Assembly: GCF_004364865.1 (NCBI RefSeq)
Contig: NZ_SOAU01000001.1
Coordinates: 4,558,001-4,622,000, forward strand
Source: Ilumatobacter fluminis
GTDB taxonomy: Bacteria > Actinomycetota > Acidimicrobiia > Acidimicrobiales > Ilumatobacteraceae
Reading direction: 5' to 3'
DNA length: 64,000 nt
In this document: positions 1 through 64,000 of the stretch, one piece after another
Position numbering within the stretch: the stretch's first letter is position 1
How the letters are laid out: each line of letters opens with the position of its first letter
Made by a program: the position numbers and the translations under genes
The notes under the pieces: model-generated
The model's database searches: none
Told to the model about the DNA's origin: nothing
What the model saw: only the letters and a program-made list of their open reading frames with translations

Positions 1-22
1 CGAGGATGTACTTGGTCGCCAT
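1..22 (-). CDS. livM: LivM-type branched-chain amino acid ABC permease, first 7 codons only
   Basis: An ATG at 22-20 opens a reading frame (M-A-T-K-Y-I-L) that leaves the window at its left edge. It begins 3 nt after the livH stop codon in the same direction. In liv operons the second permease, LivM, usually follows LivH, so the identity is inferred from position alone. Nothing of the protein domain is visible. Confidence 0.6.
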
Positions 23-25
23 TGG

Positions 26-916
26 TCAGACCCTTTCCACCGACGCCGTACCGAAGAGGCCGGCTGGCTTGAACAAGAGGATGATCAGCAGCACCACCAC
101 GGCGGCGGCGAGGCTCATCTCGGTCGGGATGAAATCGAGGTACTGCACGAGCAGCGACTGCACGAACCCGATTGCCAGGCCGCCGACGAGGGCGCCCCAG
201 ATGCTGTCGAGACCACCGAGGGCGGCCGCCGACGAGGCGAAGATCAGCACACGAAGCATGACCGACGGTTCGAGTGACAGCAGCGGGTTCGACACGTAGA
301 CGCAGGCGCCGAGCGTGCCGACGGCGGCGGCGAGCGCCCAACCGAACTGCAGCGTGGAGCCGACCTTGATGCCGACCAACTCACTCGACTCGAGGTTCGA
401 CGACACCGAACGGAAGGCGAGGCCGACCTTCGACTTGTTGAGCAGCACCGTCAGCAAGAAGATGACGAGCACCGTCAGGCCGATCGTGAACACGGCGTAC
501 CACGACAGGCCGCGGCTGCCGATGTTCAGGGCGTTCCCCGACGGGAACAGCTCCGGATACTGGCGTGGGTCGAAGCGCCAGATGATGCCGGCCAACGCGT
601 TGATCAGCAGGAACAAGCCGAGCGTGATAATGACGAGCGGCAGGTGATCCTTCGGGTCGAACGGGCGGATGAGGGTCCGCTCGACACCGGCGGCGAGCAC
701 CGCCGTGATCAGCATCGCCAGTACCACCGCACCCCACATCGGGACGCCCCAATACCAGAGCTGCAGCGAGATGAAGGCGCCGAGCATGGCCAACTCGCCC
801 TGGGCGAAGTTGATCAGCGTCGTCGCTTTGAAGATGAGCACCAGTGCGACGGCGATGAGCGCATAGGCGGAGCCGTTGGCCAAGCCGTCGAACAGGCGTT
901 GCAGGAACAAATCCAT
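26..916 (-). CDS. livH: Branched-chain amino acid ABC transporter permease LivH
   Basis: This 296-residue protein is an inner-membrane permease of the hydrophobic amino acid uptake (HAAT) ABC family. The N-terminus (FDGLANGSAYALIAVALVLI) and the ATTLINFAQGELAMLGAF stretch are characteristic of LivH. About eight hydrophobic segments span the whole chain. It starts 4 nt downstream of livF and is followed at once by livM, so it is part of a livG-livF-livH-livM operon. The family imports Leu/Ile/Val, but many actinobacterial copies serve urea, amides or other amino acids, and no solute-binding protein is in view to fix the substrate. Confidence 0.93.
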   Translation of the reverse strand: MDLFLQRLFDGLANGSAYALIAVALVLIFKATTLINFAQGELAMLGAFISLQLWYWGVPMWGAVVLAMLITAVLAAGVERTLIRPFDPKDHLPLVIITLGLFLLINALAGIIWRFDPRQYPELFPSGNALNIGSRGLSWYAVFTIGLTVLVIFLLTVLLNKSKVGLAFRSVSSNLESSELVGIKVGSTLQFGWALAAAVGTLGACVYVSNPLLSLEPSVMLRVLIFASSAAALGGLDSIWGALVGGLAIGFVQSLLVQYLDFIPTEMSLAAAVVVLLIILLFKPAGLFGTASVERV

Positions 917-920
917 GTGG

Positions 921-1634
921 TCAGACCCCCAGGTACGCGCGCCGGATGGCGTCGTCGTGCATCAAATCGTCGGCCGATCCCTGGATCGCGATCTGGCCGG
1001 CTTCGAGGACGTAGCCGCGATGGGCGATGCCCAACGCGAGCTGTGCGTTCTGCTCGACGACGAGCAGCGTGGTGCCGGTGTCGCGGTTCAGCTCACCGAA
1101 GCGCTGGAACAGGTCTTGCACCAGGAACGGTGCCAGACCGAGCGACGGCTCGTCGAGCAACACCATGCGAGGGCGGCTCATGAGCGCCCGGGCGACGGCG
1201 AGCATCTGCTGCTCACCACCCGACAGCGAACCGGCCGTCTGGTTCCGCCGGTTCTTGAGCACCGGGTAGACCTCGTACCACTTCTCGATGTCGGCGTCGA
1301 TCTCGTTGTCGTTGCGGATGTACGCACCGACGTGGAGGTTGTCTTCGACCGAGAGCTCGGGGAACGTGCCACGACCCTGCGGGATGTGGGCGATGCCCTT
1401 GCGCACGATGTTGGGCGGCGGCTGGCCGACCAGCTCTTCGCCTTCGAACTTGACCGAACCGGCGGTGTCGATCATGCCGGAGAGGGCTCGCAGGGTGGTC
1501 GTCTTGCCGGCGCCGTTGGCACCGAGGATGACGACGACCTCGCCCTCGTTGACGTGGAAATCGATGCCCCGCAGAACCGAGACCGGGCCGTAGCCGGCCG
1601 TCAGGTTGGAGACGTCGAGCATTCGTTCGCTCAT
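921..1634 (-). CDS. livF: Branched-chain amino acid ABC transporter ATP-binding protein LivF
   Basis: This 237-residue cytoplasmic ATPase energises the Liv permease. It has Walker A GANGAGKTT near residue 40, signature LSGGEQQMLAVARAL, Walker B MVLLDEPSLGLAP and the switch histidine region (LLVVEQNAQLAL). The short length and the GLAP after Walker B distinguish LivF from LivG. Its ATG overlaps the end of livG by 4 nt (ATGA), so the two ATPases are probably translationally coupled. Confidence 0.94.
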   Translation of the reverse strand: MSERMLDVSNLTAGYGPVSVLRGIDFHVNEGEVVVILGANGAGKTTTLRALSGMIDTAGSVKFEGEELVGQPPPNIVRKGIAHIPQGRGTFPELSVEDNLHVGAYIRNDNEIDADIEKWYEVYPVLKNRRNQTAGSLSGGEQQMLAVARALMSRPRMVLLDEPSLGLAPFLVQDLFQRFGELNRDTGTTLLVVEQNAQLALGIAHRGYVLEAGQIAIQGSADDLMHDDAIRRAYLGV

Positions 1635-2410
1635 GCGGGAGCTCCCAGGTAGGCCTCGATCACGTCGGGGTTCTGCTGCACTTCCTTCGGCAGGCCTTCG
1701 GCGATCTTCTGACCGAAGTTCAACACGACGAGCTTCTCGGAGATGCTCATCACCATGCCCATGTGGTGCTCGACGAGGAGGATCGTCAGGTCGAACTCGC
1801 TGCGGATCCGGCTGATGAGGTCGGACAGCTCACCGACCTCGGAATGGGTCAGGCCGGTCGCCGGCTCGTCGAGCATGAGCAGCTTCGGGTGGCCGATCAG
1901 GCAGCGGGCCAACTCGATGCGCTTCATCGTGCCGTACGGCAGGCCGGCGCACGCCTGGAAGGCGACGTCGTGCAGGCCGAGCTGACCGAGGATGTCCCAC
2001 GCCTCGAGCTTGAGCCGACGCTCCTCCTTGCCGAGACCGATGCGCGGCATGGCGGTGAAGAAGTTCTGCTTGCTCTTGGTGTGGGCGCCGACCATGACGT
2101 TCTCGATCACGCTCATCCGCGGCCACAGCGCCAGGTTCTGGAACGTGCGGAACGCGCCCTCACGGGAGATCTTGTGCGGCGGGATCGCCAGCAGGTCCTT
2201 GCCGTCGAACGTGACCGACCCCTCGGTCGGGTCGTAGATGCGACTGATGACGTTGAACAGCGTGGTCTTGCCGGCGCCGTTCGGGCCGATCAGGCCGACG
2301 ATCTGGCCCTTGTCGATCGTGAACGACAACGACGAGAGGGCTTGTAGGCCGCCGAATCTGACGGTGATGCCCTCGACTTCGAGCATTGCCATGCTCTCGT
2401 CCTCCCCCAT
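1631..2410 (-). CDS. livG: Branched-chain amino acid ABC transporter ATP-binding protein LivG
   Basis: This 259-residue ATPase is the first gene of the liv operon. Walker A is GPNGAGKTT. The signature is the LivG-type PYGTMKRIELARC rather than LSGGQ, Walker B is LLMLDEPATGL, and TILLVEHHMGMVMSISEKL follows. The start used here (MGEDESMAM) could be shortened to the internal Met at codon 7 or 9. About 140 bp separate it from the palindromic repeat holding the IS30 element, whose transposase points away, so the insertion probably leaves the liv promoter intact. Confidence 0.93.
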   Translation of the reverse strand: MGEDESMAMLEVEGITVRFGGLQALSSLSFTIDKGQIVGLIGPNGAGKTTLFNVISRIYDPTEGSVTFDGKDLLAIPPHKISREGAFRTFQNLALWPRMSVIENVMVGAHTKSKQNFFTAMPRIGLGKEERRLKLEAWDILGQLGLHDVAFQACAGLPYGTMKRIELARCLIGHPKLLMLDEPATGLTHSEVGELSDLISRIRSEFDLTILLVEHHMGMVMSISEKLVVLNFGQKIAEGLPKEVQQNPDVIEAYLGAPA

Positions 2411-2566
2411 GTTGTTGTGTGACTGCCGGCGGGTCGACAGCCATCCCCTTACGAGTCGGACAACCTAAACAAACGAACGTCGGTCGGACCAACCGGAGCT
2501 GATCATACGTGGAAGGTGTGCCGCCGGTCACACCAGAGCTGAACTTCCCCGAACAGAAGGGGTCAG

Positions 2567-3778
2567 GCTGGGTTCCGAGGGTCGTTGCAACACCTTGATC
2601 TTTTGGAGGTGTTCATGCCGAGACAGCGTGTTGCTGATGAGGTTCGTTGTTGGGTGTGGTTGTTGGTGGCCGATGGTCACACACAAGCTGGGGTGGCTCG
2701 ACGGTTCGGGTTGTCTTCGACAACGGTGCGTCGGATTGCTCATGATCCCGAGGTGGAGAAACAGGTTCGTGACACATCAGTGAGCCGGTTGACGTTGACC
2801 GACCGGGAAGAGATCTCTCGTGGGATCGTGGAAGGGGTTTCCAACGCTGAGATCGCGCGTCGGATTGATCGGCATCGTTCAACGGTGGGCCGTGAGATCA
2901 ACAACAACGGTGGCCGCGACGAGTATCGGGCGGTTGCTGCGCATCTGGCCGCTCAGCAGCGTGCGAAGCGACCGAAGTTGTTCAAGTTCGAGCAGTTCCC
3001 GTTGCTGGCGATGGTGGTTGCGTGCTGGCTTGATCTCGAGCAGTGGTCGCCGGAACAGATCAGTGCCAGGCTGGTGCTCGAGTTTCCCGACGACGAGACG
3101 ATGCGAGTGTCCCCCGAAACGATCTATCGAGCGTTGTATGTGCATGGTCGGGGCGGGCTCCGTAAAGAACTCGCTGCGTGTCTACGTACTCAACCTCAGC
3201 ATCGCCGGGCCCGCCCGGTCACGGCTCGGAACCGGGACCAGTCCTCGATCCCGGACCTGGTGTCGATCGCGGAACGTCCCGACGACATCGAGGACCGTCT
3301 GGTGCCTGGCCATTGGGAAGGCGATCTGATCATGGGTCGCAACAACGGCTCCCAGGTCGGCACGCTCGTGGAGCGCACCACCGGACTCGTGATGCTGTCC
3401 AAACTTGGCACCAAACAAGCCGATCACGTCGCGGACGCGATCGCAGCACGTGTCCGAACCCTGCCGGCCGTGCTGCAGGGAACACTCACCTGGGATCGCG
3501 GCACCGAAATGGCTGCTCACCGCCGGTTCACGATGGCCACCGACATGAAGGTGTACTTCTGCGACCCGCACGCTCCCTGGCAACGAGGCAGCAACGAAAA
3601 CATCAACGGGCTGCTACGCCAATACCTACCCAGAGACAGTGACCTGTCCCAGTTCAGCCAAGAACAACTCGACGCGATCGCTCACAAACTCAACAACCGG
3701 CCACGCAAACGCCACAGCTTCCTGACACCATTAGAAGTCTTCGACCAACTCGTGTTGCACTGACCACTGGAATCCAGC
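2567..3778 (+). mobile_element. IS30-family insertion sequence, complete, 1212 bp
   Basis: Imperfect terminal inverted repeats of about 28 bp begin GCTGGGTTCC at 2567 and end GGAATCCAGC at 3778, with a shared inner block GCAACAC. A 3-bp direct repeat, CAG, flanks the element (2564-2566 and 3779-3781), as expected for IS30 family members. Removing the element and one CAG restores the uninterrupted family A palindrome seen at 48775-48860. It therefore hit a palindromic target, which is a known preference of IS30 transposases. The base composition is visibly poorer in GC than the neighbours. One intact transposase gene fills it. Confidence 0.92.
2615..3763 (+). CDS. IS30-family DDE transposase
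   Basis: This 382-residue transposase carries out cut or copy transposition of the surrounding element. The N-terminal half has two helix-turn-helix segments (QAGVARRFGLSSTTVRRI; SNAEIARRIDRHRSTVGREI). The catalytic triad is D237 (GHWEGDLI), D294 (TWDRGTEM) and E328 (QRGSNENINGLL), with the 33-residue D-E spacing of IS30. The start was set at ATG 2615 because GGAGGT lies 6 nt upstream; an in-frame upstream ATG at 2585 lies inside the left inverted repeat. The frame is intact, so the enzyme is probably functional. Confidence 0.95.
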   Translation: MPRQRVADEVRCWVWLLVADGHTQAGVARRFGLSSTTVRRIAHDPEVEKQVRDTSVSRLTLTDREEISRGIVEGVSNAEIARRIDRHRSTVGREINNNGGRDEYRAVAAHLAAQQRAKRPKLFKFEQFPLLAMVVACWLDLEQWSPEQISARLVLEFPDDETMRVSPETIYRALYVHGRGGLRKELAACLRTQPQHRRARPVTARNRDQSSIPDLVSIAERPDDIEDRLVPGHWEGDLIMGRNNGSQVGTLVERTTGLVMLSKLGTKQADHVADAIAARVRTLPAVLQGTLTWDRGTEMAAHRRFTMATDMKVYFCDPHAPWQRGSNENINGLLRQYLPRDSDLSQFSQEQLDAIAHKLNNRPRKRHSFLTPLEVFDQLVLH

Positions 3779-3852
3779 CAGGCACCTTCTGTTCTCTCAG
3801 TTCGTCGCGTCGCCCGGACTCCTGAGAACAGAAGGTGCCTGACCCCTTCTGT

Positions 3853-4731
3853 TCAGCCGGCGAGGGCGGCGGCTCGACCGGCGAGGGCGGGGACGCCCAT
3901 GCGGTCGCAGAAGGCGGCGAAGTCGTCGGTCGGGCCCTGCCACTCCCATTCGTCGACGGTGCCGACCGGCACGTCGAGGTCGACGGTGGCGATGATGCGG
4001 AACAGCACCGCTAACTCCATGTTGTCCTGCAGTGTCTTGGACAACTTGGCGGCGCCCCGCAACCCCTCGACCTCCCACAGGCTCGCCTCGGTCGGGATGT
4101 TCTCGAGGTGGGTATAACGCGCGAGCACGGCGGCGGTGCTCTTGGCGCCCCAGCCCGGCAGGCCGGGGAAGCCGTCGGCGGTGTCGCCGACCAGCCCGAG
4201 GTAGTCGGGGATCGACTCGGGCTCGATGCCGAACTTCTCGCGCACCCCGTCCTCGTCGATGATCTCGCGCTTGCGCCGGTCGTACTGCACGACCCGGCGA
4301 CCCTTCACGCACTGGCCGAGATCCTTGTCGGGCGTGACGATCAACACCTGCTCGACCCGTTCGTCGGCGTCGGCCACCGCGGCCGCCGCGCCGAGCGCGT
4401 CGTCGGCCTCCCACTGGACCATCGCCCACGTGGTGACGCCCATCGCCATCAGACCCTCTTCCATGAGGGGGATCTGCTCGAGCAGTTCGGGCAGCATGCC
4501 CTCGCTGGTCTTGTAGCCGTCCCACAGCTCGTTGCGGAACGACTCGATCACGTGGTCGCTCGCCACACCGACGTGGGTGGCGCCGTCCTCGATCAGCTGC
4601 AGCGTCGAGGTGAGCACCCCGATCGTCGCGTCGTACGGCCCCGAATCGGAGCCCGACTCACCGCGCCGGTTCTTCGACCCGAAGTGCTGCCGGAACAGCT
4701 CGTACGTCCCGTCGACCAGATGCACCTTCAT
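3853..4731 (-). CDS. 5'-3' exonuclease (PolA N-terminal / flap endonuclease type)
   Basis: This 292-residue stand-alone FEN-type nuclease lacks any polymerase domain. Acidic metal-binding clusters are visible: VDGTYELFR at the N-terminus, QWEADDALG and VTPDKDLGQC in the middle, and the helix-three-turn-helix DNA-binding motif GDTADGFPGLPGWGAKSTA. Such proteins remove RNA primers or flaps from DNA ends. The ATG at 4731 was chosen because everything upstream in frame lies within the family B palindrome (4766-4846). It is divergent from the ECF sigma gene, and its stop codon lies at the edge of the family A palindrome. Confidence 0.88.
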   Translation of the reverse strand: MKVHLVDGTYELFRQHFGSKNRRGESGSDSGPYDATIGVLTSTLQLIEDGATHVGVASDHVIESFRNELWDGYKTSEGMLPELLEQIPLMEEGLMAMGVTTWAMVQWEADDALGAAAAVADADERVEQVLIVTPDKDLGQCVKGRRVVQYDRRKREIIDEDGVREKFGIEPESIPDYLGLVGDTADGFPGLPGWGAKSTAAVLARYTHLENIPTEASLWEVEGLRGAAKLSKTLQDNMELAVLFRIIATVDLDVPVGTVDEWEWQGPTDDFAAFCDRMGVPALAGRAAALAG

Positions 4732-4765
4732 GCCGGCCGACAGTACCCCCTCGCCGGTCGATGTC

Positions 4766-4846
4766 TCGGTTGATGTCAGACGAGAACCGACCACCCACGA
4801 AGTCGGCCCACGACGACCCGGTCGGTTCTGGTCTGACATCAACCGA
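4766..4846. repeat. Family B nested palindrome, copy 1 (degenerate)
   Basis: The arms TCGGTTGATGTCAGAC (4766-4781) and GTCTGACATCAACCGA (4831-4846) are perfect reverse complements. An inner pair, AGAACCGACC and GGTCGGTTCT, extends the pairing to about 27 bp. It lies in the divergent promoter region of the exonuclease and ECF sigma genes. Unlike copies 2, 4 and 5, the single arms are not themselves hairpins. Confidence 0.75.
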
Positions 4847-4916
4847 ACCGACACCGACCGACGGGAACGCGATCGGCTGCGGCGGTGTCGGACGGGGTAC
4901 GAGACTGTGTTCGACG

Positions 4917-5489
4917 ATGACCGCTGGAGGATGGACCGATGTCGATGACCCTGCGTTGGTCACGCGCGCCCTCGATCGAGACGATGCCGCCTTCGGTGAG
5001 CTCCTGCGGCGCCACCGCGGCGCCGCACTGCGGGTGGCTGCCGTGATCACCGGATCGACCGACGACGCACCCGACGTCGTCCAGGAGGCGTTCGTACGCG
5101 CCCACGGTCGACTCGGGACGTTCCGCGGCGAGAGCTCCGCACGGTCGTGGCTACTGCGCGTCGTCGCCAACGAGGCGAAGAACCATGTCCGCGGTCGAAC
5201 CCGCCGGCGGCGACACGAGGACCGCCACTTCCGACTGGGCCTCCGATCGACCGACACCGCCGAACCGACCGACGTCGCAGCGGAGCGGCGCCTCGAACAC
5301 GAGCGTGTCGCCGCCGCGCTCGGGCGCCTGGGCCGTCGTGACCGGGAGGTGCTGGGCTGCCGATTCCTCGCCGGTCTCACGGAAGCCGAGACCGCCGACG
5401 TGCTCGGTGTGCCGGTCGGAACCGTCAAATCGCGCACGTCGCGCGCCCTCGACCGGATGGCGCGCGAGCTCGAGGAGCAGGGGCGATGA
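4917..5489 (+). CDS. ECF-type RNA polymerase sigma-70 factor
   Basis: This sigma factor has 190 residues. Region 2 runs through DDAPDVVQEAFVRAHGRL and SARSWLLRVVANEAKNH. Region 4 is the C-terminal LGRRDREVLGCRFLAGLTEAE... helix-turn-helix ending VPVGTVKSRTSRALDRM. The ATG at 4917 is the first plausible start downstream of the palindrome, and no strong ribosome-binding site is seen, so the exact start is uncertain. It overlaps the next gene by 4 nt (ATGA). The downstream single-pass membrane protein is its likely anti-sigma factor, so the pair probably answers an envelope signal. Confidence 0.9.
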   Translation: MTAGGWTDVDDPALVTRALDRDDAAFGELLRRHRGAALRVAAVITGSTDDAPDVVQEAFVRAHGRLGTFRGESSARSWLLRVVANEAKNHVRGRTRRRRHEDRHFRLGLRSTDTAEPTDVAAERRLEHERVAAALGRLGRRDREVLGCRFLAGLTEAETADVLGVPVGTVKSRTSRALDRMARELEEQGR

Positions 5490-6136
5490 ACACCACCCAC
5501 GACGACGTGGTGACGCGGCTCGAGGCGCTGGGCCGCAACCTCGACCTCGGCGGCGACGTCAGCGGCGACGACGGCGATGACCGTCTGATCGACGACGTGC
5601 TCGTGCGCATCAGAGACGACGCCACCCCGGACCGTCCGGCACGAACGGTCTGGTTGGCCGCCGCCGCCGTGATCGTGCTGGTGATCGGACTCGTCGTCAC
5701 GCCGGCGAGTCGCGACGCGATGGCGCGGTGGTTCGGGCTCGATGGGGTCACCATCGAGGTCGACCCGACCGTGGAGCTCGAGCCGGTCACCGAGTCGTTC
5801 GATCTCCCCGGCCCGGGTGAGACCCGAGTCGTGACCGTCGACGGCCGTGAGGTGCTCGTCTCTGCGATCGACGGAGGGCTGTCCGAGATCGGCATCACCA
5901 AGACGGTGCAGTCGTCCGACCAGGTGAGCGACGTCGACGTCGGTGGCCGGCCCGGGCTGTGGATCGCCGGCGGATCCCATCAGGTCGCGTACGAGACACC
6001 CGAGGGCGAGTTCGAGGTCACCCGCGTCGCGGCGAACACGCTCCTGTGGCAGGACGGCACGGTGCTGTTCCGCGTCGAGGGCTTCACCGAGCTCGACGAA
6101 GCCCTCGCGTTCGCGAACGGAACCCGATCCGGCTGA
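5486..6136 (+). CDS. Probable membrane-anchored anti-sigma factor
   Basis: This 216-residue protein has a short cytoplasmic N-terminus, one transmembrane helix at about residues 54-70 (VWLAAAAVIVLVIGLVV) and an external domain of about 145 residues. No zinc-binding HxxxCxxC anti-sigma motif is present, so the role is inferred from its translational coupling with the ECF sigma gene (4-nt overlap) and its one-helix topology. The external part (WFGLDGVTIEV, DVDVGGRPGLWIAGGSHQVAY) resembles the DUF4367-like or sensor domains of such proteins. Confidence 0.6.
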   Translation: MNTTHDDVVTRLEALGRNLDLGGDVSGDDGDDRLIDDVLVRIRDDATPDRPARTVWLAAAAVIVLVIGLVVTPASRDAMARWFGLDGVTIEVDPTVELEPVTESFDLPGPGETRVVTVDGREVLVSAIDGGLSEIGITKTVQSSDQVSDVDVGGRPGLWIAGGSHQVAYETPEGEFEVTRVAANTLLWQDGTVLFRVEGFTELDEALAFANGTRSG

Positions 6137-6153
6137 CCGGTGTCGGACGGGTC

Positions 6154-6675
6154 ATGACGGCATTCAGCACCTCACGCCTCGTCCGAACCCTCGCCGCCGT
6201 GACGTTGACGGTTGTTGCGCTCGCCGGTGTGGGCGCACCGGCCGGAGCCGGCGGTTGGGCGATCGCATCGCTCGACGCCACCCCCGACGCCGAAGCCGGC
6301 ACCACCGAAGACGTGTCGTTCACGATCCTGCAGCATGGCGTCCGGCCCGCCGATCTCGACGGCGACGTCGGCATCAGCCTCGTCGACGGGACGGGCGACC
6401 CGACGTTCTTCCCGGCAATCGGCACCGGCGAGACCGGCCACTACGTCGCGACCGTGACCTGGCCCGAGACCGCCGGCCGCTACGACTGGCGCATCCGGAT
6501 GGGCTGGTTCGGCGACCACGAACTCGGTTCGGTGGAGGTGCAGGCGCCCGACGCCGGCTCGTTCCTCGCCTGGTCCGACCTGCGATGGGTCGCCCTCGGC
6601 GGTGCGTTGCTGCTGGCCGGTGTCGCGGTGGCCGACCTCGCCCTGGCCCGCCGCCGGCGCCTCGCTCCGGCATGA
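6154..6675 (+). CDS. Secreted or membrane-anchored Ig-like (YtkA/FixH/CopC-type) protein
   Basis: This protein has 173 residues. It has an N-terminal signal peptide (LVRTLAAVTLTVVALAGVGAPAGAG), a beta-rich domain of about 100 residues (VSFTILQHGVRPADLDGDVGI, GHYVATVTWPETAGRYDWRI) and a C-terminal transmembrane helix ending in Arg (ALLLAGVAVADLALARRRR). Such domains occur with copper- or cytochrome-related proteins. It is followed by a cytochrome c gene with a 4-nt overlap and preceded by the sigma/anti-sigma pair, so a role in the exported electron-transfer module is likely. The exact function is unknown. Confidence 0.6.
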   Translation: MTAFSTSRLVRTLAAVTLTVVALAGVGAPAGAGGWAIASLDATPDAEAGTTEDVSFTILQHGVRPADLDGDVGISLVDGTGDPTFFPAIGTGETGHYVATVTWPETAGRYDWRIRMGWFGDHELGSVEVQAPDAGSFLAWSDLRWVALGGALLLAGVAVADLALARRRRLAPA

Positions 6676-7064
6676 GTCGGTGGGGGCGCCTGTCCGCGTT
6701 CGGTTCCGTCGTGCTGGTCGCGCTCACCCTGACGTTCTGGAACAGCGACACCGACTCGTCGACCGAGGCAGCGGCGCTCGAGGGTGCCGGCCTGTTCGAG
6801 GCCAAGGGCTGCGCGAGCTGCCACGACGGACCGAGTTCGACCGCACGCCCCGGTGGGGCGCCGTCGCTCCGCCGCGCCGTGGACTGGGCGGGCGACCGAC
6901 GCCCCGGCATGACGGCCGAGGAGTACATCGCCGAATCGATCGTCGCCCCGGCTGTCTTCGTCTCCCCCGCCTACGCCGGAGGCGTGCCCTGGATGCCCAC
7001 CCTCACCGTCACCCAAGACGAGATCGACGCCCTCGTCACCTACCTCCTCGACCACGTCGGTTGA
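6672..7064 (+). CDS. Small membrane-anchored c-type cytochrome
   Basis: This 130-residue protein has an N-terminal hydrophobic anchor (residues 8-22). A single CASCH haem-attachment site lies at residues 47-51. A candidate axial methionine, M108 in GGVPWMPTL, is followed by the usual C-terminal helix (TQDEIDALVTYLLDHV). It is an external one-haem electron carrier or a cytochrome-oxidase-like c domain. It is the last gene of the sigma-led operon. Its final codons and stop (GTC GGT TGA) are supplied by the family B palindrome that begins at 7056. Confidence 0.85.
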   Translation: MSRWGRLSAFGSVVLVALTLTFWNSDTDSSTEAAALEGAGLFEAKGCASCHDGPSSTARPGGAPSLRRAVDWAGDRRPGMTAEEYIAESIVAPAVFVSPAYAGGVPWMPTLTVTQDEIDALVTYLLDHVG

Positions 7065-7140
7065 TGTCAGACATCAACCGACCACCCACGAACCGACGCC
7101 CACGGTGAACCGGTCGGTTGATGTCTGACATCAACCGACC
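7056..7140. repeat. Family B nested palindrome, copy 2
   Basis: There are two hairpins, each built on TTGATGTC-N-GACATCAA, at 7056-7083 and 7112-7140, separated by about 28 nt. The central base differs (A, then T), so the second hairpin is the reverse complement of the first. The first hairpin overlaps the stop codon of the cytochrome gene. The genes converge here, so the element could act as a bidirectional terminator, but neither hairpin is followed by a T-run. Confidence 0.85.
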
Positions 7141-7145
7141 GCGGG

Positions 7146-7460
7146 TCAGGTGAGTTTGACGGCGGTGCCGTAGGCGAGGAGTTCGGCGGCGCCGCCGGCG
7201 ACCTGGGAGGTGGTGAAGCGCACGTTGACGATCGCGTCGGCGCCGAGCACCTGCGCCGATTCGGTCATCCGCTGCTTCGCCTCCTCGCGGGCCTCGGTCA
7301 GCATCGCCGTGTAGCTCCGCAGCTCGCCGCCGACCAGGCTCTTCAAGCCCGCACCGATGTCCTTACCGACGTTCTTCGAGCGGATCGTGTTGCCCGACAC
7401 GACGTCGAGGATCTCCCGGATGTCGCGTCCCGGAACGGTCTCGGTGGTGGTGATGATCAT
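7146..7460 (-). CDS. YbjQ/UPF0145-family protein
   Basis: This 104-residue protein matches the YbjQ (DUF74, putative heavy-metal-binding) family over its whole length: MIITTTETVPGRDI at the start, RSKNVGKDIGAGLKSLVGGEL in the middle, and LGADAIVNVRF followed by a terminal AYGTAVKL. The family forms pentameric beta barrels of unknown role. The ATG at 7460 matches the family's usual start. It converges with the cytochrome gene across the family B palindrome. Confidence 0.88.
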   Translation of the reverse strand: MIITTTETVPGRDIREILDVVSGNTIRSKNVGKDIGAGLKSLVGGELRSYTAMLTEAREEAKQRMTESAQVLGADAIVNVRFTTSQVAGGAAELLAYGTAVKLT

Positions 7461-7491
7461 CCACCCACCGTAGGAGAGTCGAGGGCCGAAG

Positions 7492-7989
7492 TCAGACGAG
7501 TTGCGACACGGCGGCGTGATGGAGTTGCTCGGCGACGACGAGTTGCTCGTCGGCGCGATCGACCAGTCGTTCGAGCGCCGTCGGGTCGAGTTCGCCGACG
7601 AAAGCGGGGTCCTTGGCGAGCTGCAACAGCGTCGTCCAGAGCCCACGCTTCACGAAGATGCCGGCGGCCATGCCCTCCAGCTCCTCGACCGGCGACAGCG
7701 GACTCGGATCGAACAGGTGCCCGTTCAGCTTGAAGCGACCCGCCTGTTCACCGACGACCGCCAACGTCCGCTTCAACGCACTCTGCCAGCTGCCGTCGAC
7801 GCCGAGTTCTTCGCGGATCCGTTCGAGCTCGTCGACGTCGGCTGCGATCTCGTCGGCGAGATCGTGCGCCGCCTCGAAGCCGGGACGTTCGCCGTACTGG
7901 TCGGCGATGCGACGGGCGAGTCGGGAACCGCCGGCCGCACCGGCACGATGATCGTCCAGATAGATGGCGAGGTAGTCGATCGTCTCCAC
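7492..7989 (-). CDS. Hypothetical helical protein
   Basis: This 165-residue protein matches no family I recognise. It is predicted to be mostly helical, with a run of acidic and hydrophobic heptads (AHDLADEIAADVDELERIREEL) and no signal peptide, membrane segment or cysteine-rich motif. The GTG at 7989 was chosen because longer in-frame extensions run through the SRP RNA gene. The reading frame has actinobacterial codon bias. It lies 31 bp upstream of the ybjQ-like gene and just downstream of the SRP RNA. Confidence 0.6.
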   Translation of the reverse strand: METIDYLAIYLDDHRAGAAGGSRLARRIADQYGERPGFEAAHDLADEIAADVDELERIREELGVDGSWQSALKRTLAVVGEQAGRFKLNGHLFDPSPLSPVEELEGMAAGIFVKRGLWTTLLQLAKDPAFVGELDPTALERLVDRADEQLVVAEQLHHAAVSQLV

Positions 7990-8040
7990 GCCACACCGAT
8001 ATCCGTCGGAGCGGCCGCCCAAACCGGGCCCGGACGCGAA

Positions 8041-8180
8041 CGTTCCCGCCGGGTGAGGCGATGACCAGGCGATCTGCGGCACACCGACGATGCCGATGAA
8101 GGCTGCTCCATTCCTGGCCTGACCTGGTTCACGGGCGCCAGTTGCACAGGACCCGGTCATCACCTCACCCGCCGGGAACG
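8041..8180 (-). ncRNA. ffs: Signal recognition particle RNA (4.5S-type)
   Basis: The minus strand at 8128-8101 carries the universal SRP helix 8: AGGTCAGG, then CCA-GGAA-TGG closing the GGAA tetraloop, then AGCAGCC. The flanking ends, 8155-8180 and 8041-8066, are nearly perfect reverse complements (24 of 26) and form the long basal stem. No separate Alu domain is evident, which fits the small bacterial form. A candidate -10 box, TACACT, lies at 8199-8194. The exact ends are estimated from the stem. The RNA pairs with Ffh to target nascent membrane proteins. Confidence 0.9.
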
Positions 8181-8201
8181 ACGAGTGCCCCCGAGTGTAC
8201 C

Positions 8202-8286
8202 GTCGGATGAGGTCAGACCCCATCTGACACACCGCCACGGCACTCGACGCACGACCAAGTCGGATGGGGTCTGACCTCATCCGACC
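8202..8286. repeat. Family B nested palindrome, copy 3 (variant)
   Basis: The left arm GTCGGATGAGGTCAGACC starts at 8202, and the right arm GGTCTGACCTCATCCGAC ends at 8286, with a spacer of about 33 nt. The core has drifted from TGATGTC to TGAGGTC or TGGGGTC, and the changes in one arm are matched in the other, so the long-range pairing is kept. It lies between the SRP RNA promoter and the end of the DddP-like gene. Confidence 0.8.
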
Positions 8287-8304
8287 ATCCGTCACGTCCG
8301 TGGA

Positions 8305-9510
8305 TCAACCGAGGAAGACGTCGTCGTAGGGGGTGGACGACAGGGGGACGGCGCCGGTGGCGGTGACGAGCACCTGTTCTTCGAGCTTCACCGCTTCGGG
8401 GCCGCCGGGTGGGGCGACGAGGCTCTCGACGCAGAGCACCATCCCCTCCTCGATCACGCCGTCGTAGCCGCCGCCCGGGAAGTGGTCCTGGTTGACGATC
8501 AGCGGGTACTCGTTGCACATCCCGACCCCGTGCGCGACACACGCGTTGGTACGGGAGTGCAACCCCTCCGGCGGCAGCCACGCCTTCTCCGACAGCTCCC
8601 GGAACGAGACACCCGGCCGGATCAGCTCGATGTTGTTGACCACCTGCTCGTACGCCGCCGTGTACAGCCGACGCTGCTCGTCCGACGGCGGGGCGTCGCC
8701 GGCGACCCAGGTGCGCGAGATGTCGATCGAGTAGCCGCCGATCCCGATCAGGTCGGTGTCGAACGCGACCAGGTCGCCCGGTTCGATGACCCGGTCCGAG
8801 CACTCCTGGTACCACGGGTTCGTGCGCGGTCCCGAGGTGAGGAGACGGGTCTCGAACCACTCGCCGCCCGCTGCGATGTTGGCGCGGTGCAGCACACCCC
8901 AGAGCTCCTGCTCGGTCATGCCCGGACGGAACGCCGTGCGCATCTGAGCGATCACTTCGTCGCACGCCGCCATCGCCACCCGCACTGCGTCGACCTCGGC
9001 CGAGGTCTTCACGGCCTTGGCTAAGTTGGCGACAGCCTGCCCGTCGACGACCTCGACGCCGTGGCGTTCCAGCGCCCGCAGCCCGTACGGGTCGAGCCGG
9101 TCGACCGCGAGCCGTCCTCCCGAACCGCCGGCGCCGAGCAGGTCGACGATCTCGTCGGCCCACCGGCGGGCGAACTCCTCGGTGCGGGGCCCGGTGACGA
9201 AGTGGTACCAGCTCGTCGCGTCACGCACCTCCGACACCGCCGGGTGGCCGTCGGACAGGTGCTCGCAGCCCTTGAAGTCGAACAGCACGACCGGCCCCTC
9301 GACCGGGACGAACACGTATCGGCACGGGTTGTGCAGCGAGTACACCTGCATGTTCGACGTGCCCGTCGCGTACCGGATGTTGATCGGGTCGACGAACACA
9401 CCGGCGTCGCAGTCGGCGGCGACGAGTTGCTCACGCAGCCGGGCCAGGCGGCCGAGCTCGAGATCGTGGCGGTCGTGCCGGTCCTGGTCGGCTGTCGTTC
9501 CCGGGGCCAT
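8305..9510 (-). CDS. M24-family protein resembling DMSP lyase DddP
   Basis: This 401-residue protein has a creatinase-like N-terminal domain and a pita-bread M24 domain. From memory of the DddP crystal work, the metal ligands D295, D297, D307, H371, E406 and E421 map at a constant offset of 44 onto D251, D253, D263, H327, E362 and E377. The surrounding motifs also agree (ETRLLTSGPRTNPW; AFDTDLIG; HGVGMCNEYPL; LCVESL). The catalytic Asp (D377) corresponds to Asn333, so lyase activity is doubtful. It could be an Xaa-Pro peptidase relative. Its ATG shares a base with the stop of the upstream dioxygenase gene. Confidence 0.7.
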   Translation of the reverse strand: MAPGTTADQDRHDRHDLELGRLARLREQLVAADCDAGVFVDPINIRYATGTSNMQVYSLHNPCRYVFVPVEGPVVLFDFKGCEHLSDGHPAVSEVRDATSWYHFVTGPRTEEFARRWADEIVDLLGAGGSGGRLAVDRLDPYGLRALERHGVEVVDGQAVANLAKAVKTSAEVDAVRVAMAACDEVIAQMRTAFRPGMTEQELWGVLHRANIAAGGEWFETRLLTSGPRTNPWYQECSDRVIEPGDLVAFDTDLIGIGGYSIDISRTWVAGDAPPSDEQRRLYTAAYEQVVNNIELIRPGVSFRELSEKAWLPPEGLHSRTNACVAHGVGMCNEYPLIVNQDHFPGGGYDGVIEEGMVLCVESLVAPPGGPEAVKLEEQVLVTATGAVPLSSTPYDDVFLG

Positions 9511-10406
9511 CAGAGCACCAGCCCGTCGGGTGCGGCAGTCGTGGCCCGACCCTCGGCGAGGAGATGCGCCTCGGTGACACGGCCGTAGACCGCACGGGTC
9601 CGGTCGACCGGGCCGATCACGCCGGGGCGGTCGGCGTAGCCGAGGCAGACGACGTGCCGCTCCTGCTCGCCGCGTACCGGCGTCACGCGGTGCAGCGAGT
9701 AACGGCCACGGAAGATCTGCAGATCGCCGGGCCGGAGCGCACGGGTGTGCACCAGCTCGTCGGCCTCGCCGCGCAGCACACGGCCGAGCCCGTCGATGTT
9801 CTCGTCCGACGGCTTGCGCAGGTCGGGACAGAACTCGAACAGGCCGCCATCGTCGGGCTGCTGCGTCATCAGCGAGACGACGAACTCGTTCGTGTCGTAG
9901 TGCCACGACAGCTCACCACCGTCGGGCACGACCGTGACGATCAGGCCGGCCAACGGGTCGGCGTACTCGTACACACGCTCGAGCCCGAGGCAGCCGGCGA
10001 CGAACGCCTTGAACACCGGCGAGGCGTAGAGCCGAGCCACCACCGTGTCGGGAGCGATCTGGTCGCGGGTGACGTGGCCGAGGCAGCGGCGCACCTCGAC
10101 CCGTCGAGGGTCGTCGGGAGCCATGTCGCCCTCCAGCTCGATGCGGGCGTAGACGCTCGACCACGCCTCTCGACGAACGGCCTTGCCGGCCAGCGACGCC
10201 ACCTCGGCGTGCGCATCCGTGAGTGCATCGGCGTCGAGGAAGCCGGGCAGGCTGAGGCAGCCGTCGGCCTCGATCGACACCCGAGCATCGGCGACGACGG
10301 CGCACCACTCGGGGGAGCCGGGACGTTCGATCGGGTAGCGCTCGAGGTCGACGATCCCGTCGAGTCGGTCGGATTCGGGGTCGGCGAAGCGGGCGAGGGT
10401 GGACAA
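9510..10406 (-). CDS. Fe(II)/2-oxoglutarate-dependent dioxygenase (ArpA-like)
   Basis: This protein has 298 residues with a jelly-roll dioxygenase core. The iron ligands are H169 and D171 (WHYDTNEF) and a distal H239 (YSLHRVTPV), with R246 or R250 as the likely 2OG anchor. The substrate cannot be read from sequence. The start is TTG at 10406, chosen because a strong AGGAGG lies 5 nt upstream. The stop overlaps the ATG of the DddP-like gene (TGATG), so the two products are made together. The operon is divergent from a LysR gene that probably controls it. Confidence 0.8.
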   Translation of the reverse strand: MSTLARFADPESDRLDGIVDLERYPIERPGSPEWCAVVADARVSIEADGCLSLPGFLDADALTDAHAEVASLAGKAVRREAWSSVYARIELEGDMAPDDPRRVEVRRCLGHVTRDQIAPDTVVARLYASPVFKAFVAGCLGLERVYEYADPLAGLIVTVVPDGGELSWHYDTNEFVVSLMTQQPDDGGLFEFCPDLRKPSDENIDGLGRVLRGEADELVHTRALRPGDLQIFRGRYSLHRVTPVRGEQERHVVCLGYADRPGVIGPVDRTRAVYGRVTEAHLLAEGRATTAAPDGLVL

Positions 10407-10498
10407 GGAAACCTCCTGGTCGAGCGGGTCGGTACGGGGACCGCTCCAGCAAGCCAGCGGATGCCATATGAAGCAACTGAGAATCCTGCGTGATTTCC

Positions 10499-10513
10499 AT
10501 GAGCACTGCTCAT
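10499..10513. promoter_or_regulatory. Candidate LysR operator, perfect 15-bp palindrome
   Basis: ATGAGCACTGCTCAT is a perfect inverted repeat containing the T-N11-A core typical of LysR-type regulators. It lies in the 105-bp divergent region between the dioxygenase operon and the LysR gene. A second palindrome, GGCCAGACTGGCC, follows at about 10518-10530. Binding is not shown. Confidence 0.55.
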
Positions 10514-11435
10514 GTTTGGCCAGACTGGCCGGGTGCACCCGAGGCTCGAGCTCCACCACTTCGCGACCGTGCAGGCGATCGTCGACGCCGGCTCGCTCAC
10601 CGCCGCCGCCGACCACCTCTCGGTCAGCCAGTCGGCCGTGAGCCACCGCCTCGCCGAAGCGGAACGAAGGATCGGTCAACCACTCTTTGAACGACGCCCG
10701 GCACGCGGCCTCCAGCCCACGCCCGCCGGATTGCGGCTCTACCAGTCGGCCGCCCGAGCCCTCCCCGACCTGCTCCGCGCCGAGCGCGACGTCATCCGCG
10801 CCGCCGGCGCTGCCGCCGAGGTCGTCCGGATCGGCGTCGGCTCGTACGACTGCTACCACTGGCTGCCCGGCTACCACCGACGACTCGTCGAGACGCTGCC
10901 GGACGTGTTGCTCGAACTGGTCGTCGTCGGCGACGCGCCCGGTGCCCGACTCCTCGACGGCGACGTCGACGTCGTGCTCGCACCCGGCAGCCCGTCCGGG
11001 CCGGTTGTGACCCGGCCGCTGTTCACCGACGAGCTCGTGCTGCTCACCGCGCCCGACCACGCCCTGGCCGACCGGGGATGGGTCGAGCCGGAGGCGCTCG
11101 CCGACGAGACGTACCTCACGTACGGCCGGACACCGTCGCCGGGCTTCGAGTACGACCGGTTCGTGCGCCCGTCGGGCGTCGTGCCGAGTTCGGTGCTGGT
11201 GATCGAGGACACGGGCGCCATCGTCGAGATGGTGGCGGCCGGGCTCGGCGTGTCGATCCTCAGCCGGTGGGCGACGCGCCCGTCGATCGAGGAGGGCAAG
11301 GTCGCCGCCATCCCGTGCGGCCACCGCGGCCTCGAACTCGCGTGGAACGCGGTCCTGCGCGAGTCGACCCCCGACCACGCCCCCGAAGCCCGGGTCGCCA
11401 CCGACCTCGCCACCTGGCTCGCCCACGACACCTGA
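10512..11435 (+). CDS. LysR-family transcriptional regulator
   Basis: This protein has 307 residues from the ATG at 10512. The N-terminal winged helix-turn-helix (LELHHFATVQAIVDAGSLTAAA, SQSAVSHRLAEAERRIGQPLFER) precedes a periplasmic-binding-like effector domain (VRIGVGSYDCYHWLP... DGDVDVVLAPG). The sequence has some MetR/CysB-like character (YDCYHWLP). The ATG lies inside the candidate operator, and the GTG at 10533 would give the usual LysR N-terminus, so the true start may be 10533. It is divergent from the dioxygenase/DddP-like operon and probably regulates it together with itself. Confidence 0.9.
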   Translation: MFGQTGRVHPRLELHHFATVQAIVDAGSLTAAADHLSVSQSAVSHRLAEAERRIGQPLFERRPARGLQPTPAGLRLYQSAARALPDLLRAERDVIRAAGAAAEVVRIGVGSYDCYHWLPGYHRRLVETLPDVLLELVVVGDAPGARLLDGDVDVVLAPGSPSGPVVTRPLFTDELVLLTAPDHALADRGWVEPEALADETYLTYGRTPSPGFEYDRFVRPSGVVPSSVLVIEDTGAIVEMVAAGLGVSILSRWATRPSIEEGKVAAIPCGHRGLELAWNAVLRESTPDHAPEARVATDLATWLAHDT

Positions 11436-11444
11436 CGAAGAGCC

Positions 11445-11619
11445 GGGTCAGGTGCCAGAGGTGACGGCGAGGAACGAGCCGTTACCGGCGGTCACCTGAC
11501 CCGGGGTGGGTGCGCGAACCAGGGAACGAGCCGCTTTGCCAGACCACAGGACCCCGGGTCAGGTGACCGCCGGTCACGGGTTCGGCTGCGCCTCACCCGT
11601 CACCTCTGGCACCTGACCC
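11445..11619. repeat. Family C nested palindrome, copy 1 (two arms)
   Basis: The left arm (11445-11502) starts GGGTCAGGTGCCAGAGG and ends CGGTCACCTGACCC, and is itself a terminal hairpin. After a spacer of about 60 nt the right arm (to 11619) is its approximate reverse complement, ending CCTCTGGCACCTGACCC. It fills most of the 250-bp gap between the LysR gene and tRNA-Ser. No other feature is visible in that gap. Confidence 0.85.
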
Positions 11620-11685
11620 GCGGACCTGACCCGGTGACCCGGCCCGAGTGGGGTCGTCCGGCGATAGCCTCGCAGCGACAACTCG

Positions 11686-11770
11686 GGAGGAGTGCGAGAG
11701 CGGCCGAATCGGCACGCTTGGAAAGCGTGTGAAGGGCAACCTTCCGTGGGTTCGAATCCCACCTCCTCCG
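11686..11770 (+). tRNA. tRNA-Ser (anticodon GGA)
   Basis: The acceptor arms GGAGGAG and CTCCTCC pair, followed by discriminator G. The anticodon stem CACGC/GCGTG encloses the loop TTGGAAA, giving anticodon GGA. A long variable arm (GAAGGGCAACCTTC) marks a class II serine tRNA. The T arm has GTGGGTTCGAATCCCAC. The CCA end is not encoded. It reads UCC and UCU codons. Confidence 0.97.
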
Positions 11771-11792
11771 CTGGACAGCCCGTGAACGACCG

Positions 11793-12677
11793 ATGAGCGC
11801 CTCACGACACCCCTCCCTCGGCGATCCGATGCCGACGCGCGAGCCCGTCGTCGTGCTCGGCGAGTTCGACGGGTTCCACCTCGGCCACCGCCACCTCCTC
11901 GAGGCAGCGGCACGCGTCGCCCGCCTCGCCGAACGCCCACTCGTCGCCGTCGTGTTCGACGTCGGCCGCGACCGGGTGCTGCACGACCAAGCCGAGCGCT
12001 CGCGTGCCCTGCTCCGATACGGCGTGTCCCAGATCCGGGTGCTCGCCGTGCCGCTCGACTCCGTCGACGCAACCGACGTCGCCGACTCGATCGTCGCCGG
12101 CCTCGACCCGGCGCTCGTCGTCATGGCCTGTGCGCCCGACGGCATCGCCGACGCGTACCCCGACGTCCGTGCCGAGTTCCGCACGCGCGGCGTCGACGTC
12201 GTGGAGGTCGACCGGGTCGTCGACCACGCCGGGCCGGTCACCGCCGAACGGGTCCGGACCGCGGTCGAGACCGGCGACATCGCTGCCGTGATCGAACTGA
12301 CCGGCGAGCCGTACCCCATCACCGGCATCGTGCAGCGTGGTCAGCAGCTCGGCCGCACGATCGGGTTCCCGACCGCCAACCTCGAACCGCCCGCCGACCG
12401 GGTCATCCCGGCCAAGGGCGTGTACGCCGCGCACGTGCGGCACGACGGTGTCGACTATCTGGCGGCGGTGAACGTCGGGGTCCGTCCGACCGTCGACGCG
12501 TCCGACCGGCTCGTGATCGAAGCCCACCTGCTCGACGTCGACATCGATCTGTACGACCAGCGCATCGCCGTGTCGCTCACCCACCGGGTCCGCGACGAGC
12601 ACCGGTTCGAGAGCCTCGACGCCCTCACCGAACAGCTCGCCCGCGACGTCGACACCGTCCGCCACCTCAACCCCTGA
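11793..12677 (+). CDS. ribF: Riboflavin kinase / FMN adenylyltransferase, RibF type
   Basis: This 294-residue bifunctional enzyme converts riboflavin to FMN and then FAD. The N-terminal nucleotidyltransferase domain has GEFDGFHLGHRHLL at about residues 23-36. The C-terminal flavokinase domain has GRTIGFPTANL near residue 190 and the KGVYAAHV and NVGVRPTVD strands. The N-terminal domain is more divergent than usual: the expected ISST-x-IR segment appears as VTAERVRTAVETGD. FMN adenylyltransferase activity is therefore less certain than kinase activity. It lies 22 bp after tRNA-Ser. Confidence 0.88.
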   Translation: MSASRHPSLGDPMPTREPVVVLGEFDGFHLGHRHLLEAAARVARLAERPLVAVVFDVGRDRVLHDQAERSRALLRYGVSQIRVLAVPLDSVDATDVADSIVAGLDPALVVMACAPDGIADAYPDVRAEFRTRGVDVVEVDRVVDHAGPVTAERVRTAVETGDIAAVIELTGEPYPITGIVQRGQQLGRTIGFPTANLEPPADRVIPAKGVYAAHVRHDGVDYLAAVNVGVRPTVDASDRLVIEAHLLDVDIDLYDQRIAVSLTHRVRDEHRFESLDALTEQLARDVDTVRHLNP

Positions 12678-12679
12678 CC

Positions 12680-12824
12680 GGGTCGGGTGTCGCAGGGAAC
12701 GGCGACGAAGTCGACGTTTCCGAAGATCACCCGACCCGGTTACAACCGCAGGCTCTGATCGTCGGTCGGGTGATCTCCCGAAACGCCTCGGCTGCGCCTC
12801 GCCATTCCCTACGACACCCGACCC
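12680..12824. repeat. Family D nested palindrome, copy 1 (two arms)
   Basis: The left arm begins GGGTCGGGTGTCGCAGGGAA at 12680 and ends ATCACCCGACCC. The right arm begins GGTCGGGTGATCTCCCGAAA and ends TACGACACCCGACCC. The arms are approximate reverse complements, each with self-complementary ends. The element starts 2 nt after the ribF stop codon. Nearly the same sequence recurs at 13643-13788. Confidence 0.85.
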
Positions 12825-12931
12825 GACCGGACGGCCGTCACCCGTCGGAGTGATGAGGATCACGCATTCACAAAGGGACGCTGATCTACGCTCCAGTGCG
12901 TCCGACCAACCCTGCGGGAAAGGGAGCAACG

Positions 12932-13633
12932 ATGCTCGACGACGACATGAAGAAGTACGCCGCTGAGGCGATCGGCACCATGGTGCTGATGCTGATCGGT
13001 CCAGGTACGGCGATCTTCGCGATCGAGGCGGTCGGCGCACCCGGCATCGCGCTGGCGTTCGGCTTCGCACTGACGATCATGGCGTACACGATCGGCAACA
13101 TCTCGGGCTGTCACATCAACCCGGCGGTCACCCTGTCGTTCCTGCTCGCCAAGAAGATCGACAACAAGACGGCCGGCTTCTACATGGGCGCCCAGGTGGT
13201 CGGTGCGATCGTCGGCGGTCTCCTGCTCTACATCGCGACCGAAGGCGGCGACCTCGACGCCACCGGAGTGTTCGCCTCGAACGGTTGGGGCGACACACTC
13301 GGCACACCGTTCGGCCTCGGCTCGGTCATCGTGGTCGAGATCCTGTTCACGGCGATCCTCACCTTCGTCGTCCTCGGCACGACCGGTGAGGGTTACCCGG
13401 TGGGCTTCGGCGGCCTGGTCGCCGGTATCGCGCTGGCCGGTATCCACATGGCGACGATCCCGGTCGACAACACCTCGGTGAACCCGGCCCGTTCGATCGG
13501 CGCCGCTCTCTTCGCCGGCACCGATCACATCCAGCAGGTCTGGGCGTTCGTCGTCTTCCCGCTGATCGGCGGCGCCCTCGGCTGGGCCGCCCACGCCTTC
13601 CTCAACGGCAACAAGGTCCCGCCCCCCTCCTGA
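12932..13633 (+). CDS. aqpZ: Aquaporin / MIP-family channel
   Basis: This is a 233-residue membrane channel with six hydrophobic helices and the two NPA loops, NPAVT (HINPAVTLSFLLAKK) in the first half and NPARS (NTSVNPARSIGAALF) in the second. The selectivity-filter region suggests a water channel of AqpZ type, but glycerol passage cannot be excluded. The ATG at 12932 follows a purine-rich GGGAAAGGGAG. The gene stands alone between two family D palindromes. Confidence 0.92.
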   Translation: MLDDDMKKYAAEAIGTMVLMLIGPGTAIFAIEAVGAPGIALAFGFALTIMAYTIGNISGCHINPAVTLSFLLAKKIDNKTAGFYMGAQVVGAIVGGLLLYIATEGGDLDATGVFASNGWGDTLGTPFGLGSVIVVEILFTAILTFVVLGTTGEGYPVGFGGLVAGIALAGIHMATIPVDNTSVNPARSIGAALFAGTDHIQQVWAFVVFPLIGGALGWAAHAFLNGNKVPPPS

Positions 13634-13642
13634 ACCCCCCCC

Positions 13643-13788
13643 GGGTCGGGTGTCGCAGGGAACGGCGACGAAGTCGACGTTTCCGAAGATCACCCGACCC
13701 GGGTACAACCGCAGGCTCTGATCGTCGGGTCGGGTGATCTCCCGAAACGCCTCGGCTGCGGCTCACCGTTCCGTACGACACCCGACCC
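13643..13788. repeat. Family D nested palindrome, copy 2 (two arms)
   Basis: This copy is nearly identical to copy 1 at 12680-12824, including the spacer, which is only slightly changed. The two copies flank aqpZ in direct orientation about 960 bp apart. The high identity of arms and spacer suggests recent spread or gene conversion. Confidence 0.85.
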
Positions 13789-13813
13789 GGAGGGTTCGGG
13801 CAGACTGGGCGGC

Positions 13814-14260
13814 ATGGAACCCGACGTGGCGATGCAGCTCGCGCTCGACGAGGCGCGGGCGGCCGCGGAGCACGGCGACGTGCCGGTCGGCGCGGTGGTG
13901 CTGCTGAACGGAGTCGTGATCGCCGCTCGCCACAACGAACGCGAACTCACCGGCGACCCCACCGCCCACGCCGAGATCCTCGCCATGCGCGACGCGGCGG
14001 CCCACATCGGTCACTGGCGGCTCCTCGACTGCACCCTCGTCGTCACCCTCGAACCGTGCACGATGTGCGCCGGGGCGATGGTCAACGCCCGCCTCGGACA
14101 CCTCGTCTACGGGGCGACCGACCCGAAAGCCGGTGCGTCCGGCAGCGTGTTCGACATCACCAACACGACCGAGCTGAACCATCGCGTGCCGGTCGAATCG
14201 GGCATCCTCGCCGACGAATGCGGCCGGATCCTGAAGGAGTTCTTCGCCGCCCGGCGATGA
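13814..14260 (+). CDS. tadA: tRNA-specific adenosine deaminase TadA
   Basis: This 148-residue cytidine-deaminase-fold enzyme changes A34 to inosine in tRNA-Arg(ACG). The zinc site is complete: H52 with catalytic E54 (TAHAEI), and C82 and C85 (EPCTMCAG). The terminal GSVFDITNTTELNHRVPVESG and LKEFFAARR segments are typical of TadA and absent from most other deaminases. The length is normal. It stands alone after a family D palindrome. Confidence 0.95.
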   Translation: MEPDVAMQLALDEARAAAEHGDVPVGAVVLLNGVVIAARHNERELTGDPTAHAEILAMRDAAAHIGHWRLLDCTLVVTLEPCTMCAGAMVNARLGHLVYGATDPKAGASGSVFDITNTTELNHRVPVESGILADECGRILKEFFAARR

Positions 14261-14337
14261 ACCGTCGTGCATGAACGAGCGGTGAACCTGCGAAACCTCC
14301 GGCCACTCCGTCACACCCCCAAGGCAGACTGGCCGAC

Positions 14338-15317
<980 letters not shown>

Positions 15318-15321
<4 letters not shown>

Positions 15322-16097
15322 GCCGCGTCCGTTGGGCCGTCCACGATTCGTGGGTCGAAGCCGAGCGCCATCTGCGCATCATCCCCCGCAACATCGAGCT
15401 GCTGATCTTCGCCACGATCCAGCCGATCATGTTCATCGTCTTGTTCGTGTACGTGTTCGGCGGCGCGATCCAGGCACCGGGTTTCTCGAACTACGACCAG
15501 TTCCTGATCCCCGGCATCTTCGCCCAGTCGGTCGTGTTCGGCTCGGCCTTCACGGGTGTCGGCATCGCCGAAGACCTCTCGAAGGGGCTCGTCGACCGGC
15601 TGCGCTCGCTGCCGATGGCACGGTCGGCCGTGCTCGTCGGCCGCACGCTCAGCGACCTGGTGCGCAACCTGTTCACGTTCTTCGTGATGCTGCTGATCGC
15701 GTTCTGGCCGATCGGGTTCCGTTTCGAGGGCACGCTGGTCGAGGCGGCGCTCGCCACCCTGTTGCTGCTCCTGTTCAGCTACTCGCTGAGCTGGGTGCAG
15801 GCGCTGATGGGGTTGTCGGTCGGGTCGGTCGAGGCGGCGAACTCCGCCGGCTTCATCTGGATGTTCCCGCTGACGTTCGTGTCGTCGGCGTTCGTGCCGC
15901 CCGAGACGATGCCCGACTGGCTCGAGCCGATCGCGAACGCCAACCCGTTCACGATCGTGACCAACGCGGCCCGTGCGCTGTACAACGGCCTGCCGGTCGG
16001 CAACGACGCGATCTACTCGCTGCTGTGGTCGTTCGGCATCACCGCGGTCTTCGCCACCCTCGCCATCCGCAAGTTCAACACGAGCACCGTCGCCTGA
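15318..16097 (+). CDS. ABC-2 type exporter permease (DrrB type)
   Basis: This 259-residue inner-membrane protein has six predicted helices, starting with ELLIFATIQPIMFIVLFVYVF. The conserved ABC-2 segments VGIAEDLSKGLVDRLRSLPM and NPFTIVTNAARALYNG match DrrB-type permeases. Its ATG overlaps the stop of the ATPase gene (ATGA), with GGAGG upstream. The two form a complete efflux pair. No regulator is adjacent. Confidence 0.92.
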
Positions 16098-16153
16098 GGG
16101 TCAGGTCACCGGGTCGGGTGCCAGAGGTGACGGGTGAGGCGCAGCCCTGAAGC

Positions 16154-16297
16154 GGGTCGGGTGTCGGAGGGAACGAGGAGGCGCAGCCGAGGCGTTTCCG
16201 GAGATCACCCGACTCCGGATTCCTTACGGTGTGCGACCCGGGTCGGGTGATCTCCCGAAACGTCGACTCCGTCGCCGTTCCGTACGACACCCGACCC
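16154..16297. repeat. Family D nested palindrome, copy 3, with a family C fragment before it
   Basis: The two arms run from GGGTCGGGTGTCGGAGGGAA at 16154 to TACGACACCCGACCC at 16297. Upstream, at 16099-16150, there is a broken family C piece (GGGTCAGGTCACC, then GGGTGCCAGAGGTGACGG), so the two families lie next to each other here. Together they fill the gap after the ABC exporter. Confidence 0.8.
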
Positions 16298-16341
16298 GTT
16301 TGTGAGGGAATGGTGACCGGGGTGGTCGGGTTACACCGGGC

Positions 16342-17097
16342 ATGACCTCCACGGTGCCCCCGCCGTCCGATCCCGCCTACGACATCGAGTTCTTCTGGGA
16401 TCCGATCTGCCCCTTCTCCTGGATCACGTCCCGCTGGGTCGCCAAGGTGGCGGCGCAGCGCGACTTCCAAGTCGACTGGCGCTTCATCTCCCTTCGCCTG
16501 ATCAACAAGGACAAGGACTACGCGACCGAGTTCCCGCCCGGCTACGACGAGGGCCACACTGCCGGCCTCCGCGTGCTGCGTGTCGCTGCTGCGATCCGCG
16601 ACGAGCTCGGCCGTGACGCCCTCGGCCCGTTCGTCGCCGCGTTCGGCCACTCCTACTGGGACGAGCCGGAGGGTTCGGTCGACGCCGCCACCCTCGCCAA
16701 GCCCGACCACCTCGAGACGGTGCTCGAAGCCGCCGGCCTGCCGATCCGCTTCGCCGACGCGCTCGACGACGACTCGTGGGACGCAATGATCGACGCCGAA
16801 GGCGAGATGGCGCTGCAGCGCACCGGACGAGACGTCGGCACGCCGCTCATCACGTTCCAGCCGCCCGACGGCCTGTCGTTCTTCGGGCCGGTCATCTCCC
16901 GCGTCCCCTCCGACGAGGAGGCGCTCGAACTCTGGGACGCCGTCACCAAGCTGGCCGCCTTCCCGGGCTTCGCCGAGATGAAGCGTTCGATGCGCGAGCG
17001 ACCGCAGCTCAACCTGCTGGGCGGCGTCAGCGACGCCCCGGTCCAGGAGGACTGGCAGGGCGGACACCGCCGAGGCCACCTCGTCAGCGACCGCTGA
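16342..17097 (+). CDS. DsbA-family protein related to mycothiol-dependent nitroreductase, resolving Cys missing
   Basis: This 251-residue thioredoxin-fold protein has an inserted helical domain. It matches the Rv2466c-type mycothiol-dependent nitroreductase/DsbA family (FFWDPICPFSWITSRW; a cis-Pro loop near VGTPLITF). In that family the active site is C-P-W-C. Here it is C23-P-F-S26, so only the nucleophilic Cys remains and a monothiol mechanism is expected. It is cytoplasmic, since no signal peptide is seen. A role with mycothiol is inferred from the family only. Confidence 0.75.
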   Translation: MTSTVPPPSDPAYDIEFFWDPICPFSWITSRWVAKVAAQRDFQVDWRFISLRLINKDKDYATEFPPGYDEGHTAGLRVLRVAAAIRDELGRDALGPFVAAFGHSYWDEPEGSVDAATLAKPDHLETVLEAAGLPIRFADALDDDSWDAMIDAEGEMALQRTGRDVGTPLITFQPPDGLSFFGPVISRVPSDEEALELWDAVTKLAAFPGFAEMKRSMRERPQLNLLGGVSDAPVQEDWQGGHRRGHLVSDR

Positions 17098-17112
17098 CCC
17101 CCCGACCCCACC

Positions 17113-17162
17113 CGTTCATGTCGCGCTCAGCTCCGATGACGGAACTGAGCGCGACATGAACG
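17113..17162. repeat. Perfect 18-bp inverted repeat after the DsbA-like gene
   Basis: The arms CGTTCATGTCGCGCTCAG (17113-17130) and CTGAGCGCGACATGAACG (17145-17162) are exact reverse complements around a 14-nt loop. No T-run follows. It could terminate transcription of the upstream gene or be a single-arm relative of the palindrome families. Confidence 0.8.
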
Positions 17163-17203
17163 AAGGGCGGGGAGGGCGCCGCGGTCGGTAGGTTCGGGGA
17201 CGT

Positions 17204-17416
17204 ATGTTGTTCCTCGGCGAGGATCTGATCCTCTACCTGTTGCTGGCGCTCGGCGGGGCGCTGTTCGTCGGCAACGTGGCGGCGATCCTGCGACCCCCGA
17301 AGCAGCACAAGTCCGACGACGCGCTCGAGCGCGCCCCGCTCACCCGCAGTGTCGTCTACGCCGTGATCGGCCTGGTCGCCGCCGTCTGGGCCATCGCCAC
17401 CCTCGTCACCGGATAA
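17204..17416 (+). CDS. Small two-helix membrane protein, unknown function
   Basis: This 70-residue protein has two hydrophobic helices (residues 8-28 and about 49-68) joined by a polar loop (RPPKQHKSDDALERAPLTRS). The frame shows normal actinobacterial codon use, and the gene sits alone between a DsbA-like gene and a convergent lipoprotein gene. I recognise no family. Its role cannot be inferred beyond membrane location. Confidence 0.65.
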   Translation: MLFLGEDLILYLLLALGGALFVGNVAAILRPPKQHKSDDALERAPLTRSVVYAVIGLVAAVWAIATLVTG

Positions 17417-17462
17417 CCCCAGGCCTGCGGGTCAGGTCCGCGGGACCTGGCGCGTCAGATCG

Positions 17463-18164
17463 TCAGTTGGGGCCGATGGCGAGGTTGAGGGACATGCCGC
17501 CCGACGAGGGATCGTCGGCGACGCCGCCCGAGACGAACATCGACTCACTCGCATCGACGTACTGGAAGAACGCGCCGTCCGGCGTCGTCGTCAGCGACTG
17601 CTGGGTGTAGCCGTTGTCCTCCAAGAACGACGTCAGCTCGTCGAGGTAGCTCTCCCAATCGCCCGGCGCCGACGCCACGAGCACGTTCGACACGCCGTCG
17701 CCGGCGTCGGACTGCTGGCTCATCAGCACCGCCAGGTCGTCGGGCAGGGGGATCTCCGGAAAGTCGTCCGGCAGGTCGCCGCCCTGGGAGTAGGTGGCCG
17801 TGCCGTCCTCGGTCTCGATCACGACCTCGGCGTCGTCGCCCTCACCGGTCTGGGTGATCGTGGCGTCGCCGTCCTCGGTCTCGATCTGGGTCACACCGTC
17901 TTCGGAGTCGGCCGAAAAGACCTGATTGCCGTCGGCGTCCTCGGCCTGCATGACGACGTTGCCGTCCTCGTCGGTCGTGATCTCGAACGAGCCGTCCTCG
18001 GTCTGCACCGAGAACTCGCCGTCGGAGAGGTCGAGGTCGACGTCGCCGCCGCCTTCCGCTTCGATCGCTCGCTCGGCGATCGACTCGGCGATGTTCTCGC
18101 TGCTGCAGCCCGCCAATCCGACGAGCGCCACAATCGCCAGGGCGCTGCCAGTCATCCGCTTCAT
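17463..18164 (-). CDS. Secreted acidic lipoprotein, unknown function
   Basis: This is a 233-residue lipoprotein. The signal peptide (MKRMTGSALAIVALVGLAGC) ends in the lipobox LAGC. The next 100 or so residues are extremely acidic and repetitive, built of E-D-G-x-x-x-x-x strands (TEDGSFEITTDEDGNVVMQA), which suggests a beta-solenoid-like or calcium-binding stretch. The C-terminal part (GDWESYLDELTSFLEDNGYTQ) resembles a small globular domain found in other actinobacterial lipoproteins. It is divergent from engB. No enzyme motif is present. Confidence 0.75.
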   Translation of the reverse strand: MKRMTGSALAIVALVGLAGCSSENIAESIAERAIEAEGGGDVDLDLSDGEFSVQTEDGSFEITTDEDGNVVMQAEDADGNQVFSADSEDGVTQIETEDGDATITQTGEGDDAEVVIETEDGTATYSQGGDLPDDFPEIPLPDDLAVLMSQQSDAGDGVSNVLVASAPGDWESYLDELTSFLEDNGYTQQSLTTTPDGAFFQYVDASESMFVSGGVADDPSSGGMSLNLAIGPN

Positions 18165-18279
18165 GATTCGTTCCTTTCGCACCGGACCGCCCGGTGCTGT
18201 TCCATCGTCGCATACGGCCGCGGGTCCGTGTCGACCGTTATCTCCGGTCGTTCGACCGGCCCGCTCGTACACTCTCGGC

Positions 18280-18879
18280 ATGCCAGGCCCGCCGCTGAAG
18301 CTCCGATTCGTCTCGTCGGCGACCCGCACCCACCAACTGCCCGACACACCCGCCGAGGTGGCCTTCGTCGGCCGGTCGAACGTCGGCAAGTCGTCGCTGA
18401 TCAACGCACTCGCGAACCAGAAGCAACTGGCCCGCGTGTCGAACACGCCCGGCCGCACCCAGCTGATCAACGTGTTCGAGGTGGTCGGCGGCGGTGGCAG
18501 TGGCGGCGGCACCCTCGTCGACCTGCCGGGCTACGGCTACGCCAAGGTGCCCGGACACGTGCGGAAGGACTGGGGCCCGATGATCGAGGGCTACCTGCTC
18601 GAACGAGAGGGCCTCGAAACCGTGTTCGTGCTGGTCGACGGCCTGATCGGGCCGACACCGCTCGACGTGCAGATGCTCGACTGGCTCGCCGACAACGAGG
18701 TGCCCCACACCATCGTCGCCACGAAGATGGACAAGGTGAAGTCGTCGAAACGGCGCACCCGCAAAAAGGAGCTGGCCGAAGGCTGCCGGCTCGAGGTCGG
18801 CGACATCGTCTGGGTCAGTTCCGCGAAAGACGTCAACATCGACCAACTCCGCGACCTCGTCCGCTCCCACCTGAGCTGA
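18280..18879 (+). CDS. engB: Ribosome-biogenesis GTPase EngB (YihA/YsxC)
   Basis: This 199-residue GTPase acts in assembly of the large ribosomal subunit. G1 is GRSNVGKSS at residues 31-39, G2 is TPGRTQ, G3 is DLPGYGYAK, G4 is TKMDK and G5 is VSSAKD. A glycine-rich insertion (VVGGGGSGGG) sits just before G3 and is longer than in most homologues. The ATG at 18280 gives the expected N-terminus. It is divergent from the lipoprotein gene and ends 5 bp before a family B palindrome. Confidence 0.93.
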   Translation: MPGPPLKLRFVSSATRTHQLPDTPAEVAFVGRSNVGKSSLINALANQKQLARVSNTPGRTQLINVFEVVGGGGSGGGTLVDLPGYGYAKVPGHVRKDWGPMIEGYLLEREGLETVFVLVDGLIGPTPLDVQMLDWLADNEVPHTIVATKMDKVKSSKRRTRKKELAEGCRLEVGDIVWVSSAKDVNIDQLRDLVRSHLS

Positions 18880-18883
18880 CACG

Positions 18884-18965
18884 GTCGGATGATGTCAGAC
18901 ATCATCCGACGGACCCGGGAGGACACCACGCAGACCTGGTCGGATGATGTCTGACATCATCCGAC
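18884..18965. repeat. Family B nested palindrome, copy 4
   Basis: There are two hairpins with the arm GTCGGATGATGTC. The first has A and the second T as the central base, and a spacer of about 32 nt separates them. The arms are identical to those of copy 5 at 47415-47498, though the spacers differ. It lies between engB and the acyl-CoA ligase gene, where both genes point right. Confidence 0.88.
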
Positions 18966-19007
18966 CCGATACTTGGTCTGTACAGGTGGTCTGGCAGACT
19001 CGCCGAC

Positions 19008-20753
19008 GTGTTCGACCATTTCGATGCCGCCTGGAAAGAACTGACCGCCGAGGGGTCGGGATTCGCCGTCTCCGAGATCGACGTGCGAGGTGTCCCCACC
19101 CGCATCTTCCCCAGTGCCCCGCCCCACATGCGGGCGATCTGGGACATCGCCCAACTCCACGGCGACAAGACCTACATCGTGTTCGAGGACGAGCGCTACA
19201 CCTACGCCGAGATCGGCGCCCAGGTCCGCTCGCTCGCCAACCACCTGCGTGACGTGCACGGCGTCGGCAGCGGCGACCGGGTCGCGATCGCGATGCGCAA
19301 CTACCCCGAATGGGTCGTCTCCTACTGGGCGATCGCCTGCCTCGGCGCTGCCGCCGTCGGCATGAACGCCTGGTGGACCGGCCCCGAAATGGCCTACGGC
19401 CTCGGTGACTCGAAGCCGAAGGTGCTCATCGCCGACGACGAGCGCGTCGAGCGCGTGCTCCCCGAACTCGACGCCCTCCGCGCCGAAGCGCCGCTCCACA
19501 TCATGTCGGTCCGCAGCGACCGCGAACTTCCCGACGACTCGAGCCGCTGGGCCGACGTCGTCAAGCCCGACGAGGCGCCCGCCACCCTGCCCGACGCCGA
19601 CATCGACCCCGACGACGACGTCACCATCTTCTACACCTCGGGCACCACCGGGTTCCCGAAGGGCGCCCAGCTGACGCATCGTGGTTCGGTCCACAACATC
19701 ATGAACATCGTCTTCATGACCATGGTCGCCGGTGCCGCCGAGGCGAAGGCCGTCGAAGCCGGCGAACTGCCCGCACCCGAGCCCGCCCCGGCCGACGCCG
19801 ACCCCGCCGCTCCGCCGGTGTTCCTGGCGCCCACCCCGCTGTTCCACGTCACGGCGAACAACTGCCTGCTCCAGCCGTGCACCATGGCGGGTGGCGCGAT
19901 CGTGTTCATGTACAAGTGGGACGCCGGTCGGGCGATCGAGCTGATCGAGCGCGAGAAGGTCACCAACTTCTCGGGCGTGCCGACCATGAGTCGCGAGATG
20001 CTGATGCACGAGGACTGGTCGCTGCGCGACACCTCGTCGCTCAAGTCGATGGGTGGTGGCGGCGCCGCGATCCAGCCCGACCTGGTCGACAAGATCGACA
20101 AGTCGCTGAAGGGCGGCGTGCCCTCGACCGGGTACGGCCTCACCGAGACGCACGGCATCGTCACCGCCAACTCGGCCAAGCTCTACACCGCCAAGCCCGC
20201 CTCGTGCGGCCGCATCGTGCCGACGCTCGAAGGGCGCCTGGAAGACGAGGCCGGCAACGTCCTCGAGCCCGGCCCGAACGTGGTCGGTGAACTGTGCGTT
20301 CGGGGCGCGATCGTCATCAAGGGCTACCTGAACCGTCCCGACGCGACGGCCGACTCGATCCGCGACGGCTGGTTCCACACCGGCGACATCGCCCGCATCG
20401 ACGAGGACGGATTCGTCTTCATCGTCGACCGCGCCAAGGACATGGTGATCCGCGGTGGCGAGAACGTCTACTGCACCGAGGTCGAGGCCGCCATCTACGA
20501 GCATCCGGCCGTTGCCGAGGCCGCCGTGTTCGGCAAGCCCGACGATCGCCTCGGTGAAGAGGTCGTCGCTGCGGTCGTGACCCGGCCGGGTGAGTCGCTC
20601 GACCAGGACGAGCTCAGCGCCTTCCTCGCCGAACGCCTCGCCAAGTTCAAGATCCCCTCGACGGTCTGGTTCCGCGACGAACCCCTCCCCCGCAACGCCA
20701 ACGGCAAGTTCGTCAAGCGAGACCTCAAAGACGAACTCCTCGGCACCGCCTGA
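19008..20753 (+). CDS. AMP-forming acyl-CoA synthetase (FadD type)
   Basis: This is a 581-residue adenylate-forming ligase. The ATP loop FYTSGTTGFPKGAQLTHR is near residue 210, A4-A5 motif TGYGLTETHG lies mid-chain, and the hinge region is WFHTGDIARIDEDGFVFIVDRAKDMVIRGGENV. The catalytic lysine is near the end in PRNANGKFVKRDL. A medium- or long-chain carboxylic acid is the probable substrate. An Ala/Pro-rich insertion (EAGELPAPEPAPADADPAAP) follows the ATP loop. The start is GTG at 19008. Confidence 0.9.
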   Translation: MFDHFDAAWKELTAEGSGFAVSEIDVRGVPTRIFPSAPPHMRAIWDIAQLHGDKTYIVFEDERYTYAEIGAQVRSLANHLRDVHGVGSGDRVAIAMRNYPEWVVSYWAIACLGAAAVGMNAWWTGPEMAYGLGDSKPKVLIADDERVERVLPELDALRAEAPLHIMSVRSDRELPDDSSRWADVVKPDEAPATLPDADIDPDDDVTIFYTSGTTGFPKGAQLTHRGSVHNIMNIVFMTMVAGAAEAKAVEAGELPAPEPAPADADPAAPPVFLAPTPLFHVTANNCLLQPCTMAGGAIVFMYKWDAGRAIELIEREKVTNFSGVPTMSREMLMHEDWSLRDTSSLKSMGGGGAAIQPDLVDKIDKSLKGGVPSTGYGLTETHGIVTANSAKLYTAKPASCGRIVPTLEGRLEDEAGNVLEPGPNVVGELCVRGAIVIKGYLNRPDATADSIRDGWFHTGDIARIDEDGFVFIVDRAKDMVIRGGENVYCTEVEAAIYEHPAVAEAAVFGKPDDRLGEEVVAAVVTRPGESLDQDELSAFLAERLAKFKIPSTVWFRDEPLPRNANGKFVKRDLKDELLGTA

Positions 20754-20778
20754 CCCTCCACGACCCGACAACGCCTTC

Positions 20779-20956
20779 GGGTCAGGTGCCAGAGGTGACG
20801 GCGAGGAACGAGCCGTGACCGGCGGTCACCTGACCCGGGATCGGTGCGCGAACCCTCGGGAACGAGTCGTCGGGCCGACCCACAGGACCCCGGAGTCAGG
20901 TGACCGCCGGTAACGGGTTCGGCTGCGCCTCACCCGTCACCTCTGGCACCTGACCC
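20779..20956. repeat. Family C nested palindrome, copy 2 (two arms)
   Basis: The left arm (20779-20836) differs from copy 1 at about one base, and the right arm ends CTCTGGCACCTGACCC at 20956. The spacer also resembles copy 1 (both contain GTGCGCGAACC). It separates the convergent acyl-CoA ligase and transglutaminase-like genes and fills that gap. Confidence 0.85.
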
Positions 20957-20969
20957 GCGAACTCTGGCG

Positions 20970-23090
20970 TCAGGTGACGGGGCTGCGGGTGGCGCGGCGG
21001 AGCGAACGCAGACTCAGGCGCCAGCGGAGCCGTTCCCACCGGGTGCGCGACGCACGGATGGCGGCATCGATCGCCGAGGCCGTGCGTGCGGCATCGTCGG
21101 CGAGCCGGGCCGCCTCCTCGTTCGGACGGGTCCCGAAGGTGACCGCCGACGACATCGCCGCCAGGCGACGGGTCTCGTGCGGCACACCCGCCACCACCGC
21201 CGACGACGAGTCGGCGATGCGGTCGTCGGTCCACGACGGGCCGATGGTCAGCCCGGCGTCGACCAGTGAGTCGGTCGTGTTCGCCCAGGCGCCCCGCACC
21301 CGTGCGGCCGGGTCGGCAGCACGCAACCGCTCGCGCCGTCGCCGGAGCTTGAGCAGCAGGATTCCTCCGACGATCACCACGATCGGCAACAGCACGACCG
21401 CCGACACCGTGCCGACCCGGCGCGCCCACGTCGCCCAGGTTCCCCAACCCGTGTCACTCACCGCGTCGTCGTCGCCGGTCTCCTCGATCTCGTCATCGCT
21501 CTCGACCGGTTCGGCCGCCGGCGGCTGCGCCGCAGCCGGTGTCTGCTGTGCGGGGAGCGGCTCGTCGTCGTCGACGTCGGTCGCCTGTGAGTCGGGCACC
21601 GGATCGAACGGCAACCACTGGCCGTCGTCGAGGAGCACCTCGGGCCAGACCGCCGCGTGCTCGGTGCGGATGGCGAAGATCGCACCGAGGTCGTCGGGCG
21701 GCACGTCGAACCCGACGGCGATGCGTGTCTCGTAGCCGAGCGAGCGCGCCAGCAACACGAACGCCGTCACGAACTGCTCCGCCGTCCCCCGCTTGGTCTC
21801 GACGATGAAGCGGTCGATCAGCGCGAGCTGCTGACCGAACCCGGCGGCGGCCGCGTCGAGCTCCCATCCGAACCGCATCTCCTGCGCCAAGCGGCCGAGC
21901 CGCTCGACGTCGGCGCCGTCACCCGCCAGTGTGCGAGCCACATCGGTGTAGGCGGCCGCGATCTCGTCGGCCGGGGCCACGACCACGCTTGCGGCCAGCG
22001 CCTCGGCTGTCGACGGAGGGAGCACGGCAGTGGCGTCGACCACGGTGTCGGGGCCGGGGCGCTCGATGAACCGCACTGCGACGCGGTCGAGGTCGGTCTC
22101 GACGTCGCGGTCGACAACGACGGCCGCACCCGGGAGCGGGAGAAGATCCAGGTCGTCCGAGTCGAACTGGACCCGGTAGTCGAGCACGTCGGCTTCGGCG
22201 TCGTTCGGCACCGTGGCGAGGCGGCCGCCGATCGGACGGAGGTCGATGTCGGGCACCCATCGCTGACCGTCGTACTCCTCGAACGCGGCGAGCCGCCAAC
22301 GGCCGGGCATCGACGGTCGGGCGAGCACCGAGCGGTCGCTGATCGTCGCGAGCTCGCGCACTGGCTCGGTCGTGCGGATCGCGACCGTCGCCTCGATCGG
22401 ATCGAGGAGTGTGGCCGACACCTCGGGTTCGTCGGTGTCGCGCGGGTCGGCCCGGTCGTCCCACGCCACGGCCGTCGCAGCACCGATGCCGACGACCGCC
22501 ATCACGGCCACGGTCGCGAGCACGGTGCGTTCGGGCACGAGCGAGCGGCGGCTCAGCACGGGCTGGCCCGGCACCGAGCCGATGAAGGCGATCACGAGCA
22601 CGACCGTCACCACGAACAACCAGACGTCGGGCGACTCGGGCGCCGCCAGCGCCAACAGGACCGTGCCGGCGACGGCGATGGGCAACAGCGGCAGCAGGCG
22701 CCAACGTGGGCTCGTCGCGAGCCCGACCGCCACCGCCGTGGCGCTACCGACGAGGAGCGCGATCGCGGCGATCATGGCCGGGTCGGACGGACTCGGCCAC
22801 TCGGTGCTCAGGAGGCGCTTCGGCGCCCGCCACACGCCGGGGAACGCATCGACGACCGAACCGTCCGACACCACCGGGACAACCGCGGTCGTCACGACGA
22901 CGGACGCGACCCCGGCCACCACCACGGCGATCGTCCCCCACCGGGCAGCCACGATCACGGCGGCCGTCACGACGACGGGCACGAGCAGGACCTGCCACAG
23001 CACCGCGTCGAACACCGTCCCGCCGAGCACGGCGAGCACGAGACCGAGCGCTCCGGCGATGAGGCTCCGCACCAGCGTCGTCAGCGCCAT
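20970..23090 (-). CDS. TgpA-type membrane protein with a degenerate transglutaminase domain
   Basis: This 706-residue protein follows MoxR and DUF58 genes, as TgpA proteins do. The N-terminal half has about six to eight transmembrane helices (DUF3488), then an external transglutaminase-like domain, one further helix and a cytoplasmic tail. In active relatives the motifs are GYCEQF and DAHAWPEV. Here they read GTAEQF and EHAAVWPEV, so the catalytic Cys and His align with A437 and A480; only the Asp (D496, FDPVP) remains. It is therefore probably a non-catalytic scaffold. Its start overlaps the stop of a small chimeric frame. Confidence 0.82.
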   Translation of the reverse strand: MALTTLVRSLIAGALGLVLAVLGGTVFDAVLWQVLLVPVVVTAAVIVAARWGTIAVVVAGVASVVVTTAVVPVVSDGSVVDAFPGVWRAPKRLLSTEWPSPSDPAMIAAIALLVGSATAVAVGLATSPRWRLLPLLPIAVAGTVLLALAAPESPDVWLFVVTVVLVIAFIGSVPGQPVLSRRSLVPERTVLATVAVMAVVGIGAATAVAWDDRADPRDTDEPEVSATLLDPIEATVAIRTTEPVRELATISDRSVLARPSMPGRWRLAAFEEYDGQRWVPDIDLRPIGGRLATVPNDAEADVLDYRVQFDSDDLDLLPLPGAAVVVDRDVETDLDRVAVRFIERPGPDTVVDATAVLPPSTAEALAASVVVAPADEIAAAYTDVARTLAGDGADVERLGRLAQEMRFGWELDAAAAGFGQQLALIDRFIVETKRGTAEQFVTAFVLLARSLGYETRIAVGFDVPPDDLGAIFAIRTEHAAVWPEVLLDDGQWLPFDPVPDSQATDVDDDEPLPAQQTPAAAQPPAAEPVESDDEIEETGDDDAVSDTGWGTWATWARRVGTVSAVVLLPIVVIVGGILLLKLRRRRERLRAADPAARVRGAWANTTDSLVDAGLTIGPSWTDDRIADSSSAVVAGVPHETRRLAAMSSAVTFGTRPNEEAARLADDAARTASAIDAAIRASRTRWERLRWRLSLRSLRRATRSPVT

Positions 23091-23300
23091 GGCCGCCCCC
23101 GCTGCGTCCACGTCGCCGCGTCGTCGAGCGCGGGCACCGGTGCCGTCCCACCGGCCGCGACGGGCACGGCGAGCACGAGACCCAGGGATCCGGCGATCAG
23201 GCTCCGTACCGACGTCGTCAACGCCATGGCCGCCACTTCTGCGCAAACGTGGCCGCATCGTCGACGGCGAGCGCGATACCGGGCACGAGCGCGGCGTCCT
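23027..23300. repeat. Diverged tandem duplication, 137-bp period
   Basis: The segments 23027-23163 and 23164-23300 align at a constant offset of 137 bp with roughly 80 percent identity by eye. Each contains the last codons of the DUF58 frame overlapping the first codons of the TgpA-like frame. The unit is not a multiple of three, so the junction creates a new small frame (23081-23227). Confidence 0.8.
23081..23227 (-). CDS. Chimeric 48-residue frame created by tandem duplication
   Basis: The ATG at 23227 opens a frame of 48 codons. Its N-terminus (MALTTSVRSLIAGSLGLVLA) copies the start of the TgpA-like protein (MALTTLVRSLIAGALGLVLA). Its C-terminus (LDDAATWTQRGRPWR) copies the end of the DUF58 protein (VDDAATFAQKWRPWR). 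It overlaps the DUF58 stop and the TgpA start in the same way the two genes would overlap without the duplication. Translation is plausible by coupling and would give a one-helix membrane peptide. It may also be only a coupling bridge without function. Confidence 0.5.
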   Translation of the reverse strand: MALTTSVRSLIAGSLGLVLAVPVAAGGTAPVPALDDAATWTQRGRPWR

Positions 23301-24423
23301 GACCGACGCGGACGATCGACATCGAGTCGCCGCGCGGCAACACCGACGCCGGGCCGTCGGGACCGGTGACCATCACGATCGCCGTGTGGTCGAGTCCGTC
23401 GCGGAACAACTCCGACAGGCGCAGGATCGAGTCGCCCTCGGTCTGTCCGACCGGGGTCAGGAGATCGAGCACCGTCTGCTCGGCGCCGATCGACCGGCGG
23501 CTGCCCGGGTACTCCTTCGAGGTGGTGCGCACCGTCACGTCGACGCCGCTGCGGATCGCGTGCACCGCGATCGACGCCACCACGTCGATCATCTCCTCGA
23601 AGTCGTCGGCCGGCGCCACGCTCGCGGCGGTGTCGAGCACGACCGTGAACTCCGGCCGGCGCAACTCGACGTGCTCGCGCAGCATGAGCGTGCCCATCCG
23701 AGCGGTGGTCGGCCAGTGGATCAGGCGTGGATCGTCACCCTGCACGTACTCCCGCAACGACACGAATCCGCTCAGCGGATCGGACGCCACCCGGCGGATC
23801 ACCGCCTCGTGCTCGACGATGTGCATCGCCCCGTACGGCCCGGCGAGCTGATGCACCTTCGGGTGCACGATGACCGTGCCGGTGTCACCGCTCGACCGCC
23901 GGCCGACCGCCAACCCGAACGGGTCATGACGCTCCAGATACCACGGCCCGATCCGGTGCACGCCACGGCGGCGGGTCGGGATCGTCGCCGTGATGTCGGT
24001 GCGGTCCTTCGGAGCGACCGGCGGCACCTCGGTGACCCCGAGTTCGCCGTCGCACGAGTCGACCAGCGTCGCCCGGTTCGTACGACGCCGACCCTGGTTG
24101 TTGACCCGGTACCGCACCCGGAGCGGCTCACCGCGGGCGACCCGCGGGGTGCTGACGCGGCGCACGATCCTCGCAGCGTGGGCGACGCGGGCGCTCCACA
24201 CGGCGGCCACGACGGCGACCGCCAAGCCGACCGCGATCACGAACAGTTCCTCGTACTGCCACCACCAGCCGACGATCGCGAACACGACCGCTGCAATCGC
24301 CGCGCCGAGGCCCGACCAGGTGAGGAAGCGGCCGGCCGGGCGGACCCGGCCCTCGTCGGTCGCCGCGTCGGTGTCGGAGCCGGGTTCGGCTTCTGCCGAC
24401 GTGGAGCGGCGGCGTCCGGACAT
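23218..24423 (-). CDS. DUF58 membrane protein of a MoxR operon
   Basis: This 401-residue protein has two transmembrane helices near the N-terminus (residues 34-72), a beta-rich external or linker region, then the DUF58 core (REYVQGDDPRLIHWPTTARMGTLMLREH) leading into a von Willebrand A-like fold (FTVVLDTAASVAP). MoxR/DUF58/TgpA sets are thought to assemble or remodel envelope complexes. It is coupled to moxR by TGATG, and its last codons overlap the small chimeric frame. Confidence 0.88.
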   Translation of the reverse strand: MSGRRRSTSAEAEPGSDTDAATDEGRVRPAGRFLTWSGLGAAIAAVVFAIVGWWWQYEELFVIAVGLAVAVVAAVWSARVAHAARIVRRVSTPRVARGEPLRVRYRVNNQGRRRTNRATLVDSCDGELGVTEVPPVAPKDRTDITATIPTRRRGVHRIGPWYLERHDPFGLAVGRRSSGDTGTVIVHPKVHQLAGPYGAMHIVEHEAVIRRVASDPLSGFVSLREYVQGDDPRLIHWPTTARMGTLMLREHVELRRPEFTVVLDTAASVAPADDFEEMIDVVASIAVHAIRSGVDVTVRTTSKEYPGSRRSIGAEQTVLDLLTPVGQTEGDSILRLSELFRDGLDHTAIVMVTGPDGPASVLPRGDSMSIVRVGQDAALVPGIALAVDDAATFAQKWRPWR

Positions 24424-25433
24424 CAGGCGTCGCGCCGTCGCGGCACCTCGACCTCGTCGAGCACTCCGGCGATGATCGACGAGGTACTCGCGCCGCGCAG
24501 CTCGGCCTCCGGCGTGAGGGCGATGCGGTGACCGCACACCGCTGTCGCGACGTCCTGGACGTCGTCGGGCGTGACGTAGTCGCGGTCGGCCGTCGCCGCC
24601 CACGCCCGAGACGCACGGAGCAGGGCGATACTGCCGCGGGTCGACACGCCAAGACGGAGGTCGGCGTGATCTCGGGTCGCCGCGGCGATCCGCACGATGT
24701 AGTCGTTGATGCTCGGTGCGGCCTCGATCGAGTCGACCGCCTCGATCACCCGCTCGAGCTGCTCGGCGTCGGTGACCGACTCGACCGACTCGTCGCGCTG
24801 CGAGCGGTGATAGTCCTCGAGCAGACGCACCTCGGTCTGATGATCGGTGTAGCCGAGGCTGATGCGCATCGTGAACCGGTCGAGCTGCACGTCGGGCAAC
24901 GGGAACGTGCCCTGGAAGTCGCGCGGGTTCTGGGTGGCGATGACGAAGAACGGGCGCGGCACACGGCGCGACACACCGTCGGCGGTGACCTGACGTTCCT
25001 CCATCACCTCGAGCAGCGCCGACTGCGTCTTCGGGCTACCGCGGTTGATCTCGTCACCGACGAGCACGTTGGAGAAGACCGGGCCCTCACGGAAGTTGAA
25101 GACCCCGTTCGCCTGGTCGTAGACCATGACGCCGGTGATGTCGCTCGGGAGCAGGTCGGGGGTGAACTGCACGCGGGTCCAGCTGCCCGAGATCGAGTCG
25201 GCGATCGCCTTGGCGAGGGTGGTCTTGCCGGTGCCGGGCACGTCGTCGAGGAGCAGGTGGCCTTCGGTGAGGAGACAGCTCACCGCCATGCGGATCTGCT
25301 GATGCTTGCCCCTGACCGCCTTGTCGACATTGTCGACGAGCGCTTGGACGACGGACGAGATCTCCCGCGACACCTCCGCGAGTGTACGACCCCGCGCGAC
25401 CCGTGGTAGGTCGGTTGCGCAGCGCACCTTCAC
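24423..25433 (-). CDS. MoxR-family AAA+ ATPase
   Basis: This is a 336-residue ATPase. It has Walker A DDVPGTGKTTLAKA, Walker B VLVGDEINRGSPKTQSALLEVMEE, sensor 1 VIATQNPRDFQGTFPLPDVQLDRF and the C-terminal lid with sensor 2 (LRLGVSTRGSIALLRASRAWA). MoxR proteins act as chaperones for partner complexes, here most likely the DUF58 and TgpA-like products encoded next to it. The first 20 codons are weakly conserved, so the start could lie further in. A four-copy tandem repeat lies directly upstream. Confidence 0.92.
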   Translation of the reverse strand: MKVRCATDLPRVARGRTLAEVSREISSVVQALVDNVDKAVRGKHQQIRMAVSCLLTEGHLLLDDVPGTGKTTLAKAIADSISGSWTRVQFTPDLLPSDITGVMVYDQANGVFNFREGPVFSNVLVGDEINRGSPKTQSALLEVMEERQVTADGVSRRVPRPFFVIATQNPRDFQGTFPLPDVQLDRFTMRISLGYTDHQTEVRLLEDYHRSQRDESVESVTDAEQLERVIEAVDSIEAAPSINDYIVRIAAATRDHADLRLGVSTRGSIALLRASRAWAATADRDYVTPDDVQDVATAVCGHRIALTPEAELRGASTSSIIAGVLDEVEVPRRRDA

Positions 25434-25449
25434 CCGTGTCCCGCTGCCC

Positions 25450-25600
25450 GGACACCCAGGCGATTAAATCCACCAGGAGTCCACCCGTGGACACCCAGGC
25501 GATTTAATCGACCAGGAGTCCACCCGTGGACACCCAGGCGATTTAATCGACCAGGAGTCCACCCGTGGACACCCAGGCGATTCAATCGACCAGGAGTCCG
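25450..25600. repeat. Tandem array of four 39-bp units upstream of moxR
   Basis: Unit starts (GACACCCAGGCGATT...) fall at 25451, 25490, 25529 and 25568, exactly 39 bp apart. Each unit is partly palindromic around CGATTTAATCG, flanked by GGACACCCAGG and CCAGGAGTCC. The first and last units carry small changes. The array fills the gap between the SWIM gene and moxR, about 20 bp upstream of the moxR start, and could be an operator array or a set of hairpins in the leader. Confidence 0.9.
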
Positions 25601-25624
25601 GGGCACGCAGTGGGTGGGGTCGGG

Positions 25625-26371
25625 TTACTCCCAGCGGAGTTCGAGGTGATCGAGGGCGTCGTCGAGTACGCCTCGGAGCACGGGGTCGCGCAGGCTGGCG
25701 TGGGAGACGGGTTCGGGATCGGGGAAGTCGGGCGGCGCGGCGCCGGCCGGGGCACCGAGCAGGACGGCGATCGCCTCGGCGGTGTCGTCGACGATCGGCG
25801 TCCGCTCGGTGTACGCGTCGTCGTCCTCGCCGCCGGACTCGGTCGAACCACGACCGCGCAACGGGATGACCGGCGCCCGATGGTCGGGCGGGGTGTCGTC
25901 GGCATCGGTCTCGATGTCGCCACGACGACGCGAGTTCAGCTCGGTCACGTCGGCCACACCGTCGGCGGCCGGACGCCGGCGGCTCGCACGCCAGCGATCG
26001 AGCAGGCCGGGGTCGATCGCGATCTCATCGCTCAACGCGAACATCGACGCCACCGCGTGCTTGCAGAGGTCGGTGCCGGTGCCCGTGTCGTCCGGGCAGG
26101 AGCACGACACCCACAGCTCGCTCCGGCGCGGCACGCCGGAGCCGCCGTCGGCCTCCATCGTCACCACGTAGGGCTCGTATCGGCTGCCGCGCACCTCGGC
26201 GGTGACCGAGCCGTGGCCGATCACGATGTCGATCACCGCGTCCTCGTTGTAGTAGCGGCGGCCACGCGCCAGGCGCTGCTGGTCGCTCATCTCGGCCGCC
26301 AGCACCTTGATCATCGTGGCGTGCAGGCGACCGGGCGGGTTCGGACCGTACGGCTTGCGTGGCTTGCTCAT
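25625..26371 (-). CDS. SWIM zinc-finger protein paired with an SNF2 helicase
   Basis: This 248-residue protein has a SWIM finger, CxCx(n)CxH, seen as VSCSCPDDTGTGTDLCKHAV, preceded by the usual N-terminal strands (LARGRRYYNEDAVIDIVIGHG). The C-terminal half is acidic and low in complexity (RRRGDIETDADDTPPDH). SWIM domains bind DNA or protein partners, and SWIM and SNF2 genes are commonly adjacent in bacteria. The ATG at 26371 follows GGAGGTG. It lies downstream of the SNF2 gene in the same direction, separated by 370 bp of repeats. Confidence 0.85.
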   Translation of the reverse strand: MSKPRKPYGPNPPGRLHATMIKVLAAEMSDQQRLARGRRYYNEDAVIDIVIGHGSVTAEVRGSRYEPYVVTMEADGGSGVPRRSELWVSCSCPDDTGTGTDLCKHAVASMFALSDEIAIDPGLLDRWRASRRRPAADGVADVTELNSRRRGDIETDADDTPPDHRAPVIPLRGRGSTESGGEDDDAYTERTPIVDDTAEAIAVLLGAPAGAAPPDFPDPEPVSHASLRDPVLRGVLDDALDHLELRWE

Positions 26372-26426
26372 GCGACACCTCCGCTCGGACGAACGGGAAC
26401 GGACCGCTGGTTCGCGCACCGACCCC

Positions 26427-26484
26427 GGGTCAGGTGATCGCCGGTAACGGCTCGTTCCTCGCCGTCACCTCTGACACCTGACCC
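26427..26484. repeat. Family C single arm, copy 3
   Basis: This is one arm only. It begins GGGTCAGGTGATCGCCGG and ends ACCTCTGACACCTGACCC, in the orientation of the right arm of copies 1 and 2. It lies in the 370-bp gap between the SWIM and SNF2 genes. That gap otherwise holds a family D element and a 39-bp triplicate. Confidence 0.8.
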
Positions 26485-26513
26485 GACGAACAGATCACCC
26501 GACGGGTCGGGTG

Positions 26514-26649
26514 TCGGACGGAACGGCGAGGCGAAGCCGCGGAGTTTCGGGAAGTCACCCGACCCGTCGACTGCGCGCACCCTCGTCACCGGAGTCGGGT
26601 GATCTCCGGAAACGTCGACTCCGTCGCCGTTCCCTGCGACACCCGACCC
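26514..26649. repeat. Family D nested palindrome, copy 4 (two arms)
   Basis: The left arm starts GGGTCGGGTGTCGGACGGAA at 26514 and ends AAGTCACCCGACCC. The right arm starts AGTCGGGTGATCTCCGGAAA and ends TGCGACACCCGACCC at 26649. The right end has been amplified into the triplicate that follows. Confidence 0.82.
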
Positions 26650-26737
26650 GGTTCCTCCTCCGTCGCCGTTCCCTGCGACACCCGACCCGGTGCCTCCTTC
26701 GTCGCTGTTTCCTGCGATGGCCGACCTGGTGGGTGGG
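26621..26737. repeat. Three 39-bp tandem copies of a family D end
   Basis: The block CCGTCGCCGTTCCCTGCGAC plus ACCCGACCCGGT begins at 26621 and 26660, and again in a degenerate form at 26699, a 39-bp period. The third copy reaches the end of the SNF2 gene (stop at 26742). The amplification appears local to this copy. Confidence 0.8.
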
Positions 26738-26741
26738 CTGG

Positions 26742-29720
26742 TCATCGGGGGACCTCCAGGGTGACGAGGTCGGCCAACTCGTCGGTCGACAACTCGCTGA
26801 GCCAGGCCTCGCCGGAACCGATCACGGCGTCGGCGATCGCACGCTTCTCGTCGATCACCTGGCCGATGCGTTCCTCGACCGTGCCCTGACACACCAGCTT
26901 GTGCACGTTGACCGTGCGCTTCTGACCCATCCGCCACGCACGGTCGGTCGCCTGATCTTCGACCGCCGGGTTCCACCACCGGTCGTAGTGGATCACCTGG
27001 CTGGCCGCCGTCAGGTTGAGGCCGGTGCCGCCGGCCTTCAGCGACACGATCAGCAGCGGCGCCCCGAGTCCCTCCTGGAACTCGGCGACCATCCGATCAC
27101 GCCGGTTCTTCGACACCCCGCCGTGGAGGAACGGCGCGTCGATCTCGAACCGCGACTGCAGGTGCACCTGCAACAGGTCGCCCATCTCGCGGAACTGGGT
27201 GAACACCAGTGCTCGCTCGTCGACGTCGAGCAACTCGGTGATCAACTCGTCGAACCGGTTGAGCTTGCCCGACCGACCCGCGAGACGAGACCCGTCCTTC
27301 AGCGCGTGCGCCGGATGGTTGCAGATCTGCTTGAGTCGGGTGAGCGCGGCCAACACGCGACCGCGCCGCTGCATCCCCTCCAGATCCTTCGCGTCGACCA
27401 GCAGCTGATCGACCACACCTTGATACAGCGTCGCCTGCTCCTTGGTGAGCTGCGCGTACGCGATCTGTTCGATCTTGTCGGGCAGGTCGGGCAACAGCCG
27501 CTTGTCGGCCTTGGTGCGACGCAGCACGAACGGTTGCGTCAGCTGGCGGAGACGGGCCGCTGCCTCCTCGCTGTTGTTGCGTTCGATCGCCGTCGCGAAC
27601 TCCTCACGGAAGCGTTGCTGGCTCCCGAGCAGCCCCGGGTTGCACGCGTCGAGGATCGCCCACAGCTCACTCAACCGGTTCTCGACCGGGGTGCCGGTGA
27701 GCGCCAGCTTCTGCGCGGCGCGCAGCTTGCGCACCGCCTTGGCGGCCTTGGTCGCCGGGTTCTTGATCATCTGCGCCTCGTCGAGCACGACGGTGGTCCA
27801 GTCGATCTCGGCCAACGACTCGAGGTCGCGCGGCAGCAGGCCGTAGGTGGTGATGACGATGTCGGCGTCGGCCAGACCGAACAGTGCCGGTTCGCCCTGA
27901 TGCCGATCGGAACCGTGATGGACGATCACGGTGTGGCCGGGCGTGAACCGATGCGCCTCCGCCTCCCAGTTGTGCACCACGCTGAGCGGACACACCACCA
28001 GGTGCGGCCCCGGGCGTTCGAGCAGATGGGCGAGCGTGGTGGCGGTCTTGCCGAGACCCATGTCGTCGGCCAGACAGCCGCCCAACCCGGTGCGGGCGAG
28101 GAACTGCATCCACGACAGCGCCCGCCGCTGATAGTGACGCAGCTCACCGACGAACCCGTCGGCCTCGCTCGTCTCCTCCAGGCGGTCGTCGGGCAGCCCG
28201 GCGACGAGCTCGTGCAGCCACGATGCGTCGGCCGCATCGTCGGCGGCTGCATCGTCGGCGGCGAGCCCGAGTTCGTCGGCGAGTTCGAGCTCGATCGGCA
28301 TCTCGTCGTCGCCTTCGGCACCCGACAACAGCCGCAACAGCTCGAGCGCCGAGATCGACGACTTCTCCTCCACCTGCTCGCTCAACGTCTTGCGCGCCTT
28401 GCGGAGCGCCGCGGTGTCGATGCGGACCCAGCGATGGCCGGTGCGCAACAGGCTGACCCCGGCGGCCTCGGCGCGTTCGAGGTCGGCGGCCGAGATCGGC
28501 GTCTCGTCGATGACGGCCTGCCACTCGACGAGGGCCTCCTTGCCGAACCGGCCCCGACGGTCGTCGGTGGGCCCCTCGCTGGCGGTGCCCTTCACCGACA
28601 CCTTCGCCCGGATCAGGTGCTCCGGGCCGATCAGTTCGACGTTGGCCTGTTCGAGCTGCAGCGGCGCCTGATCGATGAACTCGTCGGCCTCCTCGATGTC
28701 GAGCTCGACGTGGCCGTCGTGGTCGGCCTCGGCGACCTGCTCGAGCATCGGCACGGCGCCGGCGACGGCGGTGACGAGCCGTTCGGCTTCCTCGTGCAGC
28801 GCCCCGAGGCGGGCGACCGAACCGCCGGCGAGATCGAGGGCTCGTGCGGCCTCGGCACGCAGGTCGGCGACGGTGCACCAGCGGCCCGGATCGGCGTCGT
28901 CGACCAGTTCGAGATCGATCACCCACGGATCGTGGGCGTCGTCGGGGATCGTGAGTCGGACTCGGCCACGCACGACCGGTTCGCCGCCCAACCGGCGACG
29001 GTGACGATCGAGCACACCCGACGTCTCGGCGACGGCCCGCTCGAACTCGTCGCTCCCGGAACGGACGACGGGGTCGGGCTTCGCCAACGCGGCGAACACG
29101 CCACGAGCGGCCTGCACCTCGAGCGACCGCTTCCGCCCCAGATCGGGCTTCCAGCCGGCGTGATGGAGGACCGAGCGCGACAAGCCGTCGACGAGCGCGG
29201 CGAAGATGTCGAACGTGGTGGCCGACGACCCGTTGCGGCAGATCGGTGGTGCCGACGCGGCCGCGTGATCGAGCGCCTCCTGCTGGGCATCGGTGAGCAC
29301 GGGCCGCCAACGGGCGACGGTGAACGGCCCCTCGTCGAGCACCTCGGGCACGAGGCGCCGGGCCGCGACGATACGCACCGCGAACTGGGTGAGCCGGGCG
29401 AACCAGGCGAGCGACGCGCTGAGCTGATCGCCCGACGGGGTCTCGCTCAGCCAGACGGCGGCACCGAACGGATCGAGCCGCACCGCCGGCACGCCCTTCT
29501 GGCCGGCGTCGCCGAGTTCGAGCTGGATGCGGCCGAGCTCGCCGTAGGAGATCGGGGTGTCGTGCCAACCTTGCTCCCCGCGGCCGCTCCACTGGCTCCG
29601 GCCGAACCCGCCGTACAGCCAGGCGGCCGACGCCGCCGAGTCACCGTTCCAGCCCCACACGTGTAGCGCGCCGGACCGCCAGGTGCCCTGGGCGACGTAC
29701 GGCGCGCGATCGCGGGACAT
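26742..29720 (-). CDS. SNF2-family DEAD-like helicase/ATPase
   Basis: This is a 992-residue Swi2/Snf2 DNA translocase. The N-terminal 500 residues hold a SNF2-associated bacterial domain. The helicase core starts with LRHYQRRALSWMQFLARTGLGG, Walker A DDMGLGKTAT, then the DEAQ box VVLDEAQMIKNP and SGVPVEN-like ALTGTPVENRLSELW. The second lobe has VFTQFREMGDLLQ, GGTGLNLTAASQVIHYD and the terminal Arg-finger motif QATDRAWRMGQKRTV. Such proteins remodel protein-DNA complexes. The nearby SWIM protein is a probable partner. Confidence 0.93.
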   Translation of the reverse strand: MSRDRAPYVAQGTWRSGALHVWGWNGDSAASAAWLYGGFGRSQWSGRGEQGWHDTPISYGELGRIQLELGDAGQKGVPAVRLDPFGAAVWLSETPSGDQLSASLAWFARLTQFAVRIVAARRLVPEVLDEGPFTVARWRPVLTDAQQEALDHAAASAPPICRNGSSATTFDIFAALVDGLSRSVLHHAGWKPDLGRKRSLEVQAARGVFAALAKPDPVVRSGSDEFERAVAETSGVLDRHRRRLGGEPVVRGRVRLTIPDDAHDPWVIDLELVDDADPGRWCTVADLRAEAARALDLAGGSVARLGALHEEAERLVTAVAGAVPMLEQVAEADHDGHVELDIEEADEFIDQAPLQLEQANVELIGPEHLIRAKVSVKGTASEGPTDDRRGRFGKEALVEWQAVIDETPISAADLERAEAAGVSLLRTGHRWVRIDTAALRKARKTLSEQVEEKSSISALELLRLLSGAEGDDEMPIELELADELGLAADDAAADDAADASWLHELVAGLPDDRLEETSEADGFVGELRHYQRRALSWMQFLARTGLGGCLADDMGLGKTATTLAHLLERPGPHLVVCPLSVVHNWEAEAHRFTPGHTVIVHHGSDRHQGEPALFGLADADIVITTYGLLPRDLESLAEIDWTTVVLDEAQMIKNPATKAAKAVRKLRAAQKLALTGTPVENRLSELWAILDACNPGLLGSQQRFREEFATAIERNNSEEAAARLRQLTQPFVLRRTKADKRLLPDLPDKIEQIAYAQLTKEQATLYQGVVDQLLVDAKDLEGMQRRGRVLAALTRLKQICNHPAHALKDGSRLAGRSGKLNRFDELITELLDVDERALVFTQFREMGDLLQVHLQSRFEIDAPFLHGGVSKNRRDRMVAEFQEGLGAPLLIVSLKAGGTGLNLTAASQVIHYDRWWNPAVEDQATDRAWRMGQKRTVNVHKLVCQGTVEERIGQVIDEKRAIADAVIGSGEAWLSELSTDELADLVTLEVPR

Positions 29721-29814
29721 CCGTTGCAGAGTACCGAGCGGGTATCACAACGAAACGCCGCAGCGGGCCGGGCGAACCCGGTCGTGTTCCCGTCGTGGCC
29801 CGATCGCGGCGCGA

Positions 29815-30909
29815 TCAGGGGGTGAACGACGGGTAGTAGTTCTCAGCGCCGAACTCGCGCACGTCGGTGAGCCAGTCACCGTCGTACGGCCAGGCGTCGG
29901 GGTCGTCGTCGGCCGGACCCTGCCAGAAGCGGGCGAGGGGGCCGTCGGCGCCCGGCTCGAGCGACCAGGCCTGTCGCTTGTACGAGAAGTTGTCGGGCAC
30001 CAGCCGGTGCGCCTCCCGGAAGTGGGCGATCGCGTCGTCGTGGTGGCCGCGCTGTTCGAGGTGCGTCGCGAGTTCGAAGTGCGCCGTGCCCCGTGCCGCG
30101 TCGGCGTCGCGGGGCCTCGACCGGGCGACGACCTCGTCGGGCGAGAGGGCGAACTCGCTGTCGGCACCACGCTCGACCCAGTCGCGCAGTGCTGCGTGGT
30201 AGGACTCGGCGTCGGTGCGGATCTTGGCGGCCTCACCCATGATCTCGCCGAACCGCCCGGGGACGGTGCCCGGCGCGGCGCCGGGCCGTTCCTCACGGCG
30301 CGGTGGCGGTGCCGCCTCGGCCGGACGGACGATCGTCCCTCGCTCGTCGATCCAGACGCTGTTCGGGATGTTGACGACGCCGAACAGCTCGGCCATCGCG
30401 TGGTGCTCGTCGATCAGCGACGGGTGCGTCGGTGCCGCCGCCTCGATGAACGGACGACAGGCCTCGGCGCCCACCGTGTCCATGCCGACGGTGACCAGCT
30501 CGAAGCCCGTCGGATGCAGTTCGTCGCGCAGTTCCCGCCACACGGGCAGGTCACGGGAGCAGCCTCAATAGGGCGCCCACGACAGCACGACCACCTTCTG
30601 GCCGCGCAGCGACGACAACCGGAAATCGTCACCGTGCAGGTCGGGCAGGGCGAGCTCGGGCGCCTCCGCCGAGACGAGCGCGTGCCCCGAACCGGTCCAC
30701 GGACCGAGTGCCCACAGGTCGTGCTGCTCGTCTCGTACGAGCGGCATCCCCATCCGTTCAGCCGCCGCTCGGACGTCGATACGACCGTCTCGGACGGCGC
30801 CGCCGAGCGGGATGCACACGTCGCCGCGGCACGCCCCCTCGGGCTTCACACTCCAACCGGTGCCGCGCTCGAACTCGTCGGTACCGACGTCGAGGTCGCT
30901 GAGGATCAT
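29815..30909 (-). CDS. Probable selenoprotein: redoxin/TlpA-like protein with in-frame UGA at the active site
   Basis: The frame from ATG 30909 runs 114 codons, meets TGA at 30567-30565, and continues in the same frame to a stop at 29817-29815, giving 364 residues. Around the TGA it reads VVVLSWAPY-U-GCSRDLPVW, which is where thioredoxin-fold redoxins carry their catalytic Cys. Downstream are the expected FELVTVGMD strand, a GVVNIPNSVWIDERG cis-Pro region and a helical repeat tail (FREAHRLVPDNFSYKRQAW). A hairpin with a UGUGG loop lies 22 nt after the UGA. Selenocysteine insertion is inferred. The alternatives are a pseudogene or a sequencing error. Confidence 0.75.
30534..30567 (-). promoter_or_regulatory. 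Candidate bacterial SECIS hairpin just after the in-frame UGA
   Basis: On the minus strand the UGA (30567-30565) is followed by a stem CCCG (30546-30543) and CGGG (30537-30534) closing a 5-nt loop, UGUGG. The loop begins 22 nt after the UGA and has G in its second position. Both fit the loose rules for bacterial SECIS elements (loop about 16-37 nt away, G among its first two bases). The stem is short, so this is supportive rather than decisive. Confidence 0.45.
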
Positions 30910-30961
30910 GCCCCCATCGTGGCAGAGCGCCCGGCGAACGCTACGACGGGGGCGGGTCGGC

Positions 30962-31504
30962 TCAGTAGGGAGGAGCGGCCGCGACGACGAGCACCCAGTA
31001 CGGGACGTTGTCGGGGGTCACGCCGACGCCGACACCCATGTACGGGTAGTCGCCCAGGATCTGGGCGCGGTGGGCGCTGCTGTTGAACCACGTGTCGACG
31101 AGCACGGCCGGGTCGCCGAAACCGGCGCCGACGTTCTCGCCCCACGCCCACCACGAGAAGCCCGCCTGCTGGAGGCGGTAGCCAGTGTCGGTGGCGCCCG
31201 GTCCGAGGTGATCGAGCTTGCGGATCGATGCGAGATAGTCGGCGTGCATCTGCGCTGCCTTGCTGACCTTCGAGTGCAGCGAGAGCGGGTCGAGCCCGTG
31301 CTCGGCACGGATCGCGTTGATCTCGTTGCGAACCGCCACGCGAGCCCGTTGCTCGGGATCGGCGATGTAGCCGGGCGGATCGATCCGCCACGCCCGGTAG
31401 CCGACCCGGGCCGGCTCGTCGACCGCTCCGGCCGACACGACCGTCACCCCGGCGAACGCCACGAGCGCGACGATTCCGGCGGCGAGGTGTCGGCGGGCGG
31501 GCAC
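30962..31504 (-). CDS. Secreted CAP-domain (SCP/PR1-like) protein
   Basis: This 180-residue protein has a signal peptide (residues 1 to about 27, HLAAGIVALVAFAGVTVVSAGA). The CAP domain has NEINAIRAEHGLDPLSLHSKVSKAAQMHADYLA, WWAWGENVGAG and FNSSAHRAQILGDYPYMGVG with the usual His and Glu residues. Bacterial CAP proteins are secreted and mostly of unknown role. The start is GTG at 31504, with a second GTG at 31537 also possible. It is divergent from the thioesterase gene. Confidence 0.85.
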   Translation of the reverse strand: MPARRHLAAGIVALVAFAGVTVVSAGAVDEPARVGYRAWRIDPPGYIADPEQRARVAVRNEINAIRAEHGLDPLSLHSKVSKAAQMHADYLASIRKLDHLGPGATDTGYRLQQAGFSWWAWGENVGAGFGDPAVLVDTWFNSSAHRAQILGDYPYMGVGVGVTPDNVPYWVLVVAAAPPY

Positions 31505-31575
31505 GTCCGTCGATGGTACCGGGCAGAGCCCGTCCACCTGCCGACCGAGCCGAGGTCGGGCGGTACGGTTCGGGG

Positions 31576-31986
31576 ATGGGGATCAGTGAGGAGGCGGCGG
31601 CGCTCTACGCCAACGATCCGTCGGCGGTGACGTACGGGATCGAGCTGATCGCTGCCGACACCGACGGCGCGCAGGTGCGGATGGAGATCCAGCCGGGCAT
31701 GTGCAACGGGCTCGGGATCGTGCACGGCGGGATGGTGTTCCTGCTCGCCGACTCGGCCATGGCCTTCGCCAGCAACTCCGGCGACATGCCGGCCGTCGCG
31801 ACCTCCGCCGAGATCGACTGGCTCGCCCCCGCCCGTGCCGGCCAGACCCTGGTCGCCACCGCCACCCGGCGATGGGGCAGCAAGCGATCCGGACTCTGGG
31901 ACATCACCATCGCCACACGCGACGAGACCGACGACACCACGATCGCCGTCTTCCGAGGCCGCACCCGCCAAGTCCCCCGCACCTGA
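31576..31986 (+). CDS. paaI: PaaI-type hotdog acyl-CoA thioesterase
   Basis: This 136-residue single hotdog domain has the PaaI signature (MCNGLGIVHGGMVFLLADSAMAFASNS), with Asn and His-Gly-Gly for the active site and the terminal strand GLWDITIATRDE. It hydrolyses hydroxyphenylacetyl-CoA or similar aryl- or acyl-CoA esters in the phenylacetate pathway. No other paa gene is adjacent; the next gene, an acyl-CoA dehydrogenase, may be co-transcribed (35-bp gap). The ATG at 31576 gives the normal length. Confidence 0.87.
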   Translation: MGISEEAAALYANDPSAVTYGIELIAADTDGAQVRMEIQPGMCNGLGIVHGGMVFLLADSAMAFASNSGDMPAVATSAEIDWLAPARAGQTLVATATRRWGSKRSGLWDITIATRDETDDTTIAVFRGRTRQVPRT

Positions 31987-32021
31987 CCGACCCCATCGTC
32001 TCGCCCGTAGCCTTGGGGGTG

Positions 32022-33833
32022 ATGAGTGACTACCAGCCGCCTCTCGATGACATCCGTTTCGTGATGGATCAGGTCGCCGATCTCGACTCGATCACCGCGT
32101 CCGAGCGCTTCGGCCACGTCGACGCCGACACGATCCACGACGTGATCGCCGAAGTCGGCCGGTTCATGGCCGAGGTGATCGCACCGACCAACCGCGACGG
32201 CGACACCATTGGCTCGCAGTGGCACGCCGGCGACGGTGGCCCCGCCACGGTCGTCACGCCCGACAGCTTCAAGCCCGCCTACGCCAAGTGGGTCGAGTCG
32301 GGCTTCGGCGCCATGCCGTTCGATCCCGACTACGGCGGCGCCGGCTTCCCGTGGCTGTCGGCGATCGCCGTGCAGGAACTGCTCACCAGCGCCAACATGG
32401 CGCTGTCGCTCTGCCCGCTGCTCACCCAGGGCGCGATCGACGCGATCCACGCCCACGGCTCCGACGAGCAGAAGGCCACCTACCTCCCGAAGATGCTCAC
32501 CGGCGAGTGGACCGGCACGATGAACCTGACCGAGCCGCAGGCCGGTTCCGACGTCGGTGCCGTCACCTCGAAGGCAGAACCCGACGCCGAGGCGTCCGAG
32601 CGCTGGGGTGCCGACGCCTATCGCATCACGGGCCAGAAGATCTTCATCACGTGGGGCGAGCAGGACTTCACCGACAACATCGTCCACCTCGTGCTGGCCC
32701 GCACGCCCGGCTCGCCTCCCGGCACCAAGGGCATCTCGATGTTCCTCGTTCCGAAGTTCCTGCTCGAGGCCGACGGATCGATCGGCGAGCGCAACGCGGC
32801 CGAGGTCGTGTCGATCGAGCACAAGCTCGGCATCCACGGTTCCCCCACCTGCGTGATGTCGTACGACAACGCCATCGGCTGGCTCGTCGGCGGTGAGCAC
32901 GAGGGCATGCGGAACATGTTCACGATGATGAACAACGCCCGCCTCTCTGTCGGCCTCGAAGGCCTCAGCATCTCCGAGCGCGCCTACCAGGACGCACTCC
33001 AGTACAGCCAGGAGCGCCTGCAGGGTCGTGCGATCGGTGCGCCGGCCGGCACGTCGAGCCCGATCATCGAGCACCCCGACGTCCGCCGCATGCTGATGAC
33101 GCAGCGCTCGTGGATCGACGCGATGCGCGCCCTCGTCTACACCAACGCCGCCGCGCTCGACCGAGCCGACGCCGCGAAGGCCGCCGGCGACGCCGACCAG
33201 GCCCGCTTCTGGCAGGAGCGCGCCGACCTGCTCATCCCGCTCACCAAGGGGTTGTGCACCGATGTCGGCAACGAGATGACGTCGCTCGCCGTGCAGATCC
33301 ACGGTGGCATGGGCTACGTCGAAGAGACCGGGGTCGCCCAGCACTACCGCGACGCCCGCATCGCCGCCATCTACGAGGGCACGAACGGCATCCAGGCCGC
33401 CGACCTCGTGGGTCGCAAGCTCGGCATGCGCGGCGGTGGCGTCGTCACCGACCTGCTCGACGAGTGCGAACAGAACGCCGCCGCGACCGACCAGGTCGAT
33501 GGCATGGGAGCGTTCGGTGACCGTCTCCGCGACGCCGTCGCGACGGCCCGCACCGCGACGGCGCACCTCGTCGAGGTCGGCCAGTCCGACCCCAAGAGCC
33601 TGCTCGGCTCATCGTCGCCGTACCTGCGTCTGCTCGGCACGACCGTGTGCGCCGGTCTCGTCGCCAAGGGCGCCGTGGCCGCCGCCGAACGGGGCGACGA
33701 CTTCGGTCGCGCCAAGGTCGTGTCGGCCAAGTTCTTCGGTGAGCAGATCCTGCCGACCGTGCAGGGCCTGCTGCCGGCCGTGCAGGCAACCGCCGACGAT
33801 CTCTACGCCCTCGACGCCGCCCAGCTCGGCTGA
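32022..33833 (+). CDS. Acyl-CoA dehydrogenase (FadE type, long form)
   Basis: This is a 603-residue flavoenzyme of the long acyl-CoA dehydrogenase class. It has MNLTEPQAGSDVGAVTSKAE, the FAD/substrate motif KIFITWGEQDFTDNIVHLVLART, and the C-terminal MTSLAVQIHGGMGYVEETGVAQHYRDARIAAIYEGTNGIQAADLVGRK. The Glu in YEGTNG is the usual catalytic-base position in this class. The extra C-terminal helical region (about 100 residues) is normal for the long form. It probably acts in beta-oxidation. The stop codon is inside a 19-bp tandem duplication. Confidence 0.92.
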   Translation: MSDYQPPLDDIRFVMDQVADLDSITASERFGHVDADTIHDVIAEVGRFMAEVIAPTNRDGDTIGSQWHAGDGGPATVVTPDSFKPAYAKWVESGFGAMPFDPDYGGAGFPWLSAIAVQELLTSANMALSLCPLLTQGAIDAIHAHGSDEQKATYLPKMLTGEWTGTMNLTEPQAGSDVGAVTSKAEPDAEASERWGADAYRITGQKIFITWGEQDFTDNIVHLVLARTPGSPPGTKGISMFLVPKFLLEADGSIGERNAAEVVSIEHKLGIHGSPTCVMSYDNAIGWLVGGEHEGMRNMFTMMNNARLSVGLEGLSISERAYQDALQYSQERLQGRAIGAPAGTSSPIIEHPDVRRMLMTQRSWIDAMRALVYTNAAALDRADAAKAAGDADQARFWQERADLLIPLTKGLCTDVGNEMTSLAVQIHGGMGYVEETGVAQHYRDARIAAIYEGTNGIQAADLVGRKLGMRGGGVVTDLLDECEQNAAATDQVDGMGAFGDRLRDAVATARTATAHLVEVGQSDPKSLLGSSSPYLRLLGTTVCAGLVAKGAVAAAERGDDFGRAKVVSAKFFGEQILPTVQGLLPAVQATADDLYALDAAQLG

Positions 33834-33860
33834 TGCCGCCGAGCTCGGCTGATGCCGCCG
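33823..33860. repeat. 19-bp tandem duplication across the acyl-CoA dehydrogenase stop
   Basis: The unit AGCTCGGCTGATGCCGCCG occurs twice in a row (33823-33841 and 33842-33860). The first copy holds the stop codon TGA of the dehydrogenase gene. It looks like simple replication slippage. Confidence 0.85.
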
Positions 33861-33908
33861 ACCGGTAAACCACGGGCGAGGGGCGACGGGGTTCGATACC
33901 GTCGCCCC

Positions 33909-34520
33909 ATGCGGATCCCCTCCACCCTCCGAACGATCGTCCCGCTCGTCGCCGTGATGGCGCTCGCCGCATGTGGCGGCGGCGACGACTCGAGCGACGC
34001 AGTCGACGGAGGTGACGGTGCCGTCGAGACCGCCGATGTGGCGTCGGGTGCCGAGTCGATCGCGCCACCCACCGCACCGCCGTCCGACGACGCCGTCGCC
34101 GTGGCCACCACGCTCGTGGAAGGCGGTGTCGAGATCGACGAGGTGCCGGCCGACCCCGGCGCCGATCTGGCCGACCCGACCGCCACCGTCACGCAGGGCG
34201 CCGAGACGTACGAGGCCGAAGGGTTCGCGCAGGTCTTCGACATGGAGTCGGGGGGCTACATCGACCTCGACGGCGACTTCCTCATCTGCGAGGCGGTCAA
34301 CCCGGCGTTCGAGGGCGACGCCAACATCATCGTGAAGCTCGACGACGACCTCGAGTTCACGTTCCGGGTGAACGACGGCGAGCCCTACGTCGAGCTCGGC
34401 GCCGACTTCTCCGGCGACGAGACGAACGATGTCTCGTTCGAGCGCGACGGGCTGACGATCACGGGCAGCGCGAACTTCGACGGGGCCGAACCGGTCTCGT
34501 TCGACATCACCTGCGGCTGA
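33909..34520 (+). CDS. Secreted lipoprotein, unknown function
   Basis: This is a 203-residue protein with a lipoprotein signal (TLRTIVPLVAVMALAAC, lipobox LAAC at residues 19-22). A low-complexity acidic and Ala-rich linker of about 70 residues follows, then a small beta-rich domain (YEAEGFAQVFDMESGGYIDLDGDFLICEAVNP) with two cysteines (in LICEA and at the end, DITCG) that could form a disulfide. I recognise no family. It is followed after 126 bp by the hydrolase pair. Confidence 0.75.
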   Translation: MRIPSTLRTIVPLVAVMALAACGGGDDSSDAVDGGDGAVETADVASGAESIAPPTAPPSDDAVAVATTLVEGGVEIDEVPADPGADLADPTATVTQGAETYEAEGFAQVFDMESGGYIDLDGDFLICEAVNPAFEGDANIIVKLDDDLEFTFRVNDGEPYVELGADFSGDETNDVSFERDGLTITGSANFDGAEPVSFDITCG

Positions 34521-34646
34521 CGCCGGCGCGTCGACGCCCGGTAGCGGCGGGGAGTTGTCCCCATGTCGCCGCACTGGGTCGGCTCGTAGGTTCGTGAGGC
34601 ATCGGCACCTCGCCCGAACCGACCCGGACTCACCCGGAGGTGACCC

Positions 34647-34982
34647 ATGTCCCGAGCCTCGTCCTACCGAAACGCCGCCGCCGACCTGCGCCGAGCCAGC
34701 ACCGGCTTCACCGACATCGCCACCGCCCACCGCCGACTCGACGCGACGATGATCGGCGCCCTCGGACCGGTGGCGACGATCCACGACGCGTCGGTCGACG
34801 CGGTCGGCACCCACCTGGCGCTCGCCGCCGACGAGGCGACCGAACTGGCGGCCGAGTGCGACCGACGAGCGGCGGTCTGCGAGGCCTACGACCACGAGGT
34901 GATGGTGTGGCGGTCGCTCCCGCTGATCCTGCGACTGTCGACGCCCCACCCGATCCCGCCCGCCCGCTGGGTCACGGGATGA
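34647..34982 (+). CDS. Small helical protein coupled to a lipase-like gene
   Basis: This 111-residue protein is nearly all helical, with two long amphipathic helices (SYRNAAADLRRASTGFTDIATAHRRL and HLALAADEATELAAECDRRAAVCEAYDHE). It recalls the WXG100/type VII-associated helical proteins in size and shape but lacks a WxG turn, so this is only a resemblance. A strong GGAGGTG precedes the ATG, and the stop overlaps the next start (ATGA). Confidence 0.65.
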   Translation: MSRASSYRNAAADLRRASTGFTDIATAHRRLDATMIGALGPVATIHDASVDAVGTHLALAADEATELAAECDRRAAVCEAYDHEVMVWRSLPLILRLSTPHPIPPARWVTG

Positions 34983-36334
34983 CCGTCGCCCTCGACCCGA
35001 TCGCCGCCCGTGCCGTCGCACGTGGCATGTCGATGATCGGCAACTCGCTCTACGACCAGGCGTTCGCGTGGCGTTCCCGCCTCGACGAACTCGACCTGAC
35101 CGGACACGGGTTCGCCGGGCGGCGGGCGCTCGAGGAGTCGGCCGAGGAGCTGTGGCGCAACGCCGCGTTCCTCACGCTGACGGCCGACCGACTCACCGAC
35201 GCCGACATCACACCGCTCGACGCCACCGACCTGTGGCGGCTCGCGAGCGGCGTCGAGGGACGGCACGGCGCGTTCGGTGTCGTGCGCGATCTCCTCGGCG
35301 CGTCCCCGGATGGTGGCGACCTCGGCGGCGTGTTCGACGGCGAGCTCCGGCGACCGCTTCACGTGTTCGGCACCGACCCCGTCTCGCGAGCCCGGTCACT
35401 CGTCGGGCGCCTGCTCGCCGACCTGTCCGACCCGATGCAGATCCGACAGGACGAGTTCGCCGTCGTCCAACTCGCCGACGACCGCTACATCGTCGTCCTG
35501 CCGGGCGTGACCGACCTGTCGAGCCCCGACCTGTTCCTCAGCGACGAGCACCGCAGCGTGCGCGACCTCGACCAGTACGCCGTCCCGTCCTCGCGCTCGT
35601 CGAGCGTCGCCGACAACCGGTACGCGTCGCTGGTGTGGGAGGCCCTCCGCGCACGCGGCGTGCCCGACGGTTCGGAGTTGATGATCGTCGGCCACTCGTT
35701 CGGGGCCGACACGGCGCTCGACCTGGCCGCCGACCCCACGTTCAACGGCGAGCAGTACACGGTGACCCACGTGGTCGCCGCCGGCTACCACTCGCAGCCG
35801 CAACTGCCCGACGTCGTCGCGGGCACCGACGTGCTCGTGCTGCAGAACAACCGCGACGCCGCAGTGATCGTCGAAGGACTCGGCCACTCGAATGCGGCCG
35901 GATCGGTGACCGAGCGGGCCAATGCGCTGTCGGACGCACTCCGATTCGACGTGGTGGGAGCGGTCGGCCACGTGGTCGATGCCGTCCGCCACGACGCCGG
36001 CACGGTCGTCGACGCCGGTGGCTTCCTCGTCGACCACGCCGACGAACTGGCCGACATCACCCTCGGCACGATCCAGCACGACTGGACCGTGGCGCAGGGC
36101 GCAGCACTCGACCTGCTGGTGCTCGATCCGGGCGTGCGGCGCAACGGCGATCACGTCGTCGACGTGTTCGAGGGCGGTGGCGACGGGGTCGGGCACCATC
36201 CGAGCAACTACATCGACCACGTCGCCGACGTCGATCATCCCGACGTGGTGGCGTTCCTGGCGTCGATCTCGGCGCAGGGCTACGACGCCGACGGGGCCCT
36301 CGTCGCCGTCGACGTGTCCGTGCCTGAATCGTAG
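34979..36334 (+). CDS. Alpha/beta-hydrolase (lipase-like) with an N-terminal helical domain
   Basis: This is a 451-residue protein. The first 130 residues are helical (IAARAVARGMSMIGNSLYDQAFAWRSRLDEL). The hydrolase core starts with FAVVQLADDRYIVVLPGVTDLSS, and the nucleophile elbow is GHSFG (LMIVGHSFGADTALDLAA). A likely acid residue follows, and a late His appears in GVGHHPSNYIDH. No signal peptide is seen. The coupled upstream helical gene and the N-terminal helical domain suggest export with a partner, or a toxin-like role, but this is inference. The substrate is unknown. Confidence 0.7.
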   Translation: MTVALDPIAARAVARGMSMIGNSLYDQAFAWRSRLDELDLTGHGFAGRRALEESAEELWRNAAFLTLTADRLTDADITPLDATDLWRLASGVEGRHGAFGVVRDLLGASPDGGDLGGVFDGELRRPLHVFGTDPVSRARSLVGRLLADLSDPMQIRQDEFAVVQLADDRYIVVLPGVTDLSSPDLFLSDEHRSVRDLDQYAVPSSRSSSVADNRYASLVWEALRARGVPDGSELMIVGHSFGADTALDLAADPTFNGEQYTVTHVVAAGYHSQPQLPDVVAGTDVLVLQNNRDAAVIVEGLGHSNAAGSVTERANALSDALRFDVVGAVGHVVDAVRHDAGTVVDAGGFLVDHADELADITLGTIQHDWTVAQGAALDLLVLDPGVRRNGDHVVDVFEGGGDGVGHHPSNYIDHVADVDHPDVVAFLASISAQGYDADGALVAVDVSVPES

Positions 36335-36345
36335 TGTGAAGAAAA

Positions 36346-36366
36346 CCTGAGTCGCTTGTTGTCAAG
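36346..36366. promoter_or_regulatory. HAIR-like operator (HspR binding) upstream of clpB
   Basis: CCTGAGT-CGCTTGT-TGTCAAG matches the HAIR consensus CTTGAGT-N7-ACTCAAG at 11 of 14 defined positions with the correct 7-nt spacing. It overlaps the -35 box of the clpB promoter, as expected for repression by HspR. Confidence 0.65.
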
Positions 36367-36387
36367 TTTAGGACGAGACCGTACGAT
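36359..36387 (+). promoter_or_regulatory. clpB promoter
   Basis: The -35 TTGTCA (36359-36364) and -10 TACGAT (36382-36387) are separated by 17 bp. Only 6 nt separate the -10 box from the clpB ATG at 36394, so the transcript is probably leaderless or nearly so. Confidence 0.6.
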
Positions 36388-36393
36388 GCACGC

Positions 36394-38910
36394 ATGGCGT
36401 TCGACCCGAAGACCTGGACGGTCAAGACACAGGAGGCGTTCGCCGCGGCCATCGACCAGGCCAAGGCGAAGTCCAACCCCGAACTCACCCCTGACCACTT
36501 GCTCGTGGCCATCACGAGCCAGGAAGGCACCGTGGTCGCGCCCGTGCTCGCGAAGCTCGGTCAGTCGCCGGGCATGGTGCGCGATCGCGCCCTCGCCCAG
36601 GTCGACAAGCTTCCCCAGGCCCACGGTGGCGACGAGCCGCGCATGGGTCGCGAGCTCAACCAGGTCACCGATCAGGCGGGCCAGTTCCGCAAAGACCTGA
36701 AAGACGACTACCTGTCGGTCGAGCACTTGCTGCTCGCGATGGCCGACCGGCTCGGCGTCTCGACCGATGAGCTGCTCACCGTCCTGAAAGACGTCCGCGG
36801 CAGCCATCGCGTCACCGACCAGAACCCCGAAGAGAAGTTCGCCGCGCTCGAGAAGTACGGCCAAGACCTCACCCAGCGCGCCGCCGAGGGCAAGATCGAC
36901 CCGGTCATCGGACGCGACGACGAGATCCGTCGCGTCATCCAGGTGCTGTCGCGCCGCACGAAGAACAACCCGGTGCTGATCGGCGAACCCGGCGTCGGCA
37001 AGACCGCCATCGTCGAAGGGCTCGCCAGTCGCATCAGCGACGGCGACGTGCCCGAAGGCCTGAAGGGCAAGCGCCTGATCGCGCTCGACGTCGGCTCGAT
37101 GCTGGCCGGCGCCAAGTACCGCGGCGAGTTCGAGGAACGGCTCAAGGCGGTGCTCAAGGAGATCACCGACGCCGAGGGCGAGATCATCACCTTCGTCGAC
37201 GAGATGCACACGATCGTCGGCGCCGGCGGCGCCGAGGGCGCCATGGATGCCGGCAACATGATCAAGCCGATGCTCGCACGCGGAGAGCTGCGCATGATCG
37301 GTGCCACCACGCTCGACGAGTACCGCAAGTACGTCGAGAAAGACCCCGCACTCGAGCGTCGGTTCCAGCAGGTGTACGTCGGCGAGCCGACGGTCGAAGA
37401 CACGATCGGCATCCTGCGCGGCCTCAAGGAGCGCTACGAGGTGCACCACGGCGTGCGCATCCAGGACTCCGCGCTCATCAGCGCAGCGGCGCTCTCCGAC
37501 CGCTACCTCACCAACCGCTTCCTCCCCGACAAGGCGATCGACCTCGTCGACGAGGCGGCGTCGAAGCTGCGCATCGAGATCGACTCGATGCCGACCGAGA
37601 TCGACATCGTCGAGCGCCGCATCCTCCAGCTCGAGATCGAACAGGTCGCGCTCGAGAAGGAGAGCGACGACGCGTCGAAGGAGCGACTCGACGCGCTCCA
37701 CGACGAACTGGCCGACCTCAACGTGCAGCTCGCCGACATGAAGCAGCACTGGGAAGCCGAGAAGCAGGGCATCGACGCGATCCGCAATCTGAAAGAAGAG
37801 CTCGAGCAGCTGCGCACCCAGATCGAGCGCGAGACCGACCTCAACCTGGCAGCCGAGATCCGCTACGGACGCATCCCCGAACTCGAGCGCCGCATCGAGG
37901 AGGCGACCGACCACCTCCATCACCTGCAGTCGGAGCAGCCGATGCTGAAGGAAGAGGTCGACGCCGAAGACATCGCCGAGGTCGTCTCCAAGTGGACGGG
38001 CGTGCCGATGACCCGACTCATGGAGTCGGAGATGACGAAGCTGCTCCACCTCGAAGACATGCTGCACCAGCGGGTGATCGGCCAGGACGACGCGGTCGTC
38101 GCCGTGTCGAACGCGATCCGTCGCAGCCGGGCCGGACTGTCCGACCCGAACCGGCCGATCGGATCGTTCATGTTCCTCGGCCCCACCGGCGTCGGCAAGA
38201 CCGAGCTCGCCCGGGCGCTCGCCGAGTTCCTGTTCGACGACGAGCGGGCGATGGTCCGCATCGACATGGGCGAGTACATGGAGAAGCACTCGGTGTCGCG
38301 CCTCATCGGTGCGCCCCCGGGGTACGTCGGCTACGACGAGGGCGGCCAGCTCACCGAGGCCGTTCGTCGCCGCCCGTACTCGGTGGTGCTGCTCGACGAG
38401 ATCGAAAAGGCGCATCCCGACGTGTTCAACGTGCTGCTCCAGGTGCTCGACGACGGTCGTCTCACCGACGGCCAGGGTCGCACGGTCGACTTCACGAACA
38501 CGGTGCTGATCATGACGTCGAACCTGCCGGGCGATCCGCGCGAGTTCTTCAAGCCCGAGTTCGTCAACCGGGTCGACGACATCATCCGGTTTCGGGCCCT
38601 CACCGAGGACGACCTGCGGCACATCGTCGGGATCCAGCTTGAGCACCTGCGTCGCCGACTGGCCGACCGTCGGATCGCGCTCGATGTCACCGACGACGCG
38701 ATGTCGTTGCTGGCCGAGGCCGGCTTCGATCCTGCGTTCGGCGCGCGGCCGCTCAAGCGGGTCATCCAACGCGAGCTCGGCGACCAGGCCGCCGTGTTCA
38801 TCCTCGAGGGCAAGGCGCCCGAGGGGAGCACGTTGCGGGTCGTCGTCGACCGCGAAAACCCTGATCAGCGTTCACTTCGGCTCGAGGTCGCCGATTTCAC
38901 GGAAAGTTGA
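36394..38910 (+). CDS. clpB: ATP-dependent chaperone ClpB
   Basis: This is an 838-residue disaggregase. The N-terminal Clp repeats end near residue 140. NBD1 has Walker A GEPGVGKT (197-204) and Walker B ITFVDEMH. The coiled-coil middle domain (about 390-510; [17 protein letters not shown]) identifies ClpB rather than ClpC. NBD2 has [17 protein letters not shown] and sensor motifs up to [15 protein letters not shown]. The segment after sensor 1 ([20 protein letters not shown]) is shorter than in most ClpB. It works with DnaK to rescue aggregates, and the HAIR-like site suggests HspR control. Confidence 0.95.
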
Positions 38911-38969
38911 CTTCGCGTTGTCCGGCCACTGACAGTCGGTATGGGAACCTATTGATGTTTCCTTCCGCT

Positions 38970-39016
38970 CGCCCCCTCCAGGACTCCCGCCGTCTGGAGG
39001 GGGCGATTGGTTTTTT
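38970..39016 (+). terminator. Rho-independent terminator of clpB
   Basis: The stem arms CGCCCCCTCCAG (38970-38981) and CTGGAGGGGGCG (38994-39005) are perfectly complementary around a 12-nt loop, followed by ATTGG and six T residues (39011-39016). It lies 60 bp after the clpB stop. Confidence 0.92.
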
Positions 39017-39059
39017 CGGACAGGTCACGACCACGAGTAACCGGCGACGCCCCTGATCC

Positions 39060-39590
39060 GTGTCACGGTTCGTGACGGTGGCGACGACCCACGACTTCGA
39101 CACGGTGTTCCGCGAGGTGTTCCCGCGGCTCGTGTCACTCGGTGCGCTGAAGACCGGCCGCGCCGACATCGCTCGCGATCTCGCTCAGGAGACGATGCTG
39201 CGAGCCCACGCTCGCTGGGAGGAGCTGTCGACGTACGACGCGCCGGCGGCCTGGTGCCACACGGTCATGACGAACCTCCTGATCGACCATCACCGCTCCG
39301 TGGTGTCCGAGCGGCGCGCCGTCGACCGACTCGCCGACCGACTCGTTGACGAGACACGTCAGGACCGCACACCGATCACGGCGCTCGATCGCTGGAACGA
39401 GCTCGTGGCGCCGCTCCCCGACCGCCATCGCATGATCGTCACGCTCTACTACGCCGATGATCTGTCGGTCGCCCAGATCGCCGCCCTCCTCGGCACAAGT
39501 CGAGGCGCCGTGAAGGCAGCCCTGTTCAAAGCACGCCGAACGCTCCGCAAGCAGCACGGGGCCGGCGAGATCGGAGGCGACGATGAGTGA
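39060..39590 (+). CDS. ECF-type sigma-70 factor (SigE-like)
   Basis: This 176-residue sigma factor has region 2 with LGALKTGRADIARDLAQETMLRAHARW and APAAWCHTVMTNLLIDHHR, and region 4 with PLPDRHRMIVTLYYADDLSVAQIAALLGTSRGAVKAALFKAR. The start is GTG at 39060, with a second GTG at 39075 possible. It overlaps the next gene by 8 nt. That gene encodes a one-helix membrane protein that is probably its anti-sigma factor. Confidence 0.9.
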   Translation: MSRFVTVATTHDFDTVFREVFPRLVSLGALKTGRADIARDLAQETMLRAHARWEELSTYDAPAAWCHTVMTNLLIDHHRSVVSERRAVDRLADRLVDETRQDRTPITALDRWNELVAPLPDRHRMIVTLYYADDLSVAQIAALLGTSRGAVKAALFKARRTLRKQHGAGEIGGDDE

Positions 39591-41232
39591 CCCGTTCGAC
39601 GACCGCATGCGCGAGCTCGCACGCGCGGCACGCGCCGAGGCAGAGGCTGACCTCGACGTCGACGGAGCACTCGACGCAGTGCACTCCTCGACCGGCACGA
39701 CCGCGGTGGCGCTGCGCCGACCTCGACATCGACGAGTCGCAGGTTGGTTGACGGCCGCGGCGGCGCTCACCTTCGCATTGAGCGCCGGCATCCTCTTCAC
39801 ACGCGGCACCGGCGACGACGTCGTGACGATCGACGGGTCGACGCCGTCGTCGTCTCAGGCCCCGATCGACGCGTTGTTGACCGTACCGACGACCGCGACT
39901 GTGACGACCCCCGCGACCGCACCGGCGACCACCGCACCGGCCGTCCCACCGCCGACCGAGGTGACGCCAGCTCCCACTGCGTCCACGACGACCGATCCGG
40001 CGACGAGCACGTCTTCACCAGCGACCACAGCGGCATCGACCGACGACATCGAGACGTCCGACTGGCGGGACTTCCGATTGGAGGGCTCGGGCATACCCGG
40101 TTCCTGCGCTCTGGGCGCGGCGAAGTGCACGCAACTCGTCCACGACGCCGCTGGCCATCCGATCACCTATGAGCCGACGGCACGAACCCTGACCCGCCAC
40201 GGCGTCCCAGAGGTCGCTACGAGCCTGCCGAGCGAGTTCGGCGACGCCGGCTTCGTGCTGGCGGCGGGCCCGGATGACGTCGTCTACCTCTCGATTGCGC
40301 CAGCCGTCCCCGACGAGCTCGCGGCCGACGTCGTCGCCATCACGCTCGCCGACGGTGACGCCGGTCGCGAGATCGGACGATGGTCCGGCGTCGCGAACAC
40401 GGTGGGCGACTCGTCGCTGGTCCCGACACGGGACGGGCTCGTGAGCGTCGGCTGTTGTGGACCCGACACCATCCGACCGGCGCCCGACGCCGACGTCCTC
40501 GTGCCGTGGCTCGGTCGCAACGGCGAACCGATCGCACTCGAGACACCGTTCTTCGTCGTCGAGATCGAGTATCCCGCCCTCACCGTGAACCGGAAGAACC
40601 CGGATGGCAGCACGCGCAGCTGGACCTACGAACCAGCCGGGGATTGGATGTCGCGCGGCATGCCGAACCTCACCGCGACGTTCGACGGCGGGTTCGTGGC
40701 CGACGAGCTCGGTAGCGGCGGCTCGATCCTCGCCCGCGGCTACGCCGACGGCCGCCTCGATCAGGTCGTCTTGGGCCCGGAGTTGGTCGTCGCCGCCGAC
40801 GCCGACCCGGCCGGTCGCATCCTCCTCGGCGACGTCTCCGAACTCGCGACCCAGTTCGCCCGGGTCGACCCGTTCGCCAACGGTGCCGCGCAGTGGGCCG
40901 GGGACGTGACGATCGAGCCCGACCGCTCGCTGACCTTCGACGACACGACCGACGTGTTGGCCGGATCGGTCGTCGAGTTCGTCGACGCCATCGCACCGGC
41001 CGCCGACGTCAACGAGATCCGAACCGTCGAGATCGACCGCCGGAGCGAGACCGAATGGACGGCGACGGTCACGACGTCGAACCTCTTCGATGACTCCGTC
41101 GGCGCCGTCCGGTGGGAGCTGATCATCGAGCAGGTCGACAGCCGGACGTACGACGTGACGGCTGGGAGGGCAACGCAAGCGTGCCAGCCGGGGCGAGGTC
41201 ATCAGGACTTCACGACCGAACCCTGCGTCTGA
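39583..41232 (+). CDS. Probable anti-sigma protein with a large external domain
   Basis: This is a 549-residue protein. A short cytoplasmic N-terminus precedes one transmembrane helix (residues about 53-72, AGWLTAAAALTFALSAGILF). A Thr/Pro/Ser-rich stalk follows (about 85-150), then a beta-rich external domain of nearly 400 residues. No zinc anti-sigma motif is seen. The gene overlaps the ECF sigma gene by 8 nt, so the pair is coupled. The external part may sense ligands or wall state; that is inference from topology only. Confidence 0.65.
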   Translation: MSDPFDDRMRELARAARAEAEADLDVDGALDAVHSSTGTTAVALRRPRHRRVAGWLTAAAALTFALSAGILFTRGTGDDVVTIDGSTPSSSQAPIDALLTVPTTATVTTPATAPATTAPAVPPPTEVTPAPTASTTTDPATSTSSPATTAASTDDIETSDWRDFRLEGSGIPGSCALGAAKCTQLVHDAAGHPITYEPTARTLTRHGVPEVATSLPSEFGDAGFVLAAGPDDVVYLSIAPAVPDELAADVVAITLADGDAGREIGRWSGVANTVGDSSLVPTRDGLVSVGCCGPDTIRPAPDADVLVPWLGRNGEPIALETPFFVVEIEYPALTVNRKNPDGSTRSWTYEPAGDWMSRGMPNLTATFDGGFVADELGSGGSILARGYADGRLDQVVLGPELVVAADADPAGRILLGDVSELATQFARVDPFANGAAQWAGDVTIEPDRSLTFDDTTDVLAGSVVEFVDAIAPAADVNEIRTVEIDRRSETEWTATVTTSNLFDDSVGAVRWELIIEQVDSRTYDVTAGRATQACQPGRGHQDFTTEPCV

Positions 41233-41253
41233 CGACGTTCTGCAGCCCTGGCG

Positions 41254-42495
41254 TCAGTTGCCGCTCGGGGCCGAGTCGGCTCTCGGGAGGGTGAGGCGAA
41301 GGCGGAGCGGTCGGTTGCCCACGACGTCGAGCGAGGCGCCGTCGACCTGCGCCAGGCGCCGCGCCAACGACAGGCCACGGCCGTGGCGTGCGGCCGGGTC
41401 GACCGGGCCGTCGAACAGCACCTTCAGGCGCTCGGGGTCGACCCCCGGGCCCTGATCGATGATCGTCACGCTCGGCCCGTCGATCAGTGCCGTCACCGAA
41501 CCGGCGCCGTGACGCAACGCGTTGTCGATCAGCACGTCGATCACCTGACCGGCCAGACCGCGCGTGCCGTGGACGAGCGGCGGCGCCGAACTCACGACCA
41601 TGCCGATGTGGCGGCGAGCCGTCGCGTAGCGAGGCTCCCACTCCTCCACGTGGTGCTCCACGAGGGCGACGAGGTCGAAGTCGCCACGTTCGCTCGTCGA
41701 CCGGTTCCGGGCGGCCGCGAGCAGCTCGTCGATCGTTGCGTTGAGCTGATCGGTCTGGGCGAGGATCGTGCGGGCCTCGTTCGCGATGTCGGGCTCGGGA
41801 TTCATCGTCATGATCTCGACCCGCATCGCGATCCCGGCAATCCCGGTCCGGAGCTGGTGGGTCGCATCGGCGGTGAAGTGCCGCTCGTTCGCCAGCATCG
41901 TGTGCACGCGCTGCGAGCTGGTCTCGAGCGCCGAGCCGATGCCGTCGATCTCGGGGATCCGGGTGCGTACGAACGGACCGAGTGAGAAGTCGCCCTCGCC
42001 GATCGCGCCCGCACGGCGGGACAGCCGCTCGAGCGGACGAGCGAGCTGGTGTGCCTGCACCGCTGCCAGACCGGCGGCCGCAGCGATCGCACCCAGCGCC
42101 AACAACAGGAGCACCTGCAGCTGCGACTGGAAGTTCTCGTCTAGCAGGTCGGCCGAGGTCGACACGATCACCGTCTCACCGCCGACCGTTCGTGCGATCG
42201 CCTCTCGTGTCGAGTCGGCGACCGCCGGATTGCTGTACAGCTCCTCACCGTTCGGTCCGAAAATCTCGAGCCCCTCACCGGCCGCGAGATCGTTGTCGAG
42301 CTGCGCATACAGCGTCGTGCGTCCGAGCAACTCGTTCTCGGTGATCGTGCCGGCAACCGCGGTCGCCTGATCGGCGAGCTGTGCGTTGAGCTGGTCCTCC
42401 GCCGTGTTGTACACGATGATCCCGACCGGGAGCGCGAGCGTGCCGAGCACGACGAGGACGATCGCGATCGTGGAGACGACGAGGCGGCGGCGCAT
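41254..42495 (-). CDS. Sensor histidine kinase
   Basis: This is a 413-residue membrane kinase. Transmembrane helices lie at about 8-28 and 126-146 and enclose an external sensor domain of about 95 residues. A HAMP linker follows, then the DHp H-box FTADATHQLRTGIAGI with H213. The common HELRTP sequence reads HQLRTG here. The ATP domain has N-box VLIDNALRHGAG, G1 IDQGPGV and G2 HGRGLSLARRL. It is 12 bp downstream of its response regulator gene. The signal is unknown. Confidence 0.92.
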   Translation of the reverse strand: MRRRLVVSTIAIVLVVLGTLALPVGIIVYNTAEDQLNAQLADQATAVAGTITENELLGRTTLYAQLDNDLAAGEGLEIFGPNGEELYSNPAVADSTREAIARTVGGETVIVSTSADLLDENFQSQLQVLLLLALGAIAAAAGLAAVQAHQLARPLERLSRRAGAIGEGDFSLGPFVRTRIPEIDGIGSALETSSQRVHTMLANERHFTADATHQLRTGIAGIAMRVEIMTMNPEPDIANEARTILAQTDQLNATIDELLAAARNRSTSERGDFDLVALVEHHVEEWEPRYATARRHIGMVVSSAPPLVHGTRGLAGQVIDVLIDNALRHGAGSVTALIDGPSVTIIDQGPGVDPERLKVLFDGPVDPAARHGRGLSLARRLAQVDGASLDVVGNRPLRLRLTLPRADSAPSGN

Positions 42496-42507
42496 GGCCG
42501 GGTGGGG

Positions 42508-43188
42508 CTACCCCTCGAAGCGGAAGCCGACGCCGCGCACCGTCACGATCAGCGTGGGCGGATCGGAGTCGTCACCGATCTTGCGGCGGAGCGTCGAGAT
42601 GTGGGTGTCGAGGGTGCGGGTGGACCCCCAGTAGTTCTCGTCCCACACGGTCGCCATGATCTGCTCGCGCGTGAAGGTGGCGTCGGGCTTGCTCATGAGG
42701 AGCGCCAACAGGTCGAACTCCTTCGAGGTCAGCTCGAGCTCGTCGCCGTTCAGATAGGCGCGGCGTGACTCGGTGTTGACTCGGAGCGGGCCGCCCGTGA
42801 GCTCCCGGGGGATCTGCTGGGCGACCTGGGCGACACGGAGACGAGCCTTGATGCGAGCGACGAGCTCGGCCAGCCGGAACGGCTTAGGCACGTAGTCGTC
42901 GGCACCGGCGCCGAGCCCGACGATGATGTCCATCTCCTCCGCACGGGCGGTGAGCATGATGATCGGGAGCTCGGGACGGTCCTCGCGGACCTTGCGGCAC
43001 ACGTCGAGGCCGTCGATGTCGGGCAGCGTCAGGTCGAGGAGGAGCAGGTCGGGTGAGCGGGCTTCGAGGGCTTGCAAGCCGTCGCCACCGGTCGAGGTGT
43101 GGACCACTTCGTATCCCTCACCACCGAGCACGCGCAGCAGGGGCTCGCTGATCCGTTCGTCGTCCTCAACCAGCAAGATCGTGGTCAC
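42508..43188 (-). CDS. OmpR/PhoB-family response regulator
   Basis: This 226-residue regulator has a receiver domain with the acidic pair EDDE near residue 10, phosphorylated D52 (LLLLDLTLPDIDG), T in IIMLTA and K in VPKPF. The C-terminal winged helix ends with DTHISTLRRKIGDD and VRGVGFRFEG. The GTG at 43188 was chosen because it places the TTILLVEDDE strand at the N-terminus. It is followed by the histidine kinase gene in the same operon. Confidence 0.93.
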   Translation of the reverse strand: MTTILLVEDDERISEPLLRVLGGEGYEVVHTSTGGDGLQALEARSPDLLLLDLTLPDIDGLDVCRKVREDRPELPIIMLTARAEEMDIIVGLGAGADDYVPKPFRLAELVARIKARLRVAQVAQQIPRELTGGPLRVNTESRRAYLNGDELELTSKEFDLLALLMSKPDATFTREQIMATVWDENYWGSTRTLDTHISTLRRKIGDDSDPPTLIVTVRGVGFRFEG

Positions 43189-43285
43189 CCGCCCATCGTA
43201 CGCCACCGTGACCGCCAGATCACGCGCCGCGCGCATCGAACCCACAACGAGTCATCGATCCGCCTCCGCCCGAGTCAGTTCCTTC

Positions 43286-43327
43286 GGGTCAGGTGCCACA
43301 GGTGACGCCTCGCCCCCAGGGCGAGGC
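43286..43327. repeat. Family C fragment with a short hairpin
   Basis: The segment starts GGGTCAGGTGCCACAGGTGA, like a family C left arm, then runs into a perfect hairpin CGCCTCGCCC-CCA-GGGCGAGGCG (43305-43327). It lies between purB and the response regulator gene. The rest of the arm is missing. Confidence 0.65.
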
Positions 43328-43337
43328 GGTTGTCAGT

Positions 43338-44654
43338 TCAGGGCAGGTCGTCGAGTTGGGTGAAGATGGTGTCGAGGTTGCTGAGGCTGCGGCGGAGGTC
43401 GAAGGCGTCGTCGAGGATGTCGTTCGGCACCTCGTCGTCGGCCTCGAGCAGGGAGCGGAAGTCGACACCGTCGTCCCACGCCTGCATCGCGTTGCGCTGG
43501 ACGATCCGGTAGGCGTCGTCGCGCGTGAGCCCGCTGGCGACGAGGCCGAGCAGGACCGGCTGGCTGAACACCAGCCCGTAGCTGGCGTCGAGGTTGGCCT
43601 GCATCCGCTCCGGGAAGACGACCAGGTTCGACAGCAGGCGCCCCATCCGGCGCATCACATAGTGCGCCAAGTGCGACGAGTCGGGCAGCACCACGCGCTC
43701 CACCGACGAGTGCGAGATGTCGCGCTCGTGCCAGAGGGCGACGTCCTGCAAACCGGCGAGCAGGTTCGAGCGGAGGACACGGGACAGGCCGCTGACCGTC
43801 TCGGCCGAGATCGGGTTGCGCTTGTGCGGCATCGCCGACGAACCCTTCTGACCCGGCTTGAAGCCCTCCTGCGCCTCACGCACCTCGGTGCGCTGCAAGT
43901 GCCGCAGCTCGACCGCCATCAGCTCGCACGTCGCGCCGATCGAGGCGCATGCGTACAAGAACTCGCCGTGGCGGTCGCGGGCGATCACCTGGGTGGCGGG
44001 CACCGGCTGCAGGCCGAGCGCGTTGCCGACGAACGCCTCGACCGACGGCGGGACGTTCGAGTACGTGCCGACCGCGCCGCTCAGCTTCATGACGGCGACG
44101 GTGTCGCGGGCCGCCTGCAGGCGGGTGCGGTCGCGGGCGACCTGGAGTGCCCACAGCGCGACCTTGGCCCCGAACGTGGTCGGCTCGGCGTGCACGCCGT
44201 GGGTGCGCCCGATCATGACGGTGTCGCGATGCTCACGGGCGAGGCCGACGAGCACCTCGATCAGGCGGTCGATCTCGGCGAGGAGGATGTCGGCGGCGTC
44301 GCGCAGCTGCCAGCACAACACGGTGTCGCCGACGTCGCTCGACGTCATGCCGTAGTGGATCCACTTGGCGGCACCGTCGTCCACACCGGCTGCGTCGATG
44401 ATGGCGGACTGGACGACGTCGACGAACGCAGCGACGTCGTGATCGGTGACCGCTTCGCGTTCGAGGATCGCCTCGACGAAGGCGTCGTCGGCGGTGGGAG
44501 CGTTGGCCCGGCAGGACGCCGCATCGTCGGCGGGCACGACACCGATCTCGGCGTGCGCCTCGGTGGCGAGCAGTTCGACCTCGAGGTACCGGCCCCACTT
44601 GGAGGTGTCGGACCAGACGTCGGTCATCTCGGGCGTGGAGTAGCGGGGGATCAT
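43338..44654 (-). CDS. purB: Adenylosuccinate lyase PurB
   Basis: This 438-residue enzyme of purine synthesis cleaves SAICAR and adenylosuccinate to release fumarate. The fumarase/aspartase signature GQKGSSAMPHKRNPISAE is present with the mobile catalytic Ser loop. TSSDVGDTVL and GRTHGVHAEPTTFG supply the other active-site residues. The length is normal. It lies downstream of purA in the same direction, separated by a family D arm. Confidence 0.96.
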   Translation of the reverse strand: MIPRYSTPEMTDVWSDTSKWGRYLEVELLATEAHAEIGVVPADDAASCRANAPTADDAFVEAILEREAVTDHDVAAFVDVVQSAIIDAAGVDDGAAKWIHYGMTSSDVGDTVLCWQLRDAADILLAEIDRLIEVLVGLAREHRDTVMIGRTHGVHAEPTTFGAKVALWALQVARDRTRLQAARDTVAVMKLSGAVGTYSNVPPSVEAFVGNALGLQPVPATQVIARDRHGEFLYACASIGATCELMAVELRHLQRTEVREAQEGFKPGQKGSSAMPHKRNPISAETVSGLSRVLRSNLLAGLQDVALWHERDISHSSVERVVLPDSSHLAHYVMRRMGRLLSNLVVFPERMQANLDASYGLVFSQPVLLGLVASGLTRDDAYRIVQRNAMQAWDDGVDFRSLLEADDEVPNDILDDAFDLRRSLSNLDTIFTQLDDLP

Positions 44655-44676
44655 CAGCGTCCTCTCGGGTCACTTC

Positions 44677-44738
44677 GGGTCAGGTGTCGTACGGAACGGC
44701 GAGGCGCAGCCGAGGCGTTTCGCAAGATCACCCGACCC
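44677..44738. repeat. Family D single arm, copy 5
   Basis: A single arm of 62 nt begins GGGTCAGGTGTCGTACGGAA and ends CAAGATCACCCGACCC. The first block (GGGTCAGG) is of family C type and the end of family D type, so this looks like a hybrid. It lies between purA and purB. Confidence 0.8.
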
Positions 44739-44746
44739 GGCGGGCA

Positions 44747-46021
44747 TCAGGCGGTCCAGAGGAGGTAGTCGTCGCGCTCGGCGCCGACACCCACGACGTT
44801 GACCGGCACACCGACCTCGCGTTCGACGATCGCCAGGAACTCCTGAGCCGCCGGCGGCAGCTGGCCGCGCTCGCGGGCACCGGACAGGTCGGTCTTCCAC
44901 CCGGACAGCGTCTCGTAGACGGGCTCGACCCGGGCGAGGATGTCGGATCGGTCGGGGTAGTAGTCGATCGCCTGGCCGTCGAGGCGGTAGCCGGTGCACA
45001 CCTTCACCTCGTCGAACCCGTCGAGGATGTCGAGCTTGGTGAGGGCGAGTTCGGTCAGGCTGTTCAGGCGCACCGCCTGGCGCAGCATCACGCAGTCGAG
45101 CCAGCCGGCGCGACGACGCCGGCCGGTGACGGTGCCGAACTCCTTGCCGACGTCGATCAGGGTGTCGCCGTCGGCATCGAGCAGCTCGGTCGGAAACGGT
45201 CCGGCACCGACACGCGTCGTGTACGCCTTGGTGATGCCGACGATGCGGTCGATGTCGCGCGGCCCGAGACCCGAACCGGCGCACGCGCCGCCCGCGGTCG
45301 GGTTCGACGACGTGACGTACGGGTAGGTGCCGTGATCGAGGTCGAGGAACGTGGCTTGGGCACCCTCGAGCAGCACCTGCGATCCCTGCGCGAGGGCGTC
45401 GTGCAGCAGGGTGACCGTGTCGGCCACGTACGGCTGGAGGCGGCGACCGAACTCGACGAAGCGCTCGACGATCTCGTCGACGTCGAGCGGCTCCTCGCCG
45501 GCCTGGACGATCACGAGGTTCTCGGCGATCGCACGGGCCCGGACCGTCTCGGCGAAGTGATCGAGGTCGACAACCTCACCGACCCGCACACCGACGCGGC
45601 GGGCCTTGTCGGCGTAGGCGGGGCCGATGCCCTTGAGGGTGGTGCCGATCTTGTCGTCACCCCGCATCGCCTCGGCGATGGCGTCGTGCGCCTGGTGCCA
45701 GGGGAAGATCAGGTGGGCTCGGCTGGAGACCTTGAGGTCGGCGCACGAGATACCGCGGCTCTCGAGCATGTCGATCTCGTGGAACAGGGTCGGCAGATCG
45801 ACGACGACGCCGTTCGCGATCACGGGGATCACGTGATCGTACAGGACACCGCTCGGCACCAGCTGGAGTGCGTACTTCTCACCGTCGACGACGACGGTGT
45901 GGCCGGCATTGTGGCCGCCCTGGTAACGCACCACGTAGGTGTGCTCTTTCGAGAGCAGGTCGATGATCTTGGCCTTGCCTTCGTCACCCCATTGGGCTCC
46001 GACGACGACGGTGACGGGCAT
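44747..46021 (-). CDS. purA: Adenylosuccinate synthetase PurA
   Basis: This 424-residue enzyme joins IMP and aspartate with GTP to give adenylosuccinate. The P-loop is QWGDEGKAK at residues 10-18, followed by QGGHNAGHTV, VLLEGAQATFLDLDHGTYPYVTSSNPTAGG and GTVTGRRRRAGWLD. The C-terminal base-recognition region is also intact (TKLDILDGFDEV). PurA and PurB together finish AMP synthesis. The gene is divergent from the hisD-like gene. Confidence 0.96.
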   Translation of the reverse strand: MPVTVVVGAQWGDEGKAKIIDLLSKEHTYVVRYQGGHNAGHTVVVDGEKYALQLVPSGVLYDHVIPVIANGVVVDLPTLFHEIDMLESRGISCADLKVSSRAHLIFPWHQAHDAIAEAMRGDDKIGTTLKGIGPAYADKARRVGVRVGEVVDLDHFAETVRARAIAENLVIVQAGEEPLDVDEIVERFVEFGRRLQPYVADTVTLLHDALAQGSQVLLEGAQATFLDLDHGTYPYVTSSNPTAGGACAGSGLGPRDIDRIVGITKAYTTRVGAGPFPTELLDADGDTLIDVGKEFGTVTGRRRRAGWLDCVMLRQAVRLNSLTELALTKLDILDGFDEVKVCTGYRLDGQAIDYYPDRSDILARVEPVYETLSGWKTDLSGARERGQLPPAAQEFLAIVEREVGVPVNVVGVGAERDDYLLWTA

Positions 46022-46097
46022 GGGCACGCTCCCCGTAGAAATGCGGACTGGAACGTGTGGTGATCGTACCAGAGGCGTACCGATACCCTCATTTCTC

Positions 46098-47423
46098 GTG
46101 GCAGTGATGCGCAGGCAGACCTGGACCGAGATGGACGACGCCGCCCGACGGGGCCTGTTCGATCGCGGTCTGGCCGACATCTTCGACGACGGGCTCCGCG
46201 CCTCGATCGGTGACCTGTTGCTCGACGTGCGCGATCGCGGCGACGTCGCCGTCTGCGAGGCCCTCGCGAAGTTCGACGGCATGAAGGTCGAACCCGACGG
46301 ATTGCGCGTGACCGACGACGAGATCGACTCGGCGGCGGTGTCGCCCGAGGTCGACGCAGCGATCGACGACTCGATCGAACACCTGCGGGCCTTCAACGAG
46401 CAGCAGATGGAACGGTTCGGCGACTGGTCGTTCGAATCCGAGCCGGGCCTGACCGTCGGCGAGAAGATCACCCCGATTGCGTCGGCCGGGCTGTTCACGC
46501 CGTCGGGCAAGGCGAGCTATCCGAGCGTCACGTTCCAGCTGGCGGTGCCGGCGCAGGTGGCCGGCGTCGGGACGATCGTCGTCGTGGTGCCGCCCGTACC
46601 GGGCGGGTCGGGCGAGGTCGACCCCGCCGTGCTCACGGTGTGCCGCAAACTCGGCATCCGCGACATCTTCCGGGTGAACGGCCCGGCCGGCATCGCCGCG
46701 ATGGGATTCGGCACCGAGCGCATCCCCCGGGTCGCGAAGCTGATGGGACCGGGGTCGCCCGCCGTCACGATCGCCCAGGTCGAGATGCAGCGCCACGGGG
46801 TGAGCACGGTCATGCTGCTCGGCCCGACCGAGAGCGTGGTCGTCGCCGACCAGACCGCCGATCCGATCCGGCTCGCCGCCGACCTGCTGATCGAGGCCGA
46901 ACACGGCACCGACAGCTCGGTCGTGCTCGTGACGCCGAGCGGATCACTCGCTGATGCGGTCGACGCCGAGCTGGAGCGTCAGCTGGCCGACCTGCCCGAG
47001 GTCCGTGCGACGGCGGCACGTGCCGCTCTCGGCGAGAACGGCGGTTGCGTGCTCACCGACGACGTGCTCGTCGCCGCCGACGTGGCGAGCGAGTACGCAC
47101 CCGAGCACCTGCAGGTGGCAGTCGCCGACGACGCGGTCGACGCCGTGGTCGAGCGGTTGGTGAACGCCGGCGAGATCCTCATCGGCCAGCACACCCCGTT
47201 CTCGGCCGCCAACTTTGTGATCGGTTGCCCGGCGTCGCTGCCGACGAGCGGCTTCGCCAACGTCAGTTCCGGCGTCACCGCATCGACGTTCCTGAAGCGC
47301 ACCGCCATAGCACGCGCCGACGAACGAGCCTTGCAGCGGATGACCCCGTCGGTCGTCGCCCTCGCCGACCACGAAGGCTTCCCCGCCCACGCCGCCGCCC
47401 TCCGCAACCGCCCCGTCGGATGA
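46098..47423 (+). CDS. Divergent histidinol dehydrogenase family protein, zinc ligands altered
   Basis: This 441-residue protein follows the HisD fold throughout (LFTPSGKASYPSVTFQLAVPAQVAGV, PTESVVVADQTADPIRLAADLL, YAPEHLQVAV, EGFPAHAAALRNR). The Glu-His catalytic pair (PEHL) is kept. However, the SQAEH zinc motif reads IEAEH, and the TPExxGDY region that carries a zinc-ligand Asp reads TPFSAANF. A role in histidine synthesis is therefore uncertain, and no other his gene is near. The GTG at 46098 or the ATG at 46107 may be the start. The stop codon lies in a family B palindrome. Confidence 0.75.
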   Translation: MAVMRRQTWTEMDDAARRGLFDRGLADIFDDGLRASIGDLLLDVRDRGDVAVCEALAKFDGMKVEPDGLRVTDDEIDSAAVSPEVDAAIDDSIEHLRAFNEQQMERFGDWSFESEPGLTVGEKITPIASAGLFTPSGKASYPSVTFQLAVPAQVAGVGTIVVVVPPVPGGSGEVDPAVLTVCRKLGIRDIFRVNGPAGIAAMGFGTERIPRVAKLMGPGSPAVTIAQVEMQRHGVSTVMLLGPTESVVVADQTADPIRLAADLLIEAEHGTDSSVVLVTPSGSLADAVDAELERQLADLPEVRATAARAALGENGGCVLTDDVLVAADVASEYAPEHLQVAVADDAVDAVVERLVNAGEILIGQHTPFSAANFVIGCPASLPTSGFANVSSGVTASTFLKRTAIARADERALQRMTPSVVALADHEGFPAHAAALRNRPVG

Positions 47424-47498
47424 TGTCAGACATCATCCGACCGACCTGACCGGTACAGGCCGCACGCCGTGTCGGATGATGTCTGACATCATCCGACC
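47415..47498. repeat. Family B nested palindrome, copy 5
   Basis: There are two hairpins with arm GTCGGATGATGTC and opposite central bases, separated by about 30 nt. The arms match copy 4 exactly. The first hairpin begins 8 nt before the end of the hisD-like gene and supplies its final codons GTC GGA TGA. The second ends 9 bp before the convergent small gene. Confidence 0.88.
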
Positions 47499-47507
47499 GA
47501 GCGGCGA

Positions 47508-47921
47508 CTAGCTGCCGCGCTTGATGCCGGCTTTGGTGAGGGTGGCGGCGGGGACGCCGACGTCGCGCCACGAGGAGTAGGAGATGCCCTTGCGGTCGGC
47601 GTACGACTTGGCGACCTTCACGAAGTCGCCCTCGAGCTTGGTGAGATCGACCGCCGAGTTGAACGACTCGAGTTCTTCGGTGAGATCACGGCGTTCCTGC
47701 ACCAGCTGCAACTCGTCGATCGCCGACGCCGACTCGAGTTCGGTTTCGATCTTGGCGAGGCGTGACTTGATCGAATCGGGCGTGCGCTTGCGGCCTCGTT
47801 TCGGCTTACTGTTGCGGAGTGCTTCCAGGTAGTCGCGCACGATGCGCCCTTCGGCGCGACCGCGCTCGAGCGCAGCCTTGTGTTCGTCGGTCATCGATTT
47901 CGGGCCACGCTTGCCTGCCAT
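47508..47921 (-). CDS. Small basic coiled-coil protein, unknown function
   Basis: This is a 137-residue protein. The N-terminus is very basic (MAGKRGPKSMTDEHKAALERGRAEG, then SKPKRGRKRTPDSIKSRL), with AT-hook-like GRKR and KRGPK turns. A coiled coil follows (LAKIETELESASAIDELQLVQERRDLTEELE). The end (SYSSWRDVGVPAATLTKAGI) resembles a short helix-turn-helix. A nucleic acid-binding role is plausible. I know no characterised homologue. It is divergent from tesB. Confidence 0.7.
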   Translation of the reverse strand: MAGKRGPKSMTDEHKAALERGRAEGRIVRDYLEALRNSKPKRGRKRTPDSIKSRLAKIETELESASAIDELQLVQERRDLTEELESFNSAVDLTKLEGDFVKVAKSYADRKGISYSSWRDVGVPAATLTKAGIKRGS

Positions 47922-47969
47922 GATCACGATCGTATCCCACGATCTTTATTTCTTTCCAGAGGTTCCGAC

Positions 47970-48776
47970 ATGTTCGAATTGGTGAATCACGGCCCCGACA
48001 CTTTCGTCGGGACCGGCCCGCGATATCCGTGGGGTGGCCTCTACGGCGGCCAGATCGTGGCGCAGGCGCTCCGTGCTGCGGCGCTGACGGTCGACGAGGG
48101 ATTCCGCGCCCACTCGATCCGCGCCTATTTCATCCGACGCGGCGACCATCAGGAGCCCGTGCGCTACGAAGTCGACCGGATCCGCAACGGCCGCAGCTTC
48201 GTGACCAGGCGTGTGGTTGCCCGGCAGGCGATCGGGGCGATCCTGAACGCCGAGTGCTCGTTCCAGAAGCCCGAATCGTCACTCGATGTGCAGACGATCC
48301 AGGCGCCGTCGGTCACCCCGCCCGACGATGTGGAGAACACAGCGTTCTCGGGTGACTTCGACCGTCGTTTCACCGAACCGACCGCCGACAACATCGTCGA
48401 ACGAGATGGCGAAGGGCGTGTCATGGCGTGGATGCGAGTCCCTCACGAGTTGCCAGAAAGCGGCGCTCCCGATGCCGACATCATCCAACAATGCTGGCTG
48501 GCGTTCTTGTCGGACGACCTCGCAACCGACACCGTGCGATCGGCCCACTCGCAGTACCGGACCGACGACGGCGAGCCCCGATATTCCGGTGTGAGCCTCG
48601 ATCACACGATCTGGTTCCATCGTCCGTTCCGCACCGACGTCTGGCAGTTGCACGACTTCTCGTGCCATCACTTCACCGGCAGCCGCGGCCTCGCCGTCGG
48701 TCACGTCTTCCAACCCGATGGCACCCACATCGCCACCGTCAGCCAAGAGGTCCTCCTCCGAGAACCCAAAGATTGA
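47970..48776 (+). CDS. tesB: Acyl-CoA thioesterase II (TesB type)
   Basis: This 268-residue protein is a tandem double-hotdog enzyme. The first hotdog has YPWGGLYGGQIVAQALRAA and SIRAYFIRRGD, and the second has SLDHTIWFHRPFRTDVWQLHDF and SRGLAVGHVFQPDGTHIATVSQE. The catalytic Asp (SLDH), Thr/Ser and Gln residues of TesB are in place. It hydrolyses medium- and long-chain acyl-CoAs. The stop codon overlaps the beginning of the family A palindrome. Confidence 0.9.
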   Translation: MFELVNHGPDTFVGTGPRYPWGGLYGGQIVAQALRAAALTVDEGFRAHSIRAYFIRRGDHQEPVRYEVDRIRNGRSFVTRRVVARQAIGAILNAECSFQKPESSLDVQTIQAPSVTPPDDVENTAFSGDFDRRFTEPTADNIVERDGEGRVMAWMRVPHELPESGAPDADIIQQCWLAFLSDDLATDTVRSAHSQYRTDDGEPRYSGVSLDHTIWFHRPFRTDVWQLHDFSCHHFTGSRGLAVGHVFQPDGTHIATVSQEVLLREPKD

Positions 48777-48860
48777 ACGGAAGGGGTCAGGCACCTTCTG
48801 TTCAGCTTGGCTGGGTGTCAAGCGACTCGTGGAACAGAAGGTGCCTGACCCCTTCTGTTC
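48775..48860. repeat. Family A nested palindrome, copy 2 (intact)
   Basis: The left arm starts GAACGGAAGGGGTCAGG and ends CACCTTCTGTTC. The right arm is its reverse complement, ending CCTGACCCCTTCTGTTC at 48860, after a spacer of about 28 nt. Each arm also folds on itself (GAACAGAAGG with CCTTCTGTTC). It begins within the tesB stop codon and ends exactly at the stop of the LLM gene, filling the convergent gap. Confidence 0.9.
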
Positions 48861-49799
48861 TCAGAGGAGCGGGGCGACGGCTTCGGCGATGAGGTTCAGG
48901 TGGTCGAGGTCGTCGAGGTCGAGGATCTGGAGGTAGAGGCGCTCGGCGCCCGACTCCTGCCAGGCCCGGATCGTCTCGGCCACTTGCTCGGGCGTGCCGG
49001 CTGCGCCGTTCTCGCGCACCTCGTCGGGCTCACGGCCGATGGCGGCGGCGCGCCGCTCGAACTCGGCCTCGTCGGCGCCGACGCAGGCGACGAGCGCCGC
49101 CGACCACGTCATCGTCGACGGGTCGCGATCGGCCGACTCACAGGCCTCGCGCACCACGGCGCACTGCGATTCGAACACGTCGCGCGACACGAACGGCATG
49201 TTGAACTCCGACGCGTAAGTCGCGGCCAGCTTCGGGGTGCGCGACTTGCCACGGCCGCCGACGATGATCGGCGGACCGCCGGCCTGCACCGGCTTCGGGA
49301 GCGCCGGCGAGTCGGCGACCTGCCACACGTCGCCGTCGTAGGAGAACGTCTCACCCTCGGGCGTGTTCCAGAGGCCGTGGATGATGGCCATCTGCTCCTC
49401 GAGGTTGTCGAAGCGCTCGCCGAGGCCGGGGAACGGGATGCCGTAGGCGGTGTGCTCCTGCTCGAACCAGCCGGCCCCGAAGCCGAAGTCGACGCGACCA
49501 TTCGACATCTCGTCGACCTGGGCGACCGAGATGGCGAGTGGTCCGGGCATGCGGAACGTCGCGGCGGTGACGAGGGTGCCGAGGCGGATCGTCGAGGTCT
49601 CGCGGGCGATGGCGCCGAGGGTGATCCAGGCGTCGGTGGGGCCGGGCTGGCCGCTGACGTCGCCCATCTTGAGGTAGTGATCGCTGCGGAAGAACGCCCC
49701 GTAGCCGAGCTGCTCGGCGCGCTGGGCGACGGCGAGGAGGGTGTCGTACGTAGCGCCCTGCTGGGGCTCCGTGAAGATCCGAAGGTCGGCGAGTTCCAT
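48861..49799 (-). CDS. LLM-class F420-dependent oxidoreductase
   Basis: This 312-residue TIM-barrel protein is of the luciferase-like monooxygenase family. It has the F420-type N-terminus (LRIFTEPQQGATYDTLLAVAQRAEQLGYGAFFRSDHYLKMG), TIRLGTLVTAATFRMPGPLA, VDFGFGAGWFEQEHTAYG and PIIVGGRGKSRTPKLAATYASEFN. The cofactor is probably F420 rather than FMN. The substrate is unknown. It is divergent from pyrE. Confidence 0.9.
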   Translation of the reverse strand: MELADLRIFTEPQQGATYDTLLAVAQRAEQLGYGAFFRSDHYLKMGDVSGQPGPTDAWITLGAIARETSTIRLGTLVTAATFRMPGPLAISVAQVDEMSNGRVDFGFGAGWFEQEHTAYGIPFPGLGERFDNLEEQMAIIHGLWNTPEGETFSYDGDVWQVADSPALPKPVQAGGPPIIVGGRGKSRTPKLAATYASEFNMPFVSRDVFESQCAVVREACESADRDPSTMTWSAALVACVGADEAEFERRAAAIGREPDEVRENGAAGTPEQVAETIRAWQESGAERLYLQILDLDDLDHLNLIAEAVAPLL

Positions 49800-49832
49800 G
49801 AACCCGACGCTACAGCCGCTCGCCGAACCTCC

Positions 49833-49890
49833 GGGTCAGGTGCCAGAGGTGACGGCGAGGAACGAGCCGTTACCGGCGGTCACCTGACCC
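49833..49890. repeat. Family C single arm, copy 4
   Basis: This 58-nt single arm is identical to the left arm of copy 1 at 11445-11502 (starts GGGTCAGGTGCCAGAGG, ends CGGTCACCTGACCC). It lies in the divergent promoter region between the LLM gene and pyrE, where a terminator would not be expected. Confidence 0.88.
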
Positions 49891-49924
49891 GTGACAGGCG
49901 CGCGACCACTAACGTCATCCCACG

Positions 49925-50494
49925 ATGCACGACCTACCGTCGCTCTCGCCCGAACTCGATGCTGTGCGAGCGCACGTGCTGGAGCACTCGGTGAAGCGAG
50001 GCGACTTCACCCTCAAGTCCGGTGCGAAGTCGACCTGGTTCCTCGACACGAAGCAGACGGCGTGCCGCCCCGACGGCGTCCTCGCCATGGCCGACGCCAT
50101 GCTTCAGATCATCCCCGACGACGCCACGGCGATCGGCGGGCTCACGATGGGCGCCGACCCGGTCGCCTTCGGCGTGGCAGCGGTGGCCGCCACCCGCGGC
50201 CGCGACCTGCGCAGCTTCAGCGTGCGCAAGGAAGCCAAGGGTCACGGCGTGACCGGCCGCCTAGCGGGTGCACTCCAGCCCGGCGACAAGGTCGTCATCA
50301 CCGAGGACACCACCACCCGCGGCACCTCCTTGATGGAGGCCGTCGACGTGGTGCGCGAGTACGGCTGCGAGGTCGTCCTCGTCACTCTGATCGTCGACCG
50401 CGGCGACACGTGCGCCGCCCTGTGCGAAGCCGCAGGCGTGCGCTATCAGCCGCTGCTGACCTCGCACGACCTCGGCTTCGGCCCCGACGACTGA
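49925..50494 (+). CDS. pyrE: Orotate phosphoribosyltransferase PyrE
   Basis: This 189-residue enzyme makes OMP from orotate and PRPP. The PRPP motif is VVITEDTTTRGTSLMEA. Also present are SGAKSTWFLDTKQ near the N-terminus, GLTMGADPVAFGVAA and the lysine-containing loop SVRKEAKGHGVTG. The length is short but complete. It ends directly against the convergent pilin operon, with no gap. Confidence 0.94.
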   Translation: MHDLPSLSPELDAVRAHVLEHSVKRGDFTLKSGAKSTWFLDTKQTACRPDGVLAMADAMLQIIPDDATAIGGLTMGADPVAFGVAAVAATRGRDLRSFSVRKEAKGHGVTGRLAGALQPGDKVVITEDTTTRGTSLMEAVDVVREYGCEVVLVTLIVDRGDTCAALCEAAGVRYQPLLTSHDLGFGPDD

Positions 50495-51898
50495 TCAGTC
50501 GAGCACTCGACGGGAGGCAACGGCGACCTCACCGGTGGAGGGCCGGTAGTTCGCGATGACCCGCACCGTGTTCTCACCCTGACTGTCGGTCGCGGTCGAC
50601 TCCAAGAGCAGCTTGGTCGACGCCGCCGACGTGGGCACCTCGATCACGAAACCGACCGCAGCGGCCGAGACCCCGCCAGTGAAGCCGGCGACCACGGCAC
50701 CACCGCGGAGCACGGCGGCTTTCTGTGCTGGGATCGTGTCGAACTGCAGCGAGTTGTACGGGGCCCAGAGCAGCGCCTGCACGGCCACTTCCTTCTTGGC
50801 ACCGTTGTTGGCGGTGAAGAGCGGCGTGCTGTAGCCGAGGCTCGAGTTGAGCACGTGCACGGCGACGAAGGCGGTGCCCTGCTGCTTACCCGACACCTCG
50901 ATGCCGCTGTTCGCCTGGCTCTCGAACCGGGTGTTGCCCTTGATGTAGAGGGTCGCGCCGTCGTCGGAGTCGGCCAGTCGCACCGAGTCGCAGTCGGTGT
51001 TGTCGATCGCCGGATACTCCTGGCGGGTGATGTTGCCCATCGTCATGGTCTTGCCCTTGAGCGTGACCAGGCCGAGGTTGTCGAACACATAGTCGCCCGA
51101 CTTGAAGTAGTTGTTGTTGCCGAGCGGCAGGCTCGTGTAGTAGCCGGGCTCGAAGACCCGGCACGAGCCCTCGATGTTGTAGCCCGGGTTCTGCCAGGTG
51201 CCGAGGTCGGCCTCGTACTCGGCGACCTTCGTGGACACGGTGAGGTTGGTGCCGAACAGCTGGTCCCAGGTTCGGTTGACGCAGTAGATGCCGCGAGTCG
51301 TCGGGTCGAAGCTGAGGTTGTTCAGGGTCACCGACGACCGGGCGAACTGGACGCCCGAGTCTGACGGGTTCGAAACGGCGCAGCCGTCGTCCGGATACCA
51401 GATGTCGCCCTCGACGATCGTCGTGGGCTGCGAGAAGTTGCTACGGCTCGGCGAGTTGAGGAAGACCGGGCCGTTGATCTCGGGCTTGCCACCCAGGCTG
51501 AACTCGAAGGTGTTGCCCGTCGCCGGAGCACCTTCCTCGGTGATGACGATGGCCCAACCGTCCGCCGGCGGCAGCGCGCCACCGACGATCCGACAGGACA
51601 CCACGACATCGCTGCCGTTGACGGTTTCCGGGAACGGCACGTCGATACCGGCGCCGCCCGCGGCGGTCGCGCAGAGCGAACTGCGCAACTCGAGCTGCTC
51701 GAGCGCATCGTCCATGGCACCCTGCGCAGACGCCAGTCGGCCGGCCCGAGCCTCGGACTGCTGGCCGTACCGGAGGCCCGCGGAGGTGTAGGTGGCGATG
51801 CCGACGACGATGATCGACAGCACCACGGTCACCACGAGGACGAGCGGCAGGATCGCACCCTCGTCCCGATGGTGCCGACGGTTCGTGTTCTGACGCAT
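50495..51898 (-). CDS. PilX-like pilus assembly protein, cluster 1
   Basis: This 467-residue protein is the third gene of the first pilin operon. A charged leader (MRQNTNRRHHRDEGA) precedes one hydrophobic helix (ILPLVLVVTVVLSIIVVGIATY) typical of PilX-type minor pilins without the FTLIE motif. The remaining 420 residues are external and beta-rich, with an N-terminal part seen in PilX-like proteins (GDIWYPDDGCAVSNPSD). The protein probably lies at the pilus tip. It overlaps the upstream gene by TGATG. Confidence 0.75.
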   Translation of the reverse strand: MRQNTNRRHHRDEGAILPLVLVVTVVLSIIVVGIATYTSAGLRYGQQSEARAGRLASAQGAMDDALEQLELRSSLCATAAGGAGIDVPFPETVNGSDVVVSCRIVGGALPPADGWAIVITEEGAPATGNTFEFSLGGKPEINGPVFLNSPSRSNFSQPTTIVEGDIWYPDDGCAVSNPSDSGVQFARSSVTLNNLSFDPTTRGIYCVNRTWDQLFGTNLTVSTKVAEYEADLGTWQNPGYNIEGSCRVFEPGYYTSLPLGNNNYFKSGDYVFDNLGLVTLKGKTMTMGNITRQEYPAIDNTDCDSVRLADSDDGATLYIKGNTRFESQANSGIEVSGKQQGTAFVAVHVLNSSLGYSTPLFTANNGAKKEVAVQALLWAPYNSLQFDTIPAQKAAVLRGGAVVAGFTGGVSAAAVGFVIEVPTSAASTKLLLESTATDSQGENTVRVIANYRPSTGEVAVASRRVLD

Positions 51899-53523
51899 CA
51901 CTCCACCACCAGGGTCTCGGAGTCGTGAACGATCTCTTCGGGCAGCCCGGCGAACTCGACGAGTTCGAGCGGACGGTTGCCCTTCTGCCAACGCTCGACC
52001 GACGACGACAGCAGTGTGATGACGATGCCGTCGCCGAACGTGTCGACCTGCGGCTGGCGATCGTCCGAACTCGCCTGTCCGTTCGGCGCATCGACGACTC
52101 GGATGTACCGCAGCACCAGTTCGCTGCAGTTGCCCGACTTGTTGATGGTGACCTCGACGTCTTCGACTAGTGGGCCGGCCTGCTTGCCGTTGCCACCACT
52201 CACCGACACCGGGTTCGGGCTCACGGACTGGATCGACGCCACGCAGGGGATCCGGCTGACGTCGACGTCGATCGTCGAGCTGGCCGTTGCGCCGTCGGGG
52301 TCGGTGACGGTGTAGTCGATCGTCGAGATGCCGGGCGACGCCGTCGCCGCCGGAGTGATCTCCACGTCGATCGAGGTCGTTCCGGCGTCGAGCGTGACGA
52401 CCTGGGCGGTCCATCCGTCGGGAAGCGTGCCGAGGGTGACCGTGAGTTGATCGCTGTTGGGATCGAACACCGGCAGGTTCACGCCGACCTTCACGCCGGG
52501 ATCGGCGGCGACCGTGACGGGCGACGCCGTCGGCGGATCGTTCGGCGGCAACGTCGTGGTCGTCGTCGACGACGGATTGACCTTGACCGTGATGGTCGAG
52601 CTCGCGCTCAGTCCACCGGGGTCGGTCACCGTGTAGTCGATGACGTGGGTCGCGTTGACGTTGTCCGGTGTGAGCGTGACATCGACACCGCTCACCGACG
52701 AGGTGAAGGTGGCCGGCACGTTCGTCAGCGTGACCGTGAGGGCCTCACCTTCCGGATCGTTCACCGGGAGCGTGAACGTCACCGGGACGCTCGGGTTCGC
52801 GTTGAAGTCGAGCGGGCCCGCCGTCGGCGGCTGGTTCGGGATGGTGGTCGTGGTCGTCGACGTGGTCGTCGTCGGGGCCGCCGTCGTGGTCGTGGCCGCC
52901 TGCGGGAGCGTGCTCAACGTCTGGGCGGGGTTGCGAGACGCAGCGTCAACACGGAGGGTGTCGCCCTCGAAGGTGCGCAGCTCGAGCTCGACGCCGATGA
53001 TGTGGTCGACGCCGTCGACCAGATCCGTCTTCCACGTCACCTGGGTCGGGTTGGTCCCCGACAGCGGCAACCCGGCAGTGAGCTTCTGCGTCTTGGGAGT
53101 TCCGCCGTTCACGCAGGTGACGCGGACGATCTTGCTGGAATCGCCCTCGTCGACGAGGCGGTAGTTCGCGACGTAGATGTTCGGCGAGCCGCTGATCGAC
53201 TCACGCCACGACAGTCGGATGAGGTTCGTGCCCGGGTCGGTGCCGGTGCACCCCGAGGTGCGGCCGGGCGCGTCGTCCCAGAAGTCGGTCGCTGCGGTGA
53301 GCGGGGCGTTCGGTGTGGCGCTGACGTCGGCGGGTAGCCACGTCGAGATGCCGAGCAGCGACCGGGCGTCGTCGGCACGCGCCTCGGTCGGCGGCGCCGT
53401 TCGCATCACCACCGTGAACGCGACGGAGATCGCCGCGGCGATGACGCCCATGATCGTGACGACGATCAGGATCTCGATCAGGGTGAATCCGTCCCGATCG
53501 TGTGCGTTCGGTCGATCAATCAC
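51898..53523 (-). CDS. PilW-like minor pilin with Ig-like repeats, cluster 1
   Basis: This 541-residue protein is the second gene of cluster 1. The class III signal DRDGFTLIEILIVVTIMGVIAAA fits prepilin peptidase cleavage after Gly. A pilin globular region is followed by Thr-rich linkers (TTTTAAPTTTTSTTTTT, SSTTTTTLPP) and two Ig/cadherin-like domains that resemble each other (DYTVTDPGGLSASSTITV, DYTVTDPDGATASSTIDV). The C-terminal domain is distinct. The Ig-like domains suggest adhesion. It overlaps the PilV-like gene by 8 nt. Confidence 0.82.
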   Translation of the reverse strand: MIDRPNAHDRDGFTLIEILIVVTIMGVIAAAISVAFTVVMRTAPPTEARADDARSLLGISTWLPADVSATPNAPLTAATDFWDDAPGRTSGCTGTDPGTNLIRLSWRESISGSPNIYVANYRLVDEGDSSKIVRVTCVNGGTPKTQKLTAGLPLSGTNPTQVTWKTDLVDGVDHIIGVELELRTFEGDTLRVDAASRNPAQTLSTLPQAATTTTAAPTTTTSTTTTTIPNQPPTAGPLDFNANPSVPVTFTLPVNDPEGEALTVTLTNVPATFTSSVSGVDVTLTPDNVNATHVIDYTVTDPGGLSASSTITVKVNPSSTTTTTLPPNDPPTASPVTVAADPGVKVGVNLPVFDPNSDQLTVTLGTLPDGWTAQVVTLDAGTTSIDVEITPAATASPGISTIDYTVTDPDGATASSTIDVDVSRIPCVASIQSVSPNPVSVSGGNGKQAGPLVEDVEVTINKSGNCSELVLRYIRVVDAPNGQASSDDRQPQVDTFGDGIVITLLSSSVERWQKGNRPLELVEFAGLPEEIVHDSETLVVE

Positions 53524-54040
53524 GCTTCACCACCTGGATGGTCTCGATGATCTCGCCGTCGGGGCTCGTCACCTGCATGGTGACCAGCTGCAGCAGATAG
53601 CCGGCGTAGTCGTAGCAAGGCTCGGGCGCAGAGGCGGGCTCCCAGTAGCTGGACCCGTCCCAGACCATCACCGGGTACAGAACGGTGAGCTGGTAGTCGG
53701 CCCACTCGGGCGGGTTGACGACGCCGTCGCGGATCGTCTGCTGGTACGTCAGGCGCACCTTCTCTTCGCCGCTGCTGAACGCGGCGTCTTCGGGCACGTT
53801 GGCCGGGTCGTAGTCGCAGCTCACGCGCTCGGCGGCTTGGAGCACGCCGTTGGCGGATTGCAGCCACTGGTACGACTTGGCGTGGTCTCGTTCGAGGCGC
53901 GTGCCGATGATCGACGCTTGCGACGCGCCGAGCACGACGGTCAGCACCATGCCGAGCAGCACGACGCCGATCACGACTTCGACCAGTGTGGCTCCGGTGT
54001 CACGACGACGCGAGACCGGACTGGATTCCCTGATTTCCAT
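53516..54040 (-). CDS. PilV-like minor pilin, cluster 1
   Basis: This 174-residue protein is the first gene of cluster 1. Its class III signal is SRRRDTGATLVEVVIGVVLLGMVL, with cleavage expected after the Gly before ATLVE. The mature pilin has a small domain with two cysteines (ERVSCDYDP and PEPCYDYAGY) that may pair. The ATG at 54040 was chosen for a short leader of 14 residues. It is a likely subunit or initiator of a type IV-like pilus or pseudopilus. Confidence 0.82.
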   Translation of the reverse strand: MEIRESSPVSRRRDTGATLVEVVIGVVLLGMVLTVVLGASQASIIGTRLERDHAKSYQWLQSANGVLQAAERVSCDYDPANVPEDAAFSSGEEKVRLTYQQTIRDGVVNPPEWADYQLTVLYPVMVWDGSSYWEPASAPEPCYDYAGYLLQLVTMQVTSPDGEIIETIQVVKRD

Positions 54041-54053
54041 ATCCGCTTCCCTG

Positions 54054-54085
54054 TACGTGCCCCGTTGGTTGCGGGAGGGCACGTA
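54054..54085. other. Hairpin in the leader of pilin operon 1
   Basis: The arms TACGTGCCC (54054-54062) and GGGCACGTA (54077-54085) are perfect reverse complements around a 14-nt loop. The hairpin starts 14 nt upstream of the PilV-like start codon, so it would lie in the 5' leader of the mRNA and could affect translation. Confidence 0.6.
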
Positions 54086-54176
54086 TCAGTGATTCGGCCG
54101 GTTCAGGGCGCGACTTGAGCCGCAGACCAGGACTTCGCGGCAAATTCGCGCAGGTCAGAGCACCTGCGGGGTTCGA

Positions 54177-55403
54177 TCAGGGAAGGAGGGCGTCGCTCAC
54201 CTGACACTCGGTCAGGTGCAGGGTGCTCGCGATCCGCACCATGCGGATCGGTTCGCCGTCGCCCCGGCCACACATCGCGACGGCGGCCTTGATGCACGAC
54301 TCCTCGTCGGGGAGCACCATCGGCATACGCGCCCGCCGCATGCCGGCCGGGCCGGCGGTGAAGCAGTTGATGTAGGTCTTGCGGAAGTCGAGCTGGTTGG
54401 CGAGCGAGGCCGGGATGAAGTCGGCGAAACCCATGCCGAGGGCGTTGCCGCCGCTGACCTCGGTGAGGTCGAGCAGCACGATCGCGCTGACCCGGGGCTT
54501 CTCGAGGTCGGCCAGGCCGGGGACCCAGAAGCGGCCCGTCACGTTCGGGTCCATCGTGGTGCCGGAGATGTCCTTGCCGCCCTTCTCGATCACGAGCACG
54601 TCGATCTCGTCGAACGGCAGCGGTGGGACGAGGGTACGGGCGTACTCGGTGAGCTCGTGCTCATAGTCGCCGCCGACGTCGTTCGTGCGGAGTCCTTCGA
54701 CACGGACGATCTCGCCGGTGCCCGCCTCGATCGAGGCGATGCCGCCGAGCAGGCGTCCGCTCTCCCGGAGGGCGGCGCACGCATCGAGGAGCCGGTCGCG
54801 CATCTCGATCGGGCCACACGTGTGAACCAGCGCTGCTCCGGGCTGCTTGCCGAAACCGACGACGGCCATCTTCATGCAGCCCGACTCGACCGGCCCCTTG
54901 AAGCAGGTGTGCGGCTTGACTCGATTGACCGGCAGGAACCGGTCGGCGGCGGCGGCATTGGCGTCCAGGTGCACCGGCGTTCCGGCGCTCGTGTGGGCGA
55001 CGACGACGGTGTCCATCGTGGCCCGGATCTCGGCGCCGACGGACTCTTCGGTGATGCCGAGATCGTGCAAGATCTGCCGCTGGCCCTCGGCGGTGGCGCC
55101 GCCGTGCGAGCCCATCGCGGGCACCACGAACGGCTCGGCCCCGAGCTGACGCAACGCACGGATGGTGCCGCGGACCAGTTCGACCCGACCGGTGAGGCCG
55201 CGAGAGCCGGCACCGACCGCCACGGTCATACCGGGGTTCACGTCGTCGGAGTACGCGTCGATCGCCGCCGTGAACGCAGCCGCCTCGACATCGTGCACCC
55301 CGGGAGGTGACGGGACCTCGAGCGGAAACGGATGCAGCTCCGGAACCGTCAACCCCTCAGGAAACGGAAGCTCCACCCCAGCAACGAGCTGATCCCACGA
55401 CAT
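54177..55403 (-). CDS. LarA-like (DUF2088) protein
   Basis: This 408-residue protein is of the lactate-racemase/DUF2088 class. The conserved block AVGAGSRGLTGRVELVRGTI is followed by PFVVPAMGSHGGATAEGQRQIL, and the middle has VNRVKPHTCFKGPVESGCMKMAVVGFGK. This is a distinct subgroup, not canonical LarA. Characterised LarA proteins use a nickel-pincer nucleotide, which I cannot confirm here. It separates the two pilin operons, and its position shows no clear functional link. Confidence 0.75.
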   Translation of the reverse strand: MSWDQLVAGVELPFPEGLTVPELHPFPLEVPSPPGVHDVEAAAFTAAIDAYSDDVNPGMTVAVGAGSRGLTGRVELVRGTIRALRQLGAEPFVVPAMGSHGGATAEGQRQILHDLGITEESVGAEIRATMDTVVVAHTSAGTPVHLDANAAAADRFLPVNRVKPHTCFKGPVESGCMKMAVVGFGKQPGAALVHTCGPIEMRDRLLDACAALRESGRLLGGIASIEAGTGEIVRVEGLRTNDVGGDYEHELTEYARTLVPPLPFDEIDVLVIEKGGKDISGTTMDPNVTGRFWVPGLADLEKPRVSAIVLLDLTEVSGGNALGMGFADFIPASLANQLDFRKTYINCFTAGPAGMRRARMPMVLPDEESCIKAAVAMCGRGDGEPIRMVRIASTLHLTECQVSDALLP

Positions 55404-55430
55404 GGCTGAAGTGTAGAAAGGTGAGCGACG

Positions 55431-56603
55431 CTACGGGCCGATCGAAAGCACTGCGCAGCTCAGTGTGTCGCCTGCGCTGATCGCGCCTTGATCGGCCTGG
55501 TCAAGTTTCACGGAGTAGTTCACGGTGGCGCCGATCGTGTCGGAACCGGTCACTTCGATCGTCGGTGAGGTGCTGCCAACGACGGTGACGCCGCTGGCCC
55601 AATTGTAGAAGCGCCAGAGGTCCGAGGGGTTCGCTTGCGAAATCTCGACCGTCCAGCCAGTGAAGCTACTGCCGGTGTTTGACACCGACAGATTGCCTTC
55701 ACCCTTCTGACCATTGCCCTGATCCTGTGTGATCTCGAACTCGCAATCGGGCATCGGCGGCAGCGTTGTTGTCGTGGTTGTCGACGTTGTCGTGGTTGTC
55801 GTCGTCGGGGTCGAGACAACGTCCACCGTGAGGTTTGCTACCGCCGAGGTGGCCCCGTCGTCATCGGTCACGGTGTAGGTCAGCGTCACCGGACCGAGTG
55901 ATCCGTCAACGGTCACGTCGACATTGACACCCGAGGTATTGACGGTCCATGACGCTGGTTCGCCGCTGACACTTGATGAGACAATCGTCCCATCGGGATC
56001 AGTTGCGTTCAGCGTGAAGGACGTTGTCGAACCGGGGTTGACCGCGACGCTCATGTCACCGGCTGTCGGCGCAACATTCGGCGTAGTAGTGGTTGTTGTC
56101 GTCGTGGCGGATGGAGATGTCGTCGTTGTCACGTAAGGGGGCACATCGATCGGAATGTCCACACGCCAGTCCGCAACGCGTGCGCCGTACACGTACAAAG
56201 GGACTTCAACCGTCGCTTCGACGACCCGGGTCTGATCCGCCACGGAGGCTGCGATGAGATGCACTACCGGGTCTCCGGTAATCGGTTCGGTCTGTGCGCA
56301 CCGGAGAGTGGTAGTCGATCCGTTCGATACAAGAGCGCTAGGGACCGCGATCGTCGCGTACGAGGGAGCGTCGGCACAATCAGAGTCTGGGACGAGTTGC
56401 TTCTTGGCAAATTGTTCGATCGCCCACTGCATAACATTCGATGAGTCTGCGTTGGTTTCCGATCGCTCGCTGGCCGTGTCAGACGTTCGAAGTCCAACCG
56501 TTACGTAGCTCACTAGGGCGAGGACGACAAGCGCCAACACGACTGTCAGCACCAGCGTGAGCACTAAGACGGCTCCGCGGTCGCTGCGGCGCGAACGACC
56601 CAT
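55431..56603 (-). CDS. PilX-like pilin with Ig-like and CBM2-like domains, cluster 2
   Basis: This is a 390-residue protein. The leader MGRSRRSDRGA is followed by a hydrophobic helix (VLVLTLVLTVVLALVVLALVSY) of the PilX kind. After about 100 residues a Thr-rich linker leads to an Ig-like domain (YTVTDDDGATSAVANLTV), a second Thr linker, and a final domain. The last domain (CEFEITQDQGNGQKGEGNLSV, then SSFTGWTVEI, LWRFYNWASGVTVVG) resembles a family 2 carbohydrate-binding module. Polysaccharide binding at the tip is inferred. It shares TGATG with the gene above. Confidence 0.75.
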   Translation of the reverse strand: MGRSRRSDRGAVLVLTLVLTVVLALVVLALVSYVTVGLRTSDTASERSETNADSSNVMQWAIEQFAKKQLVPDSDCADAPSYATIAVPSALVSNGSTTTLRCAQTEPITGDPVVHLIAASVADQTRVVEATVEVPLYVYGARVADWRVDIPIDVPPYVTTTTSPSATTTTTTTTPNVAPTAGDMSVAVNPGSTTSFTLNATDPDGTIVSSSVSGEPASWTVNTSGVNVDVTVDGSLGPVTLTYTVTDDDGATSAVANLTVDVVSTPTTTTTTTSTTTTTTLPPMPDCEFEITQDQGNGQKGEGNLSVSNTGSSFTGWTVEISQANPSDLWRFYNWASGVTVVGSTSPTIEVTGSDTIGATVNYSVKLDQADQGAISAGDTLSCAVLSIGP

Positions 56604-58171
56604 CACCAATCCAACGTGCCCTGGAACGAGCGGACATCGTTCAGCGATGATCCGAACATCTCGAACGTCCGAGCAATGACGCCGCCCTGAATGCTCGCCT
56701 GACTCGTCACGGTCGCATAAGGCGCCAGAATCGATCCCCGCAACTCGTCCCCAGCGAGCAGATTGACCGCGTCCGCGTTCGGAAAGTTCCACACGACGTA
56801 GACCGAGTTCGAACCAGAGCCTTGGAGAGTCGGCGCCTCGAAGTCGACCGTGCCACCAACGGTGCTTCGAACATTGATGATCAGCGGGGTGTCGGTCGTT
56901 GGCGCATCTCCCGGAGCAAACTTGATCTGGATCGTCTCGAGATCGAGAAGATTCGACTCATCGATGTTGAACGCGTTCGCCTTGCCGTCGGTAAGTGTGA
57001 GGCGGGTGTTCGAAGCATCCGTCGAGGTCCCGCCATAACCGCTCGGAAGATCGACGTGAACCGCGCACGCTCCGTTGTTGCAGCTATCCGGCAGGCCGGC
57101 CAGCCGATCGGAGCAGGCTCGAAGCTCAGCGAACGCCTCACCAGGGATGACCAAGCGGTCCGTGCCCGGCGGGATGACGGTGGCCGAGCCACCGACGTCG
57201 ATCGACGGGCTGGCTCCGGGGGATGATTCGGTGATCTTGTCCCCGGTAACGAGGTAGTTGCCGTCCTCGATGATGACATCGTGATGTGGCTTTACCTCAA
57301 GCTGACCGGTGGATCCGGCCCAGTCGATCGACCCTGCTAGAAGGCCGACGTTGCTAGGAATAGGGGACTCCGGCAGGTCCGGGAGAGCCTGCGCCACAGA
57401 GCCGCCGTGGAACTCAAGTGTCCCGCCAACGAACAGTGAGCTCTTCACCGTGGTGCCATGGAGAATCACATCCCCTTCGACAAAGGTCGCGATGTTGCGC
57501 GCTGCCTCAAGCGGGTCCGTCCCACAGACTCCGGAGTTGCTGAAGGGTTGTTCCTCTCGCGGGGCGGCCCGAATTGTCTCGACATCACCGCGCTGGACAT
57601 ATCGAACCGAGACCGACTCAACCTCTTGGTCTGTAGGATCTAGCGAGGAGTCATTGACGACCACTGACGCCTCAGCAATTGGCGACGCATCCGGGTCGAG
57701 ATAGTCAGCAACGTTTAGGACCGACGATTCAATCCACACAAGGTTCGTTGCGTCGAACGTGCACTCGTACCGGTCGATCCTGGCTTGTTCCGCCGAGGCG
57801 GTCAGACGGTAGGCGATCCGCTTGTCAACTTGATCGTTGCGACGATCCGTCACATCTATGCGAAGCACGTTCTCGGTCCCCGCTTCGGAACAGCCGCTTC
57901 CGGAGTCACCCACTGCACCGCCGTTGGTAGCCCGGTATGCGTCTGCCCGACTCGGCCCCGACTCGATGTCGAGCGGCAGATAGCTAACAATTTGTCGCGT
58001 GTCGTGTGATTCGGCCGTCGACGCCACAACGCCGTCCTGGGATCGGAAGATCACGATCACCGCTGCGGCGACGGCAGCTGAGACCACCCCCAGCAACGCA
58101 ACCGTGACGATGACCTCGATGAGGGTGAAGCCAGAGTCAGTTCGATGGCGCCGTCTGAGATGCTCGATCAC
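56603..58171 (-). CDS. PilW-like minor pilin with choice-of-anchor A domain, cluster 2
   Basis: This 522-residue protein has the class III signal TDSGFTLIEVIVTVALLGVVSAA. The C-terminal third looks like the choice-of-anchor A domain (VYVVWNFPNADAVNLLAGDE, RGSILAPYATV, GGVIARTFEMFG), a family of surface proteins usually linked to other anchors. The middle region (DVILHGTTVKSSLFVGGTLE) is also beta-rich. The start is GTG at 58171, overlapping the upstream gene by 4 nt. The visible base composition is less GC-rich than cluster 1. Confidence 0.78.
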   Translation of the reverse strand: MIEHLRRRHRTDSGFTLIEVIVTVALLGVVSAAVAAAVIVIFRSQDGVVASTAESHDTRQIVSYLPLDIESGPSRADAYRATNGGAVGDSGSGCSEAGTENVLRIDVTDRRNDQVDKRIAYRLTASAEQARIDRYECTFDATNLVWIESSVLNVADYLDPDASPIAEASVVVNDSSLDPTDQEVESVSVRYVQRGDVETIRAAPREEQPFSNSGVCGTDPLEAARNIATFVEGDVILHGTTVKSSLFVGGTLEFHGGSVAQALPDLPESPIPSNVGLLAGSIDWAGSTGQLEVKPHHDVIIEDGNYLVTGDKITESSPGASPSIDVGGSATVIPPGTDRLVIPGEAFAELRACSDRLAGLPDSCNNGACAVHVDLPSGYGGTSTDASNTRLTLTDGKANAFNIDESNLLDLETIQIKFAPGDAPTTDTPLIINVRSTVGGTVDFEAPTLQGSGSNSVYVVWNFPNADAVNLLAGDELRGSILAPYATVTSQASIQGGVIARTFEMFGSSLNDVRSFQGTLDW

Positions 58172-58770
58172 GGTGACCCCGTTCCGTTGATATCCGGGTT
58201 GATGGAGACACTTGCCTGACCGGACCCGCCTGCGTACGGCGGCGCAGGTGGGGCCGGCACCAGATCAAGAGTGGGAACGTCTGGAGGCCGCTTCACCACC
58301 GTTACCTCCCGCTCAGCATCGTTCACGACAGTCCTGAACGTGATCTGCTGCAATCGATAGCCAGCGGTCGTCCCGCAGGTAGTGGAGAACGTCTCCGTCG
58401 TGCGATCCCAGAAGAGAACCGCAACAACTTCGACCGATCCAGGAAATGCACCGTCAAGCGTGGACTGGTACGACGTCCGCGCGTCGTTCGATGGATCTGC
58501 CAGGGTCGAACAGTCCAGCCAAGGCACGTTCTCAGGATCGGTGTCGGTCAAGAAGTCGGCGACCTCGGCCACCGTTGCTTGGGACTTCGCGATCTCGTCA
58601 CTCGTGCGTGCTCCGGCGAGTGCCGCTGTCGTTGCCACCAGAACGGCGACACCGATTGTGCCGAGCAGAACGATCGACACCAACAGCTCGATGAATGTCG
58701 CACCGGCGTCGCGGCGCGCTGGAACGACGGTGTCAGCCGATTCGTCCGCCTGTTCGTGTCCGTTGATCAC
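58168..58770 (-). CDS. PilV-like minor pilin, cluster 2
   Basis: This 200-residue protein is the first gene of cluster 2. Its class III signal is ARRDAGATFIELLVSIVLLGTIG, with cleavage after Gly. The globular domain (TDTDPENVPWLDCSTLADP) aligns in plan with the PilV-like protein of cluster 1 (ERVSCDYDPANVPED). The tail is Pro-rich (VPAPPAPPYAGGSG). The GTG at 58770 gives a leader of about 24 residues. About 240 bp upstream separate it from the divergent RND gene. Confidence 0.78.
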   Translation of the reverse strand: MINGHEQADESADTVVPARRDAGATFIELLVSIVLLGTIGVAVLVATTAALAGARTSDEIAKSQATVAEVADFLTDTDPENVPWLDCSTLADPSNDARTSYQSTLDGAFPGSVEVVAVLFWDRTTETFSTTCGTTAGYRLQQITFRTVVNDAEREVTVVKRPPDVPTLDLVPAPPAPPYAGGSGQASVSINPDINGTGSP

Positions 58771-59011
58771 GGTGTGGTCCCTGTCCCTACCGAGAATGGC
58801 GCGGGGTGGTCGTTGCGGGCCCGCCCCAGCACTCGTTTCGTTCCAGAGTAGAACGCATCGCGGCTCGGTGTCCCGCGGATTTGGGCCGAAGCACTGCGAA
58901 TTTGTGCATTTGCGCGCCACGCGTGCTCGGCGCGGCGCTGTACGTGGGATCTGGTGGTCCGGGTTGCCGAAGTGAACGGAAGGTGACTTCGGGCCATGGC
59001 GCAATTTCTGG

Positions 59012-62000
59012 ATGACCCCTAGCCTCTCGGCCGTGGAAGCGTTCTGGAGGAACGCGGGGGTGCAGCTCGGCAAGCAGTGGAAGCTTGTGGTGCTCGCCCT
59101 CGCCGTCATCACTGTCGTCTTGGGCATCGGACTCACCCGGAGTGAGTTCGCGACCGGGCAGGACTCGTATCTCAACCCCGACTCACAGGTCGCGCTCGAC
59201 AACGTCGAGTTCCAAGACCAGTTCGGTGGCGAAGCGATCATCCTGCTGTTCGAAGCCGAAGGCGACGCCGACATCCGCGATCTGTTCCGCGACGGCGACA
59301 TCGCCGAGATGCGGCGGTTGATCGCCGAGCTCGAAGCGCTGCGCGAGGAGACGGGCCTCATCTCGTCGATCGTCACGCCGCTCAACGCGCTCGAGTACTC
59401 GAGCGAGCTCCTCAACGGACCGGGTCAGGCGGCGCTGCTCGCCGCACCCGGCCGCGACGAGGCCGGCGCCGAGACGCGCAGCGCCGACATCTCGACCAGC
59501 TTCGTCCGTCTCGGCGCCGTGCCGAACGAGGACAAGGTCATCGAGACCGGCACCGACGGCGGCGAGCCGAACCCCGAGTGGATCGAACTGCTCCTGTTCG
59601 ACAACACCGGCTACGAGATCGTCGACGGCGAACCCGTCCCGCCGTCGATCGACGAGCACGGCATCCGGCTCTCGCTTGCCGGCTCGTTCCCCGACACCCA
59701 AACGGCCGTCGGCGGCATCGTGCTCACCGGCAACATCAGCCTCGACGACCAAAGCCTCATCACCGACGAGATCCTCGAGCTGCTCGACACCGCCAGCTTC
59801 GAGAACTTCGATCTCACCGTCACCGGCTCGCCGGTGTACCTGAAGGAGATCAACGACTACCTCCAGGGCGGCATGATCACCCTCGGCCTGATCGCCATGG
59901 CGGTTATGGCGATCGTCCTCGCCGTCATGTTCCAGGTGCGTTGGCGCCTGCTGCCGCTGCTCGCCGTCGCGATCGGCGTCGTCTGGACGTTCGCCCTCAT
60001 CGGCTGGATCGGCATCGACCTGTCACTCGTGACGATCTCCGGCCTGCCGATCCTCATCGGCCTCGGCATCGACTTCGCGATCCAGATCCACAACCGGGTC
60101 GAGGAAGAAGTGGTGCTCGACCACGACGAGCACCCGATCTCCGAGACCGTCGCCAACCTCGCCCCGCCGCTCATCGCTGCCGCGCTCGCCGGCATCGTCG
60201 CCTTCATCGCGCTGCAGTTGTCGAAGGTGCCGATGATCCGCGACTTCGGCTGGCTGCTGATGATCGGCGTCGGCATCCTCCTCATCGTCGGCATCATCGT
60301 GCCGGCGACCCTGCTCGGCATCCGCGAGTTCAAGAGCCGCACCGCCGACCGCGGTGAGTCGTGGGTCGAGAAGATCGTGGTCAAGCTCGGCGGGCTGCCC
60401 ACCAAGGCCGGCCTCGTGCTCGTGTTCGTCTCGCTGTTCCTCTTCGTCGGCGGCATCCTCGTCGAGGGCCGCACCAAGATCGAATCCGACCCGCTGCGTT
60501 GGATCGACCAGGACAGCCAGGTCGTCGAAGACGTCGACCACCTCACCGAGGCGACCGGCTTCGCGTCGACGATGGGCATCCTCGTCCAAGCCAACAACGT
60601 GTACGACGACGACGTCGTCACCATGCTGTGGGAGTTCACCCTCGACGCCGAGGAGCGACCCGAAGTCATCACCACCTCGTCGCTCGTCAACACCATGGGC
60701 AAGATCCTGAAGGTCGACGGCGCCACACCGATCCCGCCCACCGCCCAGGAGATCGAGGCGGCCGCCGAGGTCGCACCCGACGACATCCGCACGGCACTCG
60801 TCAACGACGACGCCACAGCCGCGCAGGTCAACCTCCGCCTGGCCGCGTCGAGTCTGGAAGAGCGCGCCGTCCTCGTCGACGAATTGCAGGACGATCTCGA
60901 CGCCCGCATCGCCGACCTCGACATCGACGCCGACTCGATCCTGCTCGTCGACCTGCCCGACGACCAGGACCCGGTGCGTGCCACCCCGTCCGGCCTCGCC
61001 GTCGTCGGTGTCGGCCTGCTCGAGAACCTGTCGGCCAACCGTGCCGTGCTCACCTACTTCTCGCTGTGCCTCGCCGGGCTGTTCCTCATCCTGCGGTTCC
61101 GCAGCCTGAGCCGGGCCCTCCTCGCCCTGGTGCCGGTGTTCCTGGCCGTCGGCGCCTCGTCGCTGATCGTCGGCCTGCTCGGCATCCAGCTCAGCCCGCT
61201 CACCACCGTGTCGGGCCCGCTGATCATCGCGAGCTGCACCGAGTTCTCCGTACTGATCCTCGGCAGATATCTGGAGGAACGGCAGTCCGGACTCGAACCG
61301 CGCAACGCCAGCGACACTGCGGCGTCGCGCACCGGACGCGCCTTCTTCACGTCGGCGTGCACCACGATCGGCGGCTTCGCCGTGCTGATCGTGTCGCCGC
61401 TCCCGCTCCTGCGTGACTTCGGCATCATCGTCACCCTCAACGTGGCGATCGCCCTCCTGGCGGCGCTGATCGTCATGCCGCCGATGATGGTGTGGGTCGA
61501 CATCAAGGGCTGGCTCGGAACGAAGGATCAGGTCGACCCGAGCACCGCCGTGGTCCTCGCCGCGCCGGCCGCGGGCGGACAGCTCGTCGCGTTCGGTGTC
61601 GGCACCGTGGCGATCGCCGGCGCCGCCGCCGGTGTGTACGCGCTGGCCGACACGTCGGAGGACACGTCGCAGGAGATCGAGTACGCGGCCGTGCCGTTGC
61701 CGACCACCACGACGACCACCACCACGACCACGACGACCACCACCACGACGGTGCCCGAGGGTGAGGACCCGCCGACGACCGAGCCGACCGACACCACCGA
61801 GCCGGCCGGCCCCGAGGTCGACCCGGCCGACTTCCCCGACGCGCCGCCCGAAGGCACCGTCGTCGGGCCGGTGCTGTGGCAGCTGCTGGTCGACCAGGGC
61901 GTGCCGGGCAATCAGGCGAACTGCGCCGTGCAGACGTCGTACACGATCGTCGACGAGCAGACCCTGCTCGCGATGGGCCTGGCCGACGGCAACCCCGAGG

Positions 62001-62086
62001 CCCTCGACGTCCTGCGCGAGGGCTCGGCCATGTGCGGCGTCCCCGAAGAAGCCGTCGAAGCCGCCATCGCCGCCCAGTTCGGCTGA
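59012..62086 (+). CDS. RND/MMPL-family membrane transporter with a Thr-rich tail
   Basis: This is a 1024-residue transporter. It has two repeated halves of one plus five helices, external loops after helices 1 and 7, and an RND core (SLVTISGLPILIGLGIDFAIQIHNR; LTTVSGPLIIASCTEFSVLILGRY). The Glu in ASCTEFS falls where a proton-relay acid is expected. The substrate could be hydrophobic compounds or lipids. A run of 16 Thr, encoded by ACC/ACG, follows the last helix and leads to an extra external domain (VGPVLWQLLVDQGVPGNQAN) of unknown role. The first ATG at 59012 is used; a GTG at 59033 is also possible. Confidence 0.88.
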   Translation: MTPSLSAVEAFWRNAGVQLGKQWKLVVLALAVITVVLGIGLTRSEFATGQDSYLNPDSQVALDNVEFQDQFGGEAIILLFEAEGDADIRDLFRDGDIAEMRRLIAELEALREETGLISSIVTPLNALEYSSELLNGPGQAALLAAPGRDEAGAETRSADISTSFVRLGAVPNEDKVIETGTDGGEPNPEWIELLLFDNTGYEIVDGEPVPPSIDEHGIRLSLAGSFPDTQTAVGGIVLTGNISLDDQSLITDEILELLDTASFENFDLTVTGSPVYLKEINDYLQGGMITLGLIAMAVMAIVLAVMFQVRWRLLPLLAVAIGVVWTFALIGWIGIDLSLVTISGLPILIGLGIDFAIQIHNRVEEEVVLDHDEHPISETVANLAPPLIAAALAGIVAFIALQLSKVPMIRDFGWLLMIGVGILLIVGIIVPATLLGIREFKSRTADRGESWVEKIVVKLGGLPTKAGLVLVFVSLFLFVGGILVEGRTKIESDPLRWIDQDSQVVEDVDHLTEATGFASTMGILVQANNVYDDDVVTMLWEFTLDAEERPEVITTSSLVNTMGKILKVDGATPIPPTAQEIEAAAEVAPDDIRTALVNDDATAAQVNLRLAASSLEERAVLVDELQDDLDARIADLDIDADSILLVDLPDDQDPVRATPSGLAVVGVGLLENLSANRAVLTYFSLCLAGLFLILRFRSLSRALLALVPVFLAVGASSLIVGLLGIQLSPLTTVSGPLIIASCTEFSVLILGRYLEERQSGLEPRNASDTAASRTGRAFFTSACTTIGGFAVLIVSPLPLLRDFGIIVTLNVAIALLAALIVMPPMMVWVDIKGWLGTKDQVDPSTAVVLAAPAAGGQLVAFGVGTVAIAGAAAGVYALADTSEDTSQEIEYAAVPLPTTTTTTTTTTTTTTTTVPEGEDPPTTEPTDTTEPAGPEVDPADFPDAPPEGTVVGPVLWQLLVDQGVPGNQANCAVQTSYTIVDEQTLLAMGLADGNPEALDVLREGSAMCGVPEEAVEAAIAAQFG

Positions 62087-62123
62087 CCCGACCGCTCCAC
62101 CCCACGACCCGGCAACCCCGACG

Positions 62124-62170
62124 AATGCGTGAACAAACTGCGGAATAGTTCCGCAGTTTGTTCATGCGTT
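62124..62170. repeat. Family E hairpin, copy 1
   Basis: The 47-nt element folds into a hairpin with arms TGAACAAACTGCGGAA and TTCCGCAGTTTGTTCA around TAG, with further pairing at the ends. It lies 37 bp after the RND gene and ends 1 bp before the stop of the convergent AbiEi-like gene. Copy 2 on the other side of that gene is close to its reverse complement. Confidence 0.9.
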
Positions 62171-62171
62171 G

Positions 62172-63107
62172 TCAGGCGGCGAGGGTGCGGCGGCGGAGGT
62201 CGACCAGCTCGACGAGTTCGGCGATCACCGCCTCGAAGCGCTCACGGATCTCCTGATCGGTGACCCGGTCGACCTGCCAGTGGATGCGACGGAGCTGGCG
62301 GTCGCGCCCCTTGTCGTGCTGAGCGTCGAGCCGCCCGCCGTGCCACATCACGTGATCGATCTCGAGCGCCCATCGGATGTCGGGAAGCGCACCGTCGGGA
62401 TGGATCACGATCCCGTTCCGCAGCCGGATCGGATGTTGCCGGACGATCCCGGTCACACCACGAGCTTCCAGCGCTTTCAGCACTCGGAGCTCGAGGCCCG
62501 AGCCCGCCGGCTTCTGCCAGGGCTCGCGTTGGCTAAGCACCCGATTCACCCGTGCCATGCCCGGCCGACCACGTGCCGACATCCGTCGCGCCATTGCCCA
62601 GACCGTCGGCACGCTCGCATGATGGTCGAGCACCCATTCCGTGAGCCGCTCGAACCGTTCATCGTCGAGGTCGCGTGCGCAGTCGAACCAGGCCCGGACA
62701 GGTGAGGCGACGCGGATGCCGTCGGGCCGGTCGACCCAGTCGGTCGAGTCGAGCACGTTCGTCCGGCGGAGGAGAACGCCGTGGGTGATCGGGGTCCGGT
62801 CGTGCTCGATCAGCACGATCGGCTCGTCCGGGCGGAACACGTGGCGGAACTCCCACAGTCGAGCCGCCGCCGCGCCGGTGATCACCACCGCCGGGTCGGC
62901 AGCGCACGCAGCAGCACACCGAGCCTCGAACGTGTCGGGTGACGTAGCGACGCGGAGCACGCCGTGGTGCACGCGCACGAGCGAACCCGTCGCCAACTGG
63001 TAGCGGATTGCGTGGCTACTCCAGCCATCGGCGGCAAGCTGGTCGAGCGTGACGATGCCGTGCCGCTCGGCGACGAGAGCGGCGAGTCGGGAAGACAGTT
63101 GGGCCAT
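62172..63107 (-). CDS. AbiEi/DUF559-like protein bracketed by family E hairpins
   Basis: This 311-residue protein has an N-terminal AbiEi-like antitoxin winged helix (ERHGIVTLDQLAADGWSSHAIRYQLATGSLVRVHHGVLRV) and a C-terminal DUF559-like region of the PD-(D/E)XK/Vsr class (PDIRWALEIDHVMWHGG, then DRQLRRIHWQVDRVTDQEI). In that class E-x-D positions are catalytic. Similar proteins are common in actinobacteria, and their function is not established. The ATG at 63107 follows GGAGGTAC. No toxin gene is next to it. Confidence 0.82.
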   Translation of the reverse strand: MAQLSSRLAALVAERHGIVTLDQLAADGWSSHAIRYQLATGSLVRVHHGVLRVATSPDTFEARCAAACAADPAVVITGAAAARLWEFRHVFRPDEPIVLIEHDRTPITHGVLLRRTNVLDSTDWVDRPDGIRVASPVRAWFDCARDLDDERFERLTEWVLDHHASVPTVWAMARRMSARGRPGMARVNRVLSQREPWQKPAGSGLELRVLKALEARGVTGIVRQHPIRLRNGIVIHPDGALPDIRWALEIDHVMWHGGRLDAQHDKGRDRQLRRIHWQVDRVTDQEIRERFEAVIAELVELVDLRRRTLAA

Positions 63108-63192
63108 GGCGTACCTCCAGGAAAACCGGATGGGCCGACGGCCAACGTCACCGACGGTACCGACTTCGGTCGCCCACCCCTCCCATCCGGCG

Positions 63193-63239
63193 AACGCATG
63201 AACAAACTGCGGAATAGTTCCGCAGTTTGTTCACGCATT
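63193..63239. repeat. Family E hairpin, copy 2
   Basis: The 47-nt hairpin AACGCATGAACAAACTGC... through TTCACGCATT differs from the reverse complement of copy 1 only in the central TAG/CTA. It lies 85 bp upstream of the AbiEi-like start, in the divergent promoter region with the next gene, where a terminator is not expected. Confidence 0.9.
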
Positions 63240-63295
63240 CGCTCGGAGGTGGGGGCGCGGGGTGATCTTCTGGGTTCGGTGACACACTGGCGCCG

Positions 63296-64000
63296 ATGTC
63301 GAACGTGCCGTACGACAACTCACCGGCCGCGGGGCCTCCGCCCAACGAACGCTGGAACGTCAACATGCCCGCCGTGATCGGCGTGGTCTTCGTGTTCCTG
63401 CTCGGCGTCATCATCTGGGTCATCACCTCGACCGGCGGCGACGACCAGGTCGCCACCGACACGAGCATCGAGAGCACGTCGACGATCGCTCTCACCACAA
63501 CGACCAGCAGCACGGTGCCGGGCACCACCACGCCCGTCCCACTCCCGGTGCTCACGACGGTGTCACCCACGACACAACCCGCTCCAGCACCAACCACGCC
63601 GCCCACCCCGGCCCCGACGGCAGCACCGACCCCGACGCCGACACCGGCACCCACGGCTGCGCCCACGACCGCCCGGCCGACCACGACCACGACACCGGCA
63701 CCACCCCCGACGCCGACCACGTCACCCGACTCCGAACCCGGCGCGGTCCCCGGCGACCTCGGCATCGACGACTACCCGATGCAGCAGCCGGCGTGTGACG
63801 AGTCGTACATCACGATCATCGCCTCGGCCGTCGGCGCCCAGGCGACGCCCGGCGGCATCGAAGCCGTCCTCGAGCAGTACGACGGGTCGAACTACCTCCG
63901 CACCGACCAGACGTGCCCGTCGCTCAACCCGTCGGTCGACGGCCAGCCGATCTATGTCGTCTACTTCGGTCCGTTCCCGAACGCCGACGACGCCTGCACC
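63296..64000 (+). CDS. Membrane protein with Thr/Pro linker and possible SPOR-like domain, truncated
   Basis: The window holds the first 235 codons, and the gene runs off the right edge. There is one transmembrane helix at about residues 26-46 (VIGVVFVFLLGVIIWVI), then a Thr/Pro/Ala-rich linker of about 85 residues. A globular end follows (SYITIIASAVGAQATPG, then QPIYVVYFGPFPNADDACT) that resembles the beginning of a SPOR-type peptidoglycan-binding domain. This fits a cell-envelope protein. No more can be said without the missing end. Confidence 0.7.
   Translation, partial: MSNVPYDNSPAAGPPPNERWNVNMPAVIGVVFVFLLGVIIWVITSTGGDDQVATDTSIESTSTIALTTTTSSTVPGTTTPVPLPVLTTVSPTTQPAPAPTTPPTPAPTAAPTPTPTPAPTAAPTTARPTTTTTPAPPPTPTTSPDSEPGAVPGDLGIDDYPMQQPACDESYITIIASAVGAQATPGGIEAVLEQYDGSNYLRTDQTCPSLNPSVDGQPIYVVYFGPFPNADDACT

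Follow-up and report, generated by a model that had tools for sequence, protein, structure and literature searches.

The gene on the minus strand at 29815–30909 of the analysed window (the whole 64,000-nucleotide stretch of Ilumatobacter fluminis DNA, part of a one-contig genome of 4,775,416 bases that is 99.97% complete) is predicted to encode a WAxxUGC_long-family selenoprotein with a full length of 364 residues. Its UGA codon 115 would be decoded as selenocysteine (Sec) by tRNA-Sec and SelB under the direction of a downstream hairpin, a reading to which we assign a probability of about 0.95. A first-pass annotation made from the letters alone had proposed Sec at this position of a TlpA/ResA-like redoxin, and the proposal was strongly supported by the Sec-decoding machinery of the genome, the conserved TGA, its tracking of SelA, and the hairpin. 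Computation recovered a conserved UGA, the machinery, a Sec-Cys exchange that tracks SelA, a conserved hairpin, and the fold, and from these we infer Sec insertion at residue 115.

The frame begins with an ATG at 30909 and comprises 364 codons plus a terminal TGA (29817–29815). The TGA of codon 115 (30565–30567, minus strand) is the sole other stop in the frame, and the coordinates and frame first given for a gene split only by this codon were exact. Codons 111–117 read WAPY-TGA-GC, in agreement with the WAxxUGC motif of NF041054, and the U-G-C motif (codons 115–117; 30559–30567, minus strand) sits at the place of the TlpA/ResA CxxC with one residue fewer. Compared with a 91% identical relative (L002), substitutions were mostly synonymous on either side of the TGA, with dN 0.081 and dS 0.727 upstream and dN 0.044 and dS 0.429 downstream, indicating purifying selection on the downstream part.

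Profile matches ran through the TGA without a break. NCBIfam NF041054.1 (WAxxUGC_long, an equivalog described as "ResA-like WAxxUGC motif-containing protein") matched the protein end to end (residues 1–363, profile positions 1–353 of 354) with 553.5 bits against a cut-off of 300, and Pfam AhpC-TSA matched residues 80–194 (E 5e-14). Both matches cross codon 115, as expected if the downstream half continues the fold of the upstream half, which had been suggested from the translation. The thioredoxin-fold (AhpC-TSA/TlpA-like) domain occupies about residues 80–197 (30319–30672, minus strand). Sequence-based matches to solved structures included 3kcm (E 6.1e-13), TlpA 1jfu (E 2.5e-10), and ResA 4nmu (E 1.1e-9). 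U115 and C117 aligned with the two CxxC cysteines of 3kcm and TlpA 1jfu with one residue missing between them, which places codon 115 at the first Cys of the CxxC and hence at the catalytic-Cys position of redoxins and TlpA-like proteins, as originally read. Cys117 was invariant in the aligned long members (33/33), as was Pro182 (30364–30366, minus strand; 33/33), which we take to be the cis-proline position of the thioredoxin fold.

A true stop at codon 115 would instead yield a 114-residue protein ending at the UGA and a second protein of 242 residues starting from the GTG at 30543. Both open reading frames exist, and the 242-residue one is possible as a separate frame. However, the thioredoxin domain spans the UGA, the Cys-type homologues are single continuous frames, and a start at 30543 would cut off the active-site end of the domain, so that we consider two separate products very improbable.

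The genome contained the full set of Sec-decoding components that the first-pass annotation had named for a genome search. The tRNA-Sec scored 66.6 bits (cut-off 47) with anticodon TCA, SelA 405.6 bits (cut-off 267.9; C1:766771–767898, minus strand), SelB 271.9 bits (cut-off 242.25; 765588–766661, minus strand, directly adjoining SelA on the same strand), and SelD 324.5 bits (cut-off 125). The bacterial formate dehydrogenase FdhA, a SECIS-bearing system from an unrelated protein family, provided a comparison within the same genome: an FdhA-like gene (G000:C1:1377583–1379454, L095; 652.1 bits, just under the cut-off of 666.25) carried an in-frame TGA in NRT-U-HAP, the classic UHxP Sec site. Because this TGA lies at the formate dehydrogenase Sec site, the UGC gene is probably not the only selenoprotein of the genome, with the FdhA-like gene as a second likely one.

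We searched 395 genomes of the class with the NF041054 profile and found over-cut-off matches in 39 genomes, giving 41 rows. One in-frame TGA was present in 39/41 rows, and the other two (G111 and G203) had TGC at the codon. A SelA search covering an equal number of genomes from the class gave 258 genomes with hits at E below 1e-50, the threshold used for counting, and 255 genomes over the SelA model's cut-off. Among the 39 over-cut-off genomes, 37 had both TGA and SelA, none had TGA without SelA, none had SelA without TGA, and two had neither. The family also has a sister branch, of which two scanned proteins scored under the NF041054 cut-off (235.4 and 276.2 bits) and had no score over the cut-off of any other model listed. 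Sister-branch genes would be left unnamed by the NF041054 rule because their scores fall below its cut-off. Loci L070–L094 of this branch (e.g., L074 and L079), except the Cys ones, mostly had the same in-frame TGA and hairpin.

Pooling both branches, with sister-branch rows drawn from among the matches listed, gave 114 genomes: 93 with TGA and SelA, four with TGA only, one with SelA only, and 16 with neither (Fisher 6e-15 with relatedness ignored, a value that overstates independence because the rows are related). Family rows with E values above about 1e-35, such as G157:C92 (1e-32), do not enter the pooled count, nor do motif-less or genome-duplicate rows (G027:C90, G236:C42, G212:C353, and G372:C96). 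The exceptions to the tracking were G292, G363, G188, and G174, which had TGA and no SelA hit, and G162, which had Cys and a SelA hit. G292 and G188 had a tRNA-Sec over the cut-off, while G363 and G174, from genomes 75% and 70% complete, had none over it, and neither did G162. In G020, which had TGA and SelA, no tRNA-Sec exceeded the cut-off; G187, a Cys-type genome lacking a SelA hit, had a marginal tRNA-Sec (47.5 vs 47 bits). Genus g122 held both states: G084 and G170 had TGA, SelA, and tRNA-Sec, whereas G111 and G203 had TGC and neither SelA nor tRNA-Sec over the cut-off. This genus offers a natural case in which exchange of Sec for Cys goes along with loss of the Sec-decoding genes.

Codon 115 was then compared in 73 homologous rows: the gene from the window, 32 more rows that were over the cut-off or named relatives, and 40 selected from the sister branch (the 15 lacking TGA, the four with TGA but no SelA, and another 21 with TGA). 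Every row had either TGA (56/73) or a Cys codon (17/73) in this column, the pattern that a Sec site with Cys homologues had been predicted to give. Some UGA read-through occurs generally, but we found nothing in favour of near-cognate decoding of codon 115 as another amino acid (e.g., Trp or Cys) without Sec machinery. We regard this as scarcely credible here, given that the genome has the full Sec machinery, that the non-TGA forms are Cys in 17/17 rows and never Trp, and that the site is the catalytic position. Least probable of all is that a Cys-type gene has recently acquired a nonsense mutation or carries a base-call error, since although TGA is one base from TGC and TGT and Cys codons occupy 17/73 rows, TGA is found in 56/73 rows and 39/41 over-cut-off rows, tracks SelA, and is followed by sequence under purifying selection.

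Three further observations concern the homologues. G123 and G312 each encoded the UGC selenoprotein twice, both copies scoring over the cut-off. L031 (G221) had U-H-C in place of U-G-C with its hairpin intact. A 66% identical copy (L003) occurred in a MAG labelled Reyranella, a non-actinobacterium, and may reflect a mis-binned contig or a transfer.

Selenocysteine at codon 115 is further supported by a SECIS-type hairpin, CUGCC-CGUGU-GGCGG, at 30535–30549 (minus strand; loop 30544–30540), with 20 nt between the UGA and the loop. A SECIS-type hairpin after the UGA had been proposed from the window sequence, and in kind it is real, but the CCCG-UGUGG-CGGG register originally drawn forms in only 3/56 Sec-type genes. 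The conserved register was YUGCC-[5-nt loop]-GGCRR, intact in 56/56 Sec-type and 9/17 Cys-type genes (Fisher 1.8e-6, relatedness ignored). Its 5' arm includes a Leu codon that was CTG or TTG in all 56 Sec genes, compared with 885/1839 other Leu codons in the same genes; the corresponding values for Cys genes were 9/17 and 237/520. At L041 both sides of the outer pair were changed (U-A for C-G). The loop began with G[G/U] in 56/56 Sec and 14/17 Cys genes, and the intact stem and G[G/U] loop occurred together in 56/56 Sec and 8/17 Cys genes. L-P-x-W-Q coding explains part of this conservation, as those eight of 17 Cys genes keep both elements.

The bacterial SECIS model as given in passages of a 2026 review (PMC13188914) has a stem of 4–16 bp, an apical loop of 3–9 nt with a G in its first two positions, 16–37 nt from UGA to loop, and a free energy at or below -7.5 kcal/mol. 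The conserved register after the UGA fell within these geometry rules, with 5 bp (6 with the next pair), the loop CGUGU with G at position 2, and the 20-nt spacing. The isolated 17-nt hairpin had a free energy of -8.6 kcal/mol, while the best fold of the 45 nt from the UGA was a different pairing at -15.5 kcal/mol. Folded alone, these 45 nt showed no unusual stability (z -0.60, with 41/200 shuffles as good). Support for the hairpin therefore comes from comparison across genes, the window sequence by itself favouring a different pairing.

While the gene was initially described as a probable new selenoprotein, its family was already on record. It shares the WAxxUGC motif with NF041054 over a full-length match, and we found no difference from that family. 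In the passages available of their 2008 survey, Zhang and Gladyshev described "Prx-like (UGC-containing)" selenoproteins (pfam00578, motif UGC), with 46 selenoproteins and 855 Cys homologues, commoner in non-marine samples (PMC2398784). Table 1 of the 2026 review has a "UGC-containing TlpA disulfide reductase family protein" (cd02966, motif UGC; PMC13188914). The pfam00578/cd02966 domain and the UGC Sec motif are common to these families and our gene, which we equated by domain and motif, not by sequence. Main-text passages of PMC5029168 did not name the family, though PMC13188914 cites that paper for it, and neither did passages of PMC12013277. Literature searches by the motif name WAxxUGC and for Ilumatobacter selenoproteins returned nothing on the family by name. 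UGC Prx/TlpA-like selenoproteins have thus been in the literature since at least 2008, going by these excerpts. As the family has both a named public database model and published descriptions, we regard the gene as a typical, well-supported representative of a known selenoprotein family and not as a new kind. The view of U-x-C as an unusual redox site fared similarly: it is unusual among redoxins, but it is already catalogued.

The protein differed from TlpA and ResA in more than its UxC site, despite having the same fold by sequence. It scored below the cut-offs of the TlpA/ResA profiles (NF002854, 53.5 vs 170 bits; NF047696, 36.6 vs 230 bits) and had an extra N-terminal C-x4-C domain and a TPR-like C-terminal part. 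TlpA and ResA are membrane-anchored, whereas no hydrophobic N-terminal segment was seen in this protein sequence. Because such a segment is missing, the protein is probably cytoplasmic, unlike TlpA and ResA.

The N-terminal domain (residues 1–82; 30664–30909, minus strand) had neither a Pfam nor a clear PDB fold match. It contains a C27-x4-C32 pair (30814–30831, minus strand), both Cys of which were kept in 33/33 aligned long-branch members. AlphaFold modelled these 82 residues alone with a mean pLDDT of 84.3; the model of the full protein, built with four sequences, had a mean pLDDT of 45.1 and was left out of the fold search. A Foldseek search with the 82-residue model returned no PDB structure at E ≤ 0.001, and in a second fold comparison with 389 chains Z did not exceed 2.4. 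A resemblance to copper-amine-oxidase N-terminal-like domains was considered and rejected, as Pfam returned no family for the N-terminal stretch at E up to 1. Toward the other end, a TPR-like repeat (residues 276–307; 29989–30084, minus strand) lay at the Pfam cut-off of 27, with 25.3 bits in the whole protein and 27.2 in the C-terminal part. "Hypothetical protein" genes on two Rhodococcus plasmids (NZ_CP063236.1 and NZ_CP044283.1) matched residues 233–320 with 46.6% identity; the redoxin domain lies outside this match.

Six genes flanking the selenoprotein in the window were searched by tblastn against five loci. L002 alone shared neighbours (4/6), and L003, L004, L023, and L029 had no neighbour hit, with L023 and L029 spanning only about 1.5 kb on each side. 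No operon partner or conserved neighbour hinting at a substrate was found among the five loci. Elsewhere in the window, a bacterial small SRP RNA was located at 8060–8158 (minus strand, 69.3 bits).

The product is most likely a soluble thioredoxin-fold thiol oxidoreductase with Sec115 as the nucleophile and Cys117 as its partner. In the mechanism that we propose, tRNA-Sec and SelB would decode UGA 115 as directed by the 5-bp hairpin with its 5-nt loop. Sec115, which corresponds to the attacking CxxC cysteine, would then attack a disulfide or peroxide substrate, and Cys117 would resolve the intermediate as a selenenylsulfide with Sec115 across Sec-Gly-Cys. An internal relay is possible because Cys27 and Cys32 are as strictly kept as Cys117 and Pro182 (33/33). 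More speculatively, the protein may be a cytoplasmic Sec-x-Cys oxidoreductase in which Cys27-x4-Cys32 relays electrons to a strained Sec115-Cys117 selenenylsulfide, with the sister branch extending the family past NF041054, a combined picture that we hold only tentatively and think somewhat unlikely as a whole.

The analysis demonstrates that a reading of raw sequence was able to spot a Sec codon. Though the family itself is on record, its UxC site and the strictly kept pair of N-terminal cysteines would be of interest to biochemists.
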